NCBI GenBank assembly: GCA_000381625.1
Contig: KB906767.1
Location: 2,768,629 to 2,832,628 of the forward strand
Source of the DNA: Bryobacterales bacterium KBS 96
GTDB lineage: Bacteria > Acidobacteriota > Terriglobia > Bryobacterales > Bryobacteraceae
Reading direction: 5' to 3'
DNA: 64,000 nt
In this document: positions 1 through 64,000 of the stretch, piece by piece
Layout: the number at the start of each line of letters is the position of its first letter
Numbering within the stretch: position 1 is the first letter of the stretch
The notes under the pieces: generated by a model
What the model was told of the DNA's origin: nothing
Databases searched by the model: none
Seen by the model: the letters and a program-made list of their open reading frames with translations, nothing else
Made by a program: the position numbers and the translations under genes

Positions 1-2
1 CT

Positions 3-1034
3 ACGTTTCTGGCCCACTTAGGGCAATCCGATGAGGCTCTCGCCGTCTGGCTCAGTGCTCTCGCTCAAAAACCCGATGATGAAACTGCTGCCGCGCGAGC
101 CGCCAACCTGCTGCTGGAGGCAAAACGATATTCCGAGATTCCGCCTATGCTCGAAAAGCCGATCGCCGCGGCGCCGGACAACTACACCCTCCGGACGCTT
201 CGCTTCGCAGCCCTATTACGCGTCGGCCAAAAGGATCAAGCCATCGTGGAGGCGCGGATCATCGCTAAGGCGACCTCCGATCCGCACATTCTGAACAACC
301 TCGCCTATACCCTGGCCGATACCGATCTCGACAATGGCCTCGCCCAGACCCTTGCAGAGAACTCGCTCAATATCACGGAACAGGAATGCGCAATGGCCAA
401 CCTGAACAGCTTCGAAAGCTCGGACCTGGCGCGAGTAAATACCCTCGTCGCGATATGGGATACGGTTGGGTGGGTTTATTTCAAACGCGGTGACTTCGTG
501 CGCGCTGAAAAATACATTGATGCTTCCTGGCGATTGGGTCAGGCTGCCGACTCCGCCGATCACCTAGGCCAAATCTATGAAAAACAGGCTAAGCATGAAG
601 CGGCGATTCACATGTGGCGGCTCGCACTCGCCGCCAATGCCAATCAAAAGGACGCGAAAGAACGCCTGCAAAATGCGGGGGAGCCGCGCGTTGAACCCGT
701 TCGGACCGGACGCAACCCGAGAAGCGCTCAACCGGCTTCACCAGTCGAAGAACTTAGTAAATTGCGCACATTCCCTATTCCTGAACTGCCCAAGCAAAGC
801 GGAAGCGCCGAATTCTTTCTGCTCGTTTCAGGTCATGGAATCGGCGCCGCGCGGTTCATCGGCGGCGCCGTACAGACTCTTCAAAAGGCAAAATACAGGT
901 TTGCGTTCCCCGATGAAGGGCCGGAAAAGATCATTCGGCGCGGCATTCTGTCCTGTTCGACTTTGACTGCGCCTAGCTGCCAATTCACGTTCTTGCTTCC
1001 TTCAACGGTTCGGAAGGATACCAAGCCCGACTGA
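3..1034 (+). CDS. TPR-repeat protein, C-terminal part (gene enters from left edge)
   Basis: The reading frame is already open at base 3 and ends at a TGA at 1032-1034, so only the C-terminal 343 residues or so are present. The first 200 residues are helical TPR-type repeats (AYTLADT, GWVYFKRGDF, HLGQIYEKQAKHEAA). The last 80 residues (SGSAEFFLL, RRGILSCS, PSCQFTFLLP) form a non-TPR tail that I associate with large secreted acidobacterial TPR proteins, often with DUF3857 or transglutaminase-like domains upstream. Those upstream domains would lie outside the window. TPR arrays mediate protein contacts; the partner is unknown. It converges on the small TPR gene that follows. Confidence 0.8.
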   Translation, partial: TFLAHLGQSDEALAVWLSALAQKPDDETAAARAANLLLEAKRYSEIPPMLEKPIAAAPDNYTLRTLRFAALLRVGQKDQAIVEARIIAKATSDPHILNNLAYTLADTDLDNGLAQTLAENSLNITEQECAMANLNSFESSDLARVNTLVAIWDTVGWVYFKRGDFVRAEKYIDASWRLGQAADSADHLGQIYEKQAKHEAAIHMWRLALAANANQKDAKERLQNAGEPRVEPVRTGRNPRSAQPASPVEELSKLRTFPIPELPKQSGSAEFFLLVSGHGIGAARFIGGAVQTLQKAKYRFAFPDEGPEKIIRRGILSCSTLTAPSCQFTFLLPSTVRKDTKPD

Positions 1035-1060
1035 CGGCCGGTAGCCGCCGTTCCAGGCTG

Positions 1061-1378
1061 TCAAATCGGCAACAAACTCAACGCCGCTTCAATCTCCGAC
1101 CGCGTATGCGCATCTCCCTTGCGGTTGCACGCGTCGATTCCTCGTTCATAGAATCCTCGTGCTTCCTCAAGGCGGCCCAGCTTTTCAAGCACCTGCCCGC
1201 CGTGATAGTAGGCAGCGGTATACGTCTGGTCGTTTGCAAGTAAGGTTTCGAATTCGGCGATAGCATCTTCAAGCTGGCCGTTGTTTCCATATTCCATTGC
1301 CAGCCCGTAGCGGGCGAACAAATTTTTCGGGTCCTGCGCGACCATTTGCTTTAGCAGATCAAGGCGGTTCGTAGCCAT
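1061..1378 (-). CDS. Small TPR protein (105 aa)
   Basis: A compact cytoplasmic protein of about three TPR motifs (LFARYGLAMEYG, AAYYHGGQVLEKLGRLEEA), ending in a helix with ALSLLPI. There is no signal peptide or membrane segment. I chose the ATG at 1378 (MATNRLDLLKQM), because the frame upstream to 1423 adds 15 residues unlike a TPR start. Short proteins of this kind are common in Acidobacteria and probably act as adaptors; no specific function can be given. It is convergent with the partial TPR gene to the left. Confidence 0.75.
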   Translation of the reverse strand: MATNRLDLLKQMVAQDPKNLFARYGLAMEYGNNGQLEDAIAEFETLLANDQTYTAAYYHGGQVLEKLGRLEEARGFYERGIDACNRKGDAHTRSEIEAALSLLPI

Positions 1379-1680
1379 CGCTAGTATTGTCGCAAGCAAA
1401 GGGGTCGCAAGCGATGGCCACAAGATGTATGCAACATAGACGTGAAGGTAACGATCGTCCGGACCCGAGCCATGATCGCAACGAAGTAAAGCATGGCCCT
1501 GCGGGCTTTCTAGCCGTCTAGATGATCTTTAGGACAGCGGACCCCTCGCCCTGATCCTCAGTATAAGTAAATACACTGGTTTGGTCGGTCATCGACAGAG
1601 AATATGCCACGACGCGAATCACCGCCCCAATCGGAAATACTTCAGGGGACAGCACTCTAGTTCGAAAGGACGTCTACATC
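1379..1680. other. Intergenic region upstream of ADOP permease
   Basis: About 300 bases with no convincing gene. A 9-base direct repeat, GTCGCAAGC, occurs twice near 1389-1412. An AAAGGA ribosome binding site lies shortly before the ATG at 1681. I could not pick a -35/-10 pair with acceptable spacing, so the permease promoter is unassigned. Confidence 0.5.
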
Positions 1681-4176
1681 ATGAACACGATGCGATTGGT
1701 TGAGTCTCTCTCAGCGGCCTTTCGTTATTGGTTCCGGACCGTCCGCCACGCGCCTCTATTTGCGGCCACTGCAATTCTCACGCTATCGCTCGGCATCGGC
1801 GCGACGACGGCTATCTTCTCCGTGGTCAATGGCGTATTAATCAAGCCGCTGCCATATCCGAATGCGGATGAGCTCGTCAGCATCCGGCACTTTGCGCCTG
1901 GCATGGGGTTTCACGATGCGATTGGCATGTCGCCTTCGATGCTATACACCTACCGCGACGAAAGCCGCGTGTTTCAATCCCTCGGATTGTGGATGCCTGC
2001 CGCTGCGACCGTAACGGGTCTTGCCGAACCGGAGCGGGTGGGGGCTCTCGAGATTACATTCGGCACACTTCGGACACTGAATGTTCCACCGCTGCTAGGC
2101 CGGTGGTTGTTGCAGGACGATGACATGTCCGGCGCGCCAGAAGTCGTGCTGTTAGGCTACGGCTACTGGCAACGGCAGTTTGGCGGCAACCAGGATGTCA
2201 TTGGCCGCAGCATAACAGTCGATTCGCGGCCGCGCCAGATTGTCGGCGTGATGCCGCGTTCCTTTTTTCGTTTCCTGGGCCAAGATCCAGATCTCGTGGT
2301 TCCCCTGCAATTCGATCGCAGCCGGCTTCACCTGGGGGATTTGGGTTTCCTTGGAATCGCCCGGCTGAAGCCGGGTGTCAGCCTCGCAGCGGCCAATTCG
2401 GATGTGAGGCGCATGCTCCCCATTTGGCTGCGAAGCTGGCCCACGCCGAGTGCCGGTTTCCCCAAAAGGTTGTTTGAGAATGCACGCTTCGCACCGGCTC
2501 TAACGCCGTTGAAAGATGAGGTGGTCGGGAATATCGGAAACGCTCTCTGGCTGCTGCTGGGCGCCGTTGGGCTCGTGCTTCTAATCGCTTGCGCCAACGT
2601 GGCCAATCTTTTCCTCGTCAACTCCGAGGCGCGCGCGCACGAGCGCAGTATCCGGCTTGCCCTCGGTGCGGGCCGCATGCAGATGCTGCGCGATGCGCTC
2701 GCGGAGAGCCTCTTGTTCGGGGCAGTCGCCGGGTTACTGGGACTGGCTCTTGCCTATGGTGGACTTTCCCTGTTGCGCTTCCTGAAACCGGTGGATCTGC
2801 CGCGACTCGACGAGATTGGCGTCGACACGCAGGTCATGCTGTTTACGATCGCCATATCGCTCTTCTCCTGTCTGCTGTCTGGATTGCTTCCTGCGTGGAG
2901 ATGCGCAGGCTCGCAGCACTCCCTGGCTCTGCGAGTGGCCAGCCGTTCCGCCATTACCACTGAACGGCGCCATGCGCGAAACCTCCTGGTAGTCGGGCAA
3001 GTCTGTTTAGCACTCGTCCTCCTCGTGACTTCGGGCCTGATGCTTCGAACCTTCCAGGAGATCCGCAAAGTACAGCCAGGCTTCACCAGCCCCGAGCAGG
3101 TTCAGGTCTTCAGCCTCGCGATTCCCCAATCGCACGTGGAGCAACCGGAGCGTGTGATTCGCATATTAAACAACATTCTTGAACGGCTCGCCGCGATTCC
3201 CGGCGTCTCGGCAGCCGGCTTGGCGAATTCCCTTCCGATGGACTACACCAAGAACCAGAACCCGGTGATTGCCGAGAATGCATCCTATGAACTACCGCAG
3301 AAGGCGCCGATGCGCACGTTCAAGTTCGTCTCGCCCGGGTTCCTGAGGGCAACCGGAACCCGACTGATCGCCGGACGTGATCTGACCTGGACCGATATCT
3401 ACAACCATCGTTCCGTTGTCCTGGTGTCCGAGAACCTCGCCAAGGAACTGTGGGGCGCACCCCAGGCCGCTCTTGGCAAAAGAGTTCGCGAACTCGGCGA
3501 CAAAGTCCACTGGCGTGAGGTCGTAGGAGTTGTGCAGAACGTGCACGACGACGGCGCGCAAACACCGGCTCCTCCGACAGTGTACTGGCCATTTGCAACC
3601 GGGAATTTCTCCGGACAACTCTTGAATGTTCAACGGAACGTGGAATTTGCCGTCCGGAGTAATGCAGCAGGAACAGAAGCCTTTATGGAACAAGTTCGCA
3701 GAGCTGTCGGCTCGGTCAACTCGACCTTCCCGTTAGTGCGCGTACGCACCCTGGAGCAGATCTACGACCAATCTATGGCACAGACGTCATTTACGCTTGT
3801 CATGCTGGCCATTGCCGGCTCGATGGCGCTCGTTCTGGGTGTCATTGGCGTTTATGGCGTAATCGCATATGCGGTTGTGCAGCGAAGAGCCGAAGTCGGC
3901 ATCCGTATCGCGCTTGGCGCGCAGACCACTGCGATCACGGCGATGTTCCTCCGCCAGGGCCTGTCGCTGACAGGGATTGGAATTGCATTAGGCCTCGCCG
4001 CCGCAGCGGGATTGGCGCGGTTGATGTCCTCCGTGCTATTTGGCGTGACGCCGTTCGATCCACTCACGTACGGGATTATGGCGGCCGTCTTGCTCATTGC
4101 CGGGATGGCTGCGAGCTACATTCCTGCGTGCCGCGCAGCCGCTGCGGAACCAATACAAACGCTTCGAGGTGAATAG
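1681..4176 (+). CDS. ABC transporter permease, ADOP/MacB-like, without N-terminal extension
   Basis: 831 residues with the duplicated MacB-type permease plan. There is one TM helix near residues 26-50 (LTLSLGIGATTAIFSVVNGVL), a periplasmic MacB_PCD domain, and a three-helix FtsX block near 285-420. A second periplasmic domain and a second FtsX block close the protein (about 700-825, with GVYGVIAYAV and RRAEVGIRIALGA). Acidobacterial duplicated orphan permeases carry both halves in one chain and usually lack an adjacent ATPase gene, as here. Unlike the other two in this window it lacks the roughly 80-residue soluble N-terminal segment and has no padR neighbour. The substrate is unknown; macrolide or peptide export is inferred only from MacB. 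Confidence 0.9.
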   Translation: MNTMRLVESLSAAFRYWFRTVRHAPLFAATAILTLSLGIGATTAIFSVVNGVLIKPLPYPNADELVSIRHFAPGMGFHDAIGMSPSMLYTYRDESRVFQSLGLWMPAAATVTGLAEPERVGALEITFGTLRTLNVPPLLGRWLLQDDDMSGAPEVVLLGYGYWQRQFGGNQDVIGRSITVDSRPRQIVGVMPRSFFRFLGQDPDLVVPLQFDRSRLHLGDLGFLGIARLKPGVSLAAANSDVRRMLPIWLRSWPTPSAGFPKRLFENARFAPALTPLKDEVVGNIGNALWLLLGAVGLVLLIACANVANLFLVNSEARAHERSIRLALGAGRMQMLRDALAESLLFGAVAGLLGLALAYGGLSLLRFLKPVDLPRLDEIGVDTQVMLFTIAISLFSCLLSGLLPAWRCAGSQHSLALRVASRSAITTERRHARNLLVVGQVCLALVLLVTSGLMLRTFQEIRKVQPGFTSPEQVQVFSLAIPQSHVEQPERVIRILNNILERLAAIPGVSAAGLANSLPMDYTKNQNPVIAENASYELPQKAPMRTFKFVSPGFLRATGTRLIAGRDLTWTDIYNHRSVVLVSENLAKELWGAPQAALGKRVRELGDKVHWREVVGVVQNVHDDGAQTPAPPTVYWPFATGNFSGQLLNVQRNVEFAVRSNAAGTEAFMEQVRRAVGSVNSTFPLVRVRTLEQIYDQSMAQTSFTLVMLAIAGSMALVLGVIGVYGVIAYAVVQRRAEVGIRIALGAQTTAITAMFLRQGLSLTGIGIALGLAAAAGLARLMSSVLFGVTPFDPLTYGIMAAVLLIAGMAASYIPACRAAAAEPIQTLRGE

Positions 4177-4441
4177 CGCAACTGCTCTGATTACTCTGGC
4201 GGAACGGCCTGGTATGGCGCTGGTCGGGCGCCGGATTATCCGCGATCTAGTTGCCCAGTATTTACCGATCTTCGACGCTGCGGCCGCAACACAGCGTTGT
4301 CGGAAGCTAACTTGCTGCCGAGCCGTAGACTAGGATTTTCCGACCGGCCTGCATTCCGGTCAATTGATCACTTTCATGTCGCGCATCCCGGCCGCAAGCA
4401 GCCGTTTGCGCCGCGCCCTGGAAACGCGCCACACTATCTCC

Positions 4442-4741
4442 ATGGCGTCCCCTGTTGCCCGTCCTGTTGAACGCCGGTTGAGAGATCTCGCCGGCATCGG
4501 AAAATCCATCGAATCGGATCTTCGGCTTCTCGGCATCACCAGCGTTGACGAACTATCGCAGGTGTCCGGCGATTTTCTTTACAACGAACTGTCCCGCGCC
4601 ACAGGCGTCCGACAGGACGCTTGCGTCCTCGATACGTTCCGCTGCGCCGTGGCTCAGGCGCGCAACCCGGCCCTTCCGCCAGAACAGCGCAATTGGTGGT
4701 GGTGGTGGTCGCAGCAACGCAAGCAGGGCGACATCCGTTGA
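4442..4741 (+). CDS. Cdd1-like helix-hairpin-helix protein (pathogenicity-locus family)
   Basis: 99 residues starting at MASPVARP (ATG 4442); the frame runs further upstream but the conserved part begins here. It has a helix-hairpin-helix core (RDLAGIGKSIESDLRLLGI), then VDELSQ, and the family signature TGVRQDACVLDTFRCAV followed by an aromatic WWWWW stretch at residues 85-89. This matches the small Cdd1/mitomycin-resistance-like family (PF11731), whose HhH fold suggests non-specific DNA binding. The five consecutive tryptophans are unusual. It lies 27 bases before the Cys-rich gene and may be co-transcribed with it. Confidence 0.8.
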   Translation: MASPVARPVERRLRDLAGIGKSIESDLRLLGITSVDELSQVSGDFLYNELSRATGVRQDACVLDTFRCAVAQARNPALPPEQRNWWWWWSQQRKQGDIR

Positions 4742-4768
4742 GTTTCTATACTGGGGGATAGCGCGCCA

Positions 4769-5179
4769 ATGCCCTGCCCCTATTTCGAGCCGCTGAACCC
4801 GGTCGCCGAGCCGGCTTTTCAAAATGGCCGGCTACCGCTGATTGAGCAGTATAGCGGCGTCTGCCATGTCCATGCGGAACCCGCTCAATCGACGGAGAGT
4901 TGTTGCAACCATGGCTACGCGCGTGGACAATGCGAACGGTTTCCTTTGGCGGGGAGAAACGTGGCGCACCGATTTTCTCTCCTGGGCCAAGGCCCCGAGG
5001 AATTAGAGTTGGTTTTCATCGACGAGGAGGATTACGCGCCGGCTTTCACCCGCCGGCTGCATTTTTCGGTGAGGGGCAATTGTCTCAGCGAAGACGACCT
5101 CGATTCTTGCATTGCCGCCCAGGCCCTAGCGTTCTGCCGGAGCTATCTGCGCAAAGTCGCGTGCGCCGCGGGCGCGTAG
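4769..5179 (+). CDS. Cys-rich protein of unknown function, possible metal or Fe-S binding
   Basis: 136 residues. The N-terminal half carries MPCPYF, then CHVH, CCNHGYARGQC and a further basic segment; later cysteines are at GNCLSEDD, DSC and AFC. The spacing of C3, C32, C45/C46 and C55 resembles a metal or Fe-S ligand set. I recall similar proteins with a C-N-x-G-Y-A-R-G-x-C motif from Acidobacteria, but know no function. There is no signal peptide, so it is probably cytoplasmic. It sits between the HhH protein and the thioesterase, both on the same strand. Confidence 0.65.
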   Translation: MPCPYFEPLNPVAEPAFQNGRLPLIEQYSGVCHVHAEPAQSTESCCNHGYARGQCERFPLAGRNVAHRFSLLGQGPEELELVFIDEEDYAPAFTRRLHFSVRGNCLSEDDLDSCIAAQALAFCRSYLRKVACAAGA

Positions 5180-5204
5180 CGGACGCGTTGAACTAGCCTG
5201 CGGC

Positions 5205-5747
5205 ATGCCTCCATTTTCCGAAGCCGGATCGAGCATGACAACCGAAACGAAAACGACCGATCAACCACGCACTACGAGCGACAGTCGGTCTGAATACACG
5301 GAAATCTGCTTGCCAAACGACACCAACATGCTGGGCACGATGCTCGGCGGCCGTGTCATGCACCTTGTCGACGTCTGCGGCGCCATCGCCGCCATGCGCC
5401 ACGCGCGCGGTCCGGTCGTCACGGCCTCTGTCGACCAGATGACCTTTCTCCATCCCATCCATGTCGGCGAGTTGGTGCGGCTGAAGTCGCAGGTCAACCG
5501 TGTGTTTCACTCGTCGATGGAAGTCGGCGTGAAGGTTTGGGTCGAGAACCTGCACACGGGCGGAATGAAACACACGTCCTCCGCCTATCTCACTTTCGTC
5601 GCTCTGGATAGCCAGGGCGCCCGCGTGCGAATCCCGCCAATTCTTCCGGAAACCGAAGAAGAGCACCGCCGCTACGCCCAAGCCGCCAAACGTCGAGCCA
5701 ACCGGCTTGCGATGAAAAATAGAACGCGCGCCGAGCCCGAAGAATAG
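5205..5747 (+). CDS. Acyl-CoA thioesterase, hotdog fold
   Basis: 180 residues. The hotdog core covers about residues 30-135: CLPNDTNMLGTMLGG, RVMHLVDVCGAIAAMRHA and VTASVDQMTFLHPI. The N-x-x-G-x-x-x-G-G and following Asp are the active-site region of the YciA/BACH-type thioesterases that hydrolyse fatty acyl-CoA to free acid and CoA. The C-terminus is charged (EEEHRRYAQAAKRRANR), as in many members. The start is uncertain: ATG 5205 is used, while ATG 5235 (MTTETK) is equally possible; neither has a strong ribosome binding site. Confidence 0.88.
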   Translation: MPPFSEAGSSMTTETKTTDQPRTTSDSRSEYTEICLPNDTNMLGTMLGGRVMHLVDVCGAIAAMRHARGPVVTASVDQMTFLHPIHVGELVRLKSQVNRVFHSSMEVGVKVWVENLHTGGMKHTSSAYLTFVALDSQGARVRIPPILPETEEEHRRYAQAAKRRANRLAMKNRTRAEPEE

Positions 5748-5829
5748 CGGCCGCGCTTTGTAATTTCCCGGCACTTTAGGGGCGAAGCATGCCTCGCCCG
5801 CTGCCTTCAATACAAAATTTTGAGGTCTT

Positions 5830-6150
5830 CTACTCCGGCTCCGACTTGTACAGGTACTTGATGCAATGCTTGTACAGCAAAAGGTTGGGCTCACCGTCGC
5901 GATTCAGCTTAATGCAGCTTCGGTCGTACCATTCGACGACGCCTTCGAGACGTTCGCCATCCGTCAGGATGACTACCATTTGCGTCTTGCTCTGCATCTG
6001 CTTCGAGAAGTAGAACTGCTCGGCATTGGTTTGTTCCGGCGGCGCCGTTTTTTTAGCTGCGGGCCGCTTGTTGTTTTCTCTGATTTCCATGCGTCGGGTC
6101 CGATTAGGCGGAATTAAAATCTGATGCGGGCTGGCCACGTTGCTCTCCAT
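5830..6150 (-). CDS. hfq: Hfq-like RNA chaperone, divergent
   Basis: 106 residues from ATG 6150. A lysine- and proline-rich N-terminal tail (residues 1-40) precedes an Sm fold: EQFYFSKQMQ (alpha 1), VVILTDGERLEGVVEWYD (Sm1), and LLLYKHCIKYLYK (Sm2). Hfq forms hexameric rings that pair small RNAs with mRNAs. Here the usual Sm2 YKHAI reads YKHCI, and the tail is N-terminal instead of C-terminal. The gene starts 27 bases after holB ends on the same strand, so holB-hfq is probably one transcript. The ATG at 6171 or an internal one at MEIRENN are alternatives. Confidence 0.75.
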   Translation of the reverse strand: MESNVASPHQILIPPNRTRRMEIRENNKRPAAKKTAPPEQTNAEQFYFSKQMQSKTQMVVILTDGERLEGVVEWYDRSCIKLNRDGEPNLLLYKHCIKYLYKSEPE

Positions 6151-6177
6151 GAATTCGTCAGAACGAAGCACTTGCTG

Positions 6178-7227
6178 TTAGGCGCGCGCACCCTGCAACT
6201 GGTTACGTAATTCAATAATAACCGCATCGAGCGCTATTGTTTTTTGAATATTGCGCCGCACCAGTTGCGCCAACTCATCCACGGCCCGGATCGCCTTCTC
6301 GATCCATCGGAAATCGACTGTTGCCGATATGCGCGCAATGCGTTCTCCAATATCCCGGTTGCGCCAAGCCGCGGAGCCCTGCCATATCATTAAAATATCT
6401 TCAAGAATGCCGTAAGCGATCTTCAAATAGAGATCCAGCTTCTCGGTCTTTCGGTTCGAGAAAGATTCCGATGCCTGCACCCATGAGGCGAAGGGCGTTA
6501 TACCGGCGGCGCATTCGAGCAGCGCCAGCATTAGGCTCCGGCGCTCGCGATAGCGATCGAGATCCAGCGTGACGGCCATGCCGGGACAGCCTTCGGCCAG
6601 CATCGACCGCGTCTCACCCTCGTCCAGTCTCCTGTGGCGGACAAACGCTCGCATTTCATCATCGGACAATCTGGTCATCGGGAAGACGATCGAACGCGAG
6701 CGGATTGTCGGTAATAGATCGTAAAGATTCTCCGCCGTCGCGAACACAAGCAGGTGATCCGGCGGCTCTTCCATTAGTTTCAATAGGGAATTCGCCGCCT
6801 GTTCGTTTGCCCGATCGAGATGGTCGATCAGAAAAACACGGCGGCTGCCGTGCAGTGGCTTAAACTGCGCGCGTTCCTTCAGCAGACGCATCTGCTGGAT
6901 GGAAAGCTGGCGCAAAGGGCCGTCGGGGGCAAACGTCACGAAATCCGGATGCGTGGCAAATAGCAGAGGGTCGTCGGCGCGTTTATCCGCGGGCAGTTTC
7001 TCGCGTTGTTCGATCAGGTCCACATTCGCCGGGAGGCTCAAATCGTCCTGCTCGATCTTTTCGGCGCCGCCCAGCAACTGTGCCGCGAAGCGCCGGACCA
7101 GCGTCGCCTTGCCGACGCCTTCCGGACCGCCCAGCAGAATTGTCTGCGGAATCCGGGCCGAACCGATCGTCTGCGCCAGGGCTTCCGCAACAGGCGCATT
7201 GCCCCAGAAATTGTCAAATGCCTGCAT
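6178..7227 (-). CDS. holB: DNA polymerase III delta-prime subunit
   Basis: 349 residues. The AAA+ domain shows a Walker A GGPEGVGKAT near residue 35, FLIDHLDRANEQAANSLLKLMEEPP (Walker B/sensor region), and TIRSRS where the clamp-loader SRC motif normally lies. The C-terminal part (ILEDILMIWQG, LVRRNIQKTIALDAVIIEL) is the helical collar. Delta-prime is part of the clamp loader that places the beta clamp on DNA. The usual four-Cys zinc module of delta-prime/gamma is not visible. It is followed on the same strand by the hfq-like gene. Confidence 0.85.
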   Translation of the reverse strand: MQAFDNFWGNAPVAEALAQTIGSARIPQTILLGGPEGVGKATLVRRFAAQLLGGAEKIEQDDLSLPANVDLIEQREKLPADKRADDPLLFATHPDFVTFAPDGPLRQLSIQQMRLLKERAQFKPLHGSRRVFLIDHLDRANEQAANSLLKLMEEPPDHLLVFATAENLYDLLPTIRSRSIVFPMTRLSDDEMRAFVRHRRLDEGETRSMLAEGCPGMAVTLDLDRYRERRSLMLALLECAAGITPFASWVQASESFSNRKTEKLDLYLKIAYGILEDILMIWQGSAAWRNRDIGERIARISATVDFRWIEKAIRAVDELAQLVRRNIQKTIALDAVIIELRNQLQGARA

Positions 7228-7369
7228 GTAGGTAATTTCGCGTGCTGGACGACGGCGCGCTCCAGGCTGGAATCTCAGCGCCCGGCTGCGTTCGGTTCAC
7301 ATAGCCATGGTAACGCCAGAGGAAGGCCGCCTTAATGCTTCCGCACGGGCGCGATGACACGGCTCTCCA

Positions 7370-8242
7370 TCAGTAGCCAGCCAGGTGCAGAGCCTCCACG
7401 GCCGCTGCGGCGGCAAGACAGTATACGCCGAAGAGGTACCAGCGACCGCCCTCGAGCCACTGGCTCAGCCACTTCAAGGCAAGGAGGCCTGCGAAGAAGG
7501 CTAGAATCGCGCCAAGCAGACTCGGGAAAATTGCGGATGCCAGGCCCGCTCCTCCGGCGGCGTGCCCGGCGCGAACAAGCCGCAGCCCTTCCCGCGCAAC
7601 GGCCGCGGGAGTGAGGACCACGGCAAGAGCAAAGCTGAAGCTTTCGGCGCGTGATTTTGCGGCGCCGGCCAACATTCCCGTGGAAATGGTAGCGCCAGAG
7701 CGCGAAAAGCCGCGAAACGGGAGGCAAAACCCTTGCACAGCCCCGATGAGCATGGCCTGTCGCGAGTTCACTTCTTTCATGCCAGCAGTAGCTTCCACGG
7801 GATGCCGCTTCTCAAAAATACCAGCAATCAAAATCAAGACTCCCCCTACAGCTAATGCGGGCGCGATGAGCTCAAGATGGCTGAACAGATTCTCAATCTC
7901 TGCGCTTGGCGCACCTTGAAAAGCGGTCTTCTCGATGATCTTGATGAGGGCTCCGCCGATTACCGCCGTGAATACGGTCGCGACGATGACGCGACATGCG
8001 CTTTTCTTTAAGGCGGCCAAGCTCTTGAAATACGTCGCATGCCATTGACGCCAGAAGTAGAGGATTACCGCAAACATCGTACCGGTATGCAACATGACCA
8101 GAAGTAAGGTCATCGGGGGCGATGCCGGGTCAAGCCCCATTAACTTTTCAGCTACGACGACATGCGCGGAGCTTGATACCGGCAGGAGTTCCGCCAATCC
8201 TTGCACGATGGCAAGGATTAGGACATGTACGAACGACATCAT
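7370..8242 (-). CDS. uppP: Undecaprenyl-diphosphatase
   Basis: 290 residues, strongly hydrophobic, with about eight TM helices. Both family signatures are present: QGLAELLPVSSSAHV near residue 15 (the E-rich motif) and FRGFSRSGATIS near 175 (the RSG motif). UppP dephosphorylates C55-PP at the membrane so the carrier can be reused for peptidoglycan and other polymers; it gives bacitracin resistance when raised. It starts 6 bases after the stop of the DUF1479 gene on the same strand, so the two are probably co-transcribed. Confidence 0.93.
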   Translation of the reverse strand: MMSFVHVLILAIVQGLAELLPVSSSAHVVVAEKLMGLDPASPPMTLLLVMLHTGTMFAVILYFWRQWHATYFKSLAALKKSACRVIVATVFTAVIGGALIKIIEKTAFQGAPSAEIENLFSHLELIAPALAVGGVLILIAGIFEKRHPVEATAGMKEVNSRQAMLIGAVQGFCLPFRGFSRSGATISTGMLAGAAKSRAESFSFALAVVLTPAAVAREGLRLVRAGHAAGGAGLASAIFPSLLGAILAFFAGLLALKWLSQWLEGGRWYLFGVYCLAAAAAVEALHLAGY

Positions 8243-8248
8243 CCGAGT

Positions 8249-9553
8249 CTAGCTGCCCGGGTTAAACGCTCCTTTACTCGATGCCGCCGCCGTCACCGGT
8301 TCTTCCGTGGCCGGCGCCAACCCCAATTGGCTGCGCCCAAGCGGCGTGAGATCGGCCTCGGTCCCTCGTCCCGTAAAATCCACCTCAAAATTATCCGGCG
8401 CAAAATCGGGAGGAGTCTTGCCTGTCAGGAAAGCGGGCAATTGCCGCTCGAGATACGCCGTGTTCTTTGCACACCAAGGCGTCGACGCAATGTACATCAC
8501 GTTGCTATAGCCTTTCCCCCGATGCTCGTTTTCGACAGCATGCACTACATCGGAATGCCACCATACGGTGTCGCCCGGCTGCATCAGAGGAATAGAGGAA
8601 AGCGCTTCGAGCAGTAGACCGTGCCAGCCCGGCGTCACTGACAAAGCTCGCCCCGGCTTGGCGCCGCACAATTCGTCGTCCGGCACATCGTCCTGCAGCG
8701 CTCGCAGCAGGAGATACGCCATGGCATTGCTGATCGGAATTAACTGCAGCGTCCCGTCGCCTTGCCCTTGTTGCGTGAGCGCGGTCCAGCCTTGGAACGT
8801 TCGAAACATGGAACAGACCGCCGGCGATGGAATCTCTCGCACATCCGGCCGCCACTCGGCGTCGAAAGGATCGTAGTCCCTCCAGTTCCCCGCGAAAACA
8901 TGGCGATACACGTTGCGAAAATTTGCGTCCAGCCAGCGCTCAACGGACCCTCCATCCACGTGCGGCGAGAGACCGAGGGACGCCGACCCCGGCGGCCTGC
9001 GGCGAATCCGGTCGGCGTAAACCGGCGTCTGTTCCGGATCGAAATGTGTCCGGCCTCCGCTTTTCGAGCGCCATAGCCGGTTGAGAAAAATCCTCGCTAG
9101 CGTCAGCGATTCCGATTGACGCGCTTCCACCTGCGGTTTCGACCAATAGATGCCATAAATCTGCGGCTTGGCCGAATCCAGAGACCCGAAGTACTTGTCT
9201 TCCGCGGCGTTTGCCAGGCGCTCATCCAGATGGTTATCTTGAACGTACGCGGCAATCTCATCGTCCCAGGCGCGCGCCTGTGCCGGATCGAAGACGCCAC
9301 GGATGACGCAAGCGCCACGTGTCTTAATCTGTGCCGTCAGCTCGGGCGAAACCTGGCCGGCGGCCACGTCCGCGTAGTGCAGCACCGGAATCACGGGATT
9401 CCCGCTAACGCGGTCCGTTACGATCTCCCGCACCTGCCGGCGTATATCGACCTCGATCTCGTGAAAGATCTCCCTGTAGTTCGGCAGCGCTTTGCGAAGC
9501 GCTCGCTTCACTTCGCGGGTGGCTTCGGGTAGATTCTCGATTTCAAGCGGCAT
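8249..9553 (-). CDS. DUF1479 family protein (YbiU-like, Fe/2-oxoglutarate dioxygenase fold)
   Basis: 434 residues. Conserved stretches include [31 protein letters not shown] and a distal [11 protein letters not shown]. The H-x-D of SPHVDGG plus the later His form a plausible facial triad for iron, and the R at [10 protein letters not shown] region may take part in cosubstrate binding. Family members (E. coli YbiU and fungal homologues) have no firmly assigned substrate. There is no signal peptide. It is the first gene of a probable pair with uppP and diverges from padR. Confidence 0.85.
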
Positions 9554-9660
9554 GGCTTACATCTCCTTGACGAAAATCCTGGCGCCGGCGTCCATCGGCT
9601 CGACGCTTCACAACACCGAGTGTAGTGAGTTTTTGAGCTTCAGGCGTAATTCCCCTTGAC

Positions 9661-9690
9661 TATCTACAAGCAACCAAATTATTGTAGATA
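9661..9690. promoter_or_regulatory. Probable PadR operator, perfect inverted repeat
   Basis: TATCTACAA at 9661-9669 and TTGTAGATA at 9682-9690 form a perfect 9-bp inverted repeat with a 12-base spacer. It lies immediately upstream of the padR ribosome binding site (AGAGGA at 9695-9700). PadR proteins bind AT-rich dyads in their own promoters, so autoregulation of padR and the following permease is the likely role. This is an inference from symmetry and position. Confidence 0.7.
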
Positions 9691-9707
9691 ATCAAGAGGA
9701 GCTTTCA

Positions 9708-10037
9708 TTGGGTAAACCTACCGATCTGGTCCAGGGGACGCTCGACCTTCTGATTCTGAAAACGATCTCGCTCGAGCCGATGAACGGGTGGGCCATCGCC
9801 AAGCGCATCGTTCAGGTCTCCAACAATATTCTTCAGGTTCAGCAAGGCTCTTTATATCCCGCCTTGCATCGCCTTGAACATCAGGGGTGGATCAAAGCGG
9901 AATGGAAAGATTCCGAGAACAATCGCCGCGCGAAGTTCTATTCGCTTACGGCAGCCGGCCGCAAGCAACTTAAATCGGAACTCGATAGTTGGCGGCGGCT
10001 CTCGGGCGCCATCGGGGTAGTCATCGAATCTGTGTAG
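9708..10037 (+). CDS. PadR-family transcriptional regulator
   Basis: 109 residues starting at a TTG codon (9708-9710), set by AGAGGA eight bases upstream. It is a winged-helix domain of the short PadR type: [43 protein letters not shown] and RRAKFYSLTAAGRKQL. Such proteins repress transporter genes and often release DNA on binding a small molecule. The operator-like dyad upstream and the ADOP permease 61 bases downstream make a typical acidobacterial padR-ADOP pair. Confidence 0.93.
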   Translation: MGKPTDLVQGTLDLLILKTISLEPMNGWAIAKRIVQVSNNILQVQQGSLYPALHRLEHQGWIKAEWKDSENNRRAKFYSLTAAGRKQLKSELDSWRRLSGAIGVVIESV

Positions 10038-10039
10038 GG

Positions 10040-10055
10040 GACGGGCATGCCCGTC
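10040..10055. repeat. 16-bp perfect palindrome after padR stop
   Basis: GACGGGCATGCCCGTC is fully self-complementary and begins three bases after the padR stop, preceded by GTAGGG. It has no T-run after it, so it is a weak terminator candidate. The 5' GTAG followed by a palindrome also resembles a REP unit. It lies between padR and the permease and could tune their relative expression. Confidence 0.5.
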
Positions 10056-10098
10056 TCACCTTTCGGATAACCGCCATACCCCACTAAAAGAAGGCATC

Positions 10099-12759
10099 AT
10101 GCGCTGGATTGCGAAACTGCAAAGCATTCTCCGAACGGCCTTCCGACATCGACAGGCCGAAGCCGAACTCGACGACGAGCTTCGCGATCACGTCGAGCAG
10201 GAGGTTGCGAACAATATCCGCGCCGGCATGACGCCCGAAGAAGCCAGGTTTGCAGCCCAGCGTCTAGTCGGCCCCGTTTCGCTCTACAAAGAGGAATGCC
10301 GCGACGCTCGTCCCCTCGGCTTTGTGAAATACTCTTTGCGCGATTTGCTTTATGCCATTCGCACGCTTCGCCACACGCCGCTCTTCACCGCCGTTGCGAT
10401 CGTCACTCTGGCGCTCGGCATTGGCGCAAACACGACAGTCTTTACGTTCGTCGAGAACATCCTGTTACGCTCGCTTCCGGTTCACGATCCACAGACGTTG
10501 GTGGCGTTGAATTGGGGGGACGGCGTCAACATGTCGTATCCGAATTATATCGACTTTCGCGATCGCAATACGGTGTTCTCCAGTCTGATTGCCGACCGCC
10601 TCATCCCAGCCAGCATCAGCGTGGAAGCGCGCCAGAACTATCGCGTATGGGGTTATGAAGTAACGGGCAATTATTTCGAGACACTCGGAATCAAGCCGCT
10701 GCTCGGCCGGTTTTTCGGACCCGCGGAGGACGACAAGCCAGGAGCGCATCCCGCGCTCGTACTTAGCTACCGCTATTGGCAAAGCCGCTTCGCCGGGGAC
10801 CCGAACGTAGTTGGAAGAACTGTGAAGGTCAACGGCTATCCCTTCACAATCGTCGGCGTTGCGCCGCCGTCATTTACTGGAACAGAGCTGATCGTCGCAG
10901 GCGATTTCTGGGCTCCGATGAGCATGGAATCCCAGGTCGAGCCGGGAAGCGATTGGCTCCACTCACGCAGTGCTGGAAACAGTTGGACTGTAGGCCGCCT
11001 CAAGCCGGGCGTCTCTTGTGCTCAGGCCGAAGCGAATCTGGATCAGATTGCTCAACAACTCGCCCACGCCTATCCCAACGAGATCAACCCAAAGGCAAGG
11101 TTCCACCTATCCCGGCCGGGTCTCGTCGGCCAAGCCCTTCGAAGGCCGATCGCCAGCTTCGGTGTTGTTCTCATGGGCATAGCCGCGGCAGTGCTGCTGC
11201 TCGCGTGCATTAACCTTGCGGGCGTGCTCTTGGCGCGCGCTTCCGATCGCCGCCGCGAAATCGGTATTCGGCTGGCTCTCGGAGCAAGCCGGTTTCAATT
11301 AGTGCGGCAGCTCATGACGGAAAATCTTCTTCTAGCGACCGGTGGCGGCCTGCTCGGATATACCATTGCCGCCGGGGCGTGCCACCTTTTCAGCTCGTGG
11401 CATCCAGCGTTCGATCTCCCCATGAACACGACGCTTCATCCTGACACGGTCATTTTGTGCTTCACGCTCGCGGTGGCCCTCTTAACAACTCTGCTCTTCG
11501 GTCTGGCGCCGGCCTTGCAAGCGATTCGGACCGACGTGATTCCCAGCCTCAAGGACGAGCCGGCGTCCAATCGTTTGCGCAAATGGAGCGTCCGCGACCT
11601 GGTAGTTGCGAGTCAGATCGCGCTTTCCGTCATCCTCGTCATCTGCTCGGTGCTGGTGGTTCGAAGCCTGCAAAATGCGCTCACCGTGAATCTCGGTTTT
11701 AATCCGAACAATGCCGTTTCGGTTTCCTTTGATTTGAAAACGAAAGGCTACAGCCAAGAGCGCAGCCGTCGATTTCACACCGAACTGCTTGCAAAAGCCT
11801 CGGCGCTCCCCGGCATCGAATCCACCGGCATCATTAGCAATCTGCCGCTCCGAATGGGGGAAAATACCAACACGGCCTCACGCGCCGACCGCCCGGCGCC
11901 AAAGCCGGCAAACAGGCGCGAAGCAATTGTCTACAACATCTCCCCTGGTTACCTGCGGGCTGCGGGCACAAGGCTTCTTTTCGGGCGTGATGTGAATAGT
12001 TACGATCACGAAGGTACGCTCCCGGTCGCAATCGTCAATGAAGCGCTGGCGCGTCTGCTGTTCGACAACGAAAATCCAATAGGCAGGCACGTTCGCATGA
12101 GTTCGAAGGCCGCCGATCCTGGCGTGGAAATCGTTGGCGTTGTAGAAACCGGAAAATACGAATATCTTGGCGAGGACCCGCATCCCGCTATTTTTTTGCC
12201 CATTGCTCAAACTGAAACGGGATGGACGACCCTGGTCGCCCGCACTCGCCTGCCCGCTCAGGCGGCAACGGAACTCTTGCGAAAAACCGTGCTCGATCTC
12301 AATCCTGATCTAGCGTTGTTCAACATCGGCAGCCTGAAGGATCAATTGGCGTTACCGCTCTTTCCGGCGCGGATCGCCGCGATCGTCCTCGGCATCTTCG
12401 GACTGCTTGCCATGGTGCTGGCAGCCACCGGCCTGTTCGCTTTGATGGCTTACACCGTCTCGCGTCGAACACGAGAAATTGGAATTCGCATGGCATTGGG
12501 AGCCCGCCCGTTCCAGGTGTTTTCATCCGTGTTCCGGCGCACCGCCATACTCTGCGCAGCGGGCATTTCCATCGGAACAGCCGTTACGCTCGCTGCCGGA
12601 GGGCTGCTATCGGCCGTGCTCTACGGCGTCAGCCCGCGCGACCCGGCAATATACGCCATTGCGATTTCTATCATGCTTCTGGTAGCGCTGCTTGCTTCCT
12701 GGAATCCCGCCGCTCGCGCCATTCGCATCGATCCCGCCCGAATACTGCGCGAACAGTAG
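10099..12759 (+). CDS. ABC transporter permease, ADOP family (full length)
   Basis: 886 residues. Residues 1-75 are a soluble helical segment (RQAEAELDDELRDHVEQE, RFGPV-like VGPVSLYKEECRD) typical of ADOP proteins. Next come a TM helix (TLALGIGANTTVFTFVENIL) and a periplasmic MacB_PCD domain. FtsX block 1 lies near 355-480 (RRREIGIRLALGAS); a second periplasmic domain and FtsX block 2 (RTREIGIRMALGARP) end the chain. It probably works with an ATPase encoded elsewhere. AAGAAGG ahead of ATG 10099 supports the start. It is paired with and probably regulated by the upstream PadR; the substrate is unknown. Confidence 0.93.
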   Translation: MRWIAKLQSILRTAFRHRQAEAELDDELRDHVEQEVANNIRAGMTPEEARFAAQRLVGPVSLYKEECRDARPLGFVKYSLRDLLYAIRTLRHTPLFTAVAIVTLALGIGANTTVFTFVENILLRSLPVHDPQTLVALNWGDGVNMSYPNYIDFRDRNTVFSSLIADRLIPASISVEARQNYRVWGYEVTGNYFETLGIKPLLGRFFGPAEDDKPGAHPALVLSYRYWQSRFAGDPNVVGRTVKVNGYPFTIVGVAPPSFTGTELIVAGDFWAPMSMESQVEPGSDWLHSRSAGNSWTVGRLKPGVSCAQAEANLDQIAQQLAHAYPNEINPKARFHLSRPGLVGQALRRPIASFGVVLMGIAAAVLLLACINLAGVLLARASDRRREIGIRLALGASRFQLVRQLMTENLLLATGGGLLGYTIAAGACHLFSSWHPAFDLPMNTTLHPDTVILCFTLAVALLTTLLFGLAPALQAIRTDVIPSLKDEPASNRLRKWSVRDLVVASQIALSVILVICSVLVVRSLQNALTVNLGFNPNNAVSVSFDLKTKGYSQERSRRFHTELLAKASALPGIESTGIISNLPLRMGENTNTASRADRPAPKPANRREAIVYNISPGYLRAAGTRLLFGRDVNSYDHEGTLPVAIVNEALARLLFDNENPIGRHVRMSSKAADPGVEIVGVVETGKYEYLGEDPHPAIFLPIAQTETGWTTLVARTRLPAQAATELLRKTVLDLNPDLALFNIGSLKDQLALPLFPARIAAIVLGIFGLLAMVLAATGLFALMAYTVSRRTREIGIRMALGARPFQVFSSVFRRTAILCAAGISIGTAVTLAAGGLLSAVLYGVSPRDPAIYAIAISIMLLVALLASWNPAARAIRIDPARILREQ

Positions 12760-13075
12760 CACGCGTTTTTCCGGTCAGCCGCTCATCGTTCACGATTAGA
12801 AGAGGACGAGCCAACTTCGGCGCCGAGCCGCGACCGTAATGAAGCCGGCAGCCCTGCCGTACCGCCACGCTCGGATCTCTTCTATCGGTCTATATTCCAT
12901 ATAGTTATCATTTTCGCCTCGCGCACTCGCCGCTTTTCCGCCGAGTGCGGATTCAAGCCGCGCAAAAGGCTTTGAATTTTCCATAAAGCGTTACTGAGCC
13001 ACTGACTACAGAAATATTACGTATTAATGTTTGTACGTTTCCTTGATAACATTCTTCTCCAGGGGACTTCACTCC
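12760..13075. other. Intergenic region upstream of Oar-like receptor
   Basis: 316 bases with no gene I can support. The right half is AT-rich (about 12890-13040), in contrast with its surroundings, and probably holds the receptor promoter, but no clear -35/-10 pair stands out. AGGGGAC near 13061 is the ribosome binding site for ATG 13076. Confidence 0.5.
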
Positions 13076-16000
13076 ATGTGGTCTAAATTCAATCGCTTTG
13101 CCTATTTCATCGCCTTTTTTGCTGTATTCGGCTCATTTCTCGGAGCGCAGGACTTTCGCGCCACCGTGACCGGGCAAGTCACGGATCCAACCGGGTCCGC
13201 TATCCCAAACGCCTCGGTGAAAGTCACCAACGTCTCGACCAATGAAGCGAAAGAAGCCAAAACGAATGCGAGCGGCAACTACACCGTTCCTTACCTCGAC
13301 CCCGGCAACTACACGGTGGAGATTTCGGCCCCGAACTTCCGAGGCGAGAAACGCACTCATGTTGCACTCCGTGTCGCTCAAACACTGAATCTGTCCGCCA
13401 CTCTTCAAATTGGAAACGTATCGCAGGAAGTGACCGTTACAGCCCAGCCCAACCAGGTCGACACGGCCGATGCGAACCGCGGCCTGGCCTTCGATCCCGT
13501 AAAGACGCAGCAATACCCGCTCAATGGCCGCCAGGAGTATCAGTTGATGGCTCTGACTCCAGGCGTGCTCTTTACCCAAACCCAGTTCGGCGCGTCGGGA
13601 TTTTCGGGCAATCGCGGCTGGGATGTAAACAACAGCTACAAGATCAATGGCGGCCGTCCGGGCACCAGCATTTTCCTGCTGAATGGTGCGCCCATCAACG
13701 ATAACGGCGGCACCTGGCAACTTGCGCCAAACATTGAAGCTGTTCAGGAGTTCAAGGTCATGACCAACGTCTACGACACGCAATACGGCCGGATGGCCGG
13801 CGGCGTAGTCAATACCACCATCAAATCCGGCAGCAATCAATGGCACGGCGATGGCTTCGATTACTGGCGGAATTCGATTCTCGACGCCAACACGATCCAG
13901 AACAACGCGATCGGCCAAGGTCGCGGACGCCACAATTTGCACCAGTTTGGCGGAGTGATTGGCGGGCCGGTCCGTAGAGACAAGGATTTCATCTTCGGCA
14001 GCTTTGAAGGATGGCGCGAAGTGGTTCCGTTCCCCACCGTCTCGAACACAGTGCCGGAGTCTCTTCGAAGCGGGCAGGCCTTCGGCCAATATCAGGTCTA
14101 CGATCCCGTGACCACTCACGCCTGCCCGGCGGGTTTAGCAACCTGCCAAGGCATCTCGACCTATATTCGCGATCCTTTTCCAGGCAATGTAATCCCCACC
14201 AGCCGGATCAGTCCGATCGGCGTCAAGATTCTTTCTTACTACCCCGCGCCCAATAGCGCCGACGCGAATAAGCTCAACCAGAATTTCACCGCCGCTGGCA
14301 ACGAGGGCCGTTATCAGTACAATCAGCCGATGTTTCGGTGGGATCATATCTTCGGCGACAACGACAAGTTCTATACTCTAGCCGCTTTCCAACACGGCAC
14401 CGAATTCCGAAACTCGACAGGGTTTCCAGCTCCCGCGGGCTCCGGCGACATCAACACGGCGCGCAGCTTCCAGACCTATATCGCCGACTGGACTCACGTG
14501 TTCTCGCCCACCACCGTACTGGATGTCCGCGGTTCTTTCGGCCGCTTTACTTCGAACTTTCCGCGCCACACGGATTACAACTTCACCGCGGATGAATTGG
14601 GAATGACGCAGAATTTCAGCGCTCCCACCGCCTCCAAAAATGTCGCGCCGGTCATCGAAATGTCTTCCTATTCGCAACTGTTCGGGCTTGCTAACTCGAA
14701 CTCCCTTGAATTCAATACCTACAACCAATACGATTTTGCTCCCAGCATCACCATGACTCACGGGAAACACACGATTCATACGGGTTTCGAATTCATCTAT
14801 GTCGCGAACGGCGCCAACAATACCGGTCAAAACTACGGCCAATTCAATTTTGACCAGTTTTGGACGCAGCAGCTCTCCGATAAAAATCAGGGGCAATTCG
14901 ACGGAAGCTCCGTAGCCGATCTTCTCCTCGGCTATCCCACCGGCAACGGAAGCCGTGTAGATAATAATGCGGCATTCTATCGGACGCGACCCTACTATGC
15001 CGGCTATATTCAGGACAACTGGAAAATCGCTCCCCATTTCACAATTAACTGGGGGGTCCGCTACGACGTCCAGATCCCTTGGAAAGAACGCTACAACGAA
15101 ATGAACTCGGGCTTCGATTTCACCAGCGTCAATCCATACAGCGATCGCATCATCCAGAACTGGAAGACGCTTGCGGCGCAGTACGATTCGGCTCATCCAA
15201 ACGATCCGTACGGCGGATATCCGGCCCCTCCCGCCGCCATCATGGGCGGCCTCCGGTTCGCCGGCGTTAACGGCCGGCCCACGCGCGGTTATGCGACCGA
15301 CTGGACAAATGTTCAGCCGCGCGTCGGATTTGCTTGGGGCTTGACGCCCAAGACGGTCCTTCGATGGGGCGCCGGCGTCTACTACATGTCGCCGACGCAG
15401 AACAACACAACGTTTGGCTTTCAGCAGCAGACTCCCTATGTTCAGTCGCTCGATGGCCTTCATCCTTCGCCCGGCCTGAATGCCAGCGGCCCTTATTCAC
15501 TCAACGAGCCATTCCCGGGCGGAGTTGCTTCGATCCCCGGGTCGAGTCTTGGCTTGGCCACCAATGTCGGGAACGGCGTGAGTTACGACAATTATGATTA
15601 CCGTATCCCTCGAACTTACGAATATTCTTTCGGGCTTCAGCAGGCGTTATTCGGGTTGATTGCCGATATCGCGTATACCGGCAACTACTCGATCTATGAA
15701 CCGACTGGATTCAACCAAGGTTACCCTTCTTACGACGCATTCGTTCAGGGGCATAACAATCCGGCGTCCATGAACCGGCAATTGCCGAACCCGTTTTATG
15801 GCGTCGTTCCAGCGAATACGAGCCTCGGGGGCAGCCAGACCGTAAACGCTTTCAATCTCTATTCCCCCTATCCGCAGTTCGACAACAATGTGACCGAGAA
15901 TCTCGGGCAATGGGGATACTATCGCTATGACGCGCTCTCGTTGCAACTGGAGAAGCGTCTGAATTCGGCAAGCGCCGGTAACTTCACATGGGTGCTTTCT

Positions 16001-16624
16001 TACACGTTCTCGAAAGCGTATGAAGCCAACCACCGGCTCAACAACTGGAATAGCCGCGAGCCCCTCATCCACGAGATCGACTATCAGGATGTGCCGCAAA
16101 GCATCGCTTTTAGCGGCGTCTGGGATCTCCCCTTCGGCAAGGGCCGCCACTACGGCGCCAATTATCAAAACTCTTTCGTCAACGCTCTGGCCAGCAACTG
16201 GCAATTCGATTGGATCTTTACGTATTACTCGGGATTTCCGACGGGCTGGCCGAATTTGATTCTCAACACCAACGTTCCGGGTTGCAGTTCCTGGAGCGTC
16301 CCGAATCAGACGTTTCAGCACTGGTTCAACAACGATAAATCCTGCTATTCCACCCTGCCGGCTTATTCGTTCAACGTGAATCCGGATCGATTTCCGAACA
16401 TCCGCAATCCATCGCAGCCGCAGGTAAATATCGCCGTCGAAAAATCATTTCCATTCGGGGATCGCTACAAGCTGACGTTTCGCGGTGAAGCGTTTAATCT
16501 CGCCAACACCGTCATTTATGGACCGCCGGATACTAACTTCGGAGACGATAATTTTGGCCAGTTACCGGCCGCGCAATACAACTTCCCGCGCAACGTCCAG
16601 CTTGCGGCGAAATTCTATTTTTAA
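13076..16624 (+). CDS. Oar-like outer-membrane receptor with carboxypeptidase regulatory domain
   Basis: 1182 residues from ATG 13076, after AGGGGAC; the frame extends to a TTG at 13031 but the signal peptide begins at MWSKFNRF. Domains: signal peptide 1-25 ending FLGAQ; carboxypeptidase-regulatory Ig-like domain about 28-115 (GQVTDPTGSAIPNASVKVT, YTVPYLDPGNYTV); plug-like domain about 120-240 (NGRQEYQLMALTPGV); then a long beta-barrel ending in a terminal Phe (LAAKFYF). Acidobacteria have many of these, thought to bind or import polysaccharide or other large nutrients with TonB. I see no clear TonB box. It appears monocistronic. Confidence 0.92.
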   Translation: MWSKFNRFAYFIAFFAVFGSFLGAQDFRATVTGQVTDPTGSAIPNASVKVTNVSTNEAKEAKTNASGNYTVPYLDPGNYTVEISAPNFRGEKRTHVALRVAQTLNLSATLQIGNVSQEVTVTAQPNQVDTADANRGLAFDPVKTQQYPLNGRQEYQLMALTPGVLFTQTQFGASGFSGNRGWDVNNSYKINGGRPGTSIFLLNGAPINDNGGTWQLAPNIEAVQEFKVMTNVYDTQYGRMAGGVVNTTIKSGSNQWHGDGFDYWRNSILDANTIQNNAIGQGRGRHNLHQFGGVIGGPVRRDKDFIFGSFEGWREVVPFPTVSNTVPESLRSGQAFGQYQVYDPVTTHACPAGLATCQGISTYIRDPFPGNVIPTSRISPIGVKILSYYPAPNSADANKLNQNFTAAGNEGRYQYNQPMFRWDHIFGDNDKFYTLAAFQHGTEFRNSTGFPAPAGSGDINTARSFQTYIADWTHVFSPTTVLDVRGSFGRFTSNFPRHTDYNFTADELGMTQNFSAPTASKNVAPVIEMSSYSQLFGLANSNSLEFNTYNQYDFAPSITMTHGKHTIHTGFEFIYVANGANNTGQNYGQFNFDQFWTQQLSDKNQGQFDGSSVADLLLGYPTGNGSRVDNNAAFYRTRPYYAGYIQDNWKIAPHFTINWGVRYDVQIPWKERYNEMNSGFDFTSVNPYSDRIIQNWKTLAAQYDSAHPNDPYGGYPAPPAAIMGGLRFAGVNGRPTRGYATDWTNVQPRVGFAWGLTPKTVLRWGAGVYYMSPTQNNTTFGFQQQTPYVQSLDGLHPSPGLNASGPYSLNEPFPGGVASIPGSSLGLATNVGNGVSYDNYDYRIPRTYEYSFGLQQALFGLIADIAYTGNYSIYEPTGFNQGYPSYDAFVQGHNNPASMNRQLPNPFYGVVPANTSLGGSQTVNAFNLYSPYPQFDNNVTENLGQWGYYRYDALSLQLEKRLNSASAGNFTWVLSYTFSKAYEANHRLNNWNSREPLIHEIDYQDVPQSIAFSGVWDLPFGKGRHYGANYQNSFVNALASNWQFDWIFTYYSGFPTGWPNLILNTNVPGCSSWSVPNQTFQHWFNNDKSCYSTLPAYSFNVNPDRFPNIRNPSQPQVNIAVEKSFPFGDRYKLTFRGEAFNLANTVIYGPPDTNFGDDNFGQLPAAQYNFPRNVQLAAKFYF

Positions 16625-16756
16625 CCGGAAATTGGGAACGGGAGCCGGGGCGACTCTCGGACAGTCGCTCCGGTTACGAACCACGATATGGGATTGCCTT
16701 CCTTCCACGTCTTCGGACCGCAACTTTCCCATCCCGGCGGATGGTTTACCGTGAAG

Positions 16757-16893
16757 CTTAGGCGCCAGACCGTCGGTGAACTTCGACTTCGCCACGTTGA
16801 GCTTCCATATGCAGCTAAACTGCGAATCTGCCGCGACCAGCGCCAGCGACATCGCGAGCGCGGGAATGACTAGTTTGGCGATTTTTGAGCCAT
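16757..16893 (-). pseudogene. Remnant of a small secreted WKLN..KSKF protein
   Basis: Reading left from ATG 16893 gives MAQKS, and after a one-base shift a signal-peptide-like IPALAMSLALVAADSQFS, then WKLNVAKSKFTDGLAPK. This resembles the N-terminus of a lipocalin-like secreted family frequent in Acidobacteria. Homology ends near 16757 and the rest is not recognisable. The frame is restored if the A5 run (T5 on the plus strand, 16882-16886) had six bases. It lies next to REP elements and the RAYT, so it probably decayed here. Confidence 0.4.
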
Positions 16894-16965
16894 ACGTACC
16901 GAATCGTTCGCCGGATTAACCGAGGCGATCGGCTCCAGATAAACCCGGCCATACTTACCTCAATT

Positions 16966-17013
16966 TAGGGACGGACCCCGCATCAAACGCTGCCACCGTA
17001 GGGACGGACCCTA
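16966..17013. repeat. Two REP-like units, direct orientation
   Basis: TAGGGACGGACCCC at 16966-16979 and TAGGGACGGACCCTA at 16999-17013, 20 bases apart, both in the same orientation. Each is a short imperfect palindrome (TAGGG/CCCTA around ACGGA); the second is preceded by CCG and reads GTAGGG, recalling the GTAG start of REP elements. The same core recurs at 18009, 18036, 22558 and, with one change, 22644. The RAYT gene that follows is the probable mobilising enzyme. Confidence 0.8.
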
Positions 17014-17106
17014 ATTGCTCGGCGAGAATTCCGTCGGATTGGCCACTATTTAGCAGAATGCTGGTTGCCAGTCCGCAGAAAATGGCAATCGGCCGGCAAG
17101 AGGGCT

Positions 17107-17796
17107 ATGGCTCGCAAACCGCGGATTGTTTTGGAAAATGTGGCCCACCATGTGGTTGCACGGGGCGTCGGGCAAATGCAAATCTTCCGTAATGGCTTCG
17201 ATAAGCGTAAGTATCTTAAGCGCTTTGCGCTAATCGCCAACGAGGAAAGCGTGAGCGTGCACGCGTACTGCTTGATGGACAACCACGTCCATTGGATTGT
17301 CACGCCGTCCGATCCGAACGGTCTAGCCCGCCTCTACCGGCGTCTGCATACATGGTGGGCAATGAAGCTCAATCGCTGGCTGGGGCGTTGCGGACACGTC
17401 TTTCAGAATCGGTTCCACTCGTCTCCTCTCGACGAGAATCATTATTGGACCGCCCTGCGCTACGTGGAAGTGAATCCGCGGCGAGCGGGGCTGGTCGAGC
17501 AACTGGAGACGTGGGAGTGTTCATCCGCCAAAGCGCATCTGACCGGGACGCCAGACCCGTTGGTCCCGCTGGCTGAGGCGATCGGACGGAGGCGATTCAC
17601 TACCGCCCAATGGCGAGAGTTTATCGAGCGCACCGATGCCGAAGCGGACAAGGAGCTACGTTTAGCGTTACCGGGCTCCCGGCCGTGCGGAAGCGCTGAG
17701 TGGATTCGGAGTTTGGAAGAGACATTGAAGCGTAAGCTTACCTGGTCCCCGCGACGCAGGCTATCGCTCCTGCAAACTTCGCCCGCCACTGCATAA
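17107..17796 (+). CDS. REP-associated tyrosine transposase (RAYT, Y1_Tnp)
   Basis: 229 residues from ATG 17107, preceded by AAGAGGG. It is a HUH-type Y1 transposase of the IS200-like/RAYT group: HHVVARGVGQ at the N-terminus, the metal-binding HUH motif DNHVHWIV near residue 60, WGRCGHVFQNRF-like LGRCGHVFQNRFHS, and the catalytic Tyr in ALRYVEVNPRRAGLV. RAYTs are single-copy domesticated transposases that cut and paste short REP palindromes. REP-like units lie within 150 bases upstream and 210 bases downstream, so this is a RAYT/REP locus. The C-terminus beyond residue 150 is variable and of unknown role. Confidence 0.93.
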   Translation: MARKPRIVLENVAHHVVARGVGQMQIFRNGFDKRKYLKRFALIANEESVSVHAYCLMDNHVHWIVTPSDPNGLARLYRRLHTWWAMKLNRWLGRCGHVFQNRFHSSPLDENHYWTALRYVEVNPRRAGLVEQLETWECSSAKAHLTGTPDPLVPLAEAIGRRRFTTAQWREFIERTDAEADKELRLALPGSRPCGSAEWIRSLEETLKRKLTWSPRRRLSLLQTSPATA

Positions 17797-18107
17797 GTTC
17801 TTCTCACATTTCACCCGCTCTTAAAGAATGCTGCTTCGCGTAGCATAATTCTCGTGTGTCCATCTTTAGCAAAATCGCCAACTTGGCCGGCTATTAAACA
17901 TTAAACGTTCGTTTTCTGCCGCTGAAACTCGAGCGTTTCCGCTGGTATCGGCTCCTCTGGTGCCATTTCGCACCTCAAGGAATCGTAGCCCGCACTGCGG
18001 AACCAATTGGGGTCCGTCCCTAAAGCTGCAACAGCAGGGACGGACCCTAACTGGAGCGTGGTTGAGAGAAACGGAGCCCCCGCGCCACTAGATCTGTAGA
18101 TATCCGC
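17797..18107. other. Intergenic region between RAYT and NfrA-like gene
   Basis: 311 bases. Apart from the inverted REP pair listed separately, it holds an imperfect hairpin near 17830-17845 (GCTTCGCGTAGC) and an AT-rich patch near 17892-17912 (ATTAAACATTAAACG). I see no gene. The promoter for the NfrA-like gene is not evident. Confidence 0.45.
18009..18050. repeat. Inverted REP pair (BIME-like), downstream of RAYT
   Basis: GGGGTCCGTCCCTA (18009-18022) and AGGGACGGACCCTAA (18036-18050) face each other. GGGTCCGTCCCT and AGGGACGGACCC are exact complements, and an inner GCTG/CAGC extends the stem. The result would be a strong hairpin in either strand, the substrate form that RAYT enzymes recognise. 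It lies 58 bases before the NfrA-like gene and could affect its transcription. Confidence 0.8.
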
Positions 18108-20051
18108 ATGTATGCTGTCCGGCTCTGTACAGTTGCGCTGCTGGCCGCGGGGAGTCTGCGGGCGCAGACGACTGGCGAGCAGGACCTCGCCGCAGCCTAT
18201 CAGCTGCTTACACAAAAAAATTACGACTCAGCCATTGCAGCCTTTCAACGCGGGCTAGCCGTGCAGCCGAAAAATGCGGCTGCGCGCAAAGATCTGGCCT
18301 ACACGCTTTTGAAAGCGGGAGAAACCGCCGACGCGCGCGATCAGTTCGAAAAGGCGCTCATTCTGAATCCGCATGACGACACCGCTGCTCTTGAATACGC
18401 ATTTCTCTGCTATGACACACGCAAGCCGATCGAAGCGCGCAGGACTTTCGATCGGTTGCGAACGCATGGCCTGACCGCCTCTACTCGCATAACCGCTCAG
18501 AAGGGGTTTGAGAACATCGATGCTCCGTTGCGCGACGGCATTGCCCGGTGGCAGCATGCGCTGGCCATCTCGCCCAATCCGCTAGCCATTACCACCTACA
18601 GCGCGCATTGGGAACTGGCGCAACTCGCCGAACAGCGCGATGAACTGCAACTTGCCGCCGAGCAATATGAAATTTGCCGCCGTTTGAAGCCGCGGCTGGA
18701 CTCGCTATTAGTCGATCTTGCCCGCGTCTGGCAACAGTTGAACGATGCTGAATCGGCGCACGCTGCGCTTCTCGCGGCCTCGCGATGCAGCGAACCCCGC
18801 ACTGCCGAAAACGCGCTGGAACTCCTGGGACCACGCTATCCGTATGTCTACGAATTTCAAAACGCGATCAAGCTCGACCCGCAAAATATCCCGTTGCGCC
18901 GCGAACTAGCGTATCTTCTGCTAGCGCTCCACAAAGAGCCAGAGGCTGTCGCCGAATTCGAAAAGATTCTTGCAATCGATCCGCACGACCAGCTTTCGGC
19001 CGAGCAGTTATCCGTTCTGCGGCATCCACTGAAGAGCGAAGTTCATGCCCAGCCTGCCAGCCGTTCCGACGCTCACATCGATCCCAAAATCATGGGCCGC
19101 AAAAGCCTGGCCGCCGGATACATTAACGACGCCATTCGATACTTCCGTATCGCCCACGAGAACAATCCCGACGATGCCGACGTGATGCTGCAACTCGGAT
19201 GGGCGTACAATCTCGCAAAAAACGACAAGGAAGCTCTGCAATGGTTTGATGCCGCGCGGCATTCCGCGAACACCGTCGCCGCCACCGAAGCCAATCGCGC
19301 CTGGCACAATCTGCGCGGTGATGGCGGTCCGCAAACCACTACATGGGCTTTGCCGATGTATTCCACCCGCTGGAAGGACGCATTCGTTTACGGACAGATA
19401 AAGCACAATCTACCGTTCTTTAGCGGTTCGCCCGTGCATCTGTATTTATCCACGCGGTTCATCGGCGATGCCCGTGGCCAGGTTAGCCTGGGCAATCTCG
19501 GGCCTCAATATCTTTCGGAAAGTGAATTCATCGTGGGCGGCGGCGTATCCACAAAGCAGTGGCATCATTTGCTTGGCTGGGCGGAAGCGGGAGAAGCCAT
19601 GAAGTATCTGTCGGGCCGCCATGATGTTGGCGCGGCCGTGCCCGACTATCGCGGCGGCCTGAATTTCGCGAAAGCATTCGGCAGCCTTCTGGGAGCGCAT
19701 TCGCCCGGCCCATTTTACGAAACCACCGGTGACGCCGTGTATGTCAGCCGCTTCGATAAGGATTGGCTGTTCTATTCTCAACACCGCATCGGCCGCACGT
19801 TTCACGCGCCCGGTGGAAACTATTTCCAAATTTACGCAAACGGCAACTATGTTCGCGATGTGAAGGCGCAGTATTGGGCGAATTCCATCGAGTTCGGACC
19901 GGGCACAAAGATCCATCTGCCGTGGCTGCCGCCGAATGTCTATTTCGCCGCGGACTGGTTGCGAGGCGTTTATACAAACAACAAAGGTAATCCACGCGGT
20001 CCGAACTACACGGACCTGCGCTTGAGCTTCTGGTATGCCGTTTCGCGATAA
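18108..20051 (+). CDS. TPR outer-membrane protein with NfrA-like C-terminus
   Basis: 647 residues. Signal peptide 1-20 (LLAAGSLRAQ), a TPR solenoid about 25-400 (AAYQLLTQKNYDSAIAAFQ, GWAYNLAKNDKEALQWFD), and a C-terminal part from about 415 (STRWKDAFVYGQIKHNLPF, LYLSTRFIGDARG, LSFWYAVSR) with the alternating pattern of a beta-barrel. The architecture matches NfrA (phage N4 receptor) and, more loosely, PgaA and BcsC, which carry exopolysaccharide across the outer membrane. It is shorter than NfrA (about 990). It overlaps the glycosidase gene by 17 bases, so the pair is probably a polysaccharide export/processing unit. No synthase is visible. Confidence 0.75.
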   Translation: MYAVRLCTVALLAAGSLRAQTTGEQDLAAAYQLLTQKNYDSAIAAFQRGLAVQPKNAAARKDLAYTLLKAGETADARDQFEKALILNPHDDTAALEYAFLCYDTRKPIEARRTFDRLRTHGLTASTRITAQKGFENIDAPLRDGIARWQHALAISPNPLAITTYSAHWELAQLAEQRDELQLAAEQYEICRRLKPRLDSLLVDLARVWQQLNDAESAHAALLAASRCSEPRTAENALELLGPRYPYVYEFQNAIKLDPQNIPLRRELAYLLLALHKEPEAVAEFEKILAIDPHDQLSAEQLSVLRHPLKSEVHAQPASRSDAHIDPKIMGRKSLAAGYINDAIRYFRIAHENNPDDADVMLQLGWAYNLAKNDKEALQWFDAARHSANTVAATEANRAWHNLRGDGGPQTTTWALPMYSTRWKDAFVYGQIKHNLPFFSGSPVHLYLSTRFIGDARGQVSLGNLGPQYLSESEFIVGGGVSTKQWHHLLGWAEAGEAMKYLSGRHDVGAAVPDYRGGLNFAKAFGSLLGAHSPGPFYETTGDAVYVSRFDKDWLFYSQHRIGRTFHAPGGNYFQIYANGNYVRDVKAQYWANSIEFGPGTKIHLPWLPPNVYFAADWLRGVYTNNKGNPRGPNYTDLRLSFWYAVSR

Positions 20052-22047
20052 CAGCCGGTTTACAGCGATGCTGCTCTTCGCGACGGCGCTGCCGCTCAGC
20101 GCACAGATACCCTCATTTCGCGTCGCCGGAACGGATGCCGCCCCCTGGACAAAAATCTTCAACGCGGCTAACGTGATGGCCGCCACAAAAGCCGATGCGG
20201 CCTCAATCATTGTGGCCGGTCCCAAGGCCGATGTGGGCGTTCTGACGCTCGCAACGGATCACATCATCGTGATCGAAGGCGATTCGCCGCTCGCTCGTCA
20301 GATCGGGATAACACCGACGAATAAAACCATTTCCGTTCGTCACCTTGTGGACGTACATGCGCCAAAGATGCAGATCATCTGGCAGCAGCAGGCTTCGTTA
20401 CCGGTGACAACCGTTCCTGAAGACTTTCAGGTTTTCGCCCGCGAGCGCTGGACCAATGCTCCGCTCGAAGCGGGAAAGCGAACGGCGCATGGCGCCATTT
20501 TCTGGCTGGCGACGCCGCCCGGCCAAACCGATATCGAGCGTTATCCGTATGTGCTGCAAGCCCTGACGGATCTTGGCTTAACGCTGCCGGCCCGCGCCAC
20601 CGGATTGTGGGCCTTTTTTGACTCTTCTTACCGCGTTCGCGCGGACTCGGATTATCTCGCGCGGCGCTGGCGGGCATCGGGCATTTCCGTTCTTCATGTA
20701 GCAGCTTGGCATAACATCGAGCCCGACTCGCAGCGAGACGAATATCTGAAGAACATGATCGCCGCCTGTCATCGCAATGCCATCCTCGTCTACGCGTGGC
20801 TCGAACTGCCGCATGTGAGTGAGCAGTTCTGGGCGGATCACCCCGAATGGCGCGAGAAGACTGCAACCGGACAGGATGCCGCGCTCGATTGGCGGAAGCT
20901 CATGAATCTGCAAAACGCCGATTGCAAGGCGGCAGTCGCGCATAAGGTCCAGGACCTGCTGCAGCGCTTCGACTGGGATGGCGTCAACCTGGCCGAGTTG
21001 TATTTTGAATCGCTTGAGGGAGCCGGCAATCCCGCCCGATTTACGCCAATGGATGACGATGTGCGGAAGGCGTTCGAGCAGGAGGCCGGTTTCGATCCCA
21101 AGCTCTTGTTCGATCCCGCTTCTTCACACGCAATGGGGCGCGATCCCGTGGGGCTGCGTCGCTTTCTCGATTTCCGTGCAGCGCTCGTGTCCCACATGCA
21201 AGCCGAGTGGCTGGCCACGGTGGAACGTGCCCGATCCACAAAGCCCTGGCTCGACACCGTGCTCACTCAAATTGACGACCGCCTGGAACCGGGTATGCGT
21301 GACGCGCTTGGCGCCGACATTGTGGCATCCCTGCCCGCCATCGAATCGAAAAAACTGACTCTGCTCGTCGAAGATCCCGCACCGTTATGGAACCTCGGCG
21401 CGGCGCGCTACGCAAAGCTCGCCGATGAGTACCGTAATTTAGTGCCAGACCGGCAACGTCTCGCCGTCGACATCAATGTAGTTGAGCGATATCAGGATGT
21501 ATATCCAACAAAGAAACAGACGGGAGTTGAGCTGTTTGAACTTGTCCACCAGGCAGCGGAATCGTTCCAGCGCGTTGCAATCTATTTCGAGAACTCGCTG
21601 GAGCGCCAGGATCTTCCGCTGCTGCCTGTCGCCGCAAGCACGGCAATGTTATCGGCGCCAGCCCCGGACGAACTGATCGTCGACAGCTCTCAGCCGGTGC
21701 GAATTCAATGGCGCGGCCCCGCTCAGATCGACGGTATAGCCTGGCCGGTCCACACGGATACTGAGCTGCTCGTCCCCGCTGGCCATCACACGGTTTCAAC
21801 GGGCTTCGTGGAGCCGCCGATCCGATTAACCGATTTCAACGGCAATATCGAGCAAGTCGTTGAGGAGAAAGATGCTATCGAGATCAGCTACACGAGCCGG
21901 AGTCGGGCAATAGCTATTCTTGGTTGTGTGGTCTCGACAATCGAGGTCGATGGGACGCCCTTCGGAAAATCGAATGACCCTATTCTGCTGCTTCCGGTGG
22001 GACAACACATCCTCACGCTACACAAACAGGCCGCGCCGGGGGATTAA
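20035..22047 (+). CDS. Exported TIM-barrel glycosidase, GHL10/PgaB-C-terminal-like
   Basis: 670 residues with a signal peptide (MLLFATALPLSAQ; the ATG at 20068 is an alternative start). Residues about 195-480 look like a glycosidase barrel: LARRWRASGISVLHVAAWHN, VYAWLELPHVSEQFWADHPEWR, and DWDGVNLAELYFE with an acidic strand end. The HPEWR and DG.N.AE.YFE features recall the family-10-like hydrolases (GHL10) and the PgaB hydrolase domain. The C-terminal 130 residues are beta-rich and may bind glycan (VGQHILTLHK). Translational overlap with the NfrA-like gene suggests they act on the same polymer in the periplasm. The exact family is uncertain. Confidence 0.65.
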   Translation: MPFRDNSRFTAMLLFATALPLSAQIPSFRVAGTDAAPWTKIFNAANVMAATKADAASIIVAGPKADVGVLTLATDHIIVIEGDSPLARQIGITPTNKTISVRHLVDVHAPKMQIIWQQQASLPVTTVPEDFQVFARERWTNAPLEAGKRTAHGAIFWLATPPGQTDIERYPYVLQALTDLGLTLPARATGLWAFFDSSYRVRADSDYLARRWRASGISVLHVAAWHNIEPDSQRDEYLKNMIAACHRNAILVYAWLELPHVSEQFWADHPEWREKTATGQDAALDWRKLMNLQNADCKAAVAHKVQDLLQRFDWDGVNLAELYFESLEGAGNPARFTPMDDDVRKAFEQEAGFDPKLLFDPASSHAMGRDPVGLRRFLDFRAALVSHMQAEWLATVERARSTKPWLDTVLTQIDDRLEPGMRDALGADIVASLPAIESKKLTLLVEDPAPLWNLGAARYAKLADEYRNLVPDRQRLAVDINVVERYQDVYPTKKQTGVELFELVHQAAESFQRVAIYFENSLERQDLPLLPVAASTAMLSAPAPDELIVDSSQPVRIQWRGPAQIDGIAWPVHTDTELLVPAGHHTVSTGFVEPPIRLTDFNGNIEQVVEEKDAIEISYTSRSRAIAILGCVVSTIEVDGTPFGKSNDPILLLPVGQHILTLHKQAAPGD

Positions 22048-22470
22048 TCAGGAGCCTTGCGAAATCATCTCCACAGCCATCTTGGCTAGTTCCATATCTT
22101 CCATTTGCGGTAGTCCGCTGACAGCGACGGAACCGATCACCTTGCCGCCTTTCCAAACCGGCACGCCGCCGCCCCATCCCACAAACCGAGGCTCACCAAA
22201 ATAGGCGATATCGAATCCCTTTTCCGGATGGCGTGCCGCCTCACCGATCTCCTTGGTCGCTTTGCGCTCGCGGGCCGCCGTGTATGCCTTGTTTATTGCG
22301 ATGAGAATCGACGAATATGGGGCTCCGTCCATACGCGCAAAAGCGATCAACTCACCATGAGGATCCGCTACCGCAATCACTCCGGCTTTTCCGCGCCGCA
22401 AAATTTCTTCCGCGATCGCGTCAATCACTCGTTTCGCCTCGGCGTATCCAATGCTGGGAAGTTGGATCAA
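22048..22470 (-). CDS. GlcG/HbpS-family protein (DUF336)
   Basis: 140 residues from a TTG at 22470, chosen because GGAGAGGAGAG lies just upstream and the length then fits the family. It is a single roadblock-like domain: LPSIGYAEAKRVIDAI, VAVADPHGELIAFARMDGA, INKAYTAARERKAT, FVGWGGGVPVWKGGKVIGSVAVSG. Members include GlcG of the glycolate locus and haem-binding HbpS of Streptomyces; most have no proven function. The frame continues to 22572 but there runs into a REP element. It converges exactly on the glycosidase gene (stops adjacent). Confidence 0.85.
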   Translation of the reverse strand: MIQLPSIGYAEAKRVIDAIAEEILRRGKAGVIAVADPHGELIAFARMDGAPYSSILIAINKAYTAARERKATKEIGEAARHPEKGFDIAYFGEPRFVGWGGGVPVWKGGKVIGSVAVSGLPQMEDMELAKMAVEMISQGS

Positions 22471-22551
22471 CGGTTCTCTCCTCTCCAGCACTGTACTAGA
22501 CCTATATCCCGGATGGCCCTCAGCTCCAGAGAATCCGGTCGCAAGTGCGCA

Positions 22552-22577
22552 CGAATTGGGGACGGACCCCAAATTCG
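22552..22577. repeat. REP-like palindrome
   Basis: CGAATT-GGGG and CCCC-AAATTCG flank ACGGA, giving a nearly perfect stem. The GGGACGGACCCC core is the same as the units beside the RAYT at 16.9-18.05 kb, about 4.5 kb away, which supports dispersal of this element by the RAYT. Confidence 0.75.
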
Positions 22578-22643
22578 CCGGTACACCCGCTGTACTGAAA
22601 ACCGATATACCTCAGCAAAATCCGGCAAAAGAACAGTGCGCCA

Positions 22644-22658
22644 TAGGGACGGGCCCTA
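22644..22658. repeat. Diverged REP-like palindrome
   Basis: TAGGGACGGGCCCTA: the same unit with one change (GGACCC to GGGCCC), which makes the palindrome more symmetrical. It lies 86 bases from the previous unit in the same orientation, echoing the paired arrangement at 16966-17013. Confidence 0.65.
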
Positions 22659-22801
22659 CATTTCGGGCCAAGCCGACCTGAGCTACTCGGTTGTAGCCGT
22701 GATACCCGTTACCGCGGACCGGCTGTTCTGAGATAACCCTCACGGCGCCTCCCGCTGCCCAATGCAATTTCCGGCCTGCATGCGACCATAGAAGTTCCCG
22801 A

Positions 22802-24607
22802 ATGCCAGCAGTTTCCGATTCCCTGAACAGCCGAAGTATCGCTATCATCGCTCACGTCGACCACGGCAAGACCACATTGGTGGATGCCATGCTTCGCCAG
22901 AGCGGCATATTCCGCGCCAATGAAGAAGTCATCGAGCGCGTGATGGACTCAAATGAGCTCGAGCGCGAGCGTGGCATCACGATTCTCGCGAAGACGACCG
23001 GTGTGCGCTATCACGGCACAAAGATCAACATTGTCGACACCCCCGGCCATAGCGATTTTGGAGGCGAGGTCGAGCGCGCGCTGAAGATTGTCGATGGCGT
23101 GATGTTGCTGGTCGACGCAAGCGAGGGGCCCCTTCCTCAGACCCGCTACGTTCTGATGAAGGCGCTCGAAGCAAAGCTGCCGCCCATTCTCGTCATCAAC
23201 AAAATCGATCGTCCCGACGCTCGGGTACAAGAGGTCTTGAACGAGGTCTACGATCTCTTTATCGATCTCGACGCAACCGAAGATCAGCTTGATTTCCCCA
23301 TCATCTATACAAACGCGAAGGCGGGCATCGCGAAAAGTTCAATGGCGGACGACAGCGATAACCTGCGGCCGCTTTTTGAAGCCATTTTGAAAAATATTCC
23401 ACCGCCAAAGGGCGACCCGGACGCGATACTTCAGCTCCTCGTTGCAAACCTCGATTACAGCGATTACCTCGGCCGCCTTGCCATCGGGCGTGTGTTCAAT
23501 GGCACGTTGCGCCACGGCGATGAAGTTTCAATCTGCAGGGTCAACGGCGACATGCATAAGACTCGCATCACGAAACTCTATTCGTTCGAAGGCCTGAAGC
23601 GCGTTGATGAGACGATTGCGCGCCCCGGCGACATTCTCGCCATAGCCGGCGTGGAAGGCATCACAATTGGCGAAACCGTGACTAGCGCCGAAACTCCTAA
23701 GCCTTTGCCGCATATCCAGATCGACGAGCCGACGATCGCGATGACGTTCACGATCAACAACTCACCATTTGCCGGCCGTGAGGGCCAATTCGTCACGTCA
23801 CGCAATCTGCGGGACCGCCTCGATAAAGAACTACTGACAAACGTTTCGATCCGCGTAGAGGAAGCCGGCGGACCCGACGCCTTCAAAGTCATGGGGCGCG
23901 GCGAACTGCAACTGGCCATCCTCATTGAAATGATGCGCCGGGAAGGCTACGAACTGCAGGTCGGCAAGCCGGAGATCCTGACCCGCAAGATCGACGACAA
24001 ACTGCACGAACCTCTCGAACTGCTTGTGATCGATTGCCCCGAAGAGTTCATCGGAGTCGTCATCGAGAAGATGGGCACGCGTAAGGGCAAAATGAACAAG
24101 ATGGTGAATCACGGCTCGGGCCGCGTCCGCCTCGAATTCCACGTGCCTTCCCGCGGGCTCATCGGCATTCGCAGCGAGATGCTAACCGATACCAAGGGCA
24201 CAGCGATCATGAACTCCCTGTTTAGTGGCTACATCGAATGGCAGGGCGACATTGAAACGCGTCCCACTGGCTCGCTGGTGGCCGACCGCTCAGGCCTCGC
24301 GACCGGTTATGCCATCTACAACCTGCAGGAACGCGGCGTCATTTTTATTGAGCCTGCGACCGAGGTTTACGAAGGAATGATCGTCGGCGAGAACTCCCGC
24401 GGCAACGATCTGGACGTGAACATCGTAAAGGAAAAGAAGCTTACGAATATGCGCGCTTCGACCTCGGACGACGCCATCCGGCTGATCCCGCCACGCGTTC
24501 TGAATCTTGAGCAGGCCATCGAATTCATCCGCGAGGACGAATATGTCGAGATCACGCCCAAATCGATTCGCTTGCGCAAGAAAATCCTGAAAGCGAACCA
24601 GCGCTGA
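22802..24607 (+). CDS. typA: Translational GTPase TypA/BipA
   Basis: 601 residues, full family length. G motifs: [15 protein letters not shown] (G1), the ERERGITI region (G2), [12 protein letters not shown] (G3), NKIDRPDA (G4). Domain II follows about 200-300, then the EF-G-like domains ([29 protein letters not shown]) and the TypA-specific C-terminal domain ([17 protein letters not shown]). TypA binds the ribosome like EF-G and supports assembly of the large subunit and growth under stress or cold. It appears monocistronic, followed by hairpins. Confidence 0.97.
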
Positions 24608-24610
24608 ACG

Positions 24611-24642
24611 GGGAGCCCGCTCCCTCTCCCTGACGGTCAGGG
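24611..24642 (+). terminator. Two hairpins after typA
   Basis: GGGAGC-CC-GCTCCC (24611-24624) starts three bases after the typA stop. CCCTGAC-G-GTCAGGG (24628-24642) follows at once. Both stems are perfect. There is no T-run, so termination would be of the weaker or factor-assisted kind. Confidence 0.5.
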
Positions 24643-24747
24643 TTGGGTGCAGGCCAATTGACGTTTCAGCGCCGCCAAAGTTGATGACGACGTGCAGTTG
24701 CCTGCACTGAACCGCGACTGTCGAGGAGCGACGTCATCAACGGAGTT

Positions 24748-24785
24748 CGGACAACCGCACAAGCCGCGCACTTGCGCGCGGCTGC
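24748..24785. repeat. Dispersed repeat, second family (copy A)
   Basis: CGGACAACCGCACAAGCC followed by GCGCACTTGCGCGCGGC; the stem GCCGCGC/GCGCGGC (24763-24782) has a 6-base loop. It resembles copies at 33312-33354 (same orientation), 33372-33405 (inverted) and 49836-49862. These share a CGAACN(n)CACGCAAxGCGGCT-type pattern with about 70% identity by eye. Confidence 0.4.
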
Positions 24786-24851
24786 TGTGTTTCCAGGGTT
24801 TTTCGCTGTCCGGACGGCAACTCAACTACAATAACGGGAAAGATTTTCTCC

Positions 24852-24995
24852 GTGACTAACAACAACGGCCAACCCACGACACACCGACAGCATGCCAAGC
24901 CGCGCCTGCTGAAGCCGATGCTGACTGACATACAATTCTGGATTCCACTCGTCGTACTGGTGGGAGCGTTGGTGCTTCTGCGCTTCGCGGAATAG
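24852..24995 (+). CDS. Small single-pass membrane protein (47 aa)
   Basis: A GTG-started frame: a polar, basic N-terminus (VTNNNGQPTTHRQHAKPRLL), then DIQFWIPLVVLVGALVLLRF as one TM helix, ending AE. GGGAAAG lies about ten bases upstream. It ends nine bases before the GTG of the transporter gene on the same strand, so it is probably the first gene of that operon. No function is known. The hydrophobic segment, codon use and spacing support a real gene, but homologues were not checked. Confidence 0.55.
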   Translation: MTNNNGQPTTHRQHAKPRLLKPMLTDIQFWIPLVVLVGALVLLRFAE

Positions 24996-25004
24996 GATCA
25001 CTCT

Positions 25005-26312
25005 GTGGATAAGCCATCGGCGATCCCCAAACCGGTTTTATCGATCGAGCGCTCGCGCCAGCAAAAATTGCAGATTCTGGGCGTGTTCTGCGGACTGGCC
25101 GCGGCTGTCTGGCTGGCGGCCGCCGAGGCCCCGAGCAAGCTGGTCACGGCTTCGGTATCGCCGTTCGTCATTTCGTTCATGATGGTGCTCGGCGCGTTTG
25201 TTTCGCGGTGGAGCCTTCCGGCTCTGATTCGCGGCACCTCCGATGTGCTGGTCGATACACGAAAAGTGCCGCATCTCATTGTCTGGGGCGTGATGGCCGG
25301 CTGCCTGTGGGCGGTTGGGAATACGCTCAGCATACTAGCGGTGCGCGATGTGGGTCTCAGTATCGCGTTCCCTCTTTGGAACTGCAACAGCCTCATCGGC
25401 ATCTTCTGGGGCATCGTTCTTTTCCGGGAATTGCGGCGGGCTCCATGGTCCCGCAAGGCCGCAGTAATTGTGGGGGCCATTGTCATCTGCGGCGGCGCGA
25501 TCGTTTTATCGCTGGCATCGGGCGCCCATGGCGCATCAACGAATCCTACGCGAGGCCTGTGGTCCGCAATTGGAGCCGGAGTCGTCTGGGGATCGATGTA
25601 TATTCCGTACCGCAAGGCGTACGTCACGGGGATGAACCCGCTCACGTTTCTGACTTATTTCACAGTTGGCGAACTGGGCACCATGACCGCGATTTCAGTT
25701 GCCTTTCTCGGTGGCGTTGGGCCGTTCTGGCACGAACTGGTCATCAATGAACATATCCTGTTCTGGCCTTTTTTGGGCGGCTTGATGTGGGTCGTCGGCG
25801 ATCTTTTTCAAAACTACGCGACCAAATATGTGGGCATCAGCCGCGGCATTCCGCTTTCGAATACAAATCAAATATGGGGGCTGCTGTGGGCGATTCTCGT
25901 GTTCGGCGAGTTACAGGGACAGGGGACCGGCGTTTATCTCAAGGTAATTGGCGGTTCCGTGCTGATGGCGATCGGAGCGGCCGCCGTGGCTCTGTCATCG
26001 GCGACAGGCAGCGAGTATGAAAGCTGGAAGGAAGCATCGCAACGGGAAACCGACCGGTACGGCATCGATGCCGAGTACGTCTCCAACCGCGTGGAGGGCA
26101 TTGAATCGCCTGGCTCCGAAGGCCCGCGCCGGACCTGGCTCGACGGTCTGATTGTCACGGCGGCTGTTCTTGGTTTCGTGGCGCTTGGCTATTTGGCGCA
26201 CGTGCCGGCTATCGAAATCCACTGGACCTGGCTGACGGGTCTGGCGGCCATCATGGTTGCCGTCCTGATAGCCGTGGGAGTCGCGCTGGCGCGAATCACA
26301 AAATTTAACTAG
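25005..26312 (+). CDS. GRP/RhaT-type sugar transporter with C-terminal extension
   Basis: 435 residues, GTG start. About ten TM helices of the drug/metabolite-transporter superfamily cover residues 20-335. Signature segments resemble the glucose/ribose porter and RhaT groups: SPFVISFMMVLGAFVSRW, AFPLWNCNSLIGIFWG, GAGVVWGSMYIPYRKAY, GIPLSNTNQIWGLLWAILVFGE. These are proton-coupled sugar importers. After a soluble linker (about 340-378) two extra TM helices follow, making it longer than GlcU (about 290) or RhaT (about 344). Being upstream of inositol oxygenase and a LacI gene, inositol or a related sugar is the probable substrate. Confidence 0.82.
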   Translation: MDKPSAIPKPVLSIERSRQQKLQILGVFCGLAAAVWLAAAEAPSKLVTASVSPFVISFMMVLGAFVSRWSLPALIRGTSDVLVDTRKVPHLIVWGVMAGCLWAVGNTLSILAVRDVGLSIAFPLWNCNSLIGIFWGIVLFRELRRAPWSRKAAVIVGAIVICGGAIVLSLASGAHGASTNPTRGLWSAIGAGVVWGSMYIPYRKAYVTGMNPLTFLTYFTVGELGTMTAISVAFLGGVGPFWHELVINEHILFWPFLGGLMWVVGDLFQNYATKYVGISRGIPLSNTNQIWGLLWAILVFGELQGQGTGVYLKVIGGSVLMAIGAAAVALSSATGSEYESWKEASQRETDRYGIDAEYVSNRVEGIESPGSEGPRRTWLDGLIVTAAVLGFVALGYLAHVPAIEIHWTWLTGLAAIMVAVLIAVGVALARITKFN

Positions 26313-26352
26313 ACTCGTCTGGAGTCGCGGCACGCCACGTAATCCGCCGGTG

Positions 26353-26381
26353 TTGACAACTCGCGGAGATCGCTGTAGGCT
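26353..26381 (+). promoter_or_regulatory. Sigma70-like promoter of inositol oxygenase
   Basis: A consensus TTGACA (26353-26358) is followed after exactly 17 bases by TAGGCT (26376-26381). The transcription start would be near 26388, just before the palindromic operator at 26394-26407 and 45 bases before the ATG. Confidence 0.65.
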
Positions 26382-26393
26382 CAAAGTAGCAAG

Positions 26394-26407
26394 TGCACAC
26401 GTGTGCA
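26394..26407. promoter_or_regulatory. 14-bp perfect palindromic operator (probable LacI site)
   Basis: TGCACACGTGTGCA is a perfect palindrome with the central CG typical of LacI-family operators. It lies just after the predicted transcription start and before the gene, so bound repressor would block transcription. The LacI-family gene two genes downstream (27348-28349) is the obvious binder. This link is inferred. Confidence 0.75.
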
Positions 26408-26433
26408 TAAGTCGAAAATAGCAGGTGTCCACC

Positions 26434-27303
26434 ATGTCCACCAGTCAGGCTCCCGTAACGGATTTGCAGAATCCGATGAACAACATTGAAGAATGGGACG
26501 ATTACGTTGCGTCCCGCTATCAGGAAGGCAAGTCGGAGGAGGAATTTCGCAACTACGCCGCCGATGCCAATCCCGGAGTGACGGAATTTTACCGGCAGAA
26601 CCACGCTCATCAGAGCCTGGCTTTCGTGCGCGAAAAGCGCGATCAATACCTGAAGCTGAATCGTGGGAAGAAAAGCATATGGGAAGCCGCTGAATATCTA
26701 AACACGCTGGTGGACGACAGTGATCCGGATACGGACCTCACTCAAATCGAGCATCTGCTGCAAACATCCGAAGCCATCCGGCGCGACGGGCATCCGCGCT
26801 GGTTTGTGCTGGCGGGCTTGATTCACGATTTGGGCAAGGTTCTTTGCCTCTACGGCGATCCTCAATGGGCGGTCGTCGGCGACACGTTTCCAGTGGGCTG
26901 CGCCTATTCGGACCAGATCGTATTCCCCGAATTCTTTGCCGCCAATCCCGACAGCAAAGTTCCGGAATACCAGACGCTCTACGGCATTTACGAGCCAAAT
27001 TGCGGACTCGACAACGTGCTGATGTCGTGGGGCCACGACGAATATATCTACAACGTAACGAAGAACTATATGCCCGAGCCGGCGCAGTACATGCTTCGCT
27101 ATCATTCGTTCTATGCCGCTCACCGGCATGGCGCTTACCGCCACTTGATGAACAAGCACGATGAGCAGATGTTCGAGTGGGTTCGCAAATTTAACCCGTA
27201 CGATCTTTATTCGAAGGGCGCGGACCGGCCGGACTTCAAGGAGTTGAAGCCGTACTACGAGGATCTGGTGGCGGAATATTTTCCTGCGCAGATAGATTGG
27301 TAA
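26434..27303 (+). CDS. myo-Inositol oxygenase
   Basis: 289 residues, close to the 285 of the animal enzyme. It is an HD-fold di-iron oxygenase that cleaves myo-inositol with O2 to D-glucuronate. The ligand and signature segments are all present: [40 protein letters not shown] and [13 protein letters not shown]. The ATG at 26434 follows AGGTG at a suitable distance; a GTG at 26425 is the alternative. Bacterial copies are less common than eukaryotic ones. With the transporter upstream and a LacI gene downstream it forms an inositol/glucuronate module. Confidence 0.95.
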
Positions 27304-27347
27304 GATCGCGGGGGCGGCGGTTCTCCGGAACCGGGTCGTTCACCTCG

Positions 27348-28349
27348 ATGGCTGTCTCCATTAAAGACATCGCGCGTATCGCGGGCGTATCTCATTCGAC
27401 TGTGTCGAGAGCGCTTCGCAACAGTCCTTTAATACCCGCGCACACTGCGGAACGCATTCAACGCATCGCGAAAGAGTCGGGATACTCCGCCAGCGCGGTC
27501 GCGCGCAGCCTTGTCACCCGTAAAACCTACGCTATCGGCGTCGTCGTGACCAGCATTTCCGATCCGTTTAACGGAGAGGTTGTCGGTGGCATCGAAGAAA
27601 TTGCCAATAACGCGGGCTTTTCGATCATTCTGGCGACATCGCAAGCAGATCCCCAGCGTGAAATGACGGTCGTCCGTTCGTTTCAGGAACGCCGCGTGGA
27701 TGGAATACTGGTCGCTTCGTCCCGTGTTGGAGCGCTCTATGTGCCGCTCTTATCCGAATTTGGAATCCCGATCGTCCTGCTAAATAATCAGCACCCCAGC
27801 GAATTTGTACATTCCGTTACGGTGGACAATGTCGACGGCGCGTTGCGCGCTACAAGGCATCTGATAGCGCTTGGACACAAACACATTGCCTATCTCGGCG
27901 ACCGGCTTGGGCTGCAATCGGACAAGGAGCGATATGAGGGATACACGATCGCGCTGGCTGAAGCAAAGCTCCCGGTCCGCGCCGAGTTCGTAATTCAGGG
28001 CGACGGAAAACCGCAAGGCGCTCGGGAGGCCGCCCGCGAATTGCTTGCCCTGCAACAACGGCCGACGGCGATTTTCTGCTATAACGATATGTCCGCGCTC
28101 GGGGTTCTGGAACAGTCATCGGAGCGCGGCCTTCAAGTTCCGCGTGACCTCTCGATTGTCGGATTTGACGACCTGTTCTTCACGCCGTTTCTGCAGCCGC
28201 CTCTGACCAGTGTTCGCCAGCCGAAGAGGGAACTCGGAAGGCGTGCGACGGAACTGCTGCTCAGGCTTTTAAAGGGCGAGTCCCATGAGAAGAGCCTGGA
28301 GCTCAACGGCGAGTTGATGGTTCGAGGATCGACGGCGCCGCCCGAATAA
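27348..28349 (+). CDS. LacI-family transcriptional regulator (inositol module)
   Basis: 333 residues from ATG 27348. The HTH is at 1-50 (IKDIARIAGVSHSTVSRALR, hinge SGYSASAVARSL), followed by the periplasmic-binding-protein-like effector domain (YAIGVVVTSISDPFNGEVV, VDGILVASS, GFDDLFFTPFLQPPLTSVRQP). It would bind a sugar or cyclitol and leave its operator. It starts 44 bases after the inositol oxygenase stop on the same strand, so it probably controls its own transcription through the palindrome at 26394. Confidence 0.93.
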   Translation: MAVSIKDIARIAGVSHSTVSRALRNSPLIPAHTAERIQRIAKESGYSASAVARSLVTRKTYAIGVVVTSISDPFNGEVVGGIEEIANNAGFSIILATSQADPQREMTVVRSFQERRVDGILVASSRVGALYVPLLSEFGIPIVLLNNQHPSEFVHSVTVDNVDGALRATRHLIALGHKHIAYLGDRLGLQSDKERYEGYTIALAEAKLPVRAEFVIQGDGKPQGAREAARELLALQQRPTAIFCYNDMSALGVLEQSSERGLQVPRDLSIVGFDDLFFTPFLQPPLTSVRQPKRELGRRATELLLRLLKGESHEKSLELNGELMVRGSTAPPE

Positions 28350-28355
28350 ATGGCC

Positions 28356-29660
28356 TCATTCAACCCATTCGCCGAAGCGCATCAACGGTTCGGCGCCGCC
28401 ATCGGGGCTAATGCCGTCTACGTCCATCCGGCCCGATCCGATCATCCAATCCACGTGAATCAGGCTGCTGTTTGCGCCCTTGCCTCCCAACTGCGATGCA
28501 TCGAGGGTATCGCCGTCTCGAATGCACGTGCTATACGCTTGCCCGAGCGCCATATGGCTCGCCGCATTCTCGTCGAAGAGCGTGTTCCAGAACAGCAGTC
28601 CACTTTTCGAGATAGGCGACGAGTGCGGCACTAACGCCACCTCACCCAGCCGCCTTGCGCCATCGTCCGTTTCCACCATGCGGCGGAGGATCGCTTCGCC
28701 CGTTTTGGCAGCCATGTCCACAATCCGGCCGCCTTCGAAGCGCACGCGGATGTCTTCAATCAGCGAGCCCTGATAAGAGAGCGGTTTGCTGCTGGTTACT
28801 AGGCCCTCTACACGATCCTTGTGCGGCGTCGTAAACACTTCCTCCGTTGGCATATTGGGAATGCAGGGGATGCCATTCCGGGCGGTTGTGCCGCCTCCCA
28901 GCCAAAGATGGTCGTCCGCAAGTCCGACGCGAAGATCGGTCCCCGGCCCGCGGAAGTGCAGCGCCGAAAATCGCTTTTCGTTCAAGAGCCGCGCCCGTTG
29001 TTGAAGCTGTGCATCATGAGTCTGCCAGTTTTGAACCGCATCGGGCGAACCGACACGCGTTACGGCGAAAATCGCCTCCCATAGTCGAGCGACCGCTGTC
29101 TCCTCGTCGTCATCCGGAAAAACCTGGCGAGCCCAGGCCGGAGTGGCGCACGCGACAATTGTCCAGTTGATTTCGTGGCGCGTGATCAGATCGAGAGCCG
29201 GACGGCTTGCTTTCGACAACGCGAGGTTGGCCCTGGCCACTCTATTGGGATCTTCGTGAGCCAGTAACGCCGGATTCGTGCCTGTGATCCCGAGCCGGGC
29301 GGCGCCGCTTCGGTAGGATGCCGCAATCCCATTCTGCAGCCATTCCGCAGCCTGGTCGAAGCTCTCGTCGGACGCATGGTGGAAACGCATCAGGGTCGCT
29401 TCCTCGTCCGTGAAGAGCGTTGTCACGAGCGAAGCGCCGGCTTTATAGGCGTGCTCCGTAATACGGCGGGCGAGCGGCAGAGCGTCCAGGGGAGCCGTCA
29501 TCACGAGTTCTTGTCCGCGCGATAATCCTAATCCCACCCGAACGGCAACTTCCGCCAGGCGATCCAGTCTTTCCCGAAATGCGCCGGCATCCCGCAAGCC
29601 CGCGCCATTGCTCGAAGCGATCTCGTTTACACTACGTTCATCTATCGTCATCAAGCTCAT
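28356..29660 (-). CDS. M29-family aminopeptidase (thermophilic metalloprotease type)
   Basis: 434 residues from ATG 29660 (GGCGGGA just upstream; ATG 29651 is possible). Features of the AmpS/PepS fold: VGLGLSRGQELVMTAPLDALPLARRITEHAYKAGA near residue 50, HFRGPGTDLRVGL, NMPTEEVFTTPHKDRVEG, FEGGRIVDM, GEVALVPHSSPI, and a C-terminal HMALGQAY and LIHVDWMIG. The Glu and His residues in these segments are the metal ligands of the dinuclear site. It removes N-terminal residues from peptides in the cytoplasm. It converges on the LacI gene (6-base gap). Confidence 0.9.
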   Translation of the reverse strand: MSLMTIDERSVNEIASSNGAGLRDAGAFRERLDRLAEVAVRVGLGLSRGQELVMTAPLDALPLARRITEHAYKAGASLVTTLFTDEEATLMRFHHASDESFDQAAEWLQNGIAASYRSGAARLGITGTNPALLAHEDPNRVARANLALSKASRPALDLITRHEINWTIVACATPAWARQVFPDDDEETAVARLWEAIFAVTRVGSPDAVQNWQTHDAQLQQRARLLNEKRFSALHFRGPGTDLRVGLADDHLWLGGGTTARNGIPCIPNMPTEEVFTTPHKDRVEGLVTSSKPLSYQGSLIEDIRVRFEGGRIVDMAAKTGEAILRRMVETDDGARRLGEVALVPHSSPISKSGLLFWNTLFDENAASHMALGQAYSTCIRDGDTLDASQLGGKGANSSLIHVDWMIGSGRMDVDGISPDGGAEPLMRFGEWVE

Positions 29661-29772
29661 TATCCCGCCAGTACTGAAAATGCTTGCGATAACCGATATG
29701 TCCAAAGAATCCGGCGCCACGGCGAGCATCGGAGGAATAATAGAAGGGGCTAACCCGATCGTTGAGGCAGGA

Positions 29773-30231
29773 ATGGCGAACAGAATCGTCGATGCATTAT
29801 CGGGTGAAGTAGTTTTCTACTCAAATTCGCTGGCGACTGTCACCCGGAACACCGTGGTGCTGCGAGATGCGGAGGCTCGATCTCAAATAATCCTGTCGCT
29901 TTCGCGGATAACGCAAGTCAAGAAAATCACGACCACATATCCGTTTTTGCTAGTAATTGCAACCGCTTCATTGGTCATTGCGGCGGCTGCGGCCTCGTCG
30001 CGGGAAGGCGGGGGAGCCGGCATCCCGTTTGCCGTTCTGGGAATTCTGTTGCTCGCGGGCTATTTTTTATCCCGGCGGGGATCTGTCTTATTCGTCGCCG
30101 GTTCGGAAATTCTCGAAACCATCGCAGGCACTCCAGCGGAAGCTGCCGGATTGATTGCTGCCATTGCCTCGGCTCAGAGTGTTGCCGGCGAGGAACAGGT
30201 GGTGTGGTCATCCGCTCACGGCGCGCCCTGA
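29773..30231 (+). CDS. Membrane protein with PH-like N-terminal domain
   Basis: 152 residues from ATG 29773 (GAGG five bases before). Residues 1-50 (VVFYSNSLATVTRNTVVLRD, ILSLSRITQVKK) form a small beta domain like bacterial PH/DUF6232-type domains. Two TM helices follow (FLLVIATASLVIAAAAA, IPFAVLGILLLAGYFL), then a cytosolic tail (VAGSEILETIAGTPAEAAGLIAAI). The frame continues upstream to 29608, overlapping the divergent aminopeptidase start; ATG 29698 is another option. The function is unknown. Confidence 0.6.
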   Translation: MANRIVDALSGEVVFYSNSLATVTRNTVVLRDAEARSQIILSLSRITQVKKITTTYPFLLVIATASLVIAAAAASSREGGGAGIPFAVLGILLLAGYFLSRRGSVLFVAGSEILETIAGTPAEAAGLIAAIASAQSVAGEEQVVWSSAHGAP

Positions 30232-30232
30232 C

Positions 30233-32905
30233 TCACTCTTCCCGCAGCGCTGCCGCTGGATCGATTTGCGATGCCCGCAATGCCGGCACGAGCGAGGCGC
30301 CGACGGCAATGATGCCCAGGACCACCGGCGCTATCGCGAATGTTGGTCCGTCCAGGGCGGCGATGCCGTACAGCATGCTGGCTGTGTAGCGTGTCAACGC
30401 CCATGCGCCGCCGATGCCGGCGACAATGGCGATGCAGGAAAGGGCCAGACTCTCGCCGATGATAAGCCAAAGCACATTTTGCAGGCGCGCTCCCATCGCC
30501 ATGCGAATGCCGATTTCGCGAGTACGTTGCGCAACCAGATACGCCATCACTCCGTAAACCCCAAACGCCGCCAGCACGATGGCAATACCCGAGAAAATTC
30601 CGATCAGCAGCAGTTGAAATCGCTGTGGCGCGAGAGAGTCCGCCAGCCGTTCTTCGAGGGTCTTCACCTCAAAGACGGGCTGCTCGTGGTCCACGCTGTA
30701 GATTTGATCTTCAATCGTGCGAATGGCCGGGCGTGGATTTCCTTCGGTTCTGATGATGAAACTCATGTGCGTTAAAAATGGATTGCCGCCTTGGCACGTG
30801 CAGCGGTAAATCAGGGGCGCCGGTTTGGCGCCGAGATCTGCTGCGCGAATATTTCCAACAACGCCCACAATGGTCCAGCGAGTAGAACCGTTAGGCCCTG
30901 AAACGATCTGACGCCCCAGCGGACTCTCGCCGGGGAAAACTCCGCTGGCGAACGTTTCATTCACCACGATATTGTCTGGCGATCTGCCCGTGTCCTGCGA
31001 ATCGAAGATCCGCCCGCTGCGCAACGGGATTTCCAGGGTTCGAAAATACTCGCGGCTGACGACGCTTTCTCCGGTATCAGGCTGCTGAGCCAATGGAAGC
31101 GGCGTTCGTCCGGCAACTTGAAATTTCATACCGCTAAAGGGGTGGCCTCCGCTTATCGGCACGTCGGTGGAAACTGCCGCATGGCGGACCATCGGAAGCT
31201 GTTTCACGCGTGCGAGCACGTCCGCGTAAAAGCGCACCTGACTTTCCGCGGTCGCATAGCGGGACTTTATCAAGTTCACTCGCATTGTGAGAATGTTTTC
31301 CGCCGGAAATCCCAGATCCGTGCCCGCCAGTTTGAGAAAGCTTCTTCCCAGCAAGCCGGCTCCGATCAGAAGAATCAAACAGACGGCCAGTTCCCCGATC
31401 ACCAAGCACCGGCGCAGTCGCGTCGACCGTCTGGCTCCGCTGTGCTGGCGGCCGGCGCACTTCAGAGCCTCCTGGATATCGACGCCGGCTGCCGCCAGCG
31501 CGGGCGCCGTGCCAAACACAAGCGCTGTAATCACCGTCAGTCCCAAGGTGAAAAGAAGAGTGGGCGCATCCAGCGCAATGCGCGGATAATTCTGCAGGAT
31601 GAGGGGTTTCCACGCGTTTAAGCCGGCGACTGCAAGATACGCGATGGCGGCTCCCGCCGCGCCGCCAGGCACGGCGAGAACAATGCTTTCGGTGAGTACT
31701 TGCCTGACGATCCTGCGCCGGCCGGAGCCAAGGGCCATCCGCACGGCGAGTTCGCGCTGGCGCGACGCCGCGCGGGCGAGCAGCAGATTCGCCAGGTTTG
31801 CGCAAGCGATCAGAAGCACGAGCATAACGGCCCCGCTCAATACCAGAAGAGCAGGGCGCAGGTCTCCGGTCATTCTCCGCTGCAGCGGCTGGGCCAATAT
31901 GTGCATGTCTTTCAGAAATCCGCCCGACTCAACTTCTTTCGGATATTCCCTGCGAATCGTACTTGTCAGCCGGCGTAATTCGGCTGTGATCTGCGCATTA
32001 CTCACGCGCGGTTTCAGGCGTCCTATTATGCTGACCATCCGCATGGGCCGCGTCACGAGTCTCGGCCGCTGATCCGCCTCATTCATGGGGAGCGGCCTCC
32101 AGATTTGGACGCCTCTCGGGTAGTCGAAACCTTGCGGCATGATTCCGATCACCGTGTTCCGCAAACCATCGAGCATGATGGTCTTGCCGAGCGCGCGAGG
32201 ATCGGAGCCCAGCTTGCTGCGCCAGAATGCATAGCTCAACACCACAACCGGCGGGGCCTTCGTGCCCTCCTCTCCGGGCGCAAGATATCGCCCCGACAAC
32301 GGCTGTATACCGAAGACGTTGAAAAATGATGCCGTGACCTGTGCCGCTTCCAACTGCTCCGGTTTTTCGACGCCAGTCCAGTTGAGCGTGAGCGTATCGT
32401 ACGCGCCTACATCGTCGAAGATTCTGTTCTCCTCACGGAGGCTGTAGTAATCCGCGCCCAAGCCGAAATCACCGCCGAAGTATCCGATGCGTTCGTTTAT
32501 CCAATACAGCCGGTTCGAATCGGGGAACGGCAATGGGCGGAGCATGATGGAATCGACCAGGCTGAATACGGTTGTATTCGCTCCGATGCAGATTGCTAGT
32601 GTCAGCAATGCGCTCAGGGCCAGCATGCGGTCCCGGCGGAGGCCGCGAACAGCATAACGGAAATCCTGGAAAAGAGCCTCGATGAAATTCACTCGCCGTG
32701 CATCGCGGCAACGTTCTCTTGTAGCCTCGACGCCGCCAAATTCAATTCGCGCGCGCCGGCTCGCCTCCTTCAAGCTCATCCCTTGCGCGACATACTTGCG
32801 GGTCTGCAACTCGATATGAGATTTCATCTCTTCCTCGAGTTCCTCCTCCATACTCTGCCGCGCAATGAGCGCCCTGAGCCGCAAGAGAAGATCGCGCCAG
32901 CTCAT
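30233..32905 (-). CDS. ABC transporter permease, ADOP family (full length)
   Basis: 890 residues with the complete ADOP plan: soluble helical N-terminus 1-80 (EEELEEEMKSHIELQTRKY, EFGGVEATRERCRD), TM helix (LTLAICIGANTTVFSLVDSI), MacB_PCD domain, FtsX block 1 (RQRELAVRMALGSGR), a second periplasmic domain and FtsX block 2 (RTREIGIRMAMGARL) ending VPALRASQIDPAAALREE. It follows padR with a one-base gap, so the two are translationally close and share the promoter at 33259-33287. No ATPase gene is adjacent; the substrate is unknown. Confidence 0.93.
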   Translation of the reverse strand: MSWRDLLLRLRALIARQSMEEELEEEMKSHIELQTRKYVAQGMSLKEASRRARIEFGGVEATRERCRDARRVNFIEALFQDFRYAVRGLRRDRMLALSALLTLAICIGANTTVFSLVDSIMLRPLPFPDSNRLYWINERIGYFGGDFGLGADYYSLREENRIFDDVGAYDTLTLNWTGVEKPEQLEAAQVTASFFNVFGIQPLSGRYLAPGEEGTKAPPVVVLSYAFWRSKLGSDPRALGKTIMLDGLRNTVIGIMPQGFDYPRGVQIWRPLPMNEADQRPRLVTRPMRMVSIIGRLKPRVSNAQITAELRRLTSTIRREYPKEVESGGFLKDMHILAQPLQRRMTGDLRPALLVLSGAVMLVLLIACANLANLLLARAASRQRELAVRMALGSGRRRIVRQVLTESIVLAVPGGAAGAAIAYLAVAGLNAWKPLILQNYPRIALDAPTLLFTLGLTVITALVFGTAPALAAAGVDIQEALKCAGRQHSGARRSTRLRRCLVIGELAVCLILLIGAGLLGRSFLKLAGTDLGFPAENILTMRVNLIKSRYATAESQVRFYADVLARVKQLPMVRHAAVSTDVPISGGHPFSGMKFQVAGRTPLPLAQQPDTGESVVSREYFRTLEIPLRSGRIFDSQDTGRSPDNIVVNETFASGVFPGESPLGRQIVSGPNGSTRWTIVGVVGNIRAADLGAKPAPLIYRCTCQGGNPFLTHMSFIIRTEGNPRPAIRTIEDQIYSVDHEQPVFEVKTLEERLADSLAPQRFQLLLIGIFSGIAIVLAAFGVYGVMAYLVAQRTREIGIRMAMGARLQNVLWLIIGESLALSCIAIVAGIGGAWALTRYTASMLYGIAALDGPTFAIAPVVLGIIAVGASLVPALRASQIDPAAALREE

Positions 32906-32906
32906 G

Positions 32907-33242
32907 CTATGCCTCTTCCAAAATCCTGCCTATGGCAACCGTAAGGCGTTCCCAATCGTCCACTTCGAGTTCCAGCTGCTTTTTTCCGGAAGCGGTGAGC
33001 CGGTAAAAGCGCGCACGGCGGCCCAGCTCGGAAATGCCGGATTCCGCTTTGATCCAGCCCTGGTGTTCAAGCCGGTGCAGCGCCGGGTACAGTGATCCTT
33101 GATTCACCTGCAGAACATCCTGCGAAATCTGCTGAATGCGGTCCGAAATTGCCCAGCCGTGCAGCGGTCCCGTTTGTAGAGTGCGCAGGATGAGAAGGTC
33201 GAGAGTTCCTTGCAGAAGGTCGAGTTTTGAATCTCGTTTCAT
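32907..33242 (-). CDS. PadR-family transcriptional regulator
   Basis: 111 residues from ATG 33242 ([13 protein letters not shown]); the longer frame to 33341 crosses the promoter and is rejected. The domain is the short PadR winged helix: [69 protein letters not shown]. It is about 60% identical by eye to the PadR at 9708. The predicted transcription start is only about 12 bases before the ATG and no Shine-Dalgarno is visible, so translation is near-leaderless. Confidence 0.92.
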
Positions 33243-33291
33243 GATGTCGGATGCCAACAATATAAAACCAATGATGTCGGGTGTCAACAAT
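33241..33291. promoter_or_regulatory. padR promoter overlapped by a 21-bp direct repeat
   Basis: On the minus strand, TTGACA (33287-33282) is separated by 17 bases from TATATT (33264-33259), a near-consensus promoter for padR-ADOP. ATGATGTCGG followed by (A/G)TG(C/T)CAACAAT occurs at 33241-33261 and again at 33271-33291, 30 bases apart, with two mismatches. One copy covers the -35 box; the other covers the start region and the ATG. These are probably two PadR sites on the same helix face (three turns apart). Confidence 0.75.
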
Positions 33292-33311
33292 AAACAGACT
33301 AAGGGAACGGA

Positions 33312-33405
33312 CTCGAACAATCGCACAACCCGCGCATTCACGTGCGGCGGCTCGTTTGGAGACTACTTCACTCAGAGCCGCCTTGCGTCAGCAAGTGGGT
33401 TCGAG
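33312..33405. repeat. Inverted pair of second dispersed repeat family (copies B and C)
   Basis: Copy B (33312-33354) reads CTCGAACAATCGCAC...GTGCGGCGGCTCG; copy C (33372-33405), on the other strand, reads CTCGAACCCACTTGC...GCAAGGCGGCTCTGA. They face each other with an 17-base gap, a BIME-like arrangement. Related copies lie at 24748-24785 and 49836-49862. No transposase for this family is visible in the window. Confidence 0.5.
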
Positions 33406-33502
33406 CGACCGCCTAACCGGGTACAAACGTGCGCAGGGGTACGTTTTAGATTGAGTTGACTTGGCATGGGCGTATCATGCCGGAAGGGAACCAGGAGATT
33501 TC

Positions 33503-34495
33503 ATGCGCCTTCACCGCACAATTATTCTCGCCGTTGCGTTCGCGGCAGCACCGGCTCTATGGGCCGCAACGCCTTCGCCGGCGCTGCTTGTTCTGAACAA
33601 GGAAGGATCGCTTGCCATCGTTAATCCGGCCACTGGCGCGGTGACCGGGCGCGTTCCCACCGGTGAAGACCCGCACGAGGTAGCCGCGTCCACCGACGGA
33701 AAGTTCGCCTTCACCAGCAACTATGGTTCCGCCAGGCCGGGAAGCGAGGGGCACACGATCTCCGTTATCGATCTGGCGGCTCAGAAGGAGATTCACCGCT
33801 TCGATCTGACGCCCTTGCGGCGTCCGCATGGGTTGTATTTCACAGATGGCAAGCTCTACTTTACTGTCGAAGCGAACAAAGCGATCGGACGCTACGATCC
33901 TATAAAGAATAAAGTTGACTGGGTGCTCGGAACCGGCCAGAACACCACGCACATGGTCCATCTGAGCAAAGACGGATCGATGATATTCACGGCGAATATC
34001 GGATCGAACTCCATCAGTATTTTCGAGCGGACGAGCGGAAGGGATCAATGGAATCAAGTGGTCGTGCCGGTCGGAAAGAATCCCGAAGGATTCGATGTCA
34101 CGCCGGATGAAAAGCAACTCTGGGCCGCCGATGGGGGCGATGGCCATGTATCGGTAATCGACCTCGCCAGCAAAAAGGTAACGCGGACGTTCGACATTCA
34201 CACGAAGCGATCGAACCGCCTGAAGTTTACGCCGGACGGCAATCTCGCCCTTGTTTCAGATCTCGGCACAGGCGACCTGGTCATTCTCGACGGGCACACC
34301 GGCGCGGAGCGCAAACGAATCAATCTGGGGCGTAGTATTGCCGGAATCCTGATTACGCCTGACGGCTCGCGCGCCTATGTCGCCGCGACTTCGGATAATA
34401 ACGTCGCCGTTGTGAATCTGAAAACGCTAACGGTCGAAGGCAAGCTTCACACCGGCCAAGGCCCAGACGGAATGGCGTGGATTGCGGCTCGCTGA
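33503..34495 (+). CDS. Exported YncE-like beta-propeller protein
   Basis: 330 residues from ATG 33503, with AGGAG eight bases before. Signal peptide 1-22 (ILAVAFAAAPALWAA), then seven-bladed propeller repeats typical of YncE/cytochrome-D1-like and surface-layer propellers: SLAIVNPATGAVTGRVPTG, ISVIDLAAQKEIHRF, VSVIDLASKKVTRTF, LVILDGHTGAERKRI, VAVVNLKTLTVEGKL. No haem motif is present. Such proteins bind ligands or DNA or act as lactonases; none can be chosen here. It appears to be a single gene upstream of cdd. Confidence 0.85.
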   Translation: MRLHRTIILAVAFAAAPALWAATPSPALLVLNKEGSLAIVNPATGAVTGRVPTGEDPHEVAASTDGKFAFTSNYGSARPGSEGHTISVIDLAAQKEIHRFDLTPLRRPHGLYFTDGKLYFTVEANKAIGRYDPIKNKVDWVLGTGQNTTHMVHLSKDGSMIFTANIGSNSISIFERTSGRDQWNQVVVPVGKNPEGFDVTPDEKQLWAADGGDGHVSVIDLASKKVTRTFDIHTKRSNRLKFTPDGNLALVSDLGTGDLVILDGHTGAERKRINLGRSIAGILITPDGSRAYVAATSDNNVAVVNLKTLTVEGKLHTGQGPDGMAWIAAR

Positions 34496-34517
34496 CGCGC
34501 CCAAGAATATGTGCGAC

Positions 34518-34570
34518 GGCTCGGCCCGGGCAGCCTCCGTCCCCTATGGCGGTGTCTGTCAGGCCGAGCC
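34518..34570. repeat. 9-bp perfect inverted repeat upstream of cdd
   Basis: GGCTCGGCC (34518-34526) pairs with GGCCGAGCC (34562-34570) across a 35-base loop. It lies between the propeller gene stop and the cdd start. It could be a terminator for the propeller gene or a leader stem for cdd; no T-run follows. Confidence 0.4.
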
Positions 34571-34611
34571 ATGCCTCGACCGTTTTTGGCCTGTGCGAAG
34601 ATTCGAAGTGC

Positions 34612-34998
34612 ATGTCTGACCCGCTGATTAAAGCTGCGTTGGCTGCGCGGGAGCACGCTCATGCACCGTTCTCTGGCTTTAAAGTGGGCGCCGCACTTGC
34701 AACCGAATCCGGCCGTATTTTCACGGGATGCAACATCGAGAACGCAACGTACGGCCTGACAATCTGCGCCGAGCGCGTTGCCGTCTTCAAGGCCATCTCG
34801 GAAGGAGCGCGAGATCTTCGCCGAGTAGCGGTCGCCACGGATCGCGAGATTCCCTCTCCTCCCTGCGGAGCGTGCCGCCAGATATTGTGGGAATTCTGCG
34901 GCGATGCCGAGCTAATACTGGTCAATTTGCAAGGCAACTCCGAAAGCCTCCGTCTGAGCGACATTTTCCCGAGGCCATTCGATGCGTCGCTTCTGTAG
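34612..34998 (+). CDS. cdd: Cytidine deaminase
   Basis: 128 residues from ATG 34612, the normal size of the tetrameric enzyme. Zinc-site motifs are complete: TGCNIENATYGLTICAERVA (C-A-E with catalytic Glu) and PPCGACRQ. It converts cytidine and deoxycytidine to uridine and deoxyuridine in pyrimidine salvage. Its last 17 bases overlap the start of the amidohydrolase gene, indicating one operon and coupled translation. Short N-terminal extensions in frame (from 34477) lack family similarity. Confidence 0.95.
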   Translation: MSDPLIKAALAAREHAHAPFSGFKVGAALATESGRIFTGCNIENATYGLTICAERVAVFKAISEGARDLRRVAVATDREIPSPPCGACRQILWEFCGDAELILVNLQGNSESLRLSDIFPRPFDASLL

Positions 34999-36379
34999 AG
35001 CAGCCGCGATAATCGTACTACTCGCTTGCATCGGCTCCGCGGCAGAACCGGCCGATTGGATCCTCCGCGCACGTTATGTCCTAACCATGGACCCGCAACA
35101 CGGGCTGATTGAGAACGGCGCGGTTGCGATTGGCGGCGATAGCATTCTGGCGGTGGGTCCGGCGGCGGAAATCGCGAGCCGCTACACCGCCCGACGCACA
35201 CTTGACCGGCCCGATGCTTTGATTATGCCGGGGATGATCGATACCCACACGCACGCCGCAATGTCCCTGTTCCGCGCCATGGCCGACGACAAGCGCCTGC
35301 AAGACTGGCTATCCAACTACATCTTTCCGGCCGAATCGAAAAACGTAAACCCCGACTTCGTCAAATGGGGAACGGAACTAGCCTGCCTGGAAATGTCGCT
35401 TGCTGGAATTACGACGTATACCGACATGTACTACTTCGAGGACACCGTGGCGGCTATTACGAAGCAGGCAGGATTGCGCGGAGTACTGGGGCAATCCGTA
35501 ATCGGCTTCCCCGCCCCGGATTACAAGACATGGAAAGAAGCCCTGGCCGGAGCGGACCGGTACATTCGCAAGTACCAAAGCGATCCATTGATTGTGCCGG
35601 CGGTTGCGCCTCATGCGATTTATACGACGCCAGACGACGCGTTGGTCGCCTCGCACCGGGTCGCGGTGAAATATAACGCGCCACTGCTCATCCACATTTC
35701 GGAAACGAAGAAGGAAGTGGACGATTCGGTGGCAAAACGCCACATGACGCCTCCGGAACTGCTTGCCAGCCTCGGAGTACTCGATGGCCGCGTCGTTGCC
35801 GCACATTGCGTTTGGGTGAACGAGAAAGACATTCAGATTCTGAAGAATCATTCAACCGGAATCGCTCATTGTCCTTCAAGCAACATGAAACTCGCGAGCG
35901 GCATTGCGCCCGTGACGGCAATGCTTCGGCAGGGATTAGATGTCGGTCTCGGCAACGATGGATTTGCCGGCAGCAACGATACGGCCGATCTCATTCTGGA
36001 AATGAACATCGCGGCGAAGCTGCAAAAGGTGGCCCGCATGGACCCGGAAGTGCTACCGGCGGAACAGGTGGTCGAGATGGCGACCATACGCGGCGCCAGA
36101 GTCCTCGGACTTGAAAAAAAGATTGGTTCGCTCGAGCCGGGCAAGCGCGCCGATCTCATTACGATTTCACTCGCCCACCCAAATGCAATTCCGATATACA
36201 ACATCTATGCGCAGGTGGCGTACGCCTCGAAGGCCGCCGACGTGCGGGACGTATTTGTAAATGGGCGGCTTATCGTCGACAACAGGCACGTGCTGACGCT
36301 AGACCAGCGGGAGATCTACGCGCACGTTCACGATTGGCAGCGCCGCATTCAAGAGAGCCTCGCGCAGACTATCCACTAG
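34982..36379 (+). CDS. Exported amidohydrolase, SAH/MTA deaminase-like
   Basis: 465 residues. An apparent signal peptide (MRRFCRAAAIIVLLACIGSAA) precedes a metal-dependent hydrolase barrel: GMIDTHTHAAMSLFR (HxH metal site), VAPHAIYTTP, LLIHISETKKEVDD, VVAAHCVWV, IAHCPSSNMKL and LGNDGFAGSNDTADL (Asp ligand). The order matches MtaD-type deaminases of S-adenosylhomocysteine/5-methylthioadenosine and the ATZ/TRZ group. Those are usually cytoplasmic, so the leader is unusual. GAGG seven bases before the ATG supports the start inside cdd. Linkage to cdd suggests nucleoside salvage. Confidence 0.85.
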   Translation: MRRFCRAAAIIVLLACIGSAAEPADWILRARYVLTMDPQHGLIENGAVAIGGDSILAVGPAAEIASRYTARRTLDRPDALIMPGMIDTHTHAAMSLFRAMADDKRLQDWLSNYIFPAESKNVNPDFVKWGTELACLEMSLAGITTYTDMYYFEDTVAAITKQAGLRGVLGQSVIGFPAPDYKTWKEALAGADRYIRKYQSDPLIVPAVAPHAIYTTPDDALVASHRVAVKYNAPLLIHISETKKEVDDSVAKRHMTPPELLASLGVLDGRVVAAHCVWVNEKDIQILKNHSTGIAHCPSSNMKLASGIAPVTAMLRQGLDVGLGNDGFAGSNDTADLILEMNIAAKLQKVARMDPEVLPAEQVVEMATIRGARVLGLEKKIGSLEPGKRADLITISLAHPNAIPIYNIYAQVAYASKAADVRDVFVNGRLIVDNRHVLTLDQREIYAHVHDWQRRIQESLAQTIH

Positions 36380-36477
36380 GTTTATCGCGGTATAGAGCGG
36401 TCTGGGATTCTCCTACCCAGAATGAGTGGTGGCGGACGCCACTATTCCTAAGCACGAAGAATCGCAAAGGAGGCGCT

Positions 36478-37122
36478 ATGCAAGCGTACATCGGGCGCGG
36501 GGTGTATATGGCGATCGCAATTGGAATCGCAACGGGAGCTTTACTTCACGCCTCGACCCTCACGTCTTACACGTTCACCGATTGGAAGACGACTGTGCAG
36601 CCAGGCAGCGCTCAGGATGTGAATTTCGCACCACCATCGGGGACCTTCGGACCCGCTGGTTACACAACTTCGGACGGCTTTACGATCACGGGACCTGATG
36701 GGGCCACAACTAATCTTCAGGAAACGTTCTTTAACGGCGGCCCATCTGTAAAGGGCGGAAGCGACGCCAACGCGCAGGTTGTCGTGACGCCTCCCACGGG
36801 CGAAACGGCTTTGTTTTTCGGATTTGGCAGCAGTCCTTCGGGAACTGGTTACACCCTCACGCTCTCGGACGGCGAGATCTTCAATCTGGCCGCGGACACG
36901 TCACTGTTTGGCTTTTCCGTTTCCCATCCGATCACGTCGGCCACTTTCGCGTCTACCCCTGGTTCCAGTTTCGTGCTCAGCTACATAGGATACGGCACGA
37001 CCACCCAGACGCTGGATGCCGGCGATCCAGGCCCGAGTTCAACTCCCGAAGTATCCACCCTGTTGCTTATCGGGACCGGTTTGCTGCTAATCGGCAAGTT
37101 TCGTCGTATTTCGTTCTTTTGA
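36478..37122 (+). CDS. Secreted PEP-CTERM-like protein
   Basis: 214 residues from ATG 36478 with a strong AGGAGG. Signal peptide 1-26 (MAIAIGIATGALLHAS), a beta-rich middle (FGPAGYTTSDGFTITGPDG), and a C-terminal STPEVSTLLLIGTGLLLIGKFRRI: a short motif, a TM helix, then basic residues. This is the PEP-CTERM layout, with PEV in place of PEP, a sorting signal processed by exosortase in species that make exopolysaccharide. No exosortase gene is in the window. The function of the mature protein is unknown. Confidence 0.75.
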   Translation: MQAYIGRGVYMAIAIGIATGALLHASTLTSYTFTDWKTTVQPGSAQDVNFAPPSGTFGPAGYTTSDGFTITGPDGATTNLQETFFNGGPSVKGGSDANAQVVVTPPTGETALFFGFGSSPSGTGYTLTLSDGEIFNLAADTSLFGFSVSHPITSATFASTPGSSFVLSYIGYGTTTQTLDAGDPGPSSTPEVSTLLLIGTGLLLIGKFRRISFF

Positions 37123-37231
37123 AAAGGACGTGGAACGAACAGCGCCGGCAGCGCGCGACCGTCGGAAAGCAGGGTTATACCTCATGCGTCTGACGATACT
37201 CTGGTAGGCGCTCGATAAGGACGCCTATCAC

Positions 37232-38605
37232 ATGCTCTCGCCATTCCAGCACCTTGGAACCACCGCCGTGTTCGTCTCCTTGCTGGCGCCGTTGCTCTTA
37301 CACGCCACAACACGAGAGGTCGCGCCTCGTCCACCCATGGGCTGGAACAGCTACGACACATACGGCGGCGACGTCAACGAGGCCGAGGTACGCGCGAACG
37401 CCGACTTCATCGCGAAACACCTGAAACAGCACGGCTGGAATTATGTTGTCGTCGACTTCTACTGGTACTTCGAGCACCCTGAGCCAGACACAATTCTCGA
37501 TGCTAGCTGGAAAGACGCCGTGATGGATCGGTATGGCCGGTTGACGCCCGCCGTGAATCGCTTCCCATCCGCCGCTGGAGGCAAAGGCTTCAAGCCGCTG
37601 GCCGACTACGTTCACTCACTCGGCCTCAGATTCGGCATCCATATCATGCGCGGCATTCCGCGAGCCGCCGTAGCCAAGAATCTGCCGGTCAAGGGCACGA
37701 ACGCGCACGCAGCCGATATTGCCGACAAGAAGAACGATTGCGATTGGTCAACCGTCATGTGGGGAGTCGATACCGGCAAAACCGCCGGCCAGGCCTATTA
37801 CGATTCCATAGTCGAGTTGTACGCCAACTGGGGCGTCGATTTCATTAAGGCCGACGACATGTCTTTTGCGAAGAGCGCCATCGGCGCGCAATATCATAAG
37901 CCTGAAATCGAAGCACTGCATCGAGCCATCGTGAGATCGGGGCGCCCTATCGCGCTCAGCCTTTCACCCGGGCCGACGCCGCTCAGCGATGCGAAGAATG
38001 TAATGAGATATTCGCAGATGTGGCGCATTTCCGGCGATTTCTGGGACAACTGGCAGAGCCTTCAACGCCAATTCGACCTTTGCCGCAACTGGACTCCTTA
38101 TCGAGGCTCGAATCACTGGCCCGATGCCGATATGCTGCCTCTGGGAAGATTGCGGGTGCGTGGATTCAAAGAGCATGAACGCCAGTCCCGCTTCACTGCC
38201 GCGGAAAGACAGACGATGCTGACGCTGTGGTCCATCGCCCGTTCGCCCTTGATGACCGGCGGAGACCTACCTTCGATGAGCGCCGCGGATCTGGCGTTAT
38301 TGACCAATGACGAAGTGCTCGCTGTCGACCAGAACAGCAGCGGCAATCACGAACTCTTCCGGCGCGGCGACATCGTCGCTTGGATGGCCAAGGCAAATGC
38401 GCGGGGCGGGAGACAGAAGTATCTCGCGCTATTCAACACCGGAGATTCCGCCGTGATGGCCAGCGTCTCCGCTCACGACCTGGGGACAAAGCGAGGCATG
38501 ACCATCCGCGACCTCTGGAATCGCAAAGATCTCGGATCGTTTACGGGAAGCTATTCGACGATTGTCCCGGCGCACGGTGCAATGCTTTACCGAGTCGGGT
38601 TATAA
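37232..38605 (+). CDS. GH27 alpha-galactosidase (or related), exported
   Basis: 457 residues with a signal peptide (AVFVSLLAPLLLHA). GH27 landmarks: RPPMGWNSYDTYG at the barrel start, YVVVDFYWY, GLRFGIHIMRG, WGVDFIKADDMS (nucleophile Asp in the KxD segment), and WRISGDFWDNW (acid/base Asp), then LGRLRVRG and SPLMTGGDLPSM. The C-terminal domain is beta-rich (KYLALFNTGDSA). It probably removes terminal alpha-galactose or beta-L-arabinopyranose from plant polysaccharides in the periplasm. KADD in place of the usual KxDxC hints at a non-standard subgroup. It is separate from its neighbours. Confidence 0.9.
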   Translation: MLSPFQHLGTTAVFVSLLAPLLLHATTREVAPRPPMGWNSYDTYGGDVNEAEVRANADFIAKHLKQHGWNYVVVDFYWYFEHPEPDTILDASWKDAVMDRYGRLTPAVNRFPSAAGGKGFKPLADYVHSLGLRFGIHIMRGIPRAAVAKNLPVKGTNAHAADIADKKNDCDWSTVMWGVDTGKTAGQAYYDSIVELYANWGVDFIKADDMSFAKSAIGAQYHKPEIEALHRAIVRSGRPIALSLSPGPTPLSDAKNVMRYSQMWRISGDFWDNWQSLQRQFDLCRNWTPYRGSNHWPDADMLPLGRLRVRGFKEHERQSRFTAAERQTMLTLWSIARSPLMTGGDLPSMSAADLALLTNDEVLAVDQNSSGNHELFRRGDIVAWMAKANARGGRQKYLALFNTGDSAVMASVSAHDLGTKRGMTIRDLWNRKDLGSFTGSYSTIVPAHGAMLYRVGL

Positions 38606-38687
38606 GCAATTCACCGGTATTCGTTGCAGAAAGCCGGAGCATTCTGCTTAAGCAGCTCGCATCCCCGGTTGATTTCCACCGTTGCGC

Positions 38688-39155
38688 CTATAGGCCCCCC
38701 GCCGGATTGTACTGGCTGTCGATGCCGAAACCACTCGACACCTGATGGATTTCAGTCTGAATCTTCGCCCATTTTGAAGAGGTCTGCCCACCAAGCACGA
38801 CGCTTCGAAGCAGGCTGTCGATTTGCGCGGCGCTGTCCATCACCACCCTTATATCCGTATCGCCTTTCTTGGTGCGCTTAAAATTCTTGAGCATCGCATC
38901 GGTCTGTTTCTCAAATTGGGCGATCAGATTCTTTGCGTCCTTTTCACGACTGGTCTTCCGAATCGTGCTCTTTTTTATGGCCGAATCGAAAGTTCCGCGA
39001 AACGACTTGGCGTCGTCCCGCAGATTCTTCATCAGATTTTCCATATCTTTGTCGTTGACGCGGCCTTGGGCGTAAGTGAAACGGCCGCCAACAACTAAAA
39101 GCAAACTGAAGGCTACAACAAAACAAAAGGACCAATGGCGGCTAATTGTCCGCAT
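38688..39155 (-). CDS. Small secreted helical protein of unknown function
   Basis: 155 residues from ATG 39155 (GGAGGG upstream). Signal peptide 1-30 (FCFVVAFSLLLVVGGRFTYAQ), then a mostly alpha-helical charged region (NLMKNLRDDAKSFRGTFDSA, NLIAQFEKQTDAMLKNFK) with likely coiled-coil character. There are no cysteines in the mature part and no known domain. It lies 43 bases downstream of hpnD on the same strand and may be the last gene of the hopanoid transcript, though nothing ties it functionally. Confidence 0.65.
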   Translation of the reverse strand: MRTISRHWSFCFVVAFSLLLVVGGRFTYAQGRVNDKDMENLMKNLRDDAKSFRGTFDSAIKKSTIRKTSREKDAKNLIAQFEKQTDAMLKNFKRTKKGDTDIRVVMDSAAQIDSLLRSVVLGGQTSSKWAKIQTEIHQVSSGFGIDSQYNPAGGL

Positions 39156-39198
39156 ATTACCCTCCGGGGCCACTCAATCAGGCTCGTAATATCGTAAC

Positions 39199-40062
39199 CT
39201 ACCGTGGCCGGAACAAAAAAGCTCTAAGGAGCAACGCGATCTTGGTGCTTGTCGGCACGTTAATGCGGCGGCTCAAAACCGAATATTCGGAAGATTCAAT
39301 CCGCGAAAGAAGACGCATATAGATCTCACGAAGCGCCCACAGCGATGGCCGGCTCTGCTTGTGGATCAACGCTTCGAGACCTGCCGATTCATCGTAATAC
39401 TTGCGCGCGCGCCCCGCCTCGAAACGCATGAATTCGCGAAAGCCTTCCGTCTCCGTTCCGTCTTTCAATTGATCCGCGGTAACTCCAAAACGTTCGAGAT
39501 CTTCGGCCGGCAGATATACCCGTCCCAGATCCGCGTCTTCGCGGACATCCCGAATGATATTAGTTAACTGAAAGGCCACGCCGCATTTTTCGGCAAGCAT
39601 TAGCGCCTTCATCGATTCGAACCCAAAAATATAAATAACCGTCAATCCGACGACCGACGCAACCTGGTAACAGTAGCGATACAGTTCATCGAATGTCTGC
39701 ATGGTCCGCGGCTCGAGATCCGACGAGATCCCCTCGATCATCTCGAAAAAGAACCGGTGCGGAATCTTGTACCGCTGCACCGTGTCGTGAAACGCCGGCC
39801 ACATTGCATTGTTCCCGAATTCTCCGGCCAATGCCCAGCGCAATTCGACGCGCCAGTTTACTATTTTTTCGCGGAGTTCCGATGTCCCGCCGGCCGCCGG
39901 CTCGTCACTCAGGTCGTCACAATACCGGTTGAACGCATACACCGCGCACATCGCGTCGCGCCGTGGCTTGTCGAGCAGCAGAAATGAATAATAAAAATTC
40001 TTTGCACGGGACCGAGCGACCTTGCGGCAGTATTCGTATGACTCTTCGAGCGAGACCGCCAT
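39199..40062 (-). CDS. hpnD: Presqualene diphosphate synthase HpnD
   Basis: 287 residues from ATG 40062, two bases after the hpnC stop; longer in-frame starts lie inside hpnC. It is a head-to-head prenyl synthase: NRYCDDLSDE (first Asp-rich motif), YCYQVASVVGLTVIYIFG, QLTNIIRDVREDADLGRVYLP (second motif). HpnD joins two farnesyl diphosphates to presqualene diphosphate. With HpnC it is the squalene route found in many hopanoid producers; HpnE, which finishes squalene, is not seen here. It is the last recognised hpn gene of the operon. Confidence 0.93.
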   Translation of the reverse strand: MAVSLEESYEYCRKVARSRAKNFYYSFLLLDKPRRDAMCAVYAFNRYCDDLSDEPAAGGTSELREKIVNWRVELRWALAGEFGNNAMWPAFHDTVQRYKIPHRFFFEMIEGISSDLEPRTMQTFDELYRYCYQVASVVGLTVIYIFGFESMKALMLAEKCGVAFQLTNIIRDVREDADLGRVYLPAEDLERFGVTADQLKDGTETEGFREFMRFEAGRARKYYDESAGLEALIHKQSRPSLWALREIYMRLLSRIESSEYSVLSRRINVPTSTKIALLLRAFLFRPR

Positions 40063-40064
40063 CG

Positions 40065-40979
40065 TCAACGCACAATCAGACGCGGAAGGCAGCGGAGCAA
40101 AATCGCCGCGCGTTCCCATTTTGAAATTGCCGGACGGGCCTTCAATACGTTATAGTTTCGCTCACGGATCTTGCGCAAAACGCGCATGCCGCCGCGGCTG
40201 AAGAGTTCTAGGTCGAGCGCGAGCCGGCGGTCCACTGTTGCGATCAGCGGGAGACCGCGATCGAAAAGGTCCTGGGCAACATCCACCGCTTCGCGCATCG
40301 CACGTTCGAAGCGTACATCGAAGTGACTCGCAAATAACTCTTCTTCCGTGTACTCGTGCTTTCGAAGTAGGGCTAGCGGCAGATACACGCGATCTTTGGC
40401 CGCGTCTACCGTCACATCCTGCCAGAAATTCGCGAGTTGCAGCGCCGTACATGTGTAGTCTGATAGCCGCTGCCGTTCTTCATCCCGATAACCGCCGAGG
40501 TAGAGCACTAAGTGGCCGACGGGATTCGCCGAGTTCACGCAGTAGCCGAACACATCTTGCCAGTTTTCGTACCGGGTGACGCGCTGGTCTTGTTCAAACG
40601 CTTGAATCAGGCGGTCGAACGGATCCATCGGAATGTCGAATTTGCGAACCGTGGAGCGCAGTGCCACAAACACCGGGTGCGACGCATTCCCGTTATACAT
40701 CGCCTGCAGCTCGCCGCGCCACCACGCCAGCAGTTTCAGACTCTGCTCGCGATCGCCGATCTCATCTCCCAAATCGTCCGCCCAGCGGCAGAAGGAGTAC
40801 ACGTTATAGAAATCCTGGTGCAGGTGTTTGGGAAGCAAAAAGCTGACAACCTGGAAATTCTCGTAGTGATGTGTCGCCAGCCAGTGCGTATACGCGAGCG
40901 CTTCGGCTTCGGAATAAGCGGTCGAATCCGGCGTCATCCGCGCTACGTAGTCTTTGGGCTGAAGATAAGCGACGGCCAT
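40065..40979 (-). CDS. hpnC: Hydroxysqualene synthase HpnC
   Basis: 304 residues, same fold as HpnD with HpnC-type motifs: HHYENFQVVSFLLPK near residue 37, SFCRWADDLGDEIGD, YCVNSANPVGHLVLY, and ANFWQDVTVDAAKDRVYLP. HpnC converts presqualene diphosphate to hydroxysqualene with loss of diphosphate. It lies 11 bases after the upstream dehydrogenase and two bases before hpnD, so the three are clearly in one operon. Confidence 0.93.
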   Translation of the reverse strand: MAVAYLQPKDYVARMTPDSTAYSEAEALAYTHWLATHHYENFQVVSFLLPKHLHQDFYNVYSFCRWADDLGDEIGDREQSLKLLAWWRGELQAMYNGNASHPVFVALRSTVRKFDIPMDPFDRLIQAFEQDQRVTRYENWQDVFGYCVNSANPVGHLVLYLGGYRDEERQRLSDYTCTALQLANFWQDVTVDAAKDRVYLPLALLRKHEYTEEELFASHFDVRFERAMREAVDVAQDLFDRGLPLIATVDRRLALDLELFSRGGMRVLRKIRERNYNVLKARPAISKWERAAILLRCLPRLIVR

Positions 40980-40990
40980 AGTCTCGCGAG

Positions 40991-42040
40991 CTAAGGAATG
41001 ATGGCCGTCTTGATGTGGCCGTTCGGCTTCATCAGGTCGCGCATCACTTTTAGCAGATTATCGAGCGGCTCCTCGCGGTTCACCAGGTAATCGGACGTGA
41101 CCTTGCCGCTCTGCACGGCGTGCAGAGAACGCCGGATGTGATCGGGGGTGTGATGAAAGCTCGCCCTACACGTGATGTCGGAGTAGTGGAGCAATTGGGT
41201 ATCCAGCCCGACGCGGGTTCCTGCCGGACATCCGCCAAAGAAATTGATGACGCCGCCTTTGCGCACCAGTTGAGGGGCAAGTTCCCAGGTTTCCGGCAAG
41301 CCAATAGCCTCTATCGTCAGGTCGGCTCCCCGCCCGTCCGTCTGCCGGCGCAGCTCCGTTATTGTGCTTTGCGGATTCTGAAGATCCAGAATCACACCGT
41401 CGTCCGCGCCTAATCGAATGGCGTTATCGATCTGGGACTGTCGCCTCGCAATCGCAATCACACGCGCATTCAAAACAGCTTTCGCCATGCGGACAAACAT
41501 CAGGCCGATCGGACCCAGTCCCATCACCGCAACCGTATCGCCGGGCAGCACGTTGCATTCATCCAGCCCGCGAAGCACGCAGGCAAGCGGCTCCACCAGC
41601 GCGGCGTCCTGGTAGCTCAGGTGCGGCGGAATCTCATACGTATTCTTCTCCACGATTCGCGCGGGAATGTGGATGAACTCGGCATACGCGCCATTGTTAA
41701 ACAGCAGGTCTTCACAGAGATTCAACTGGCCGCGCCTGCAAAAGAAGCAGTTCCCGCAAGGCGCGGAGTTCGCCGCCACTACTCGCTGGCCGACGCGAAA
41801 CCGGGTGACGCCATCCCCAACGGCCGCCACGTCGCCAGCCAGTTCGTGACCAAACAACGCAGGCGGCACAATCATCTTTGCGTGGTACCCGCGCCGAAAA
41901 ACCTTGACGTCCGTGCCGCACGTCAGGGCGGTTCGGACGCGAATCAATATCTCGCCCGCGCCCACCGCCGGAACCGGCACCGATTCCAGGCGCACGTCTT
42001 CCTTGCCGTAAAGAACCGCCGCCCTCATCGTCGAGCCCAT
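40991..42040 (-). CDS. Zinc-dependent medium-chain dehydrogenase, NADP-type (hopanoid operon)
   Basis: 349 residues from ATG 42040 (MGSTMRAAVL), one base after the upstream stop; ATG 42028 is possible. It is a sorbitol/threonine dehydrogenase-like MDR: catalytic zinc at CGTDVKVF and GHELAGDV, structural zinc at PCGNCFFCRRGQLNLC, Rossmann motif GLGPIGLMF. After strand 2 it reads IAIARRQSQ, with no acidic residue and two Arg, favouring NADP(H). These enzymes interconvert alcohols and aldehydes/ketones. Its place between hpnG and hpnC suggests work on hopanoid side chains or squalene precursors; not proven. Confidence 0.88.
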   Translation of the reverse strand: MGSTMRAAVLYGKEDVRLESVPVPAVGAGEILIRVRTALTCGTDVKVFRRGYHAKMIVPPALFGHELAGDVAAVGDGVTRFRVGQRVVAANSAPCGNCFFCRRGQLNLCEDLLFNNGAYAEFIHIPARIVEKNTYEIPPHLSYQDAALVEPLACVLRGLDECNVLPGDTVAVMGLGPIGLMFVRMAKAVLNARVIAIARRQSQIDNAIRLGADDGVILDLQNPQSTITELRRQTDGRGADLTIEAIGLPETWELAPQLVRKGGVINFFGGCPAGTRVGLDTQLLHYSDITCRASFHHTPDHIRRSLHAVQSGKVTSDYLVNREEPLDNLLKVMRDLMKPNGHIKTAIIP

Positions 42041-42041
42041 A

Positions 42042-43106
42042 TCAGTTAGACTCCTGCGGATGAACAACGACCTTCAGAGATCTCTCGCCGGGATGGAGCG
42101 CCGTATCGATGCCTTGCCGGATGCAATTGAGCGGCACGCGATGCGAAATCAGCTTCTCGAGCGGCAAATCACCGCTGAACACAAGCCGCGCGGACTCAGC
42201 CTGCAGATCGACGTCCGCGCTGTAGGACCCCAATAGCATGCGTTCTCCCACACAGATGTCGGCGCCCGAAATCTCCACGCGTTCGGCGACGGACGTTTGT
42301 GCAAAGAGCAGCACCTTTGCGCCCGGCCGCGAAATTTTCAGTGCTTGATCCACGAGGCCCTTTGCGTTCGTCGCCACAATGACTGCATCGGCGCCTCGGC
42401 CCGATGTCCTCTCTTTTAGGGTACGCTCAAAGGCGGCGGTTCGGGGGTCGATTGCAATCGCGCCAAATTGCGAAGAAAGATCCAACCGGAAAGGGATGGT
42501 GTCCGAAGCAATCGCGGTTGCGCCTGTCCGCAGGGCGAGCATCGTGAAAATAAGACCGATCGGGCCTTGGCCGAGCACCGCAACGGTTTCGTCCGGCGCC
42601 AGATTTAGCATCGAAACGCCCTTCAGGCAGGTATTGACAGGCTCCACCCAACATGCCTGGTCGAAACTTACGCCTTCGGGGATGATCTCGATTCCTCGTT
42701 CGACGATCCAGTCCATGGCGCGGACGTATTGTGCAAATCCGCCGCCGGCTGGCTCATATCCCGCCGTGACTCCCACTTTCTTATAAACAGGACATTGCGC
42801 ATAGAGACGGCGATGACAGTAGAAACAATCTCCACAGGGGATATGATGGAAAACAATAACGCGGTCACCAACCCGAAACTTCCTCACGTCCGCTCCCGCC
42901 GCAACAATCACACCGGCAGTCTCATGCCCGTAAATTCGAGGACCTGGCAGAAGATCGTACTCGATCTTCTTTAGATCCGTGTGGCAAATGCCGCACGTCT
43001 CCACTCGAATCAGCACTTCGCCTGGTCCGGAAACGGGGACATCGATCTCCTCGACCGAAACGCGGCCTTCGCCCTGGTAGACAGCAGCTCGCATGGTTTC
43101 CGGCAT
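42042..43106 (-). CDS. Zinc-dependent medium-chain dehydrogenase, NAD-type (hopanoid operon)
   Basis: 354 residues from ATG 43106 (MPETMRAAVY), one base after hpnG. MDR motifs: CGICHTDLKK and GHETAGVI (catalytic zinc), PCGDCFYCHRRLYAQC (structural zinc), GQGPIGLIF (Rossmann). Strand 2 ends IASDTIPFR, where the Asp favours NAD(H), in contrast with its downstream neighbour. It is a paralogue of that gene at low identity. Being first after hpnG makes it a candidate for opening or reducing the ribosyl side chain, or oxidising the product; this is inference from position and chemistry. Confidence 0.88.
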   Translation of the reverse strand: MPETMRAAVYQGEGRVSVEEIDVPVSGPGEVLIRVETCGICHTDLKKIEYDLLPGPRIYGHETAGVIVAAGADVRKFRVGDRVIVFHHIPCGDCFYCHRRLYAQCPVYKKVGVTAGYEPAGGGFAQYVRAMDWIVERGIEIIPEGVSFDQACWVEPVNTCLKGVSMLNLAPDETVAVLGQGPIGLIFTMLALRTGATAIASDTIPFRLDLSSQFGAIAIDPRTAAFERTLKERTSGRGADAVIVATNAKGLVDQALKISRPGAKVLLFAQTSVAERVEISGADICVGERMLLGSYSADVDLQAESARLVFSGDLPLEKLISHRVPLNCIRQGIDTALHPGERSLKVVVHPQESN

Positions 43107-43107
43107 T

Positions 43108-43866
43108 CTATTGCCGCTGGTCTCCCGCCGGGGACTCGCTGAACTGAAATCTGCAACTTGCAAGAAATGCTCCCAACGCATCCGCGGCATCTTCGGATCG
43201 GCGCTTCAACTGAAAGAGGCGCGGCATAATACCCGGGTGCGTTAATGCGTAACTTACAATTTTCCCACGTGAGAACCGGCCGTCGGTAGTCCGCATCTTG
43301 TTGAAATCCATTACGAATTCTTCATCGAGGATATCCGTCACCACTTTGATGCAGCAGAAGGGCAAACCGGCTGCTGCTGTACGCTGGGCAACGCCCGCGG
43401 CCTCCATTTCGACGCCGATTGCGCCCGTCTCGGCGAGCTTTTTCTTCTCGGCAGAATTACCGGCGACGTGGTTTGCCGACACAATGAAGCCCTGTGTATG
43501 GGATGCGCCGCAATCGACCGGGCGGCACTCAAATTCCTTTCCGTCGTCAGTCGCCAGGATCTTCGAGGCCACCAGGATGTCACGCTCGTGGATGGCCGCC
43601 TCCAACGCGCCGCACAGGCCCGTGCTGACCACCGCTTCCAGTTTCGAAGCCGATAGTTCGGCCATGGACGTAGCCCTCAACGCTACCTCCACGCAGCGCG
43701 ATGCCAGTTTCGGCCCCGCGCCATTGGCGGCCAATAGAAAGCGCCTTCCTTCCCAAACGCCTTCTTCCGCATAATCGAGAGGCCATTTGAGCGGACGGCA
43801 TCCCGTCAATCGCTGGCCTAGCGGCTTTAGTTCAAAGGCTTCCGACGCAACGAACAAAATGGCCAT
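43108..43866 (-). CDS. hpnG: Hopanoid nucleoside phosphorylase HpnG
   Basis: 252 residues from ATG 43866 (MAILFVASEAFELKPL), two bases after hpnA. It belongs to the PNP/MTAP-UDP family: FLLAANGAGPKLASRCVE (phosphate/ribose-site region), VSTGLCGAL, GAIGVEMEAAGVAQ (the M-E ribose-binding motif) and CCIKVVTDILDE. HpnG removes adenine from adenosylhopane to give (phospho)ribosylhopane. Its partner HpnH, which makes adenosylhopane, is not in the window. The gene is translationally close to hpnA and the first dehydrogenase. Confidence 0.9.
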   Translation of the reverse strand: MAILFVASEAFELKPLGQRLTGCRPLKWPLDYAEEGVWEGRRFLLAANGAGPKLASRCVEVALRATSMAELSASKLEAVVSTGLCGALEAAIHERDILVASKILATDDGKEFECRPVDCGASHTQGFIVSANHVAGNSAEKKKLAETGAIGVEMEAAGVAQRTAAAGLPFCCIKVVTDILDEEFVMDFNKMRTTDGRFSRGKIVSYALTHPGIMPRLFQLKRRSEDAADALGAFLASCRFQFSESPAGDQRQ

Positions 43867-43868
43867 CG

Positions 43869-44843
43869 TTAACAGTATCCGTTCTCGCGAAACCACGCGA
43901 CGGCACGCTGTAGCGCCGCATCGACGGGACCCGGAGCGAAATCAAGCTCGCGCGATGCCTTGTCGTGAGTGACGAACATTTTCTTTCGCGCCATTTTGAC
44001 ACCCTCAAGTGGGATTCCCGGCGCCTTTCCAGTCACATTCGCCCATGCGGTACTCACTACACCCGCGGCATACGCGAGCGCGTACGGCGCCTTGGTTGTC
44101 GGGGCCTTCTTCCCGGTCAGAGCAGCCAATCGTGCCAAGATCTGCTGAAGGGTAAGATTTTCGCATCCGAGGATATAGCGTTCACCCATGCGGCCCCGCT
44201 CGCACGCGAGAAGATGCCCTTCGGCCGTATCGCGCACATCCACGAGATTCAGCCCTGTGTCGACGAATGCCGGCAATTTATCCTGCAAAAAATCCACGAT
44301 GATCTTCCCGGTCGGCGTCGGTTTCCAATCGTGATCACCAATCGGCGCTGTGGGATTTACGATTACCACCGGGAGGCCTCCGGCCGCTTCGTCGAGGGCT
44401 CTTTGCTCGGCAAGCCATTTCGACCGTTTGTAGTGCCCCGCCATGTCGGCCATGGATACGGGCGTATTTTCGTCACCGAGCCGATCCTTCGGCATGCCGA
44501 TGCAGCCGACCGTGCTGGTGTAGACCACGCGTTCGACTCGCGCACGCGCAGCGGCATCCAGCAGGTTGCGGGTGCCGTCGACGTTCGAGCGATAGAGATC
44601 ATCGGGATGTTTCGACCAAAGCCGGTAATCGGCCGCCACATGGAACACCAGTCCGCATCCTTGCACCGCATTTTGAAGCGAATCCCAGTCACGTAGGTCG
44701 CCGGAGACGCGCTCGACATCCAACTCACGCAACTGACTCGCGGGCCGGCACAAAGCCCGGACCCGATGGCCTCGCTCCACTAGCAAACGAGCCACATGCC
44801 ACCCCAGAAAACCGCTTGCGCCGGTCACGAGCGTGGGTTTCAC
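43869..44843 (-). CDS. hpnA: Hopanoid-associated NAD-dependent sugar epimerase HpnA
   Basis: 324 residues, extended SDR fold: TGASGFLGWHVARLL (NAD motif GxxGxxG), DLRDWDSL, YTSTVGCIGMP, and the catalytic HYKRSKWLAEQ (YxxxK). The C-terminal part (GKKAPTTKAPYALAYAAG, FVTHDKASRELDF) matches the HpnA group more than general epimerases. HpnA is regularly clustered with shc and hpnG and is thought to modify a hopanoid head group sugar, but its reaction is not settled. It starts 34 bases after the shc stop on the same strand. Confidence 0.88.
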   Translation of the reverse strand: MKPTLVTGASGFLGWHVARLLVERGHRVRALCRPASQLRELDVERVSGDLRDWDSLQNAVQGCGLVFHVAADYRLWSKHPDDLYRSNVDGTRNLLDAAARARVERVVYTSTVGCIGMPKDRLGDENTPVSMADMAGHYKRSKWLAEQRALDEAAGGLPVVIVNPTAPIGDHDWKPTPTGKIIVDFLQDKLPAFVDTGLNLVDVRDTAEGHLLACERGRMGERYILGCENLTLQQILARLAALTGKKAPTTKAPYALAYAAGVVSTAWANVTGKAPGIPLEGVKMARKKMFVTHDKASRELDFAPGPVDAALQRAVAWFRENGYC

Positions 44844-44877
44844 AAATCTGTTCGACGATTGCGCCGGGCCCGGCCCA

Positions 44878-46809
44878 TCACAGATCCTCGCTCGACGTCT
44901 TCGCCTTCACGAAGGTAGCGAGTGCAAGCAGAGGAAACGTGTTGCGGTAATCGGTATAGGACAAATAAAAGACTTTGGGGAAACCGGTGCCTGTGGCGTA
45001 GTCCTCGTCCCAATCGCCATCGGGCCTTTGCCTTTCAATCAGATATTCGATCCCCTTGTGGAGGCTGATGCTGCGGACGTCGCCGCCGGCAAGCAACCCC
45101 AAAATGGCCCACGCGGTTTGCGACGCCGTGCTCGGGCCTGGAGTGAACGTGTTGTTGTCATAGCTGGCGCAACTTTCACCCCAGCCTCCATCGGCGTTCT
45201 GGTAGGCGCGGATCCATTCGAGAGCGCGCTGAATACAGGCTTCACGGTCGTTCACGCCCGCAGCCTGCAGGCCTCTTAAACTCAGGAACGTCCCGTAAAG
45301 GTAATCGACGCCCCAGCGGCCATACCAGCTTCCATCGGCCTCCTGCGTATCGAGTAGATAACGGATGCCGCGCTGTATTGCCGGATGGTCCGGCTTCATT
45401 CCCCAGCCGCACAGCGCTTCGAGGGTTCGCCCGGTGATATCCGGACACGACGGGTCGAGCATCGCGTTGTGGTCCGCAAACGGCACCTTACTCAGAAATT
45501 GCCAGTTGTTATCGACGTCGAACGCCGCCCAGCCGCCGTCGGAACCCTGCATCGCCAGCAGCCAGTTAACGGTGCGCTGTTCGCAAGCCTGCTGTTTCGC
45601 AGCATCTGAGCCGTGCGCCCGGTTTAAAGCGAGTAGCACCATCGCGGTGTCGTCGATATCCGGGTAGAACTCGTTCGCGAATTCGAAACACCAGCCGGAC
45701 GGCTCGACATTCGGACGCTTCACGCTCCAGTCGCCGCGGCGGCGAATTTCTTTCGAGAGCAGCCAATCCACCGCGCGCTGCATGGCTCCCTTCGGCATGG
45801 CGCCCGCTTCAGCTAATGCGAAAGCGGCAATCGCCGTATCCCACACAACCGAAAAACAGGGCTGAAAAAAGAATCCGCGCTCATCGTCGACTAGCAGACG
45901 GAAAAACTCATCGACCGCCGATTGGCGCATCGGGTCGTCCGGAGCATAGCCGAGGACGTCCAGCGCCATGATTGCGTATTGCATCGGCGGGTAAATCGCG
46001 CCAAGGCCATCCGTTCCTTCGAGACGCTCCAGCATCCATTCGGCGCATTTGTTCACCGCACGTTGGCGAACACTGCGCGGTCCGTGCTTCTCCCACTGCT
46101 TCAGCATCTTGTCCACAACCAGAAATAAATTGTGGACCGTGAACAGCTTTTCGTCGCGAGGCAGCGCAAGGGGTTTACCCGGCACATACAACTCATCGAG
46201 ATTGAAACCTTCGGGAACCGGCCGCCGTGGATTTGCGGAATGTACAATCGCGAGCGAAATCGCGATTGCCCGCGTCCACGACGACATCTGGTAGATCAAC
46301 TTGCCCGGAAGCAAAATCAATTCGGGTGGAATTGACGGGCATGCATCGCGCGGGAACAAATCGAACAGGCTCAGGTTAATTCGGACATAACTGTTAGCCG
46401 CCTGCAGGCCGCCTAACTCGAGAATGCGCTCGCACAGCCGCCGCATGCGCGAATCGTTTTGCGAAAGGCCGGCCACCTTGAGAGCGAAATACGCCTTGAC
46501 GCACGCGCTCACTTCCGCCGGCCCGTGCGGATAGATACTGAATCCGCCGTCGGGCAATTGACGCGCGAGGATAGATTGCACGGCCTTGTCGATGCGCTCT
46601 CGCGAAGGCGGATTCCAGACTCCGTCAACGGGCGGATGCATCCAAAGCTCGAGCAGAATGTAGTCGGATTCGAGCGTGGTGTCGGCAGTGAGGTCCGCCC
46701 ACCAGTACCCTTCCGCGTACTGCTTATCTAATAAAGCTTGGGAGGCGCGTTTGATTGCCTCGGCGGCACTTGCAATGAGACTGTCAGTAAGCTGTAGACT
46801 CGGCGTCAT
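44878..46809 (-). CDS. shc: Squalene-hopene cyclase
   Basis: 643 residues, full length for the family. Catalytic DXDD region: YPDIDDTAMVLLAL; QW repeats include QLPDGGFSIY, QGSDGGWAAF, QEADGSWYGRWGV, QNADGGWGESC and QRPDGDWDEDY, which brace the alpha/alpha barrel. The enzyme cyclises squalene to hopene/hopanol on the inner membrane face. It is the same gene as hpnF. It lies 15 bases downstream of ispH on the same strand, linking isoprenoid supply to hopanoid formation. Confidence 0.97.
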   Translation of the reverse strand: MTPSLQLTDSLIASAAEAIKRASQALLDKQYAEGYWWADLTADTTLESDYILLELWMHPPVDGVWNPPSRERIDKAVQSILARQLPDGGFSIYPHGPAEVSACVKAYFALKVAGLSQNDSRMRRLCERILELGGLQAANSYVRINLSLFDLFPRDACPSIPPELILLPGKLIYQMSSWTRAIAISLAIVHSANPRRPVPEGFNLDELYVPGKPLALPRDEKLFTVHNLFLVVDKMLKQWEKHGPRSVRQRAVNKCAEWMLERLEGTDGLGAIYPPMQYAIMALDVLGYAPDDPMRQSAVDEFFRLLVDDERGFFFQPCFSVVWDTAIAAFALAEAGAMPKGAMQRAVDWLLSKEIRRRGDWSVKRPNVEPSGWCFEFANEFYPDIDDTAMVLLALNRAHGSDAAKQQACEQRTVNWLLAMQGSDGGWAAFDVDNNWQFLSKVPFADHNAMLDPSCPDITGRTLEALCGWGMKPDHPAIQRGIRYLLDTQEADGSWYGRWGVDYLYGTFLSLRGLQAAGVNDREACIQRALEWIRAYQNADGGWGESCASYDNNTFTPGPSTASQTAWAILGLLAGGDVRSISLHKGIEYLIERQRPDGDWDEDYATGTGFPKVFYLSYTDYRNTFPLLALATFVKAKTSSEDL

Positions 46810-46824
46810 CGTCAGCGGCAGCGT

Positions 46825-47853
46825 TTAAGCACGCGTTCCAACAGGATGCAGCTTCGGTACAAAAGTTTCAAGATCCGCCGGCAAGGTGAAGCGAACATCC
46901 TCTTCTTTAATTTCCGCTTCTTCCAATTCGGAGTAACCTTGACTCTTTAAATAATCAATCAGCTCCAAAACCAGATGCTCCGGAGCCGAAGCGCCCGCGG
47001 TAATCGCCACGGTCGTTACATTCTCCAGCATTCCTGGACGAATTTCGCTCTTATCGTCCAGCAAATAAGCCGGCACTCCCGACTTTTCGCAAACTTCAAC
47101 AAGCCGGCGTGAATTCGAACTGTTTTGTGAACCAACCACCAGTAATGCCTGGCAAAGCGGCGCCACTGCCTTCACGGCTAGCTGCCGATTCTCCGTCGCG
47201 TAGCAGATATCCTGGGTCTTCGGACCCATGATTTTCGGAAAACGCTCCATCAGCCGGCGCACAATGTCTTTCGTATCGTCCAATGAAAGCGTCGTTTGCG
47301 TGAGGTAGGAGACACGCTCGGGGTCTTTGAGTTCCAACCGGTCAACATCCGCCACGTCGGAAACCAGCACCATCGCGTCCGGAGCTTCGCCCAGCGTTCC
47401 GGTCACTTCGTCGTGGTCGCGGTGGCCAATCAGGACAATCGTATAACCCTGCTTTGCAAATCGAACCGCTTCCAAATGGACTTTCGTGACCAGCGGGCAG
47501 GTCGCGTCAATCACCTGTAGCCGCCGCTCGACAGCTTCGCGCCGAACAGCGGGCGAAACACCGTGCGCACTGAAGATAACGCGCGCCCCTTCCGGAGCTT
47601 CGCTCAATTCTTCGACAAAAATCGCGCCGGCTTGCCGCAGCTCTTCAACTACGTAGCGGTTGTGTACGATTTCCTTACGGACGTAGATTGGCGCACCGTA
47701 CAGATCGAGAGCAATCTTCACGACGTCTATCGCGCGAACCACTCCGGCGCAAAAGCCGCGCGGTTTAAGAAGAATAATCTTCTTCTGCGAGGCGGCTAAG
47801 GAAGCCATGCCGGTCGAGGTAGTGGAGTCAGACGCAAGGCCGGTCAAAGACAT
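46825..47853 (-). CDS. ispH: 4-Hydroxy-3-methylbut-2-enyl diphosphate reductase
   Basis: 342 residues (start ATG 47853, or 47808 giving MASLAASQ). The three Fe-S cysteines are in PRGFCAGVVRAI, IDATCPLV and TQDICYATENRQ. HRDHDEVTGTLGEAP holds the conserved His and TGT motif; SQNSSNSRRL binds diphosphate. IspH makes IPP and DMAPP in the last MEP step. It heads the hopanoid operon here. The C-terminus (residues about 305-342, ELEEAEIKEEDVRF) is an acidic extension. Confidence 0.96.
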   Translation of the reverse strand: MSLTGLASDSTTSTGMASLAASQKKIILLKPRGFCAGVVRAIDVVKIALDLYGAPIYVRKEIVHNRYVVEELRQAGAIFVEELSEAPEGARVIFSAHGVSPAVRREAVERRLQVIDATCPLVTKVHLEAVRFAKQGYTIVLIGHRDHDEVTGTLGEAPDAMVLVSDVADVDRLELKDPERVSYLTQTTLSLDDTKDIVRRLMERFPKIMGPKTQDICYATENRQLAVKAVAPLCQALLVVGSQNSSNSRRLVEVCEKSGVPAYLLDDKSEIRPGMLENVTTVAITAGASAPEHLVLELIDYLKSQGYSELEEAEIKEEDVRFTLPADLETFVPKLHPVGTRA

Positions 47854-48030
47854 AGCAGAAGTTTCAGTATATCAGGCACTCGTAATCGGGCAAAGAGTTA
47901 CCAGTCAATGGCTTCTGAGGAATTTGAACGGATTCAAATCCGCTCGGAAGCGACCGGCTCGCAAGTTTGATAAGCTGCACGTCTACTCCCACATTCCCAT
48001 GTTTCCGATTGCAAAGGCACTGTCAAAATT

Positions 48031-49818
48031 ATGAGTTTCCGCATTGAACTGCTTGCGCTATCTTTGATGACCGCCGTCTTGCTGCACGCCGGCGCCGCTG
48101 CGCCGGAGGATTCCAGGAACACCGATACACCTGGCACGGATACTCACTTCGTCTTCAAGGCTCCGGATTCTCTCGAAGCTTGGCAAGCGCGCCGCGCGGC
48201 GCTCAAATCGCAGATACTCGCGGCGGCCGGATTACTGCCGATGCCCCAAAAGGGCGCGCTGAATCCGCAGGTCTTTGGAAAGCTCGATCGAAAAGAATAC
48301 ACGATCGAGAAGGCGCTCCTCGAAACGTTGCCGGGCTACTTCCTCGGCGGCAACCTCTACCGTCCAACCTCGCCGGGGCGGCATCCCGCGGTGCTCGTTC
48401 CCCATGGCCACTGGACCTACGGACGCCTGGAAAATCAGCCGCTCTGCTCTACTCAGGCGCTGTCAGCCACTCTCGCGCGCCTTGGATTCGTGGTCTTCAT
48501 GTACGACATGGTCGGCTATAACGACACCGCGCAGACGCCTCACCGGTTCGGCGGTGACGCGGAGCGATTGTGGTCGTTCGGACCTCTCGGTCTTCAACTG
48601 TGGAACTCGGTTCGCGTTGTCGATTTCCTGACAAGCCTGCCCGACGTGAATCCAGCCCAAATCGGCATGGCCGGCGCTTCCGGCGGCGCGACGCAAACGT
48701 TCATGCTCATGGCGACCGACGACCGCATCAAGTTCCTGTCGCCGGTCAACATGGTTTCGGCCTACATGCAAGGAGGAGACTATTGCGAGAACGCCCCTGG
48801 ATTGCGCGCCGGGACCAACAATGTCGAGATCGCTTCCATCGCGGCGCCCCGGCCGATGCTCATCGTTTCCGCGACTGGTGACTGGACCAAGCATGTCCCT
48901 TATGAAGAATTTCCCGAAGTGCAGGCCGTTTACAAGTTATACGGCAAGCCGGAGAATGTTTCGGTCGTGCAGTTCAACGCGCCGCACAACCTGAACGAAC
49001 AGAGCCGGCAAGCGGTCGAGCAGTTCTTCGACAGAACGCTGTTCCACGACTCGAACGCCGAGGCGGTGAATGAGAGCAACATTCATATCGAAGAGATTCA
49101 GGACATGTTAGCCCTCTCGAACCGCCGTCTTCCAGACAATGCCCTGAATTACCAACAGGTGTTTGACCTTTGGAAGCGCATGGCTACACAGCAGATGGAT
49201 TCGATCGACGACACCGAACAACTCAGAAACGTGCTCGCCGCGGATATTGGGGTCCACTGGCCGGAACACGTTGTGGGCGAACAGAATGGCGGCCGGCTCT
49301 TTCTGGGGCGCCCAGGCTTTGGAGACCGCGTCCCGGCTCACTTCCAAAAGGCAGGAAACGCCGCTGTGCTGATTGTAGATCCCGCGGGCGCCGATGCCGC
49401 GCTGAAGAGCGACTGGTTTCGCCGGCTATCGTCCAACGGACGGAGCATCCTCGCAATCGATGCGTTTCAGACGGGATCGGCCGTCGCTCCCCGCAACCGT
49501 TCCGCGACCCATTTCCTTGGATTCAATTTGTGCGACGACGCCAACCGCGTGCAGGACATCCTTACCGCGTTGCGCTATTTGCAGGATCAAGGATACACAG
49601 AGATCGAGATCGCCGGCGCCGGAAAGGCCGCCTGGTGGACTGAATTTGCCGCCGCGATTGCCCCGGCATCGGTCAAACTTCGCCTGAACAACTTCAACTC
49701 ATCGGTTTCAGGCGGACAAGAAACATTCCTTGCGAATTTCAACGTTCCCGGCATTCTCCGCGCCGGCGGGCTGCACACAGCCGAACGCCTATTGAAAGCG
49801 GAAAGCCGCATAGAGTAG
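48031..49818 (+). CDS. Exported two-domain alpha/beta hydrolase, acetyl-xylan-esterase-like
   Basis: 595 residues with a signal peptide (LLALSLMTAVLLHAGAA). Domain 1 (about 45-340) is an alpha/beta hydrolase: AVLVPHGHW (oxyanion region), GMAGASGGATQTF (nucleophile Ser in GxSxG-like GASGG), LIVSATGDWTKHVP (Asp) and FNAPHNLNE (His). Domain 2 (about 400-590) repeats the fold, but its nucleophile elbow reads AGAGKAAWW with no Ser, so it is probably inactive. It likely de-esterifies plant polysaccharides. It diverges from ispH. Confidence 0.8.
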   Translation: MSFRIELLALSLMTAVLLHAGAAAPEDSRNTDTPGTDTHFVFKAPDSLEAWQARRAALKSQILAAAGLLPMPQKGALNPQVFGKLDRKEYTIEKALLETLPGYFLGGNLYRPTSPGRHPAVLVPHGHWTYGRLENQPLCSTQALSATLARLGFVVFMYDMVGYNDTAQTPHRFGGDAERLWSFGPLGLQLWNSVRVVDFLTSLPDVNPAQIGMAGASGGATQTFMLMATDDRIKFLSPVNMVSAYMQGGDYCENAPGLRAGTNNVEIASIAAPRPMLIVSATGDWTKHVPYEEFPEVQAVYKLYGKPENVSVVQFNAPHNLNEQSRQAVEQFFDRTLFHDSNAEAVNESNIHIEEIQDMLALSNRRLPDNALNYQQVFDLWKRMATQQMDSIDDTEQLRNVLAADIGVHWPEHVVGEQNGGRLFLGRPGFGDRVPAHFQKAGNAAVLIVDPAGADAALKSDWFRRLSSNGRSILAIDAFQTGSAVAPRNRSATHFLGFNLCDDANRVQDILTALRYLQDQGYTEIEIAGAGKAAWWTEFAAAIAPASVKLRLNNFNSSVSGGQETFLANFNVPGILRAGGLHTAERLLKAESRIE

Positions 49819-49835
49819 CTCTGTTATACGCTTGT

Positions 49836-49880
49836 CCGACCCGCTCACGCAATGCGGCTCTGTGCCACAGGCGGAGCCGC
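49836..49880. terminator. Hairpin between convergent genes, overlapping repeat copy D
   Basis: GCGGCTC (49854-49860) pairs with GAGCCGC (49874-49880); an inner CTGTG/CACAG strengthens the stem. It sits between the convergent hydrolase and dgt stops, so it may serve both strands. Bases 49836-49862 resemble the second dispersed repeat family (ACCCGCTCACGCAATGCGGC), so the terminator may have come from a repeat. Confidence 0.5.
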
Positions 49881-49896
49881 CGCAGTTGCGCGGTAC

Positions 49897-51009
49897 TCAG
49901 TTCGCCAAGGCTTCGTACGTCTTTAAAAAAAATCCGTCCGTCATGCCCGCAATGTAATCGCAAACGACGCGGTGAATGGGCGCATCGTCGAGTTGCTCGC
50001 GAAAGCCGGCGGAAATATGCTCCGGGCGCTCACACAGATATTCGAAAAGATATGCAATCTTGCGCGCCGCCAGAGTACGTTCCTCATTAAGCCACGCCGA
50101 CTGATAAACGCGCTTGGATAACAGCGTCTTCAATTGCCGGTTAAGTTCCGCAGTTTCGGGCGTCATGGCGGCAAGGCGGCGTGGCGCACTCCGAATGTCT
50201 TCTACAGTGCGAACATTTGCGGCGCGCGCCTGATTCACCGTGCCATGAATGAAACCGCCGACCAGTTCATTAATCAGAGAACGCTGAATTTCCTGAAAAC
50301 GCAGCCGCTCGGAAGCTCCGGGAAACATCGTATCCACTTCTTCCCTGCGATCTCCGATGTACGGGACGGCGGCAGCCGCATCGTCGATGGTGATGAGACC
50401 CGCCGAATAGGCGTCGTCGAGATCGGCTGTGTTATACGCAATCTCGTCCGCCAGATCGAGAAGTTGCGCCTCAAGCGGCGGCTTCCGGTTCGGCAGAAAC
50501 TCCAGAAGATCCGGTCCATCGGCGTCCGTCACCTCGCGCGAATGCTTTACGATTCCCTCACGTACTTCGAACGTGAGATTCAACCCGTCGAAGCGCGCGT
50601 AGCGTTGCTCCAACCGGTCGACAAGACGCAGCGAGTGCAGATTGTGTTCGAAGCGCGCTCCACGCTGGCGCATCTGGCGATCGAGTTCGTCTTCACCGGC
50701 GTGAGCGAACGGCGGATGCCCGATATCGTGAGCGAGCGCCAGAGTCTCGGTGAATTCTTCGTTCAGTTGCAGCACCGACGCCGCCGTGCGCGCGATTTGC
50801 GCCACTTCCAGCGTGTGTGTCAGACGGTTGCGGAAGTGATCTGAAAGTCCCGCGGCAAACACCTGCGTTTTGCCTTCGAGCCGGCGGAACGCGCGCGAAT
50901 GAATGACTCGATCGCGATCCCGTCGATAATCGTTGCGGTAAGGATGAGGGGGCTCCGGATATTTGCGGCCACGCGCCTGGTCAAGCGTGAGGCGCAGGTA
51001 ACTCAACAT
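49897..51009 (-). CDS. dgt: Deoxyguanosinetriphosphate triphosphohydrolase-like protein
   Basis: 370 residues. It is an HD-domain enzyme: SRAFRRLEGKTQVF near residue 35, RLTHTLEVAQIART, TLALAHDIGHPPFAHAGE (HD with the family PPFGH-like loop), and LDLADEIAYNTADLDDAYSAG. These are the metal-binding and allosteric-site segments of the dGTPase/dNTPase type that hydrolyse dNTPs to nucleoside and triphosphate. The length fits the shorter non-enterobacterial group. It begins 11 bases after the YfgM-like gene on the same strand. Confidence 0.93.
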   Translation of the reverse strand: MLSYLRLTLDQARGRKYPEPPHPYRNDYRRDRDRVIHSRAFRRLEGKTQVFAAGLSDHFRNRLTHTLEVAQIARTAASVLQLNEEFTETLALAHDIGHPPFAHAGEDELDRQMRQRGARFEHNLHSLRLVDRLEQRYARFDGLNLTFEVREGIVKHSREVTDADGPDLLEFLPNRKPPLEAQLLDLADEIAYNTADLDDAYSAGLITIDDAAAAVPYIGDRREEVDTMFPGASERLRFQEIQRSLINELVGGFIHGTVNQARAANVRTVEDIRSAPRRLAAMTPETAELNRQLKTLLSKRVYQSAWLNEERTLAARKIAYLFEYLCERPEHISAGFREQLDDAPIHRVVCDYIAGMTDGFFLKTYEALAN

Positions 51010-51020
51010 GCCCGGCGAAT

Positions 51021-51722
51021 CTACTGGAGGCCTTGCACAAACTGATCGGCCGCGCGTTGCACGCCTGCCCGTTCGGTTGGTCCTTTGAGCGATTCCGCGA
51101 GTTGCCTGGCGCGCGCCGGATCGCTGTCCTTCAGAATGCCGGCGAGCAGCAGCGTTGCCTGATCTTTCGAAATCAGCGGCGTCGGATGTTGAATCAGACC
51201 GTCGAGGATGGTCTTCGCCTGATCCACTTTCCCCTGGCCCGCGTACAATTCGGCGAGCGCCACTTTCGCAAACGCCGAATACGGAGTTTTCGAATCCGCC
51301 ACAGTCTTGAAGTTCTTTTCAGCTTCCCCGTACTTCCCGTTATCAACCTGGACAGTTCCGAGGAAATACTGTGCCGCGTCCCCAGCCTCGCTGCCGCTGT
51401 ATTTCGAAGCGACATCGCCTAGCACCTTGACCGCTGCTTGATCTTTGGCCTGCTTTGTCGGGAAAGACTTGCCGTATGGAGTAGCTTGCGCCGAAATAGG
51501 CGCTTCCACAATTTCTAGCGCGCTGCTGAGCGCCTGCCGGCGCGCCTTTTTCTCGTACTGCAAATACCAGGCGGTCAGCCCAACAATAACGACAACGGCA
51601 ACCGCGATGGCGCCGTAAATGGTTACCAGACGGCGATGGGCGGATACATAATCCATCGCAACATCCACGGTATCCAGGAAATGGTCGTGCTGAACTTGTT
51701 CCTTGAGTTCGTGACGGGTCAA
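51021..51722 (-). CDS. YfgM-like inner-membrane TPR protein
   Basis: 233 residues. The N-terminus is cytosolic (HELKEQVQHDHFLDTVDVAMDY), then one TM helix (LVTIYGAIAVAVVVIVGLTAWYLQY, about 34-56), then periplasmic TPR-like helices (AAQYFLGTVQVDNGKYGEAEKNF, AKVALAELYAGQGKVDQA). The layout matches YfgM/TPR_21 proteins, which in E. coli sit at SecYEG with PpiD and help periplasmic chaperone hand-over. It is just upstream of dgt, with no obvious functional link. Confidence 0.8.
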   Translation of the reverse strand: MTRHELKEQVQHDHFLDTVDVAMDYVSAHRRLVTIYGAIAVAVVVIVGLTAWYLQYEKKARRQALSSALEIVEAPISAQATPYGKSFPTKQAKDQAAVKVLGDVASKYSGSEAGDAAQYFLGTVQVDNGKYGEAEKNFKTVADSKTPYSAFAKVALAELYAGQGKVDQAKTILDGLIQHPTPLISKDQATLLLAGILKDSDPARARQLAESLKGPTERAGVQRAADQFVQGLQ

Positions 51723-51854
51723 AACTGCTAAACCTTTCTACACAGAGGCGTATCCCTCACTTTACCACCCTTGGCGGCCCCGAAAAGGCATAAAAGCGAG
51801 GTGGTCCAAGCCCTGTGGCGCACACGATTCATCGTCCTGCGCCACCCCGCCCAG

Positions 51855-52784
51855 TTAATCGTGCGGCGCTGGTTTCGGTTCCTCCGTCACCCCCGGCGAC
51901 CCGAACGTGATATTTGAATCTGCTTCGAATTTTCGATACTGCTGAAATTGGATCTCGTTCCGAATCTGGTTCCTGTCGGTTCGCATCGCGACAGTCGCTC
52001 CAAGCGGCAGCAGGTATTGCGCATCGCCGATGGATGCTTCCGCGTAGTCGATTGTCGTACCAATGGATTCGGTCTGCAACTCAGGCGGAATTTCGGTGGC
52101 GCTGTCCGTAATTCGCCAGATCGCGCCTGTCTGCGGATCGGCATACACGGAACCGGTGTAAGGCACCGTCGCCTTCACATAGTCGCTCAAGCTGAGGCTC
52201 AGGCTCGAATGCGCCCGGTCGACAGTATAGTCAAACACAGCCAAGCGCTTGTTGCGAACAGTTTCCCAGCGCGACCACGTAAAGGAGGCATCGTTATCCG
52301 GCCCAAGAACGCGCTCGAGCAGTGTTCCAAACTCCCCCTCCGTCACCAGCGGCGTACGCCAGTGTCGGCTGCCACGCTTGATCGGCTTGTTGTTAACCAG
52401 ATAAAGTGTTCGCTCCTCGTGACCTTGAGCGTAGGTCAGCTTGGCCGTCAGCGTGTCGCCCTTGTGCCAGTGTTTGCCCTTCTTGTTTCCCTGGTATTGG
52501 CTGGTGACTTGAACGCAAATAAAGTTCGGAAGGTTCGATACGTAACGCTCGGCATAGTCACGCATCAAATCGAGCAGCTTGTCCTGTGCGGCGGGACTGG
52601 GCGGCACCTCCGCCTGGTTTTGAATCGAGGCGCCATTGCTCTCTTGGGCGTAGCCGGGAACGGAACAGATCGCTGCGGCGACACAGAGCGTTCCTATTGC
52701 GATAAACCACTTAGCCGCCGGCTTGTGTGGCGGCTGCGGCTTCGTCCACTTAGATGCTTGGCGAAAGAAGCGGCGCGTCACCAC
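51855..52784 (-). CDS. Secreted acidobacterial protein of unknown function
   Basis: 309 residues (GTG start at 52784, uncertain because no ribosome binding site is seen). There is a long N-region, then a signal segment (WFIAIGTLCVAAAICSVPGYAQ). The mature part begins with a helical motif (LLDLMRDYAERYVSNLPNFICVQ) and continues as an antiparallel beta structure (DTLTAKLTYAQGHEERTLYLV, GEFGTLLERVLGPDNDASFTW, VFDYTVDRAHSSLSLS). I associate this pattern with a family limited mainly to Acidobacteria; no function is known. Confidence 0.7.
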   Translation of the reverse strand: MVTRRFFRQASKWTKPQPPHKPAAKWFIAIGTLCVAAAICSVPGYAQESNGASIQNQAEVPPSPAAQDKLLDLMRDYAERYVSNLPNFICVQVTSQYQGNKKGKHWHKGDTLTAKLTYAQGHEERTLYLVNNKPIKRGSRHWRTPLVTEGEFGTLLERVLGPDNDASFTWSRWETVRNKRLAVFDYTVDRAHSSLSLSLSDYVKATVPYTGSVYADPQTGAIWRITDSATEIPPELQTESIGTTIDYAEASIGDAQYLLPLGATVAMRTDRNQIRNEIQFQQYRKFEADSNITFGSPGVTEEPKPAPHD

Positions 52785-52832
52785 TTACACGATACTGTAT
52801 CCGGTCTTGTGGAGTCCGGCGCTGCTCGCCTC

Positions 52833-53897
52833 TTACAGCAGCATGTGCTCTTCTTTGCGCAGCGGACGGCAAGTGCTGCGCTTCACGAACACAGTAGGGA
52901 CCGATATCTCGCGGCTCTGTTTCTCCTGAGATTCGATTTCCGCGATCGCCAGCTTTGCTAGTTGCCGCCCCACTTCCACCATGTCCACGCACACGCTGGT
53001 CAAGTTCGATCCGCGCGCATGGCCGACGCGATGTTCGAAGCCGATCAGGCTGACGTCTTTCGGGACCTCGCGCCGGTGCTGGCGCAGCCCTTCACGCGCT
53101 CCAAAGGCAAGCTCGTCGGAGGCCGCCAGAATCGCCGTCACCGGCCATCCTTGTTCGAGGATGTAGGAAACGGCGGCCTGTCCATTTTCGAATTCGTCGT
53201 CCGACAGCGCAATCGTATGAATATGCGGCTCCATGCCGAGTTCGGTCATGGCTTTCGCGTATCCCATGTACCGGTTCTTGTGCCAGGGCTTTGAAGCGTC
53301 ACCGATGTACCAGATGTGTGTGTGTCCTAGCTGCGCCAGGTAGCGCGTGGCTTCATAACAGCCGCCGGCGTCGTTGTAACGGACGTGGCTGTTCTGAATG
53401 CCATGATCGCCCGAATCCACGACGTGATTGGCTAGCAGCACGTATTTTAAGCCGTGGCGATCGAAGGCGCTCAGAATGTTTTCGTAGATGCTGCCCGCAA
53501 TGATGACGCAGTCGGCTAGGCCGGGCGTCTCGATCACTCCGGGGATCTGCAGCTTGTCGGAGTCGAGCTCATGTGGGAACTGGTGGCGCGCAAACAGCAG
53601 ATAGTAGCCCGCATCAGCACAATACTCTTCCACACCGAGCAGTAGCAGCGACTGCGCGGAGCTAAGGCCGAAATCGTTGCACAGAATCAACCCGATGATG
53701 CGCGATTTCGCGTGGACAACGCCGCGGGTCCTGGAGTTGAGCTGATAACCCAGCTTTCGGACCACCGCCTCAACCCGCGCGCGCAGTTCCTCGTCGACAT
53801 CCTGGTGGCGATTCAGTACGCGAGAAACCGTGCCGATAGAGACATTCGCCCCCTCGGCAATGTCTTTCATGGTGGGCGTGGAAGACCGGCGGCGCAT
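52833..53897 (-). CDS. LacI-family transcriptional regulator
   Basis: 354 residues. HTH and hinge: MKDIAEGANVSIGTVSRVLN, VEAVVRKLGYQLNSRTRG. The effector domain follows (IIGLILCNDFGLSSAQSLL, HTHIWYIGDASKPWHKNRYMGY, ILAASDELAFGAREGL, LIGFEHRVGHARGSNLTSV). It ends with a basic tail (KRSTCRPLRKEEH). It lies three bases after the Gfo/Idh/MocA gene on the same strand and probably represses that gene and the divergent operon starting at 55160. Confidence 0.92.
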   Translation of the reverse strand: MRRRSSTPTMKDIAEGANVSIGTVSRVLNRHQDVDEELRARVEAVVRKLGYQLNSRTRGVVHAKSRIIGLILCNDFGLSSAQSLLLLGVEEYCADAGYYLLFARHQFPHELDSDKLQIPGVIETPGLADCVIIAGSIYENILSAFDRHGLKYVLLANHVVDSGDHGIQNSHVRYNDAGGCYEATRYLAQLGHTHIWYIGDASKPWHKNRYMGYAKAMTELGMEPHIHTIALSDDEFENGQAAVSYILEQGWPVTAILAASDELAFGAREGLRQHRREVPKDVSLIGFEHRVGHARGSNLTSVCVDMVEVGRQLAKLAIAEIESQEKQSREISVPTVFVKRSTCRPLRKEEHMLL

Positions 53898-53900
53898 CGC

Positions 53901-55028
53901 TTAGGCCTCCGATGGAATCACTCGCGAGCAATTTCTGATTTCCGAAATCGCAACCGGACGGTGCTCGCGCATCGACTGATAACCCGCCTCAATAACGGCC
54001 ATAGTGCCCAGATTATCTTCACCGTTCGTAACGGGCTGGGTATTGGAGGCGATCGCGTTCATCAGATCGGCCATCGGCCCCTGGAACGCATCTGGAAACC
54101 AGACATCGCGCCAGCGGGGCGTAATCCAGACGCCGGGTTGCGCGCTCGTTGTAAATGTCAGCGTGCTCGGAGAGCGGTTCGGATAACTAGGCCAGCCGAG
54201 CGTGCCCTCGGCCAGTCCCTCCAATCCTTCAACCCGCCACCGAATATAGGGGCCCATGTCGTCGCGGTCGTTTCGCGGTCCCGCCCAGACGTCGTCCCAG
54301 GCAGCCGCCCGTAGGCCGTCCGCGTATTCGAGTATGTAAAGACAGATGCCGTCGTCGTGAGCGAAACGGGTCCGGGGATCTTTACGAGCGCTAACGAAAA
54401 TCGATTCCGGCTCGCCAAACAGGTGCCGGAAACTATCGATGTGGTGGATGCTCATATTGAGAAGCGTCAGCCGATGGTATTCCTGCAGCCAACTCTGCCA
54501 GTGCGGAACCGCGCGCATTTCGATGGTCGCGAGAACGGGCGATCCCAAATAGCCGCGACTCAAAAGCGTTTTCAACGCGCGGATCGATTGGTCGTAGCGC
54601 ATGTTCTGGTTGACGGCGAGCGGCAGATTGTGCTCCTTACAGAGCCGGACAATCTCGGCGGCGTCCGTATAGTTCACTGCCAGAGGCTTTTGGGCCAGAA
54701 TGCCCTTCAGATGGCGCCCGTGGCGCACCGCATGGCGAACTATCTCGAGTTGCTGGTCCGGCGGCACGGCAATATCGAGGATTTCGATCGCGGGATCTTG
54801 CAGCATCTCGCCGAGCGTCTCGTAAACACGCGGTATGCTTCGCAGATCCGCGACTTCACGAGCAATCTCTGGCGTTCTGGACATAATGCCCGCTACGTTG
54901 TAGCCCGCGTCAGCGTACGCTTTCAGGTGCACGTCGCGCATAATGAAGCCGGCGCCGATCGCGCCGATACCGAAATCGCCGCGGCCGGGTTTAGGAAAAG
55001 GCTCGTTCAGATGTAGGTCCAGGTCCAC
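53901..55028 (-). CDS. Gfo/Idh/MocA-family oxidoreductase
   Basis: 375 residues from a GTG at 55028, with GGAG six bases upstream. The Rossmann motif is GAIGAGFIMRDVHLKAY near residue 22; the EKP-type motif of the family reads AQKPLAVNYTDA; then NQNMRYDQSIRALK and the substrate-site LLNMSIHHIDSFRHLFG. These NAD(P)-dependent enzymes oxidise or reduce sugars and cyclitols such as inositol. It is co-transcribed with the LacI gene and divergent from the isomerase operon, so it probably acts on the same substrate in the cytoplasm. Confidence 0.9.
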   Translation of the reverse strand: MDLDLHLNEPFPKPGRGDFGIGAIGAGFIMRDVHLKAYADAGYNVAGIMSRTPEIAREVADLRSIPRVYETLGEMLQDPAIEILDIAVPPDQQLEIVRHAVRHGRHLKGILAQKPLAVNYTDAAEIVRLCKEHNLPLAVNQNMRYDQSIRALKTLLSRGYLGSPVLATIEMRAVPHWQSWLQEYHRLTLLNMSIHHIDSFRHLFGEPESIFVSARKDPRTRFAHDDGICLYILEYADGLRAAAWDDVWAGPRNDRDDMGPYIRWRVEGLEGLAEGTLGWPSYPNRSPSTLTFTTSAQPGVWITPRWRDVWFPDAFQGPMADLMNAIASNTQPVTNGEDNLGTMAVIEAGYQSMREHRPVAISEIRNCSRVIPSEA

Positions 55029-55074
55029 GAAAAGCTCCGCCTATGAACTTTACACTAAGTTTTCATGATGTCAA

Positions 55075-55086
55075 ATGAACGTTTAT
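55075..55086. promoter_or_regulatory. LacI-type operator-like palindrome in divergent promoter region
   Basis: ATGAACGTTTAT is an imperfect palindrome around AACGTT, the usual LacI-family centre. It lies in the 131-base gap between the divergent Gfo/Idh/MocA and isomerase genes. A second, looser dyad (ATGAACTT / AAGTTTTCAT) lies at about 55042-55066. Together they could let the LacI protein control both directions. Confidence 0.55.
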
Positions 55087-55159
55087 GATATTATCTCGGC
55101 GTGCAGCCGCCAGAAGGGCGACCGATAGCTGCTGAAGGGCCATTTAGGAGGATAGCGGT

Positions 55160-55981
55160 TTGAAGCTCGGGCTTATCAATTCCGCATGGCTGGGAACTCC
55201 GGTCGATACTGCTCACGGCATAGAGCTAACCCGCGAAATCGGGTTCGACACCATCGATATCTTTGCCGATCCGCTGGAGATCGATGCGCAAGAACGGCGG
55301 CTCATCCGCAAAACATGCGCCCGGTGCGATTTGCCGGTGGTTTCCACGGTGTGTTGCGCGCTGGGCATTGCGGACTTCAACAAACCCGTGCGCGAATTTC
55401 ACGTGATGCGCGCCAAGCGTTATCTCGATTTCTGTTATGAGCTGGAAGGCAAAAATCTGCTGCTGGTGCTTGGGGAATACATCTGGCAGCAGGAAGTGAT
55501 CGCTCCCGCCGATCAATGGAAGTGGGCGGTGGAGCATACCCGTGAGCTGGCGGACTACGCGCGCGGGCTTGGTCTCGAAATCGCGATCGAGCTGGAACCC
55601 TTTCACCTCTCGCTGGTCAACAATATCGACGCAATGGCGCGCTTTTTGAAACAGGTCGACCACCCGGCCGCTAGGGCGAACGTCGATATCTCGCACCTCG
55701 CGCTTGCCGGAAACGCGCCGGGCGACATTGAGCACCTGAAGGGGAGCATCGCGCACGCGCACCTCTCCGATTGCAACGGCAAGACTCACGGCGACCTTCC
55801 GCCCGGCCGCGGCACGGTCAGTTTTCCGCCGTATCTGAAAGCCCTGAAGGATGCCGGCTTTTCTGGCACAATCAGCATTGAGCTCGAGTATTCGCCGGAG
55901 CCGGCGAAGATCGCCGATTGGGTCCGGGAGGCTTATACCGCAACCGATCGGATGATGACCTCGCTCGGAATCCGCTCCTGA
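55160..55981 (+). CDS. Sugar phosphate isomerase/epimerase (xylose-isomerase-like TIM barrel)
   Basis: 273 residues from a TTG at 55160, fixed by AGGAGG eight bases before. AP-endonuclease-2/IolE-type barrel: IGFDTIDIFADPLEID, VVSTVCCALGIADF, LGLEIAIELEPFH (Glu ligand), ANVDISHLALAG (D, H), HAHLSDCNGKTHGD, and TISIELEY (Glu at strand 8). These residues form a metal site used by hexulose/inosose isomerases and 3-keto-sugar enzymes. It is the first gene of a five-gene operon. Confidence 0.88.
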   Translation: MKLGLINSAWLGTPVDTAHGIELTREIGFDTIDIFADPLEIDAQERRLIRKTCARCDLPVVSTVCCALGIADFNKPVREFHVMRAKRYLDFCYELEGKNLLLVLGEYIWQQEVIAPADQWKWAVEHTRELADYARGLGLEIAIELEPFHLSLVNNIDAMARFLKQVDHPAARANVDISHLALAGNAPGDIEHLKGSIAHAHLSDCNGKTHGDLPPGRGTVSFPPYLKALKDAGFSGTISIELEYSPEPAKIADWVREAYTATDRMMTSLGIRS

Positions 55982-56025
55982 ACGAAAACGGAAGTACGCT
56001 AAAGGCAGCGAAAGGAAATCTGATT

Positions 56026-56889
56026 ATGGCAAGCGGCCCACTTCGAGATGAATTGATTCCGGAATACGAACGGAATGGATATGTGCTGGTGAAAGGCATG
56101 TTCGATCGCGACGAGATCGGGCTGCTTCGCCGCGCCGCGAAGGAGGACCGGCAGCTCGATCAGCACTCGTTCGGAAGAGGCGACGGCGAGGGCGGCACGG
56201 TGCGGTTGTCGTTGTGGAATCATCCGGGCGACACGCTATACGGCATGTTTGCGCGGTGCCAGACAATCGTGAATTCAGCGGAGAAACTGCTGGAAGGCGA
56301 GGTCTACCATTACCACTCCAAGATGATCATGAAGGACGCCAAGGTGGGCGGCGCCTGGGCCTGGCATCAGGATTACGGCTATTGGTATCAGAATGGCGTG
56401 CTGTTCCCACTACTCACAAGCGCGTTCATTGCGGTTGACCCAGCAACCAAAGAGAACGGTTGCTTGCAGGTGTTGAAAGGCTCCCATCTGCTGGGGCGCA
56501 TCGACCATGTTCTGACCGGCGACCAGGCGGGAGCCGATCTGGAGCGCGTGCGTGAAGCGCAGAAGCGGCTGGAGTTGGTGTATGTGGAGATGGACCCAGG
56601 CGATGTCCTCTTCTTCCATGCGAACCTGCTGCATCGATCGGACCAGAACAAGTCGGACAACCCGCGTTGGTCGATGATCTGCTGCTACAACGCGGCGCGA
56701 AACGATCCGTACAAAGAGGCTCATCATCCGCGCTACACGCCCTTGCACAAGGTTTCCGATTCCGCCATTCGCGAGGCTGGCCTGCGGCGGTTCGCCGATA
56801 GTTCCGCAAATGTAGCCTGGATGAGCGATACCGAAGACCACAGCGCACGCAGCCTATCGCACCCCGAGGAAACCACGCCCGCTCAATGA
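56026..56889 (+). CDS. Phytanoyl-CoA dioxygenase (PhyH) family protein
   Basis: 287 residues from ATG 56026 (AAAGGAAA upstream); the in-frame region before it lies in the preceding gene. It is a double-stranded beta-helix Fe(II)/2-oxoglutarate oxygenase: ERNGYVLVKGMFDRDEI, GGAWAWHQDYGYW (HxD) and LFFHANLLHRSDQN (distal His), with PRWSMICCYN providing the Arg for 2-oxoglutarate. PhyH relatives hydroxylate small metabolites. It overlaps the next gene by four bases (ATGA). Confidence 0.88.
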   Translation: MASGPLRDELIPEYERNGYVLVKGMFDRDEIGLLRRAAKEDRQLDQHSFGRGDGEGGTVRLSLWNHPGDTLYGMFARCQTIVNSAEKLLEGEVYHYHSKMIMKDAKVGGAWAWHQDYGYWYQNGVLFPLLTSAFIAVDPATKENGCLQVLKGSHLLGRIDHVLTGDQAGADLERVREAQKRLELVYVEMDPGDVLFFHANLLHRSDQNKSDNPRWSMICCYNAARNDPYKEAHHPRYTPLHKVSDSAIREAGLRRFADSSANVAWMSDTEDHSARSLSHPEETTPAQ

Positions 56890-57776
56890 GGCCGAACATA
56901 ACTGGCGGATCGAGCGCCTTGCCTGAACTTCGCTTCTACATGAATCTGATGGCGCTTGATTCGCTGCCCGCCGGCTCCGCGGGACCGCGCGGCGACAGTT
57001 TCAGAGAACGTCTGGACGCTCTGCACGGCGCGGGATTTCGCGGCGTGCAGTTCGCGACCACCGGCAAGCCTGAAGAACTAACTGAGTGCCGGGCTGCCGG
57101 TTTTGGCATCGCTGCCAGCGGACGCGTGAATGTTCCGGACGAAGCCGCGGCTTTGGCGGAACGGCTTGCGGGCGATGGTTACGAATGCGCAACATTGCAC
57201 GTCGGTTGGGGACTCGAAGACGACGACGACGCAGCACGCCTGATCGAAAGCGTCATCAATGCCTCGCACCGCTGGAGCGTTCCTTTGTACGTCGAAACAC
57301 ACAGAGCCACCATCTGCCAGGACATGTGGCGGACCGTCGGATTTGTGCGGCGGTTCCCGGAAATCCGTTTCAACGGCGACTTCTCGCACTGGTACACGGG
57401 GCAGGAAATGGTTTACGGCGGATTCGAAAAGAAGCTTGCATTCATTCTGCCGGTCCTGGAGCGGGTGCGGTTCGTCCACGGCCGGATCGGCAATCCCGGT
57501 TGTATTCAGGTACGTGTGGACGTGAAAGACCCCGATCCGCCGCTATACGTAAAGCATTTCCGGCAGCTCTGGACCGGCGCATTCCGTGGTTTTGTGCATA
57601 CCGCCGGGCCTGGCGATTTCATCTGCTTTACGCCGGAACTGCTGGCGCCGGACATTTACTACGCGCGCATATTTCCGGACAGCAACGGCATCCCTCGGGA
57701 GGAGAGCGATCGCTGGGAGCAGTCGTTGATTCTGAACGAAATCGCTGCAAGCTGCTTTCGGGCTGCGCGCGGCTGA
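56886..57776 (+). CDS. TIM-barrel sugar isomerase/epimerase-like protein
   Basis: 296 residues, starting within the stop of the PhyH gene. The barrel pattern resembles the xylose-isomerase-like superfamily: RERLDALHGAGFRGVQFATTG, CATLHVGWGLEDDDDAARLIE, VPLYVETHRATICQDMW (Glu, His), EIRFNGDFSHWY (Asp, His), VHGRIGNPGCIQV, and GPGDFICFTPELL (Glu). Metal ligands can therefore be traced, but similarity to named enzymes is weak. It probably follows the first isomerase or the dioxygenase in the same pathway. Confidence 0.7.
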   Translation: MRPNITGGSSALPELRFYMNLMALDSLPAGSAGPRGDSFRERLDALHGAGFRGVQFATTGKPEELTECRAAGFGIAASGRVNVPDEAAALAERLAGDGYECATLHVGWGLEDDDDAARLIESVINASHRWSVPLYVETHRATICQDMWRTVGFVRRFPEIRFNGDFSHWYTGQEMVYGGFEKKLAFILPVLERVRFVHGRIGNPGCIQVRVDVKDPDPPLYVKHFRQLWTGAFRGFVHTAGPGDFICFTPELLAPDIYYARIFPDSNGIPREESDRWEQSLILNEIAASCFRAARG

Positions 57777-57792
57777 CCCCTGATTCTTCAAC

Positions 57793-58569
57793 ATGCTCCG
57801 GATTGTCCTTCTCGTCCTCCTTTCCGTTCCGCTGATGCGGCAAGTTCTTTGCGCGCAAGACCCGGATGATGTTCGACAGGCACAGGCGGATGCGGCGGTG
57901 TCCGCCGGCAAGGCGCAGTTCCGAAAGACGTGTGCATTTTGCCATGGTCCGGATGCGCGCGGCGCGAGCGGTCCGGATCTCATTCGTTCCCCGTTGGTGA
58001 ACCACGATGTGAACGGCAATCTAATTGGCCAAGTGATACGCAATGGACGGCCGGAGAAAGGAATGCCCGCGTTCTCACTTTCGGAAACGCAGATCCGGCA
58101 AATTGCCGATTTCCTTCATTCCGAAGCGAAAATCGCAGCAACGGTCGCTCGCAGAGTGCCGACAGAATATCCGTTGGAAAAGCTATTAGTCGGAAACGCG
58201 GAGGCCGGCAAGAAGTATTTCAACGGGGCGGGTGGTTGCTCCGAGTGCCATTCCCCCGAACGCGATCTGGCGCATATCGCTTCGAAATACAAACCGATCG
58301 ATTTGCAATCTCGTATCGCGTTCCCGCCCGGCGCCGTGCCCACCGTCGTAGTAACCGAACCATCCGGCCAGAAATTCACGGGCGATCAGGTATATGCGGA
58401 TGAATTTCTTATTTCGCTACGCGATCGCGACGGCTGGATTCATTCCTGGAAACGTAGCAGCGTCAAAGTGGATATCCATGATCCGCTGGCGGTGCATGAG
58501 GAACTGCTGACCAGGTACACGGATAAAGATATCCATGACCTGTTCGCTTACCTGGAGACATTGAAATGA
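57793..58569 (+). CDS. Periplasmic dihaem cytochrome c
   Basis: 258 residues with a signal peptide (VLLVLLSVPLMRQVLCA). Two haem-binding motifs: CAFCH at residues 47-51 and CSECH at 149-153, each with a downstream Met in the first domain (GMPAFS). The C-terminal part (TVVVTEPSGQKFTGDQV, DLFAYLETLK) is an extension often seen in cytochromes encoded with PQQ dehydrogenases. It overlaps the next gene by four bases, so it is the probable electron acceptor of that dehydrogenase. Confidence 0.9.
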   Translation: MLRIVLLVLLSVPLMRQVLCAQDPDDVRQAQADAAVSAGKAQFRKTCAFCHGPDARGASGPDLIRSPLVNHDVNGNLIGQVIRNGRPEKGMPAFSLSETQIRQIADFLHSEAKIAATVARRVPTEYPLEKLLVGNAEAGKKYFNGAGGCSECHSPERDLAHIASKYKPIDLQSRIAFPPGAVPTVVVTEPSGQKFTGDQVYADEFLISLRDRDGWIHSWKRSSVKVDIHDPLAVHEELLTRYTDKDIHDLFAYLETLK

Positions 58570-60170
58570 GGAAGCGAACGCTCATACGTGTTTTCAGCGC
58601 GTGCGCGCTTGCCGCTGCCGTTCTCTGCGCAAGCGGGCAAGGGCTCGATCCCGCGTCGATCCTGAATCCCACAAAAGACAGTTGGCCCACCTACAACGGC
58701 GACTACTCCGGCAAACGCTTTAGCACGCTCACGCAAATCAACCGCAAAAACGTGGGTATGTTGACGATGGCCTGGGGATTCCAGACCGATTCGTCGTCTA
58801 ACATCGGCCTGAAATCCACACCGCTACTCGTCGATGGAACGCTGTATTTCACGGAGCCCGACGACGTATGGGCCATCGATGCGCGTTCGGGCCGGCAGAA
58901 GTGGCACTATCGTTATCACGAGAACGAAGGGCTGCATATCGGCCAGCGTGGCGTAGGCATGTACAAAGGGCGTCTCTATTTCGAAACGCCCGACGCGCAC
59001 CTGCTCTGCCTCGATGCCCGCAGCGGCGAAGTGCAATGGGACGTGGTGCTGGCCGACGTGAAACTTGGCTACTGGGCGACCATGGCGCCGTTGATTATCC
59101 GCAACCATGTCATTGTCGGCGTATCCGGAGATTTTAATGATCTTCACGGCTTCCTCGACTCATACGACCCCGAGACCGGAAAATTGCAGTGGCGCTGGAG
59201 CGCGCTGCCAAAACCCGGAGAACCCGGTTCGGAGACTTGGCCGTCCAAAGGCGACGCGATGGAACATGGCGGCGGTATGACGTGGATTACCGGAACGTAT
59301 GATCCGGATCTCAACCTGCTCTATTGGGGAACGGGCAACCCGAATCCTGTTCTGAATGGCGAGACACGCCCCGGCGACAATCTGTTCACGTGTACGATTG
59401 TGGCGCTGAATCCGGATACCGGGAAACTGGTCTGGTATTTCCAACCATCTCCTCACGACGTACACGATTGGGACGCCGTCCAGACGCCGGTTCTCTACGA
59501 TGGCGATTTCCACGGAACGCCGCGCAAGATGCTGATGCAGGCGTCGCGCAATGGGTACTTCTTCGTTCTGGATCGCACCAATGGCAAGCCGCTGCTCTCG
59601 GCGCCCTATGAACAGATCAACTGGAGTTCGGGCATCGATTCCCACGGCCGGCCGGTGGGGAAACGGGAAAAATATCCAAGCCCTGCCGGAACGCTGGTCG
59701 AGCCGGATGCGCTTGGCGCGACCAACTGGATGTCACCCAGCTTCAATCCGGATACGGGGCTGCTCTACGTCGATGCGCATCGCTCCTTTAGCCTTTACTA
59801 TGACCTGTCGAACGGCAAGCCGGAGGGCTTTGCGGGACGGGATTTATCGGTGTGGTCGCGATCGTCGTTGAAAGCAATCGATTACCAAACCGGTAAAACA
59901 CGATGGGCGCACGATCTCGGATTAGGGGGCAATTGGGCTGGCGTGCTCTCGACGGCCGGAGGCCTCGTGTTCACCGGAGACATTCACGGCAACATGCTTG
60001 GCCTGGATGCTGAGAATGGCAAAACACTATGGCACGCTTACGGGGGAGGACCGGTGCAGAGCGGTCCCATTACTTACGAGGTGGACGGCCGGCAATACAT
60101 CCTGGTTGGGTCGAACAAAGTCCTATATGCGTGGGCGCTGCCCGATGCCATGCTCGATCGCAAGCAATAA
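58566..60170 (+). CDS. PQQ-dependent (quinoprotein) dehydrogenase
   Basis: 534 residues with a signal peptide (FSACALAAAVLCASGQG). Eight-bladed propeller with W-motifs such as AIDARSGRQKW, CLDARSGEVQW, SYDPETGKLQW, ALNPDTGKLVW, AIDYQTGKTRW and GLDAENGKTLW; HDVHDWDAVQTPVL is the catalytic/calcium segment. It oxidises an alcohol or sugar in the periplasm using PQQ. The adjacent Cys-Cys pair of methanol/ethanol dehydrogenases is absent and no haem is fused. Electrons probably pass to the dihaem cytochrome next door. It is the last gene of the operon. Confidence 0.92.
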   Translation: MRKRTLIRVFSACALAAAVLCASGQGLDPASILNPTKDSWPTYNGDYSGKRFSTLTQINRKNVGMLTMAWGFQTDSSSNIGLKSTPLLVDGTLYFTEPDDVWAIDARSGRQKWHYRYHENEGLHIGQRGVGMYKGRLYFETPDAHLLCLDARSGEVQWDVVLADVKLGYWATMAPLIIRNHVIVGVSGDFNDLHGFLDSYDPETGKLQWRWSALPKPGEPGSETWPSKGDAMEHGGGMTWITGTYDPDLNLLYWGTGNPNPVLNGETRPGDNLFTCTIVALNPDTGKLVWYFQPSPHDVHDWDAVQTPVLYDGDFHGTPRKMLMQASRNGYFFVLDRTNGKPLLSAPYEQINWSSGIDSHGRPVGKREKYPSPAGTLVEPDALGATNWMSPSFNPDTGLLYVDAHRSFSLYYDLSNGKPEGFAGRDLSVWSRSSLKAIDYQTGKTRWAHDLGLGGNWAGVLSTAGGLVFTGDIHGNMLGLDAENGKTLWHAYGGGPVQSGPITYEVDGRQYILVGSNKVLYAWALPDAMLDRKQ

Positions 60171-60254
60171 GATATGAGCCGCCGGGTCGAGCCCGGGGAA
60201 ATAGGGGAACCGGACGGCTTCCGCCCCCTCGGAAACGACAGCACTGAGGCCGCA

Positions 60255-60605
60255 ATGGTACGATGCGCGAACGTGAGAACTTTTTTCTTTATAGCCCTGG
60301 CGCTGACGATGGCGGCGTGCTCCGCCCCTCCGCCCCAGCATCCTAAGCTCACTCCCATGACTGCAAATGAGCTATTGCGCTTCAACACGCGCGCGCAGAA
60401 TTGGATCAAATTCGTAAAAAAACAGAATCCCGCCTGCGAATTCAGGCTGGAATTGCCGGATCAGAATGCGCATCCCGATTGGGTGGAAGTGGATCACATT
60501 GTTTCGTGCGGCGGCAATAATCATATGGCCGCGTTCGACGCCAACGTCGAGTTTCAGTACAACAAGACCACGAAGCGATGGGAAATCTCGCGATTCGGAA
60601 GCTGA
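60255..60605 (+). CDS. Small lipoprotein of unknown function
   Basis: 116 residues from ATG 60255. A lipoprotein signal (FFFIALALTMAAC, lipobox with Cys 22 or so) is followed by a Pro-rich linker (SAPPPQHP) and a compact domain (RAQNWIKFVKKQNPACEFRLELP, VDHIVSCGG, KTTKRWEISRFGS) with two cysteines that could pair. The upstream in-frame stretch from 60174 lacks signal features. No homologous family is recognised. Confidence 0.7.
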   Translation: MVRCANVRTFFFIALALTMAACSAPPPQHPKLTPMTANELLRFNTRAQNWIKFVKKQNPACEFRLELPDQNAHPDWVEVDHIVSCGGNNHMAAFDANVEFQYNKTTKRWEISRFGS

Positions 60606-60673
60606 TCGTATGCAGTGGCTGACCGGGCGGTTAATTTGTTCGATTTGCCACGTCTATTGAGTCGAACGGCTAA

Positions 60674-61285
60674 ATGTCGGGATTTATCCGCCATCTTCTG
60701 ACGTTTATTCTTCACCTCGGACTTTTCGGTCCTCTGGTGCTGGGCGTGCTCGACTCCTCTTTTCTATTCATGCCGCTCGGCAACGACCTTCTCATCGTTG
60801 CATTAACGGCGCGGCATCGTGTGGAGCTTCCCGCCTATGTGGCCATGGCTGCGTGCGGCTCGACCCTGGGTGTGTTTCTTCTGGATCTGCTGGCGCGGAA
60901 GGGTGGGGAGGAAGGCGTTCAGAAGATGATGAGCAAGCGGCGATTCGAGTATCTTCGCAAGAAGGTCGGCGAGCGGGCGGGCTGGGCCATCGTGATCGGC
61001 TGCATGGCGCCGCCCCCGTTCCCGTTCACTCTTGTGGTCGCCGTCGCCAGCGCACTCGGATACCCAAGGCATCGGCTTTTGGTGCTCGTCTTCGTGACAC
61101 GTGTCGTACGGTTCACCCTTGTCGGTCTTCTTGCGATCTGGCTCGGCCGCCAGTTGCTGGAGATCGCAAAAGCACCGGCTTTTGTCTGGTCGATGGTTGT
61201 CTTCATCCTGGTATGCGCTTTGGGCAGCGGGATTTCCATTGCGAGCTGGATCAGGCGTAGCAGGACGGCGCCGGCCAGGGCGTAA
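60674..61285 (+). CDS. YqaA/DedA-like membrane protein
   Basis: 203 residues with about five TM helices (LTFILHLGLFGPLVLGVLDS, AYVAMAACGSTLGVFLLDLLA, AIVIGCMAPPPFPFTLVVAVAS, VVRFTLVGLLAIWLG, WSMVVFILVCALGSG). It has the VTT/DedA core signature around LGNDLLIVAL and the G-C-M-A-P-P-P-F-P loop. DedA relatives are thought to move lipids across the inner membrane. Loosely linked to the following FNT gene on the same strand. Confidence 0.8.
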   Translation: MSGFIRHLLTFILHLGLFGPLVLGVLDSSFLFMPLGNDLLIVALTARHRVELPAYVAMAACGSTLGVFLLDLLARKGGEEGVQKMMSKRRFEYLRKKVGERAGWAIVIGCMAPPPFPFTLVVAVASALGYPRHRLLVLVFVTRVVRFTLVGLLAIWLGRQLLEIAKAPAFVWSMVVFILVCALGSGISIASWIRRSRTAPARA

Positions 61286-61363
61286 GCGCGGACAGTGAGC
61301 GATTGTGCCCGGCCCGATTTTCGAGCGGTGACACGGTTTAGCTGCTTTCATAATCCAACAGCT

Positions 61364-62257
61364 ATGCCCCTGGATGAGCCTAAAAGCGACACGGAAAACG
61401 CCGAATCGGACGAAGAGAGCACCATCGTCCCCGAACTGACTGAAAAGCAGCGCGAGGAAGTGGAAGAGCGCGCCGCCATTACCGCGCTGGTGGTGCATGA
61501 GGCGATCCGGCACGATGGCGACGAAGAACTCCAGCGTCCGATCTCGGCTCTCGCATGGTCGGGACTCGCGGCGGGGCTCTCCATGGGCTTCTCATTCGCC
61601 GTTGAGGCACTCTTTCGGGCGTATCTGCCGCCTCAACCCTGGCGGCCTCTGATTGTGAATCTCGGATACCCGGTCGGATTTCTGATCGTCATCGTGGGAC
61701 GTCAGCAGTTATTCACCGAGAACACGCTGACCGCCATCATTCCGCTACTTGCGAAAAGGAATTTGGCGACGCTCGCCGCCGTCCTGCGCCTCTGGACCGT
61801 CGTGCTGATCGCGAATCTGATTGGGGCGCATATCTTTGCGTGGGTAGTTGGCAATCTGCCGGTCTTCAAGCCGGAAGTGGAGTCCGCGTTGCGCGAGCTT
61901 GCCGTGGAGTCCGCAAATGTCGGATTCGGCGTCGCGCTTCTGCGCGGCATCTTCGCGGGATGGTTGATTGCAATGGTGGTTTGGATGTTGGCGGCGACTC
62001 AGAACGGCCACACCATGATCATCATTATCTTGACTTACGTGGTGGGTCTCGCGGGCCTGACGCACGTGATTGCGGGATCGGTGGAAGTGTTATTTCTGGT
62101 CGCGATTGGCGCGAAAACCTGGGGATCTTACGCGCTCGGCTATCTTCTGCCGACCCTGCTCGGAAATATCATCGGCGGAGTGTCGCTTGTTTCGGCGGTA
62201 AACCATGCGCAGGTGGTCGCCGGACAGCACGCCCAGAGGGCAGCCTCGCGCATGTAG
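61364..62257 (+). CDS. Formate/nitrite-transporter family membrane protein (YfdC-like)
   Basis: 297 residues from ATG 61364. An acidic cytosolic N-terminus (about 1-65, EESTIVPELTEKQREEVEER) leads into six TM helices of the FNT pentamer fold: ALAWSGLAAGLSMGFSFA, LGYPVGFLIVIVGRQQLFTEN, TVVLIANLIGAHIFAW, LLRGIFAGWLIAMVVWML and AYALGYLLPTLLGNIIGG-like end. The GRQQLFTENT loop is characteristic of the YfdC subgroup rather than FocA/NirC. The substrate is unknown. Confidence 0.88.
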   Translation: MPLDEPKSDTENAESDEESTIVPELTEKQREEVEERAAITALVVHEAIRHDGDEELQRPISALAWSGLAAGLSMGFSFAVEALFRAYLPPQPWRPLIVNLGYPVGFLIVIVGRQQLFTENTLTAIIPLLAKRNLATLAAVLRLWTVVLIANLIGAHIFAWVVGNLPVFKPEVESALRELAVESANVGFGVALLRGIFAGWLIAMVVWMLAATQNGHTMIIIILTYVVGLAGLTHVIAGSVEVLFLVAIGAKTWGSYALGYLLPTLLGNIIGGVSLVSAVNHAQVVAGQHAQRAASRM

Positions 62258-62336
62258 AAAGATTGCCTGCTTCGATATTCAAGCCTCGGCGAGAGACCAC
62301 ACGATCGCCATTAATCCCTGAGCCGAAAGTATTCCG

Positions 62337-62683
62337 TCAAGTCACAGCCCGCAAGGGATTGACGATCCTCAGGCCGGCAAACTGCTTTTCATTGTCGGTG
62401 ACCACGACACAATCATTCGCTTCTGCTTACTGCGGCAATGATCATATCGAGCAAACTCCGGCGCCGTCCGGTCAGAGTGCCTTCAGCCATCGATCTTGCC
62501 CAAATGAGGCCGGCTCGTCGAACGGGAGCACCCAGCCTACGAATAGTGCCTGCGGCGCTCGGGGCCCGAGAATCAACGCTCCAACTGCGTCTCATCTGCC
62601 ACAATCTCCGCAGCCTCGTCGCTAAGAGAATCGGGGGAGAGAGTCGCCCATAGCAGAGCGTGTGTATCGAGCAACACTTTCAT
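62337..62683 (-). pseudogene. vapC-type PIN toxin, decayed (apparently chimeric)
   Basis: It starts at ATG 62683, overlapping the repaired antitoxin stop (ATGA), with MKVLLDTHALLWATLSPDSL, a VapC N-terminus, and stops after 36 codons. Further on, in three different frames, are VGWVLPFDEPAS, IWARSMAEGTLTGRRRSLLD with MIIAAV, and ANDCVVVTDNEKQFAGLRI. The last parts belong to the FitB-like PIN subgroup, not the DTHALLWA subgroup. At least three frame changes and a missing middle show it is dead. Confidence 0.75.
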
Positions 62684-62924
62684 TTCTCCTCTCCATTCCA
62701 CAGACGCAGTTCTTCTTCGGGCAGTGGTTCGAAGAATGCCTGTGTCAGAGTGAATTTTGGTGTCGCCAGAACGCCGAGACGCTTTTTGGCGACCGGATCG
62801 CTTCCAACTTCGCGACTGGTGTCTTCTCCCGTCCGGAAGTAATCACGACCACCTCGCCTTTCTGGGCTTTTTTCACCAGCTCCGAGAGGTTGGTTTTTGC
62901 CTCAAATATGCTTGCGGTAATCAT
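62680..62924 (-). pseudogene. Phd/YefM-family antitoxin with one-base frameshift
   Basis: From ATG 62924: MITASIFEAKTNLSELVKKA and VVVITSGREKTPVAKLEAIR, the Phd/YefM DNA-binding part. The annotated frame ends with SAFWRHQNSL at 62745. In the next frame the expected continuation is intact: KKRLGVLATPKFTLTQAFFE and PLPEEELRLWNGEEK, stopping at 62680-62682. One extra A in the A5 run (T5 at 62783-62787 on the plus strand) would restore an 81-residue protein. The neighbouring toxin is also broken. Confidence 0.75.
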
Positions 62925-63333
62925 GGCCAAGGTCGTCCCTGCTAATTTAGCTAAGATAAACTGCGGGTGCAATCAGTCCGCCGTCGTTCAGGAACATCCA
63001 GCGACACAGCCAGTGTGAAGGCGCCAGTGTTCGTTTTCGCCCGCACTCGAACCTCTACCTAGCCGAGAATTGCTGGCCTAAGCCACACTTCGGAGGCCAT
63101 TTCTTCCTACCAGAGTTCTCCGATAAAGCTGAGCTTACCCACTGACGAAACAAAAATTTCTCGCTTTCAGATGACCGAATCTGGACGCCCTCGTCATCGG
63201 AGTGTCACTGTGCGGATACATGGTGGCGTACCGATGTAAACACACGTACACAGCAAAAGAGCCAATTTAGCGACAAATTAAGGAAAGTCGAGAGCTGCTA
63301 TTTTGGACTCAGCCGTGCATATAGACATAAACT
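62925..63333. other. Intergenic region before final gene
   Basis: About 400 bases without a supportable gene. Bases 63215-63330 are AT-rich relative to the window and probably hold the promoter of the outer-membrane protein gene; TTGGAC (63303) and CATAAA (63326) are 17 bases apart but the match is weak. Confidence 0.45.
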
Positions 63334-64000
63334 ATGAGGTTATTCCGATTTACATTAGTTTTTTCCGCCTTCGTGCTTTCCATTGCCGCGCAGGGTATAC
63401 AACCGAGATCCGGACCGTTAACGGATGAGCGAATCATTGCACTCGTACATGCCGGTGTTCGCCCGGATGAACTTGCGCGTGTTATCGCGATGGCCCCCCA
63501 GGTAAGCTTTGACCTCACCCCCGCGGCTACCGACGCAATGATGAAAGCTGGGGTCTCAGAAGACACTATCAAACAGATGGCGGCAAGGGAGGAGGGCACG
63601 GTTCCCGTGGCGCCGGTCCAATCCCCTCCGATATCGCGCCAAGTCACCCCTTCCGCACCGGCAGCGAACGACTCGTCCGCTGAGGCTATTCCGAGATTCA
63701 CGGTTTTCGTTGGGGGTTCTTACGCGCGTATTCACGCAAGCGGAGCCGAGGACTCCCAAGTAGTAGGCGTGCCGGATTTTGTCTTGGAGCAACGAAATCT
63801 AAACTTCAACCTGTATGGCTGGGACACCACGGTTACGGAGAACGTCAATCGCTGGTTCGGCGTAGATTTCGATGCAAGCGGATTGTATGGAATGCCCCAA
63901 CCAAGCTTCTTGTGTTCTGCTTCTTCGATTTCCAATGCTTTTTCATGTCTGACCGATAGCCCGGTTAGACCTGCCATTATCACGAAACTCCACACATTCA
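63334..64000 (+). CDS. Outer-membrane beta-barrel protein, N-terminal part (runs off right edge)
   Basis: The frame is open from ATG 63334 to the window end (222 residues). Signal peptide 1-19 (FRFTLVFSAFVLSIAAQ). Next comes a small helical domain about 28-85 (LTDERIIALVHAGVRPDELAR, ATDAMMKAGVSEDTIKQMAA) often placed before barrels in Acidobacteria, then a Pro-rich linker. Barrel strands begin near 122 (RFTVFVGGSYARI, NLNFNLYGWDTTV, RWFGVDFDASGLYG), OmpA/porin-like. A surface structural or adhesion role is inferred. Confidence 0.75.
   Translation, partial: MRLFRFTLVFSAFVLSIAAQGIQPRSGPLTDERIIALVHAGVRPDELARVIAMAPQVSFDLTPAATDAMMKAGVSEDTIKQMAAREEGTVPVAPVQSPPISRQVTPSAPAANDSSAEAIPRFTVFVGGSYARIHASGAEDSQVVGVPDFVLEQRNLNFNLYGWDTTVTENVNRWFGVDFDASGLYGMPQPSFLCSASSISNAFSCLTDSPVRPAIITKLHTF

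Follow-up and report, generated by a model that had tools for sequence, protein, structure and literature searches.

The window, by which we mean the whole 64,000-nucleotide stretch of Bryobacterales bacterium KBS 96 DNA that was analysed, carries ispH-shc-hpnA-hpnG-MDRA-MDRB-hpnC-hpnD as a single minus-strand run (Table 1). Checking of the open frames, starts and gaps gave intergenic distances of 15, 34, 2, 1, 1, 11 and 2 bases from ispH to hpnD, and the one-directional run with gaps of 1-34 bases described in the initial annotation is thus borne out; the span of 40991-43866 discussed there comprises hpnG, MDRA and MDRB. Since none of the 297 acidobacterial genomes searched by profile reaches the HpnG cut-off of TIGR03468, and the window's own profile score is weak, the name HpnG rests here mainly on context. 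Elsewhere in the source genome hpnH was located at C1:2683683-2684633 (548 bits).

Table 1. Genes of the hopanoid run in the window, in the order of transcription
Feature	Position	Strand	Evidence
ispH, up to 342 aa	46825..47853	-	NCBIfam ispH equivalogs, above cut-off
shc, squalene-hopene cyclase, 643 aa	44878..46809	-	TIGR01507 657 bits, above cut-off
hpnA, hopanoid-associated SDR, 324 aa	43869..44843	-	TIGR03466 467 bits, above cut-off
hpnG-like nucleosidase/phosphorylase, 252 aa	43108..43866	-	PF01048; TIGR03468 97.2 bits, below curated cut-off of 187.1; context
MDRA, zinc medium-chain dehydrogenase, apparently NAD-type, 354 aa	42042..43106	-	domains, alignments, model
MDRB, zinc medium-chain dehydrogenase, apparently NADP-type, 349 aa	40991..42040	-	domains, alignments, model
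hpnC, 304 aa	40065..40979	-	TIGR03464 333 bits, above cut-off
hpnD-like, 287 aa	39199..40062	-	TIGR03465 250 bits, below cut-off of 278.6; context

Both MDRA and MDRB are zinc medium-chain dehydrogenases (MDR) of the polyol/threonine dehydrogenase branch, and their domains, zinc residues and fold agree on this. PF08240 (ADH_N) scores 88 bits in each of them and PF00107 (ADH_zinc_N) 65 bits in MDRB and 52 bits in MDRA. No NCBIfam equivalog was found above its own cut-off for either protein: the top matches of both, at 125-162 bits, are the models of scyllo-inosose 3-dehydrogenase IolM and L-threonine 3-dehydrogenase, whose cut-offs are 380-458 bits, and the best scores (161.7 against 450 and 158.7 against 458 bits) place the MDRs far outside these two equivalogs. 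C31, H51, E52 and E145 together with C81, C84, C87 and C95 are invariant in the MDRA alignment (A1), as are C38, H62, E63 and E147 together with C92, C95, C98 and C106 in that of MDRB (A2); we take these residues to be the catalytic Cys, the His-Glu, the Glu and the four Cys of the structural zinc. Strand beta-2 of MDRA ends with Asp in 17 of 18 alignment rows and with Glu in the remaining one, the position being invariant over the 35 rows of a second alignment, while in the MDRB alignments it has no acid and is directly followed by basic residues. Judged by these signatures MDRA looks NAD-type and MDRB NADP-type, and the cofactor split proposed initially from the window extends to the alignments of both families.

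The structure models (mean pLDDT 94.2 for MDRA and 92.2 for MDRB) match the listed solved MDRs with TM of 0.79-0.90. The closest solved relative of MDRA is 4ej6, a putative zinc-binding dehydrogenase from Sinorhizobium meliloti (30% identity, TM 0.86-0.88), for which the listing names no function. MDRB finds its top fold match in 1e3j, an NADP(H)-dependent ketose reductase/sorbitol dehydrogenase (TM 0.89, 29% identity), with which it shares the common MDR fold; the zinc-ligand positions of both MDRs align with those of 1e3j. The closest PDB relatives as a whole, a putative dehydrogenase, a ketose reductase and an alcohol dehydrogenase, are about 24-32% identical, and the PDB yielded no closely related characterised enzyme acting on an unrelated substrate, the outcome that the initial annotation had named as an argument against its own proposal. 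Sorbitol-dehydrogenase-type MDRs interconvert polyols and ketoses and usually reduce ketoses, not aldoses, and the aldose/polyol chemistry originally ascribed to them is not supported in that form.

A tight linkage of MDRA and MDRB to the hopanoid operon is observed in one group of Acidobacteria. Among named genomes we examined the best 80 of at least 544 MDRA relatives, and all 80 loci place MDRA among hpn genes, with HpnG upstream in 79 (the remaining locus ends at a contig edge) and MDRB as the next gene in all 74 that have a downstream gene; the titles are acidobacterial except two. The survey of hpn loci suggested with the initial annotation thus finds the MDRs conserved beside hpnG in related genomes. 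When the sample was centred on HpnG, this gene stood at most 170 bases upstream in 30 of 32 MDRA loci. Our whole-genome sample consists of Acidobacteria only; genes were called by codon usage, HpnG and HpnA genes missed in this way were recovered by profile or tblastn, the lower-GC genome G267 was read by tblastn, and loci L304 and L305 were left out of the reading. For the 245 genomes of the window's class it shows MDRA in 174 of 203 with Shc and in 2 of 42 without (the latter 81% and 79% complete), 29 having Shc alone and 40 neither, an association with a Fisher p of about 1e-24, uncorrected for kinship. Synteny and co-occurrence taken together rule out a chance neighbourhood.

One could suppose that the MDRs are ordinary polyol or sugar dehydrogenases that owe their place in the operon to regulation or history and leave hopanoids untouched. 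Related pairs do occur in genomes having neither Shc nor HpnH and in other non-hopanoid settings (beside proline dehydrogenase in f39, beside chorismate mutase/prephenate dehydratase in f47), with no common theme found among the neighbours of these pairs, and a 100% complete genome (G221) possesses the pair and neither Shc nor HpnH. We regard this explanation as improbable in view of the hpn linkage in the best 80 named loci of at least 544, of the presence of Shc in 174 of the 176 class genomes with MDRA, and of the retention of the MDRs with hpn genes after rearrangement of the cluster: in f2 genomes with a split operon MDRA stays by hpnA-hpnG and MDRB by hpnC-hpnD.

The latter arrangement, where MDRB immediately precedes hpnC-hpnD in nine f2 loci (L306-L314) and hpnE comes next in eight of them, could point to a role of MDRB in squalene synthesis or in place of hpnE, the gene that the initial annotation had believed absent. 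A profile search locates hpnE in the source genome at G000:C1:3079377-3080645 (460 bits, cut-off 283), so the substitution of hpnE by an MDR is ruled out, the gene not being missing. Squalene synthesis in general appears a very unlikely assignment, as hpnE is also beside MDRB in those eight loci, squalene formation needs no more than HpnC, HpnD and HpnE (Pan et al. 2015, cited in PMC5462960), and there is no evident step for an alcohol dehydrogenase.

The pair is not universal even where hopanoid genes are. Shc and HpnH occur together in 75 acidobacterial genomes of the sample, a count of the C35 gene set and not of lipid products; 42 of these contain MDRA and 33 do not, one of the latter (G273) at a contig end; contig-end cases (G273, G418, G437, G348, G494, G323) were not scored as losses of MDRA. 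Three MAGs (G342 and G362 of f87, G457 of f84) show Shc-HpnH-HpnA-HpnG with no MDR following HpnG, and a fourth (G341, f86) has a short HpnG frame with no MDR after it; these MAGs are 72-88% complete and the absence refers to the position after HpnG only. In those f84 genomes that have no hpnH, hpnA or hpnG at the shc locus, the loss of MDRA would be in keeping with a side-chain role if no C35 hopanoids are made. Two f86 genomes (G302, G335) read HpnA-HpnG-MDRB-HpnC and lack MDRA, and in G132 an MDRB-type gene scores 500 bits while no MDRA reaches 474 bits, which rules out an obligate partnership of the two enzymes. In G066 hopanoid genes are present and the pair lies elsewhere, adjoining proline dehydrogenase. 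A general lack of the MDRs in hpn genomes making bacteriohopanetetrol (BHT) had been foreseen as evidence against the initial proposal, and this is seen in part, in the 33 genomes above and in C. thermophilum, which according to PMC5462960 makes BHT and has no ug2, the probable MDRB counterpart.

Outside of hopanoid loci the nearest MDRB relatives seen lie in sugar or polyol settings. Its nearest plasmid relative among the matches listed, where plasmid records hold relatives at most 45% identical, is a zinc-binding dehydrogenase of Rhodococcus opacus pLPS8 (45% identical over 97%), whose gene is flanked by those of a DeoR regulator and a class II aldolase, near an FGGY kinase; the operon is of sugar/polyol type, its annotation shows neither an MDR partner nor hpn genes in the vicinity, and the function of the enzyme is given by annotation only. 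Two further relatives at 35% also sit in sugar loci.

From this we infer that MDRA and MDRB, two paralogous zinc MDRs, may form an old acidobacterial pair which became part of the hopanoid operon in the class of the window and would act on the C35 side chain once HpnG has taken off adenine. The likeliest single step would be an NADPH-dependent reduction of ribosylhopane to BHT by MDRB, while MDRA with its NAD-type signature may work on the same side chain, for instance in sugar equilibration via a keto form or in the reverse oxidation. We prefer MDRB for the reductase on two grounds: it directly follows HpnG in the two f86 loci that lack MDRA, and the nearest relatives seen for it elsewhere belong to sugar or polyol operons. 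The idea of a ribosylhopane reductase put forward initially gains from the position, the cofactor types and the polyol-operon kin of MDRB, and loses from the 33 of 75 genomes without MDRA, the MDR-free hpnG loci, the two MDRB-only loci, the two genomes with the pair outside hpn clusters and the ketose habit of such enzymes. On balance we consider a recruited pair in side-chain metabolism after HpnG, with MDRB as the likelier reductase, to have nearly an even chance of being correct.

A different division of labour would let the pair modify the side chain in a clade-specific manner, by redox epimerisation or by oxidising a hydroxyl group of BHT; ribosylhopane would then be reduced by HpnA or by a general aldose reductase. 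We find it rather unlikely. In its favour, MDRA-free genomes retain HpnH-HpnA-HpnG, HpnA adjoins HpnG in MDR-containing and MDR-free loci alike, an NAD- plus an NADP-type enzyme fits a redox loop, and HpnA has been proposed for the step in PMC5462960. Against it, the same source describes mostly plain tetrafunctionalised bacteriohopanepolyols, with no clade-specific side chain known, and in PMC12583986 HpnA is regarded as non-essential because it is absent from 6 of 48 hpnH genomes.

Hopanes, the fossil form of hopanoids, serve as a record of ancient bacterial life. We may even suggest, with slightly more reserve, that MDRB, alone or together with MDRA, is the first reductase of ribosylhopane to BHT at the gene level, recruited in Acidobacteria from polyol metabolism, and that BHT formation was solved by unrelated enzymes across lineages; if true, such lineage-specific reductases would explain the lack of a universal gene beside hpnG. 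With two defined proteins, a group having cultured members, and natural variants carrying both genes, MDRB only or no MDR beside hpnG, the BHT question becomes open to a short experiment. Should the pair not be the reductase, it would still represent an unexplained and strongly linked part of hopanoid metabolism.

The enzyme converting ribosylhopane to BHT is still called not established in 2025 (PMC12583986), as the initial annotation had stated, and the alphaproteobacterial survey in that paper saw no other evident candidate next to the hpn genes. MDRA and MDRB are good and testable, though not universal, candidates for the enzyme following HpnG. Their location was already noted in 2017 (PMC5462960), where a gene ug1 after hpnA-hpnG and a gene ug2 before hpnC were described in SD1 and SD3 Acidobacteria; the positions agree with ours, and by position only MDRA is probably ug1 and MDRB probably ug2. 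There ug2, of about 350 aa and with Zn-binding alcohol dehydrogenase as a frequent annotation, occurs in every SD1 and SD3 genome of that study; the main text appears to name no product for ug1 and no role for either gene. For SD3 that paper recognised only an hpnA-hpnG-ug1 cluster, whereas the named Bryobacterales/Solibacter loci examined here show a longer run; what our analysis adds is the family assignment, the history of the pair and the test cases.

Two zinc medium-chain dehydrogenases (MDRs), MDRA and MDRB, are the fifth and sixth genes of an eight-gene minus-strand run in the window, ispH, shc, hpnA, hpnG, MDRA, MDRB, hpnC and hpnD, with successive gaps of 15, 34, 2, 1, 1, 11 and 2 bases, which confirms the initial annotation in placing both enzymes inside a one-direction hopanoid run with gaps of 1-34 bases. 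Curated NCBIfam cut-offs were reached by Shc (squalene-hopene cyclase), HpnA, HpnC and IspH, while HpnD (250 vs 278.6 bits) and HpnG (97 vs 187 bits) stay below theirs. A sub-cut-off HpnG score is a general trait of the phylum: among 297 acidobacterial genomes the profile finds a match at 1e-8 in 114 and a score over the cut-off in 0. Both hpnH (548 bits) and hpnE (460 bits) are present in the same genome outside the window, and the earlier idea that an MDR replaces a missing hpnE therefore falls. In a comparison that took in loci L046 and L114, this hpnH, the sole copy over the cut-off and not part of the operon, shares 69-79% identity with f2 hpnH and only 38-39% with the in-operon hpnH of the same-family genomes G289 and G187, as if the original copy had been replaced by a transferred one. 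On the same strand, 3' of hpnD, lies an open frame with a signal-like start, for which neither Pfam nor NCBIfam gave a matching family at 0.001.

Coordinates of the features discussed (window positions unless a contig is named)
Feature	Position	Strand	Length
MDRA	42042-43106	minus	354 aa
MDRB	40991-42040	minus	349 aa
Open frame 3' of hpnD	38688-39173	minus	161 aa
hpnH (outside window)	C1:2683683-2684633		

By domain scan MDRA and MDRB, which share 32% identity in the window, are complete zinc MDRs, and in the alignments the catalytic and structural zinc ligands are invariant (18 rows for MDRA, 15 for MDRB). An Asp closing the second beta strand of the cofactor fold is a sign of NAD use, and the lack of an acid followed by Lys or Arg a sign of NADP use. 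MDRA carries Asp there in 17 of 18 rows and Glu in one; MDRB, aligned with 1e3j, has no acid at this position and Lys/Arg directly after it, signs that suggest an NAD-type MDRA and an NADP-type MDRB. The models (pLDDT 94.2 for MDRA, 92.2 for MDRB) have an ordinary MDR fold, closest to the putative dehydrogenase 4ej6 and to the whitefly ketose reductase 1e3j, respectively. Neither protein reached a cut-off of the NCBIfam equivalogs.

The arrangement is well conserved. A scan of 84,980 species genomes with the MDRA profile gave at least 544 relatives, and in the best 80 of these, selected by closeness to MDRA, hopanoid genes surround MDRA in all 80 loci, HpnG lies 5' of it in 79, and MDRB follows directly 3' in all 74 in which a downstream gene was called. 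In a separate set selected by HpnG, 100 regions around the better HpnG matches of the phylum sample, MDRA was found in 32, and in 30 of these HpnG lies no more than 170 bases upstream; the exceptions have a called gene between (L049) or HpnG downstream (L145). Conservation beside hpnG in related genomes, as expected earlier, is thus borne out in both sets. Family f28 has HpnA adjoining MDRA with no HpnG between (five loci: L145, L315-L318), and several f2 genomes have a divided cluster, with MDRA remaining beside hpnA-hpnG and MDRB beside hpnC-hpnD, the latter followed by hpnE in eight of nine fetched loci. Two contigs titled Bordetella parapertussis MAG (L179) and Acidimicrobiia MAG (L186) carry an acidobacterial-type hopanoid operon, and their titles look wrong.

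MDRA scores are bimodal in the phylum sample (at least 474 bits in 46 genomes, no more than 275 in all others), and MDRB reaches at least 460 bits in 48 genomes, including all 46 with MDRA. Shc occurs in 43 of the 46; the others are G282 and G211, both less than 90% complete, and G221, which is 100% complete, has neither Shc nor HpnH, and retains HpnC and a second gene of the HpnC family. As raw counts that ignore kinship, MDRA is present in 42 of the 75 genomes carrying both Shc and HpnH and missing from 33, among them G273, whose locus lies at a contig end, and a sample of 245 genomes from the window's class divides into 174 with MDRA and Shc, two with MDRA only, 29 with Shc only and 40 with neither. 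In the class MDRA is rare without the cyclase, but the cyclase does exist without MDRA. In three genomes with Shc and HpnH (G096, G123, G165) MDRA is absent, and each has a distantly related B-type gene (366-374 bits).

We inspected the shc loci of 20 of the 29 Shc-only class genomes (18 plus G007 and G273). Eight are uninformative, the contig stopping at HpnA or HpnG or shortly beyond (G273, G418, G437, G494, G348, G323) or just after Shc (G349, G415). Within the locus, no MDR comes after Shc-HpnH-HpnA-HpnG in f87 (G342, G362) and f84 (G457), nor in the 1.5 kb behind a short HpnG frame in G341 (f86); two further f86 genomes (G302, G335) have HpnA-HpnG-MDRB-HpnC, so that MDRB outlasts MDRA in two loci. 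From these MDR-free and MDRB-only loci it follows that a C35 side-chain gene set can exist without MDRA, which is therefore not indispensable. Elsewhere shc stands beside ispH without adjoining hpnH, hpnA or hpnG (G307, G367 and G385 of f84; G316 of f86) or alone on a 3.9 kb contig (G352, f87). The 100% complete f2 genome G007 (L319) has ispH-shc-hpnH with no hpnA beside hpnH, and a search of this genome did not find hpnG, MDRA, MDRB or hpnC, as if the hpnG/MDR/hpnC set had been lost as one block, though the assembly may have a gap there.

In a maximum-likelihood tree of 80 rows A and B form sister groups, and each group also takes in one partner of the MDR pairs from other acidobacterial families (f32, f60, f34, f45, f25, f47 and f66); in four of the seven families (f60, f34, f45, f25) the genome inspected is without Shc and HpnH. 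Close relatives of both also occur outside hopanoid loci in f39 (G066, G221), where the G066 pair is preceded by a gene scanning as proline dehydrogenase and G221 has an equivalent of the same length and like start. The most economical reading of these sequences would be that an ancient dehydrogenase pair was recruited into the hopanoid operon at a later stage. The pair may instead have moved out of the operon into f39, a possibility since the tree leaves the branching of A there unsettled. Among the f39 loci, L286 has a scanned proline dehydrogenase immediately before the pair and L287 a scanned pyrimidine-nucleoside phosphorylase near it; a nucleoside transporter was also noted by eye close to the pair in this family. 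The related pair in f47 has two co-directional genes downstream, which scan in L299 as a fused chorismate mutase/prephenate dehydratase and as an FAD-dependent oxidoreductase; L300 and L301 have the same layout. Non-acidobacterial relatives of MDRB were sought in plasmid records, where the closest among the matches listed, from Rhodococcus opacus (45% identity), shares what is by annotation a sugar- or polyol-type operon with genes for a class II aldolase and an FGGY kinase, and two more (35%) lie in sugar loci.

HpnG is held to yield ribosylhopane, and the enzyme converting this to bacteriohopanetetrol (BHT) is described as not established in the portion of PMC12583986 (2025) available to us. 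In the available portion of PMC5462960 two neighbours in acidobacterial hopanoid clusters, probably MDRA and MDRB by position, appear as ug1, after hpnG and of function given as unknown, and ug2, before hpnC and often annotated as Zn alcohol dehydrogenase, and HpnA is floated for the missing step. The available portions of the open-licence literature assign no hopanoid role to an MDR, sorbitol, alcohol or zinc-binding dehydrogenase and name no ribosylhopane reductase. A cell-free reduction in Methylobacterium organophilum was reportedly described by Bodlenner in 2015, to judge by the title cited in PMC12583986.

The earlier proposal of a reductase here stands in part: because of its position, cofactor type and polyol kinship we regard MDRB as a good candidate for the enzyme converting ribosylhopane to BHT, with MDRA in an accompanying role. 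Two observations speak against a straightforward reductase answer, the substrate preference and the absence of these genes in other BHT makers. MDRs of this branch usually act on ketoses, not aldoses, and an isomerised substrate may therefore be needed. In our estimate the pair very probably serves hopanoid metabolism in this class and is rather likely to act on the hopanoid side chain; that it includes the ribosylhopane reductase we suggest only tentatively. According to the available portion of PMC5462960, C. thermophilum is without ug2 although it produces BHT and its cyclitol ether; with other BHT makers doing without these genes, the enzyme would therefore be lineage-specific.
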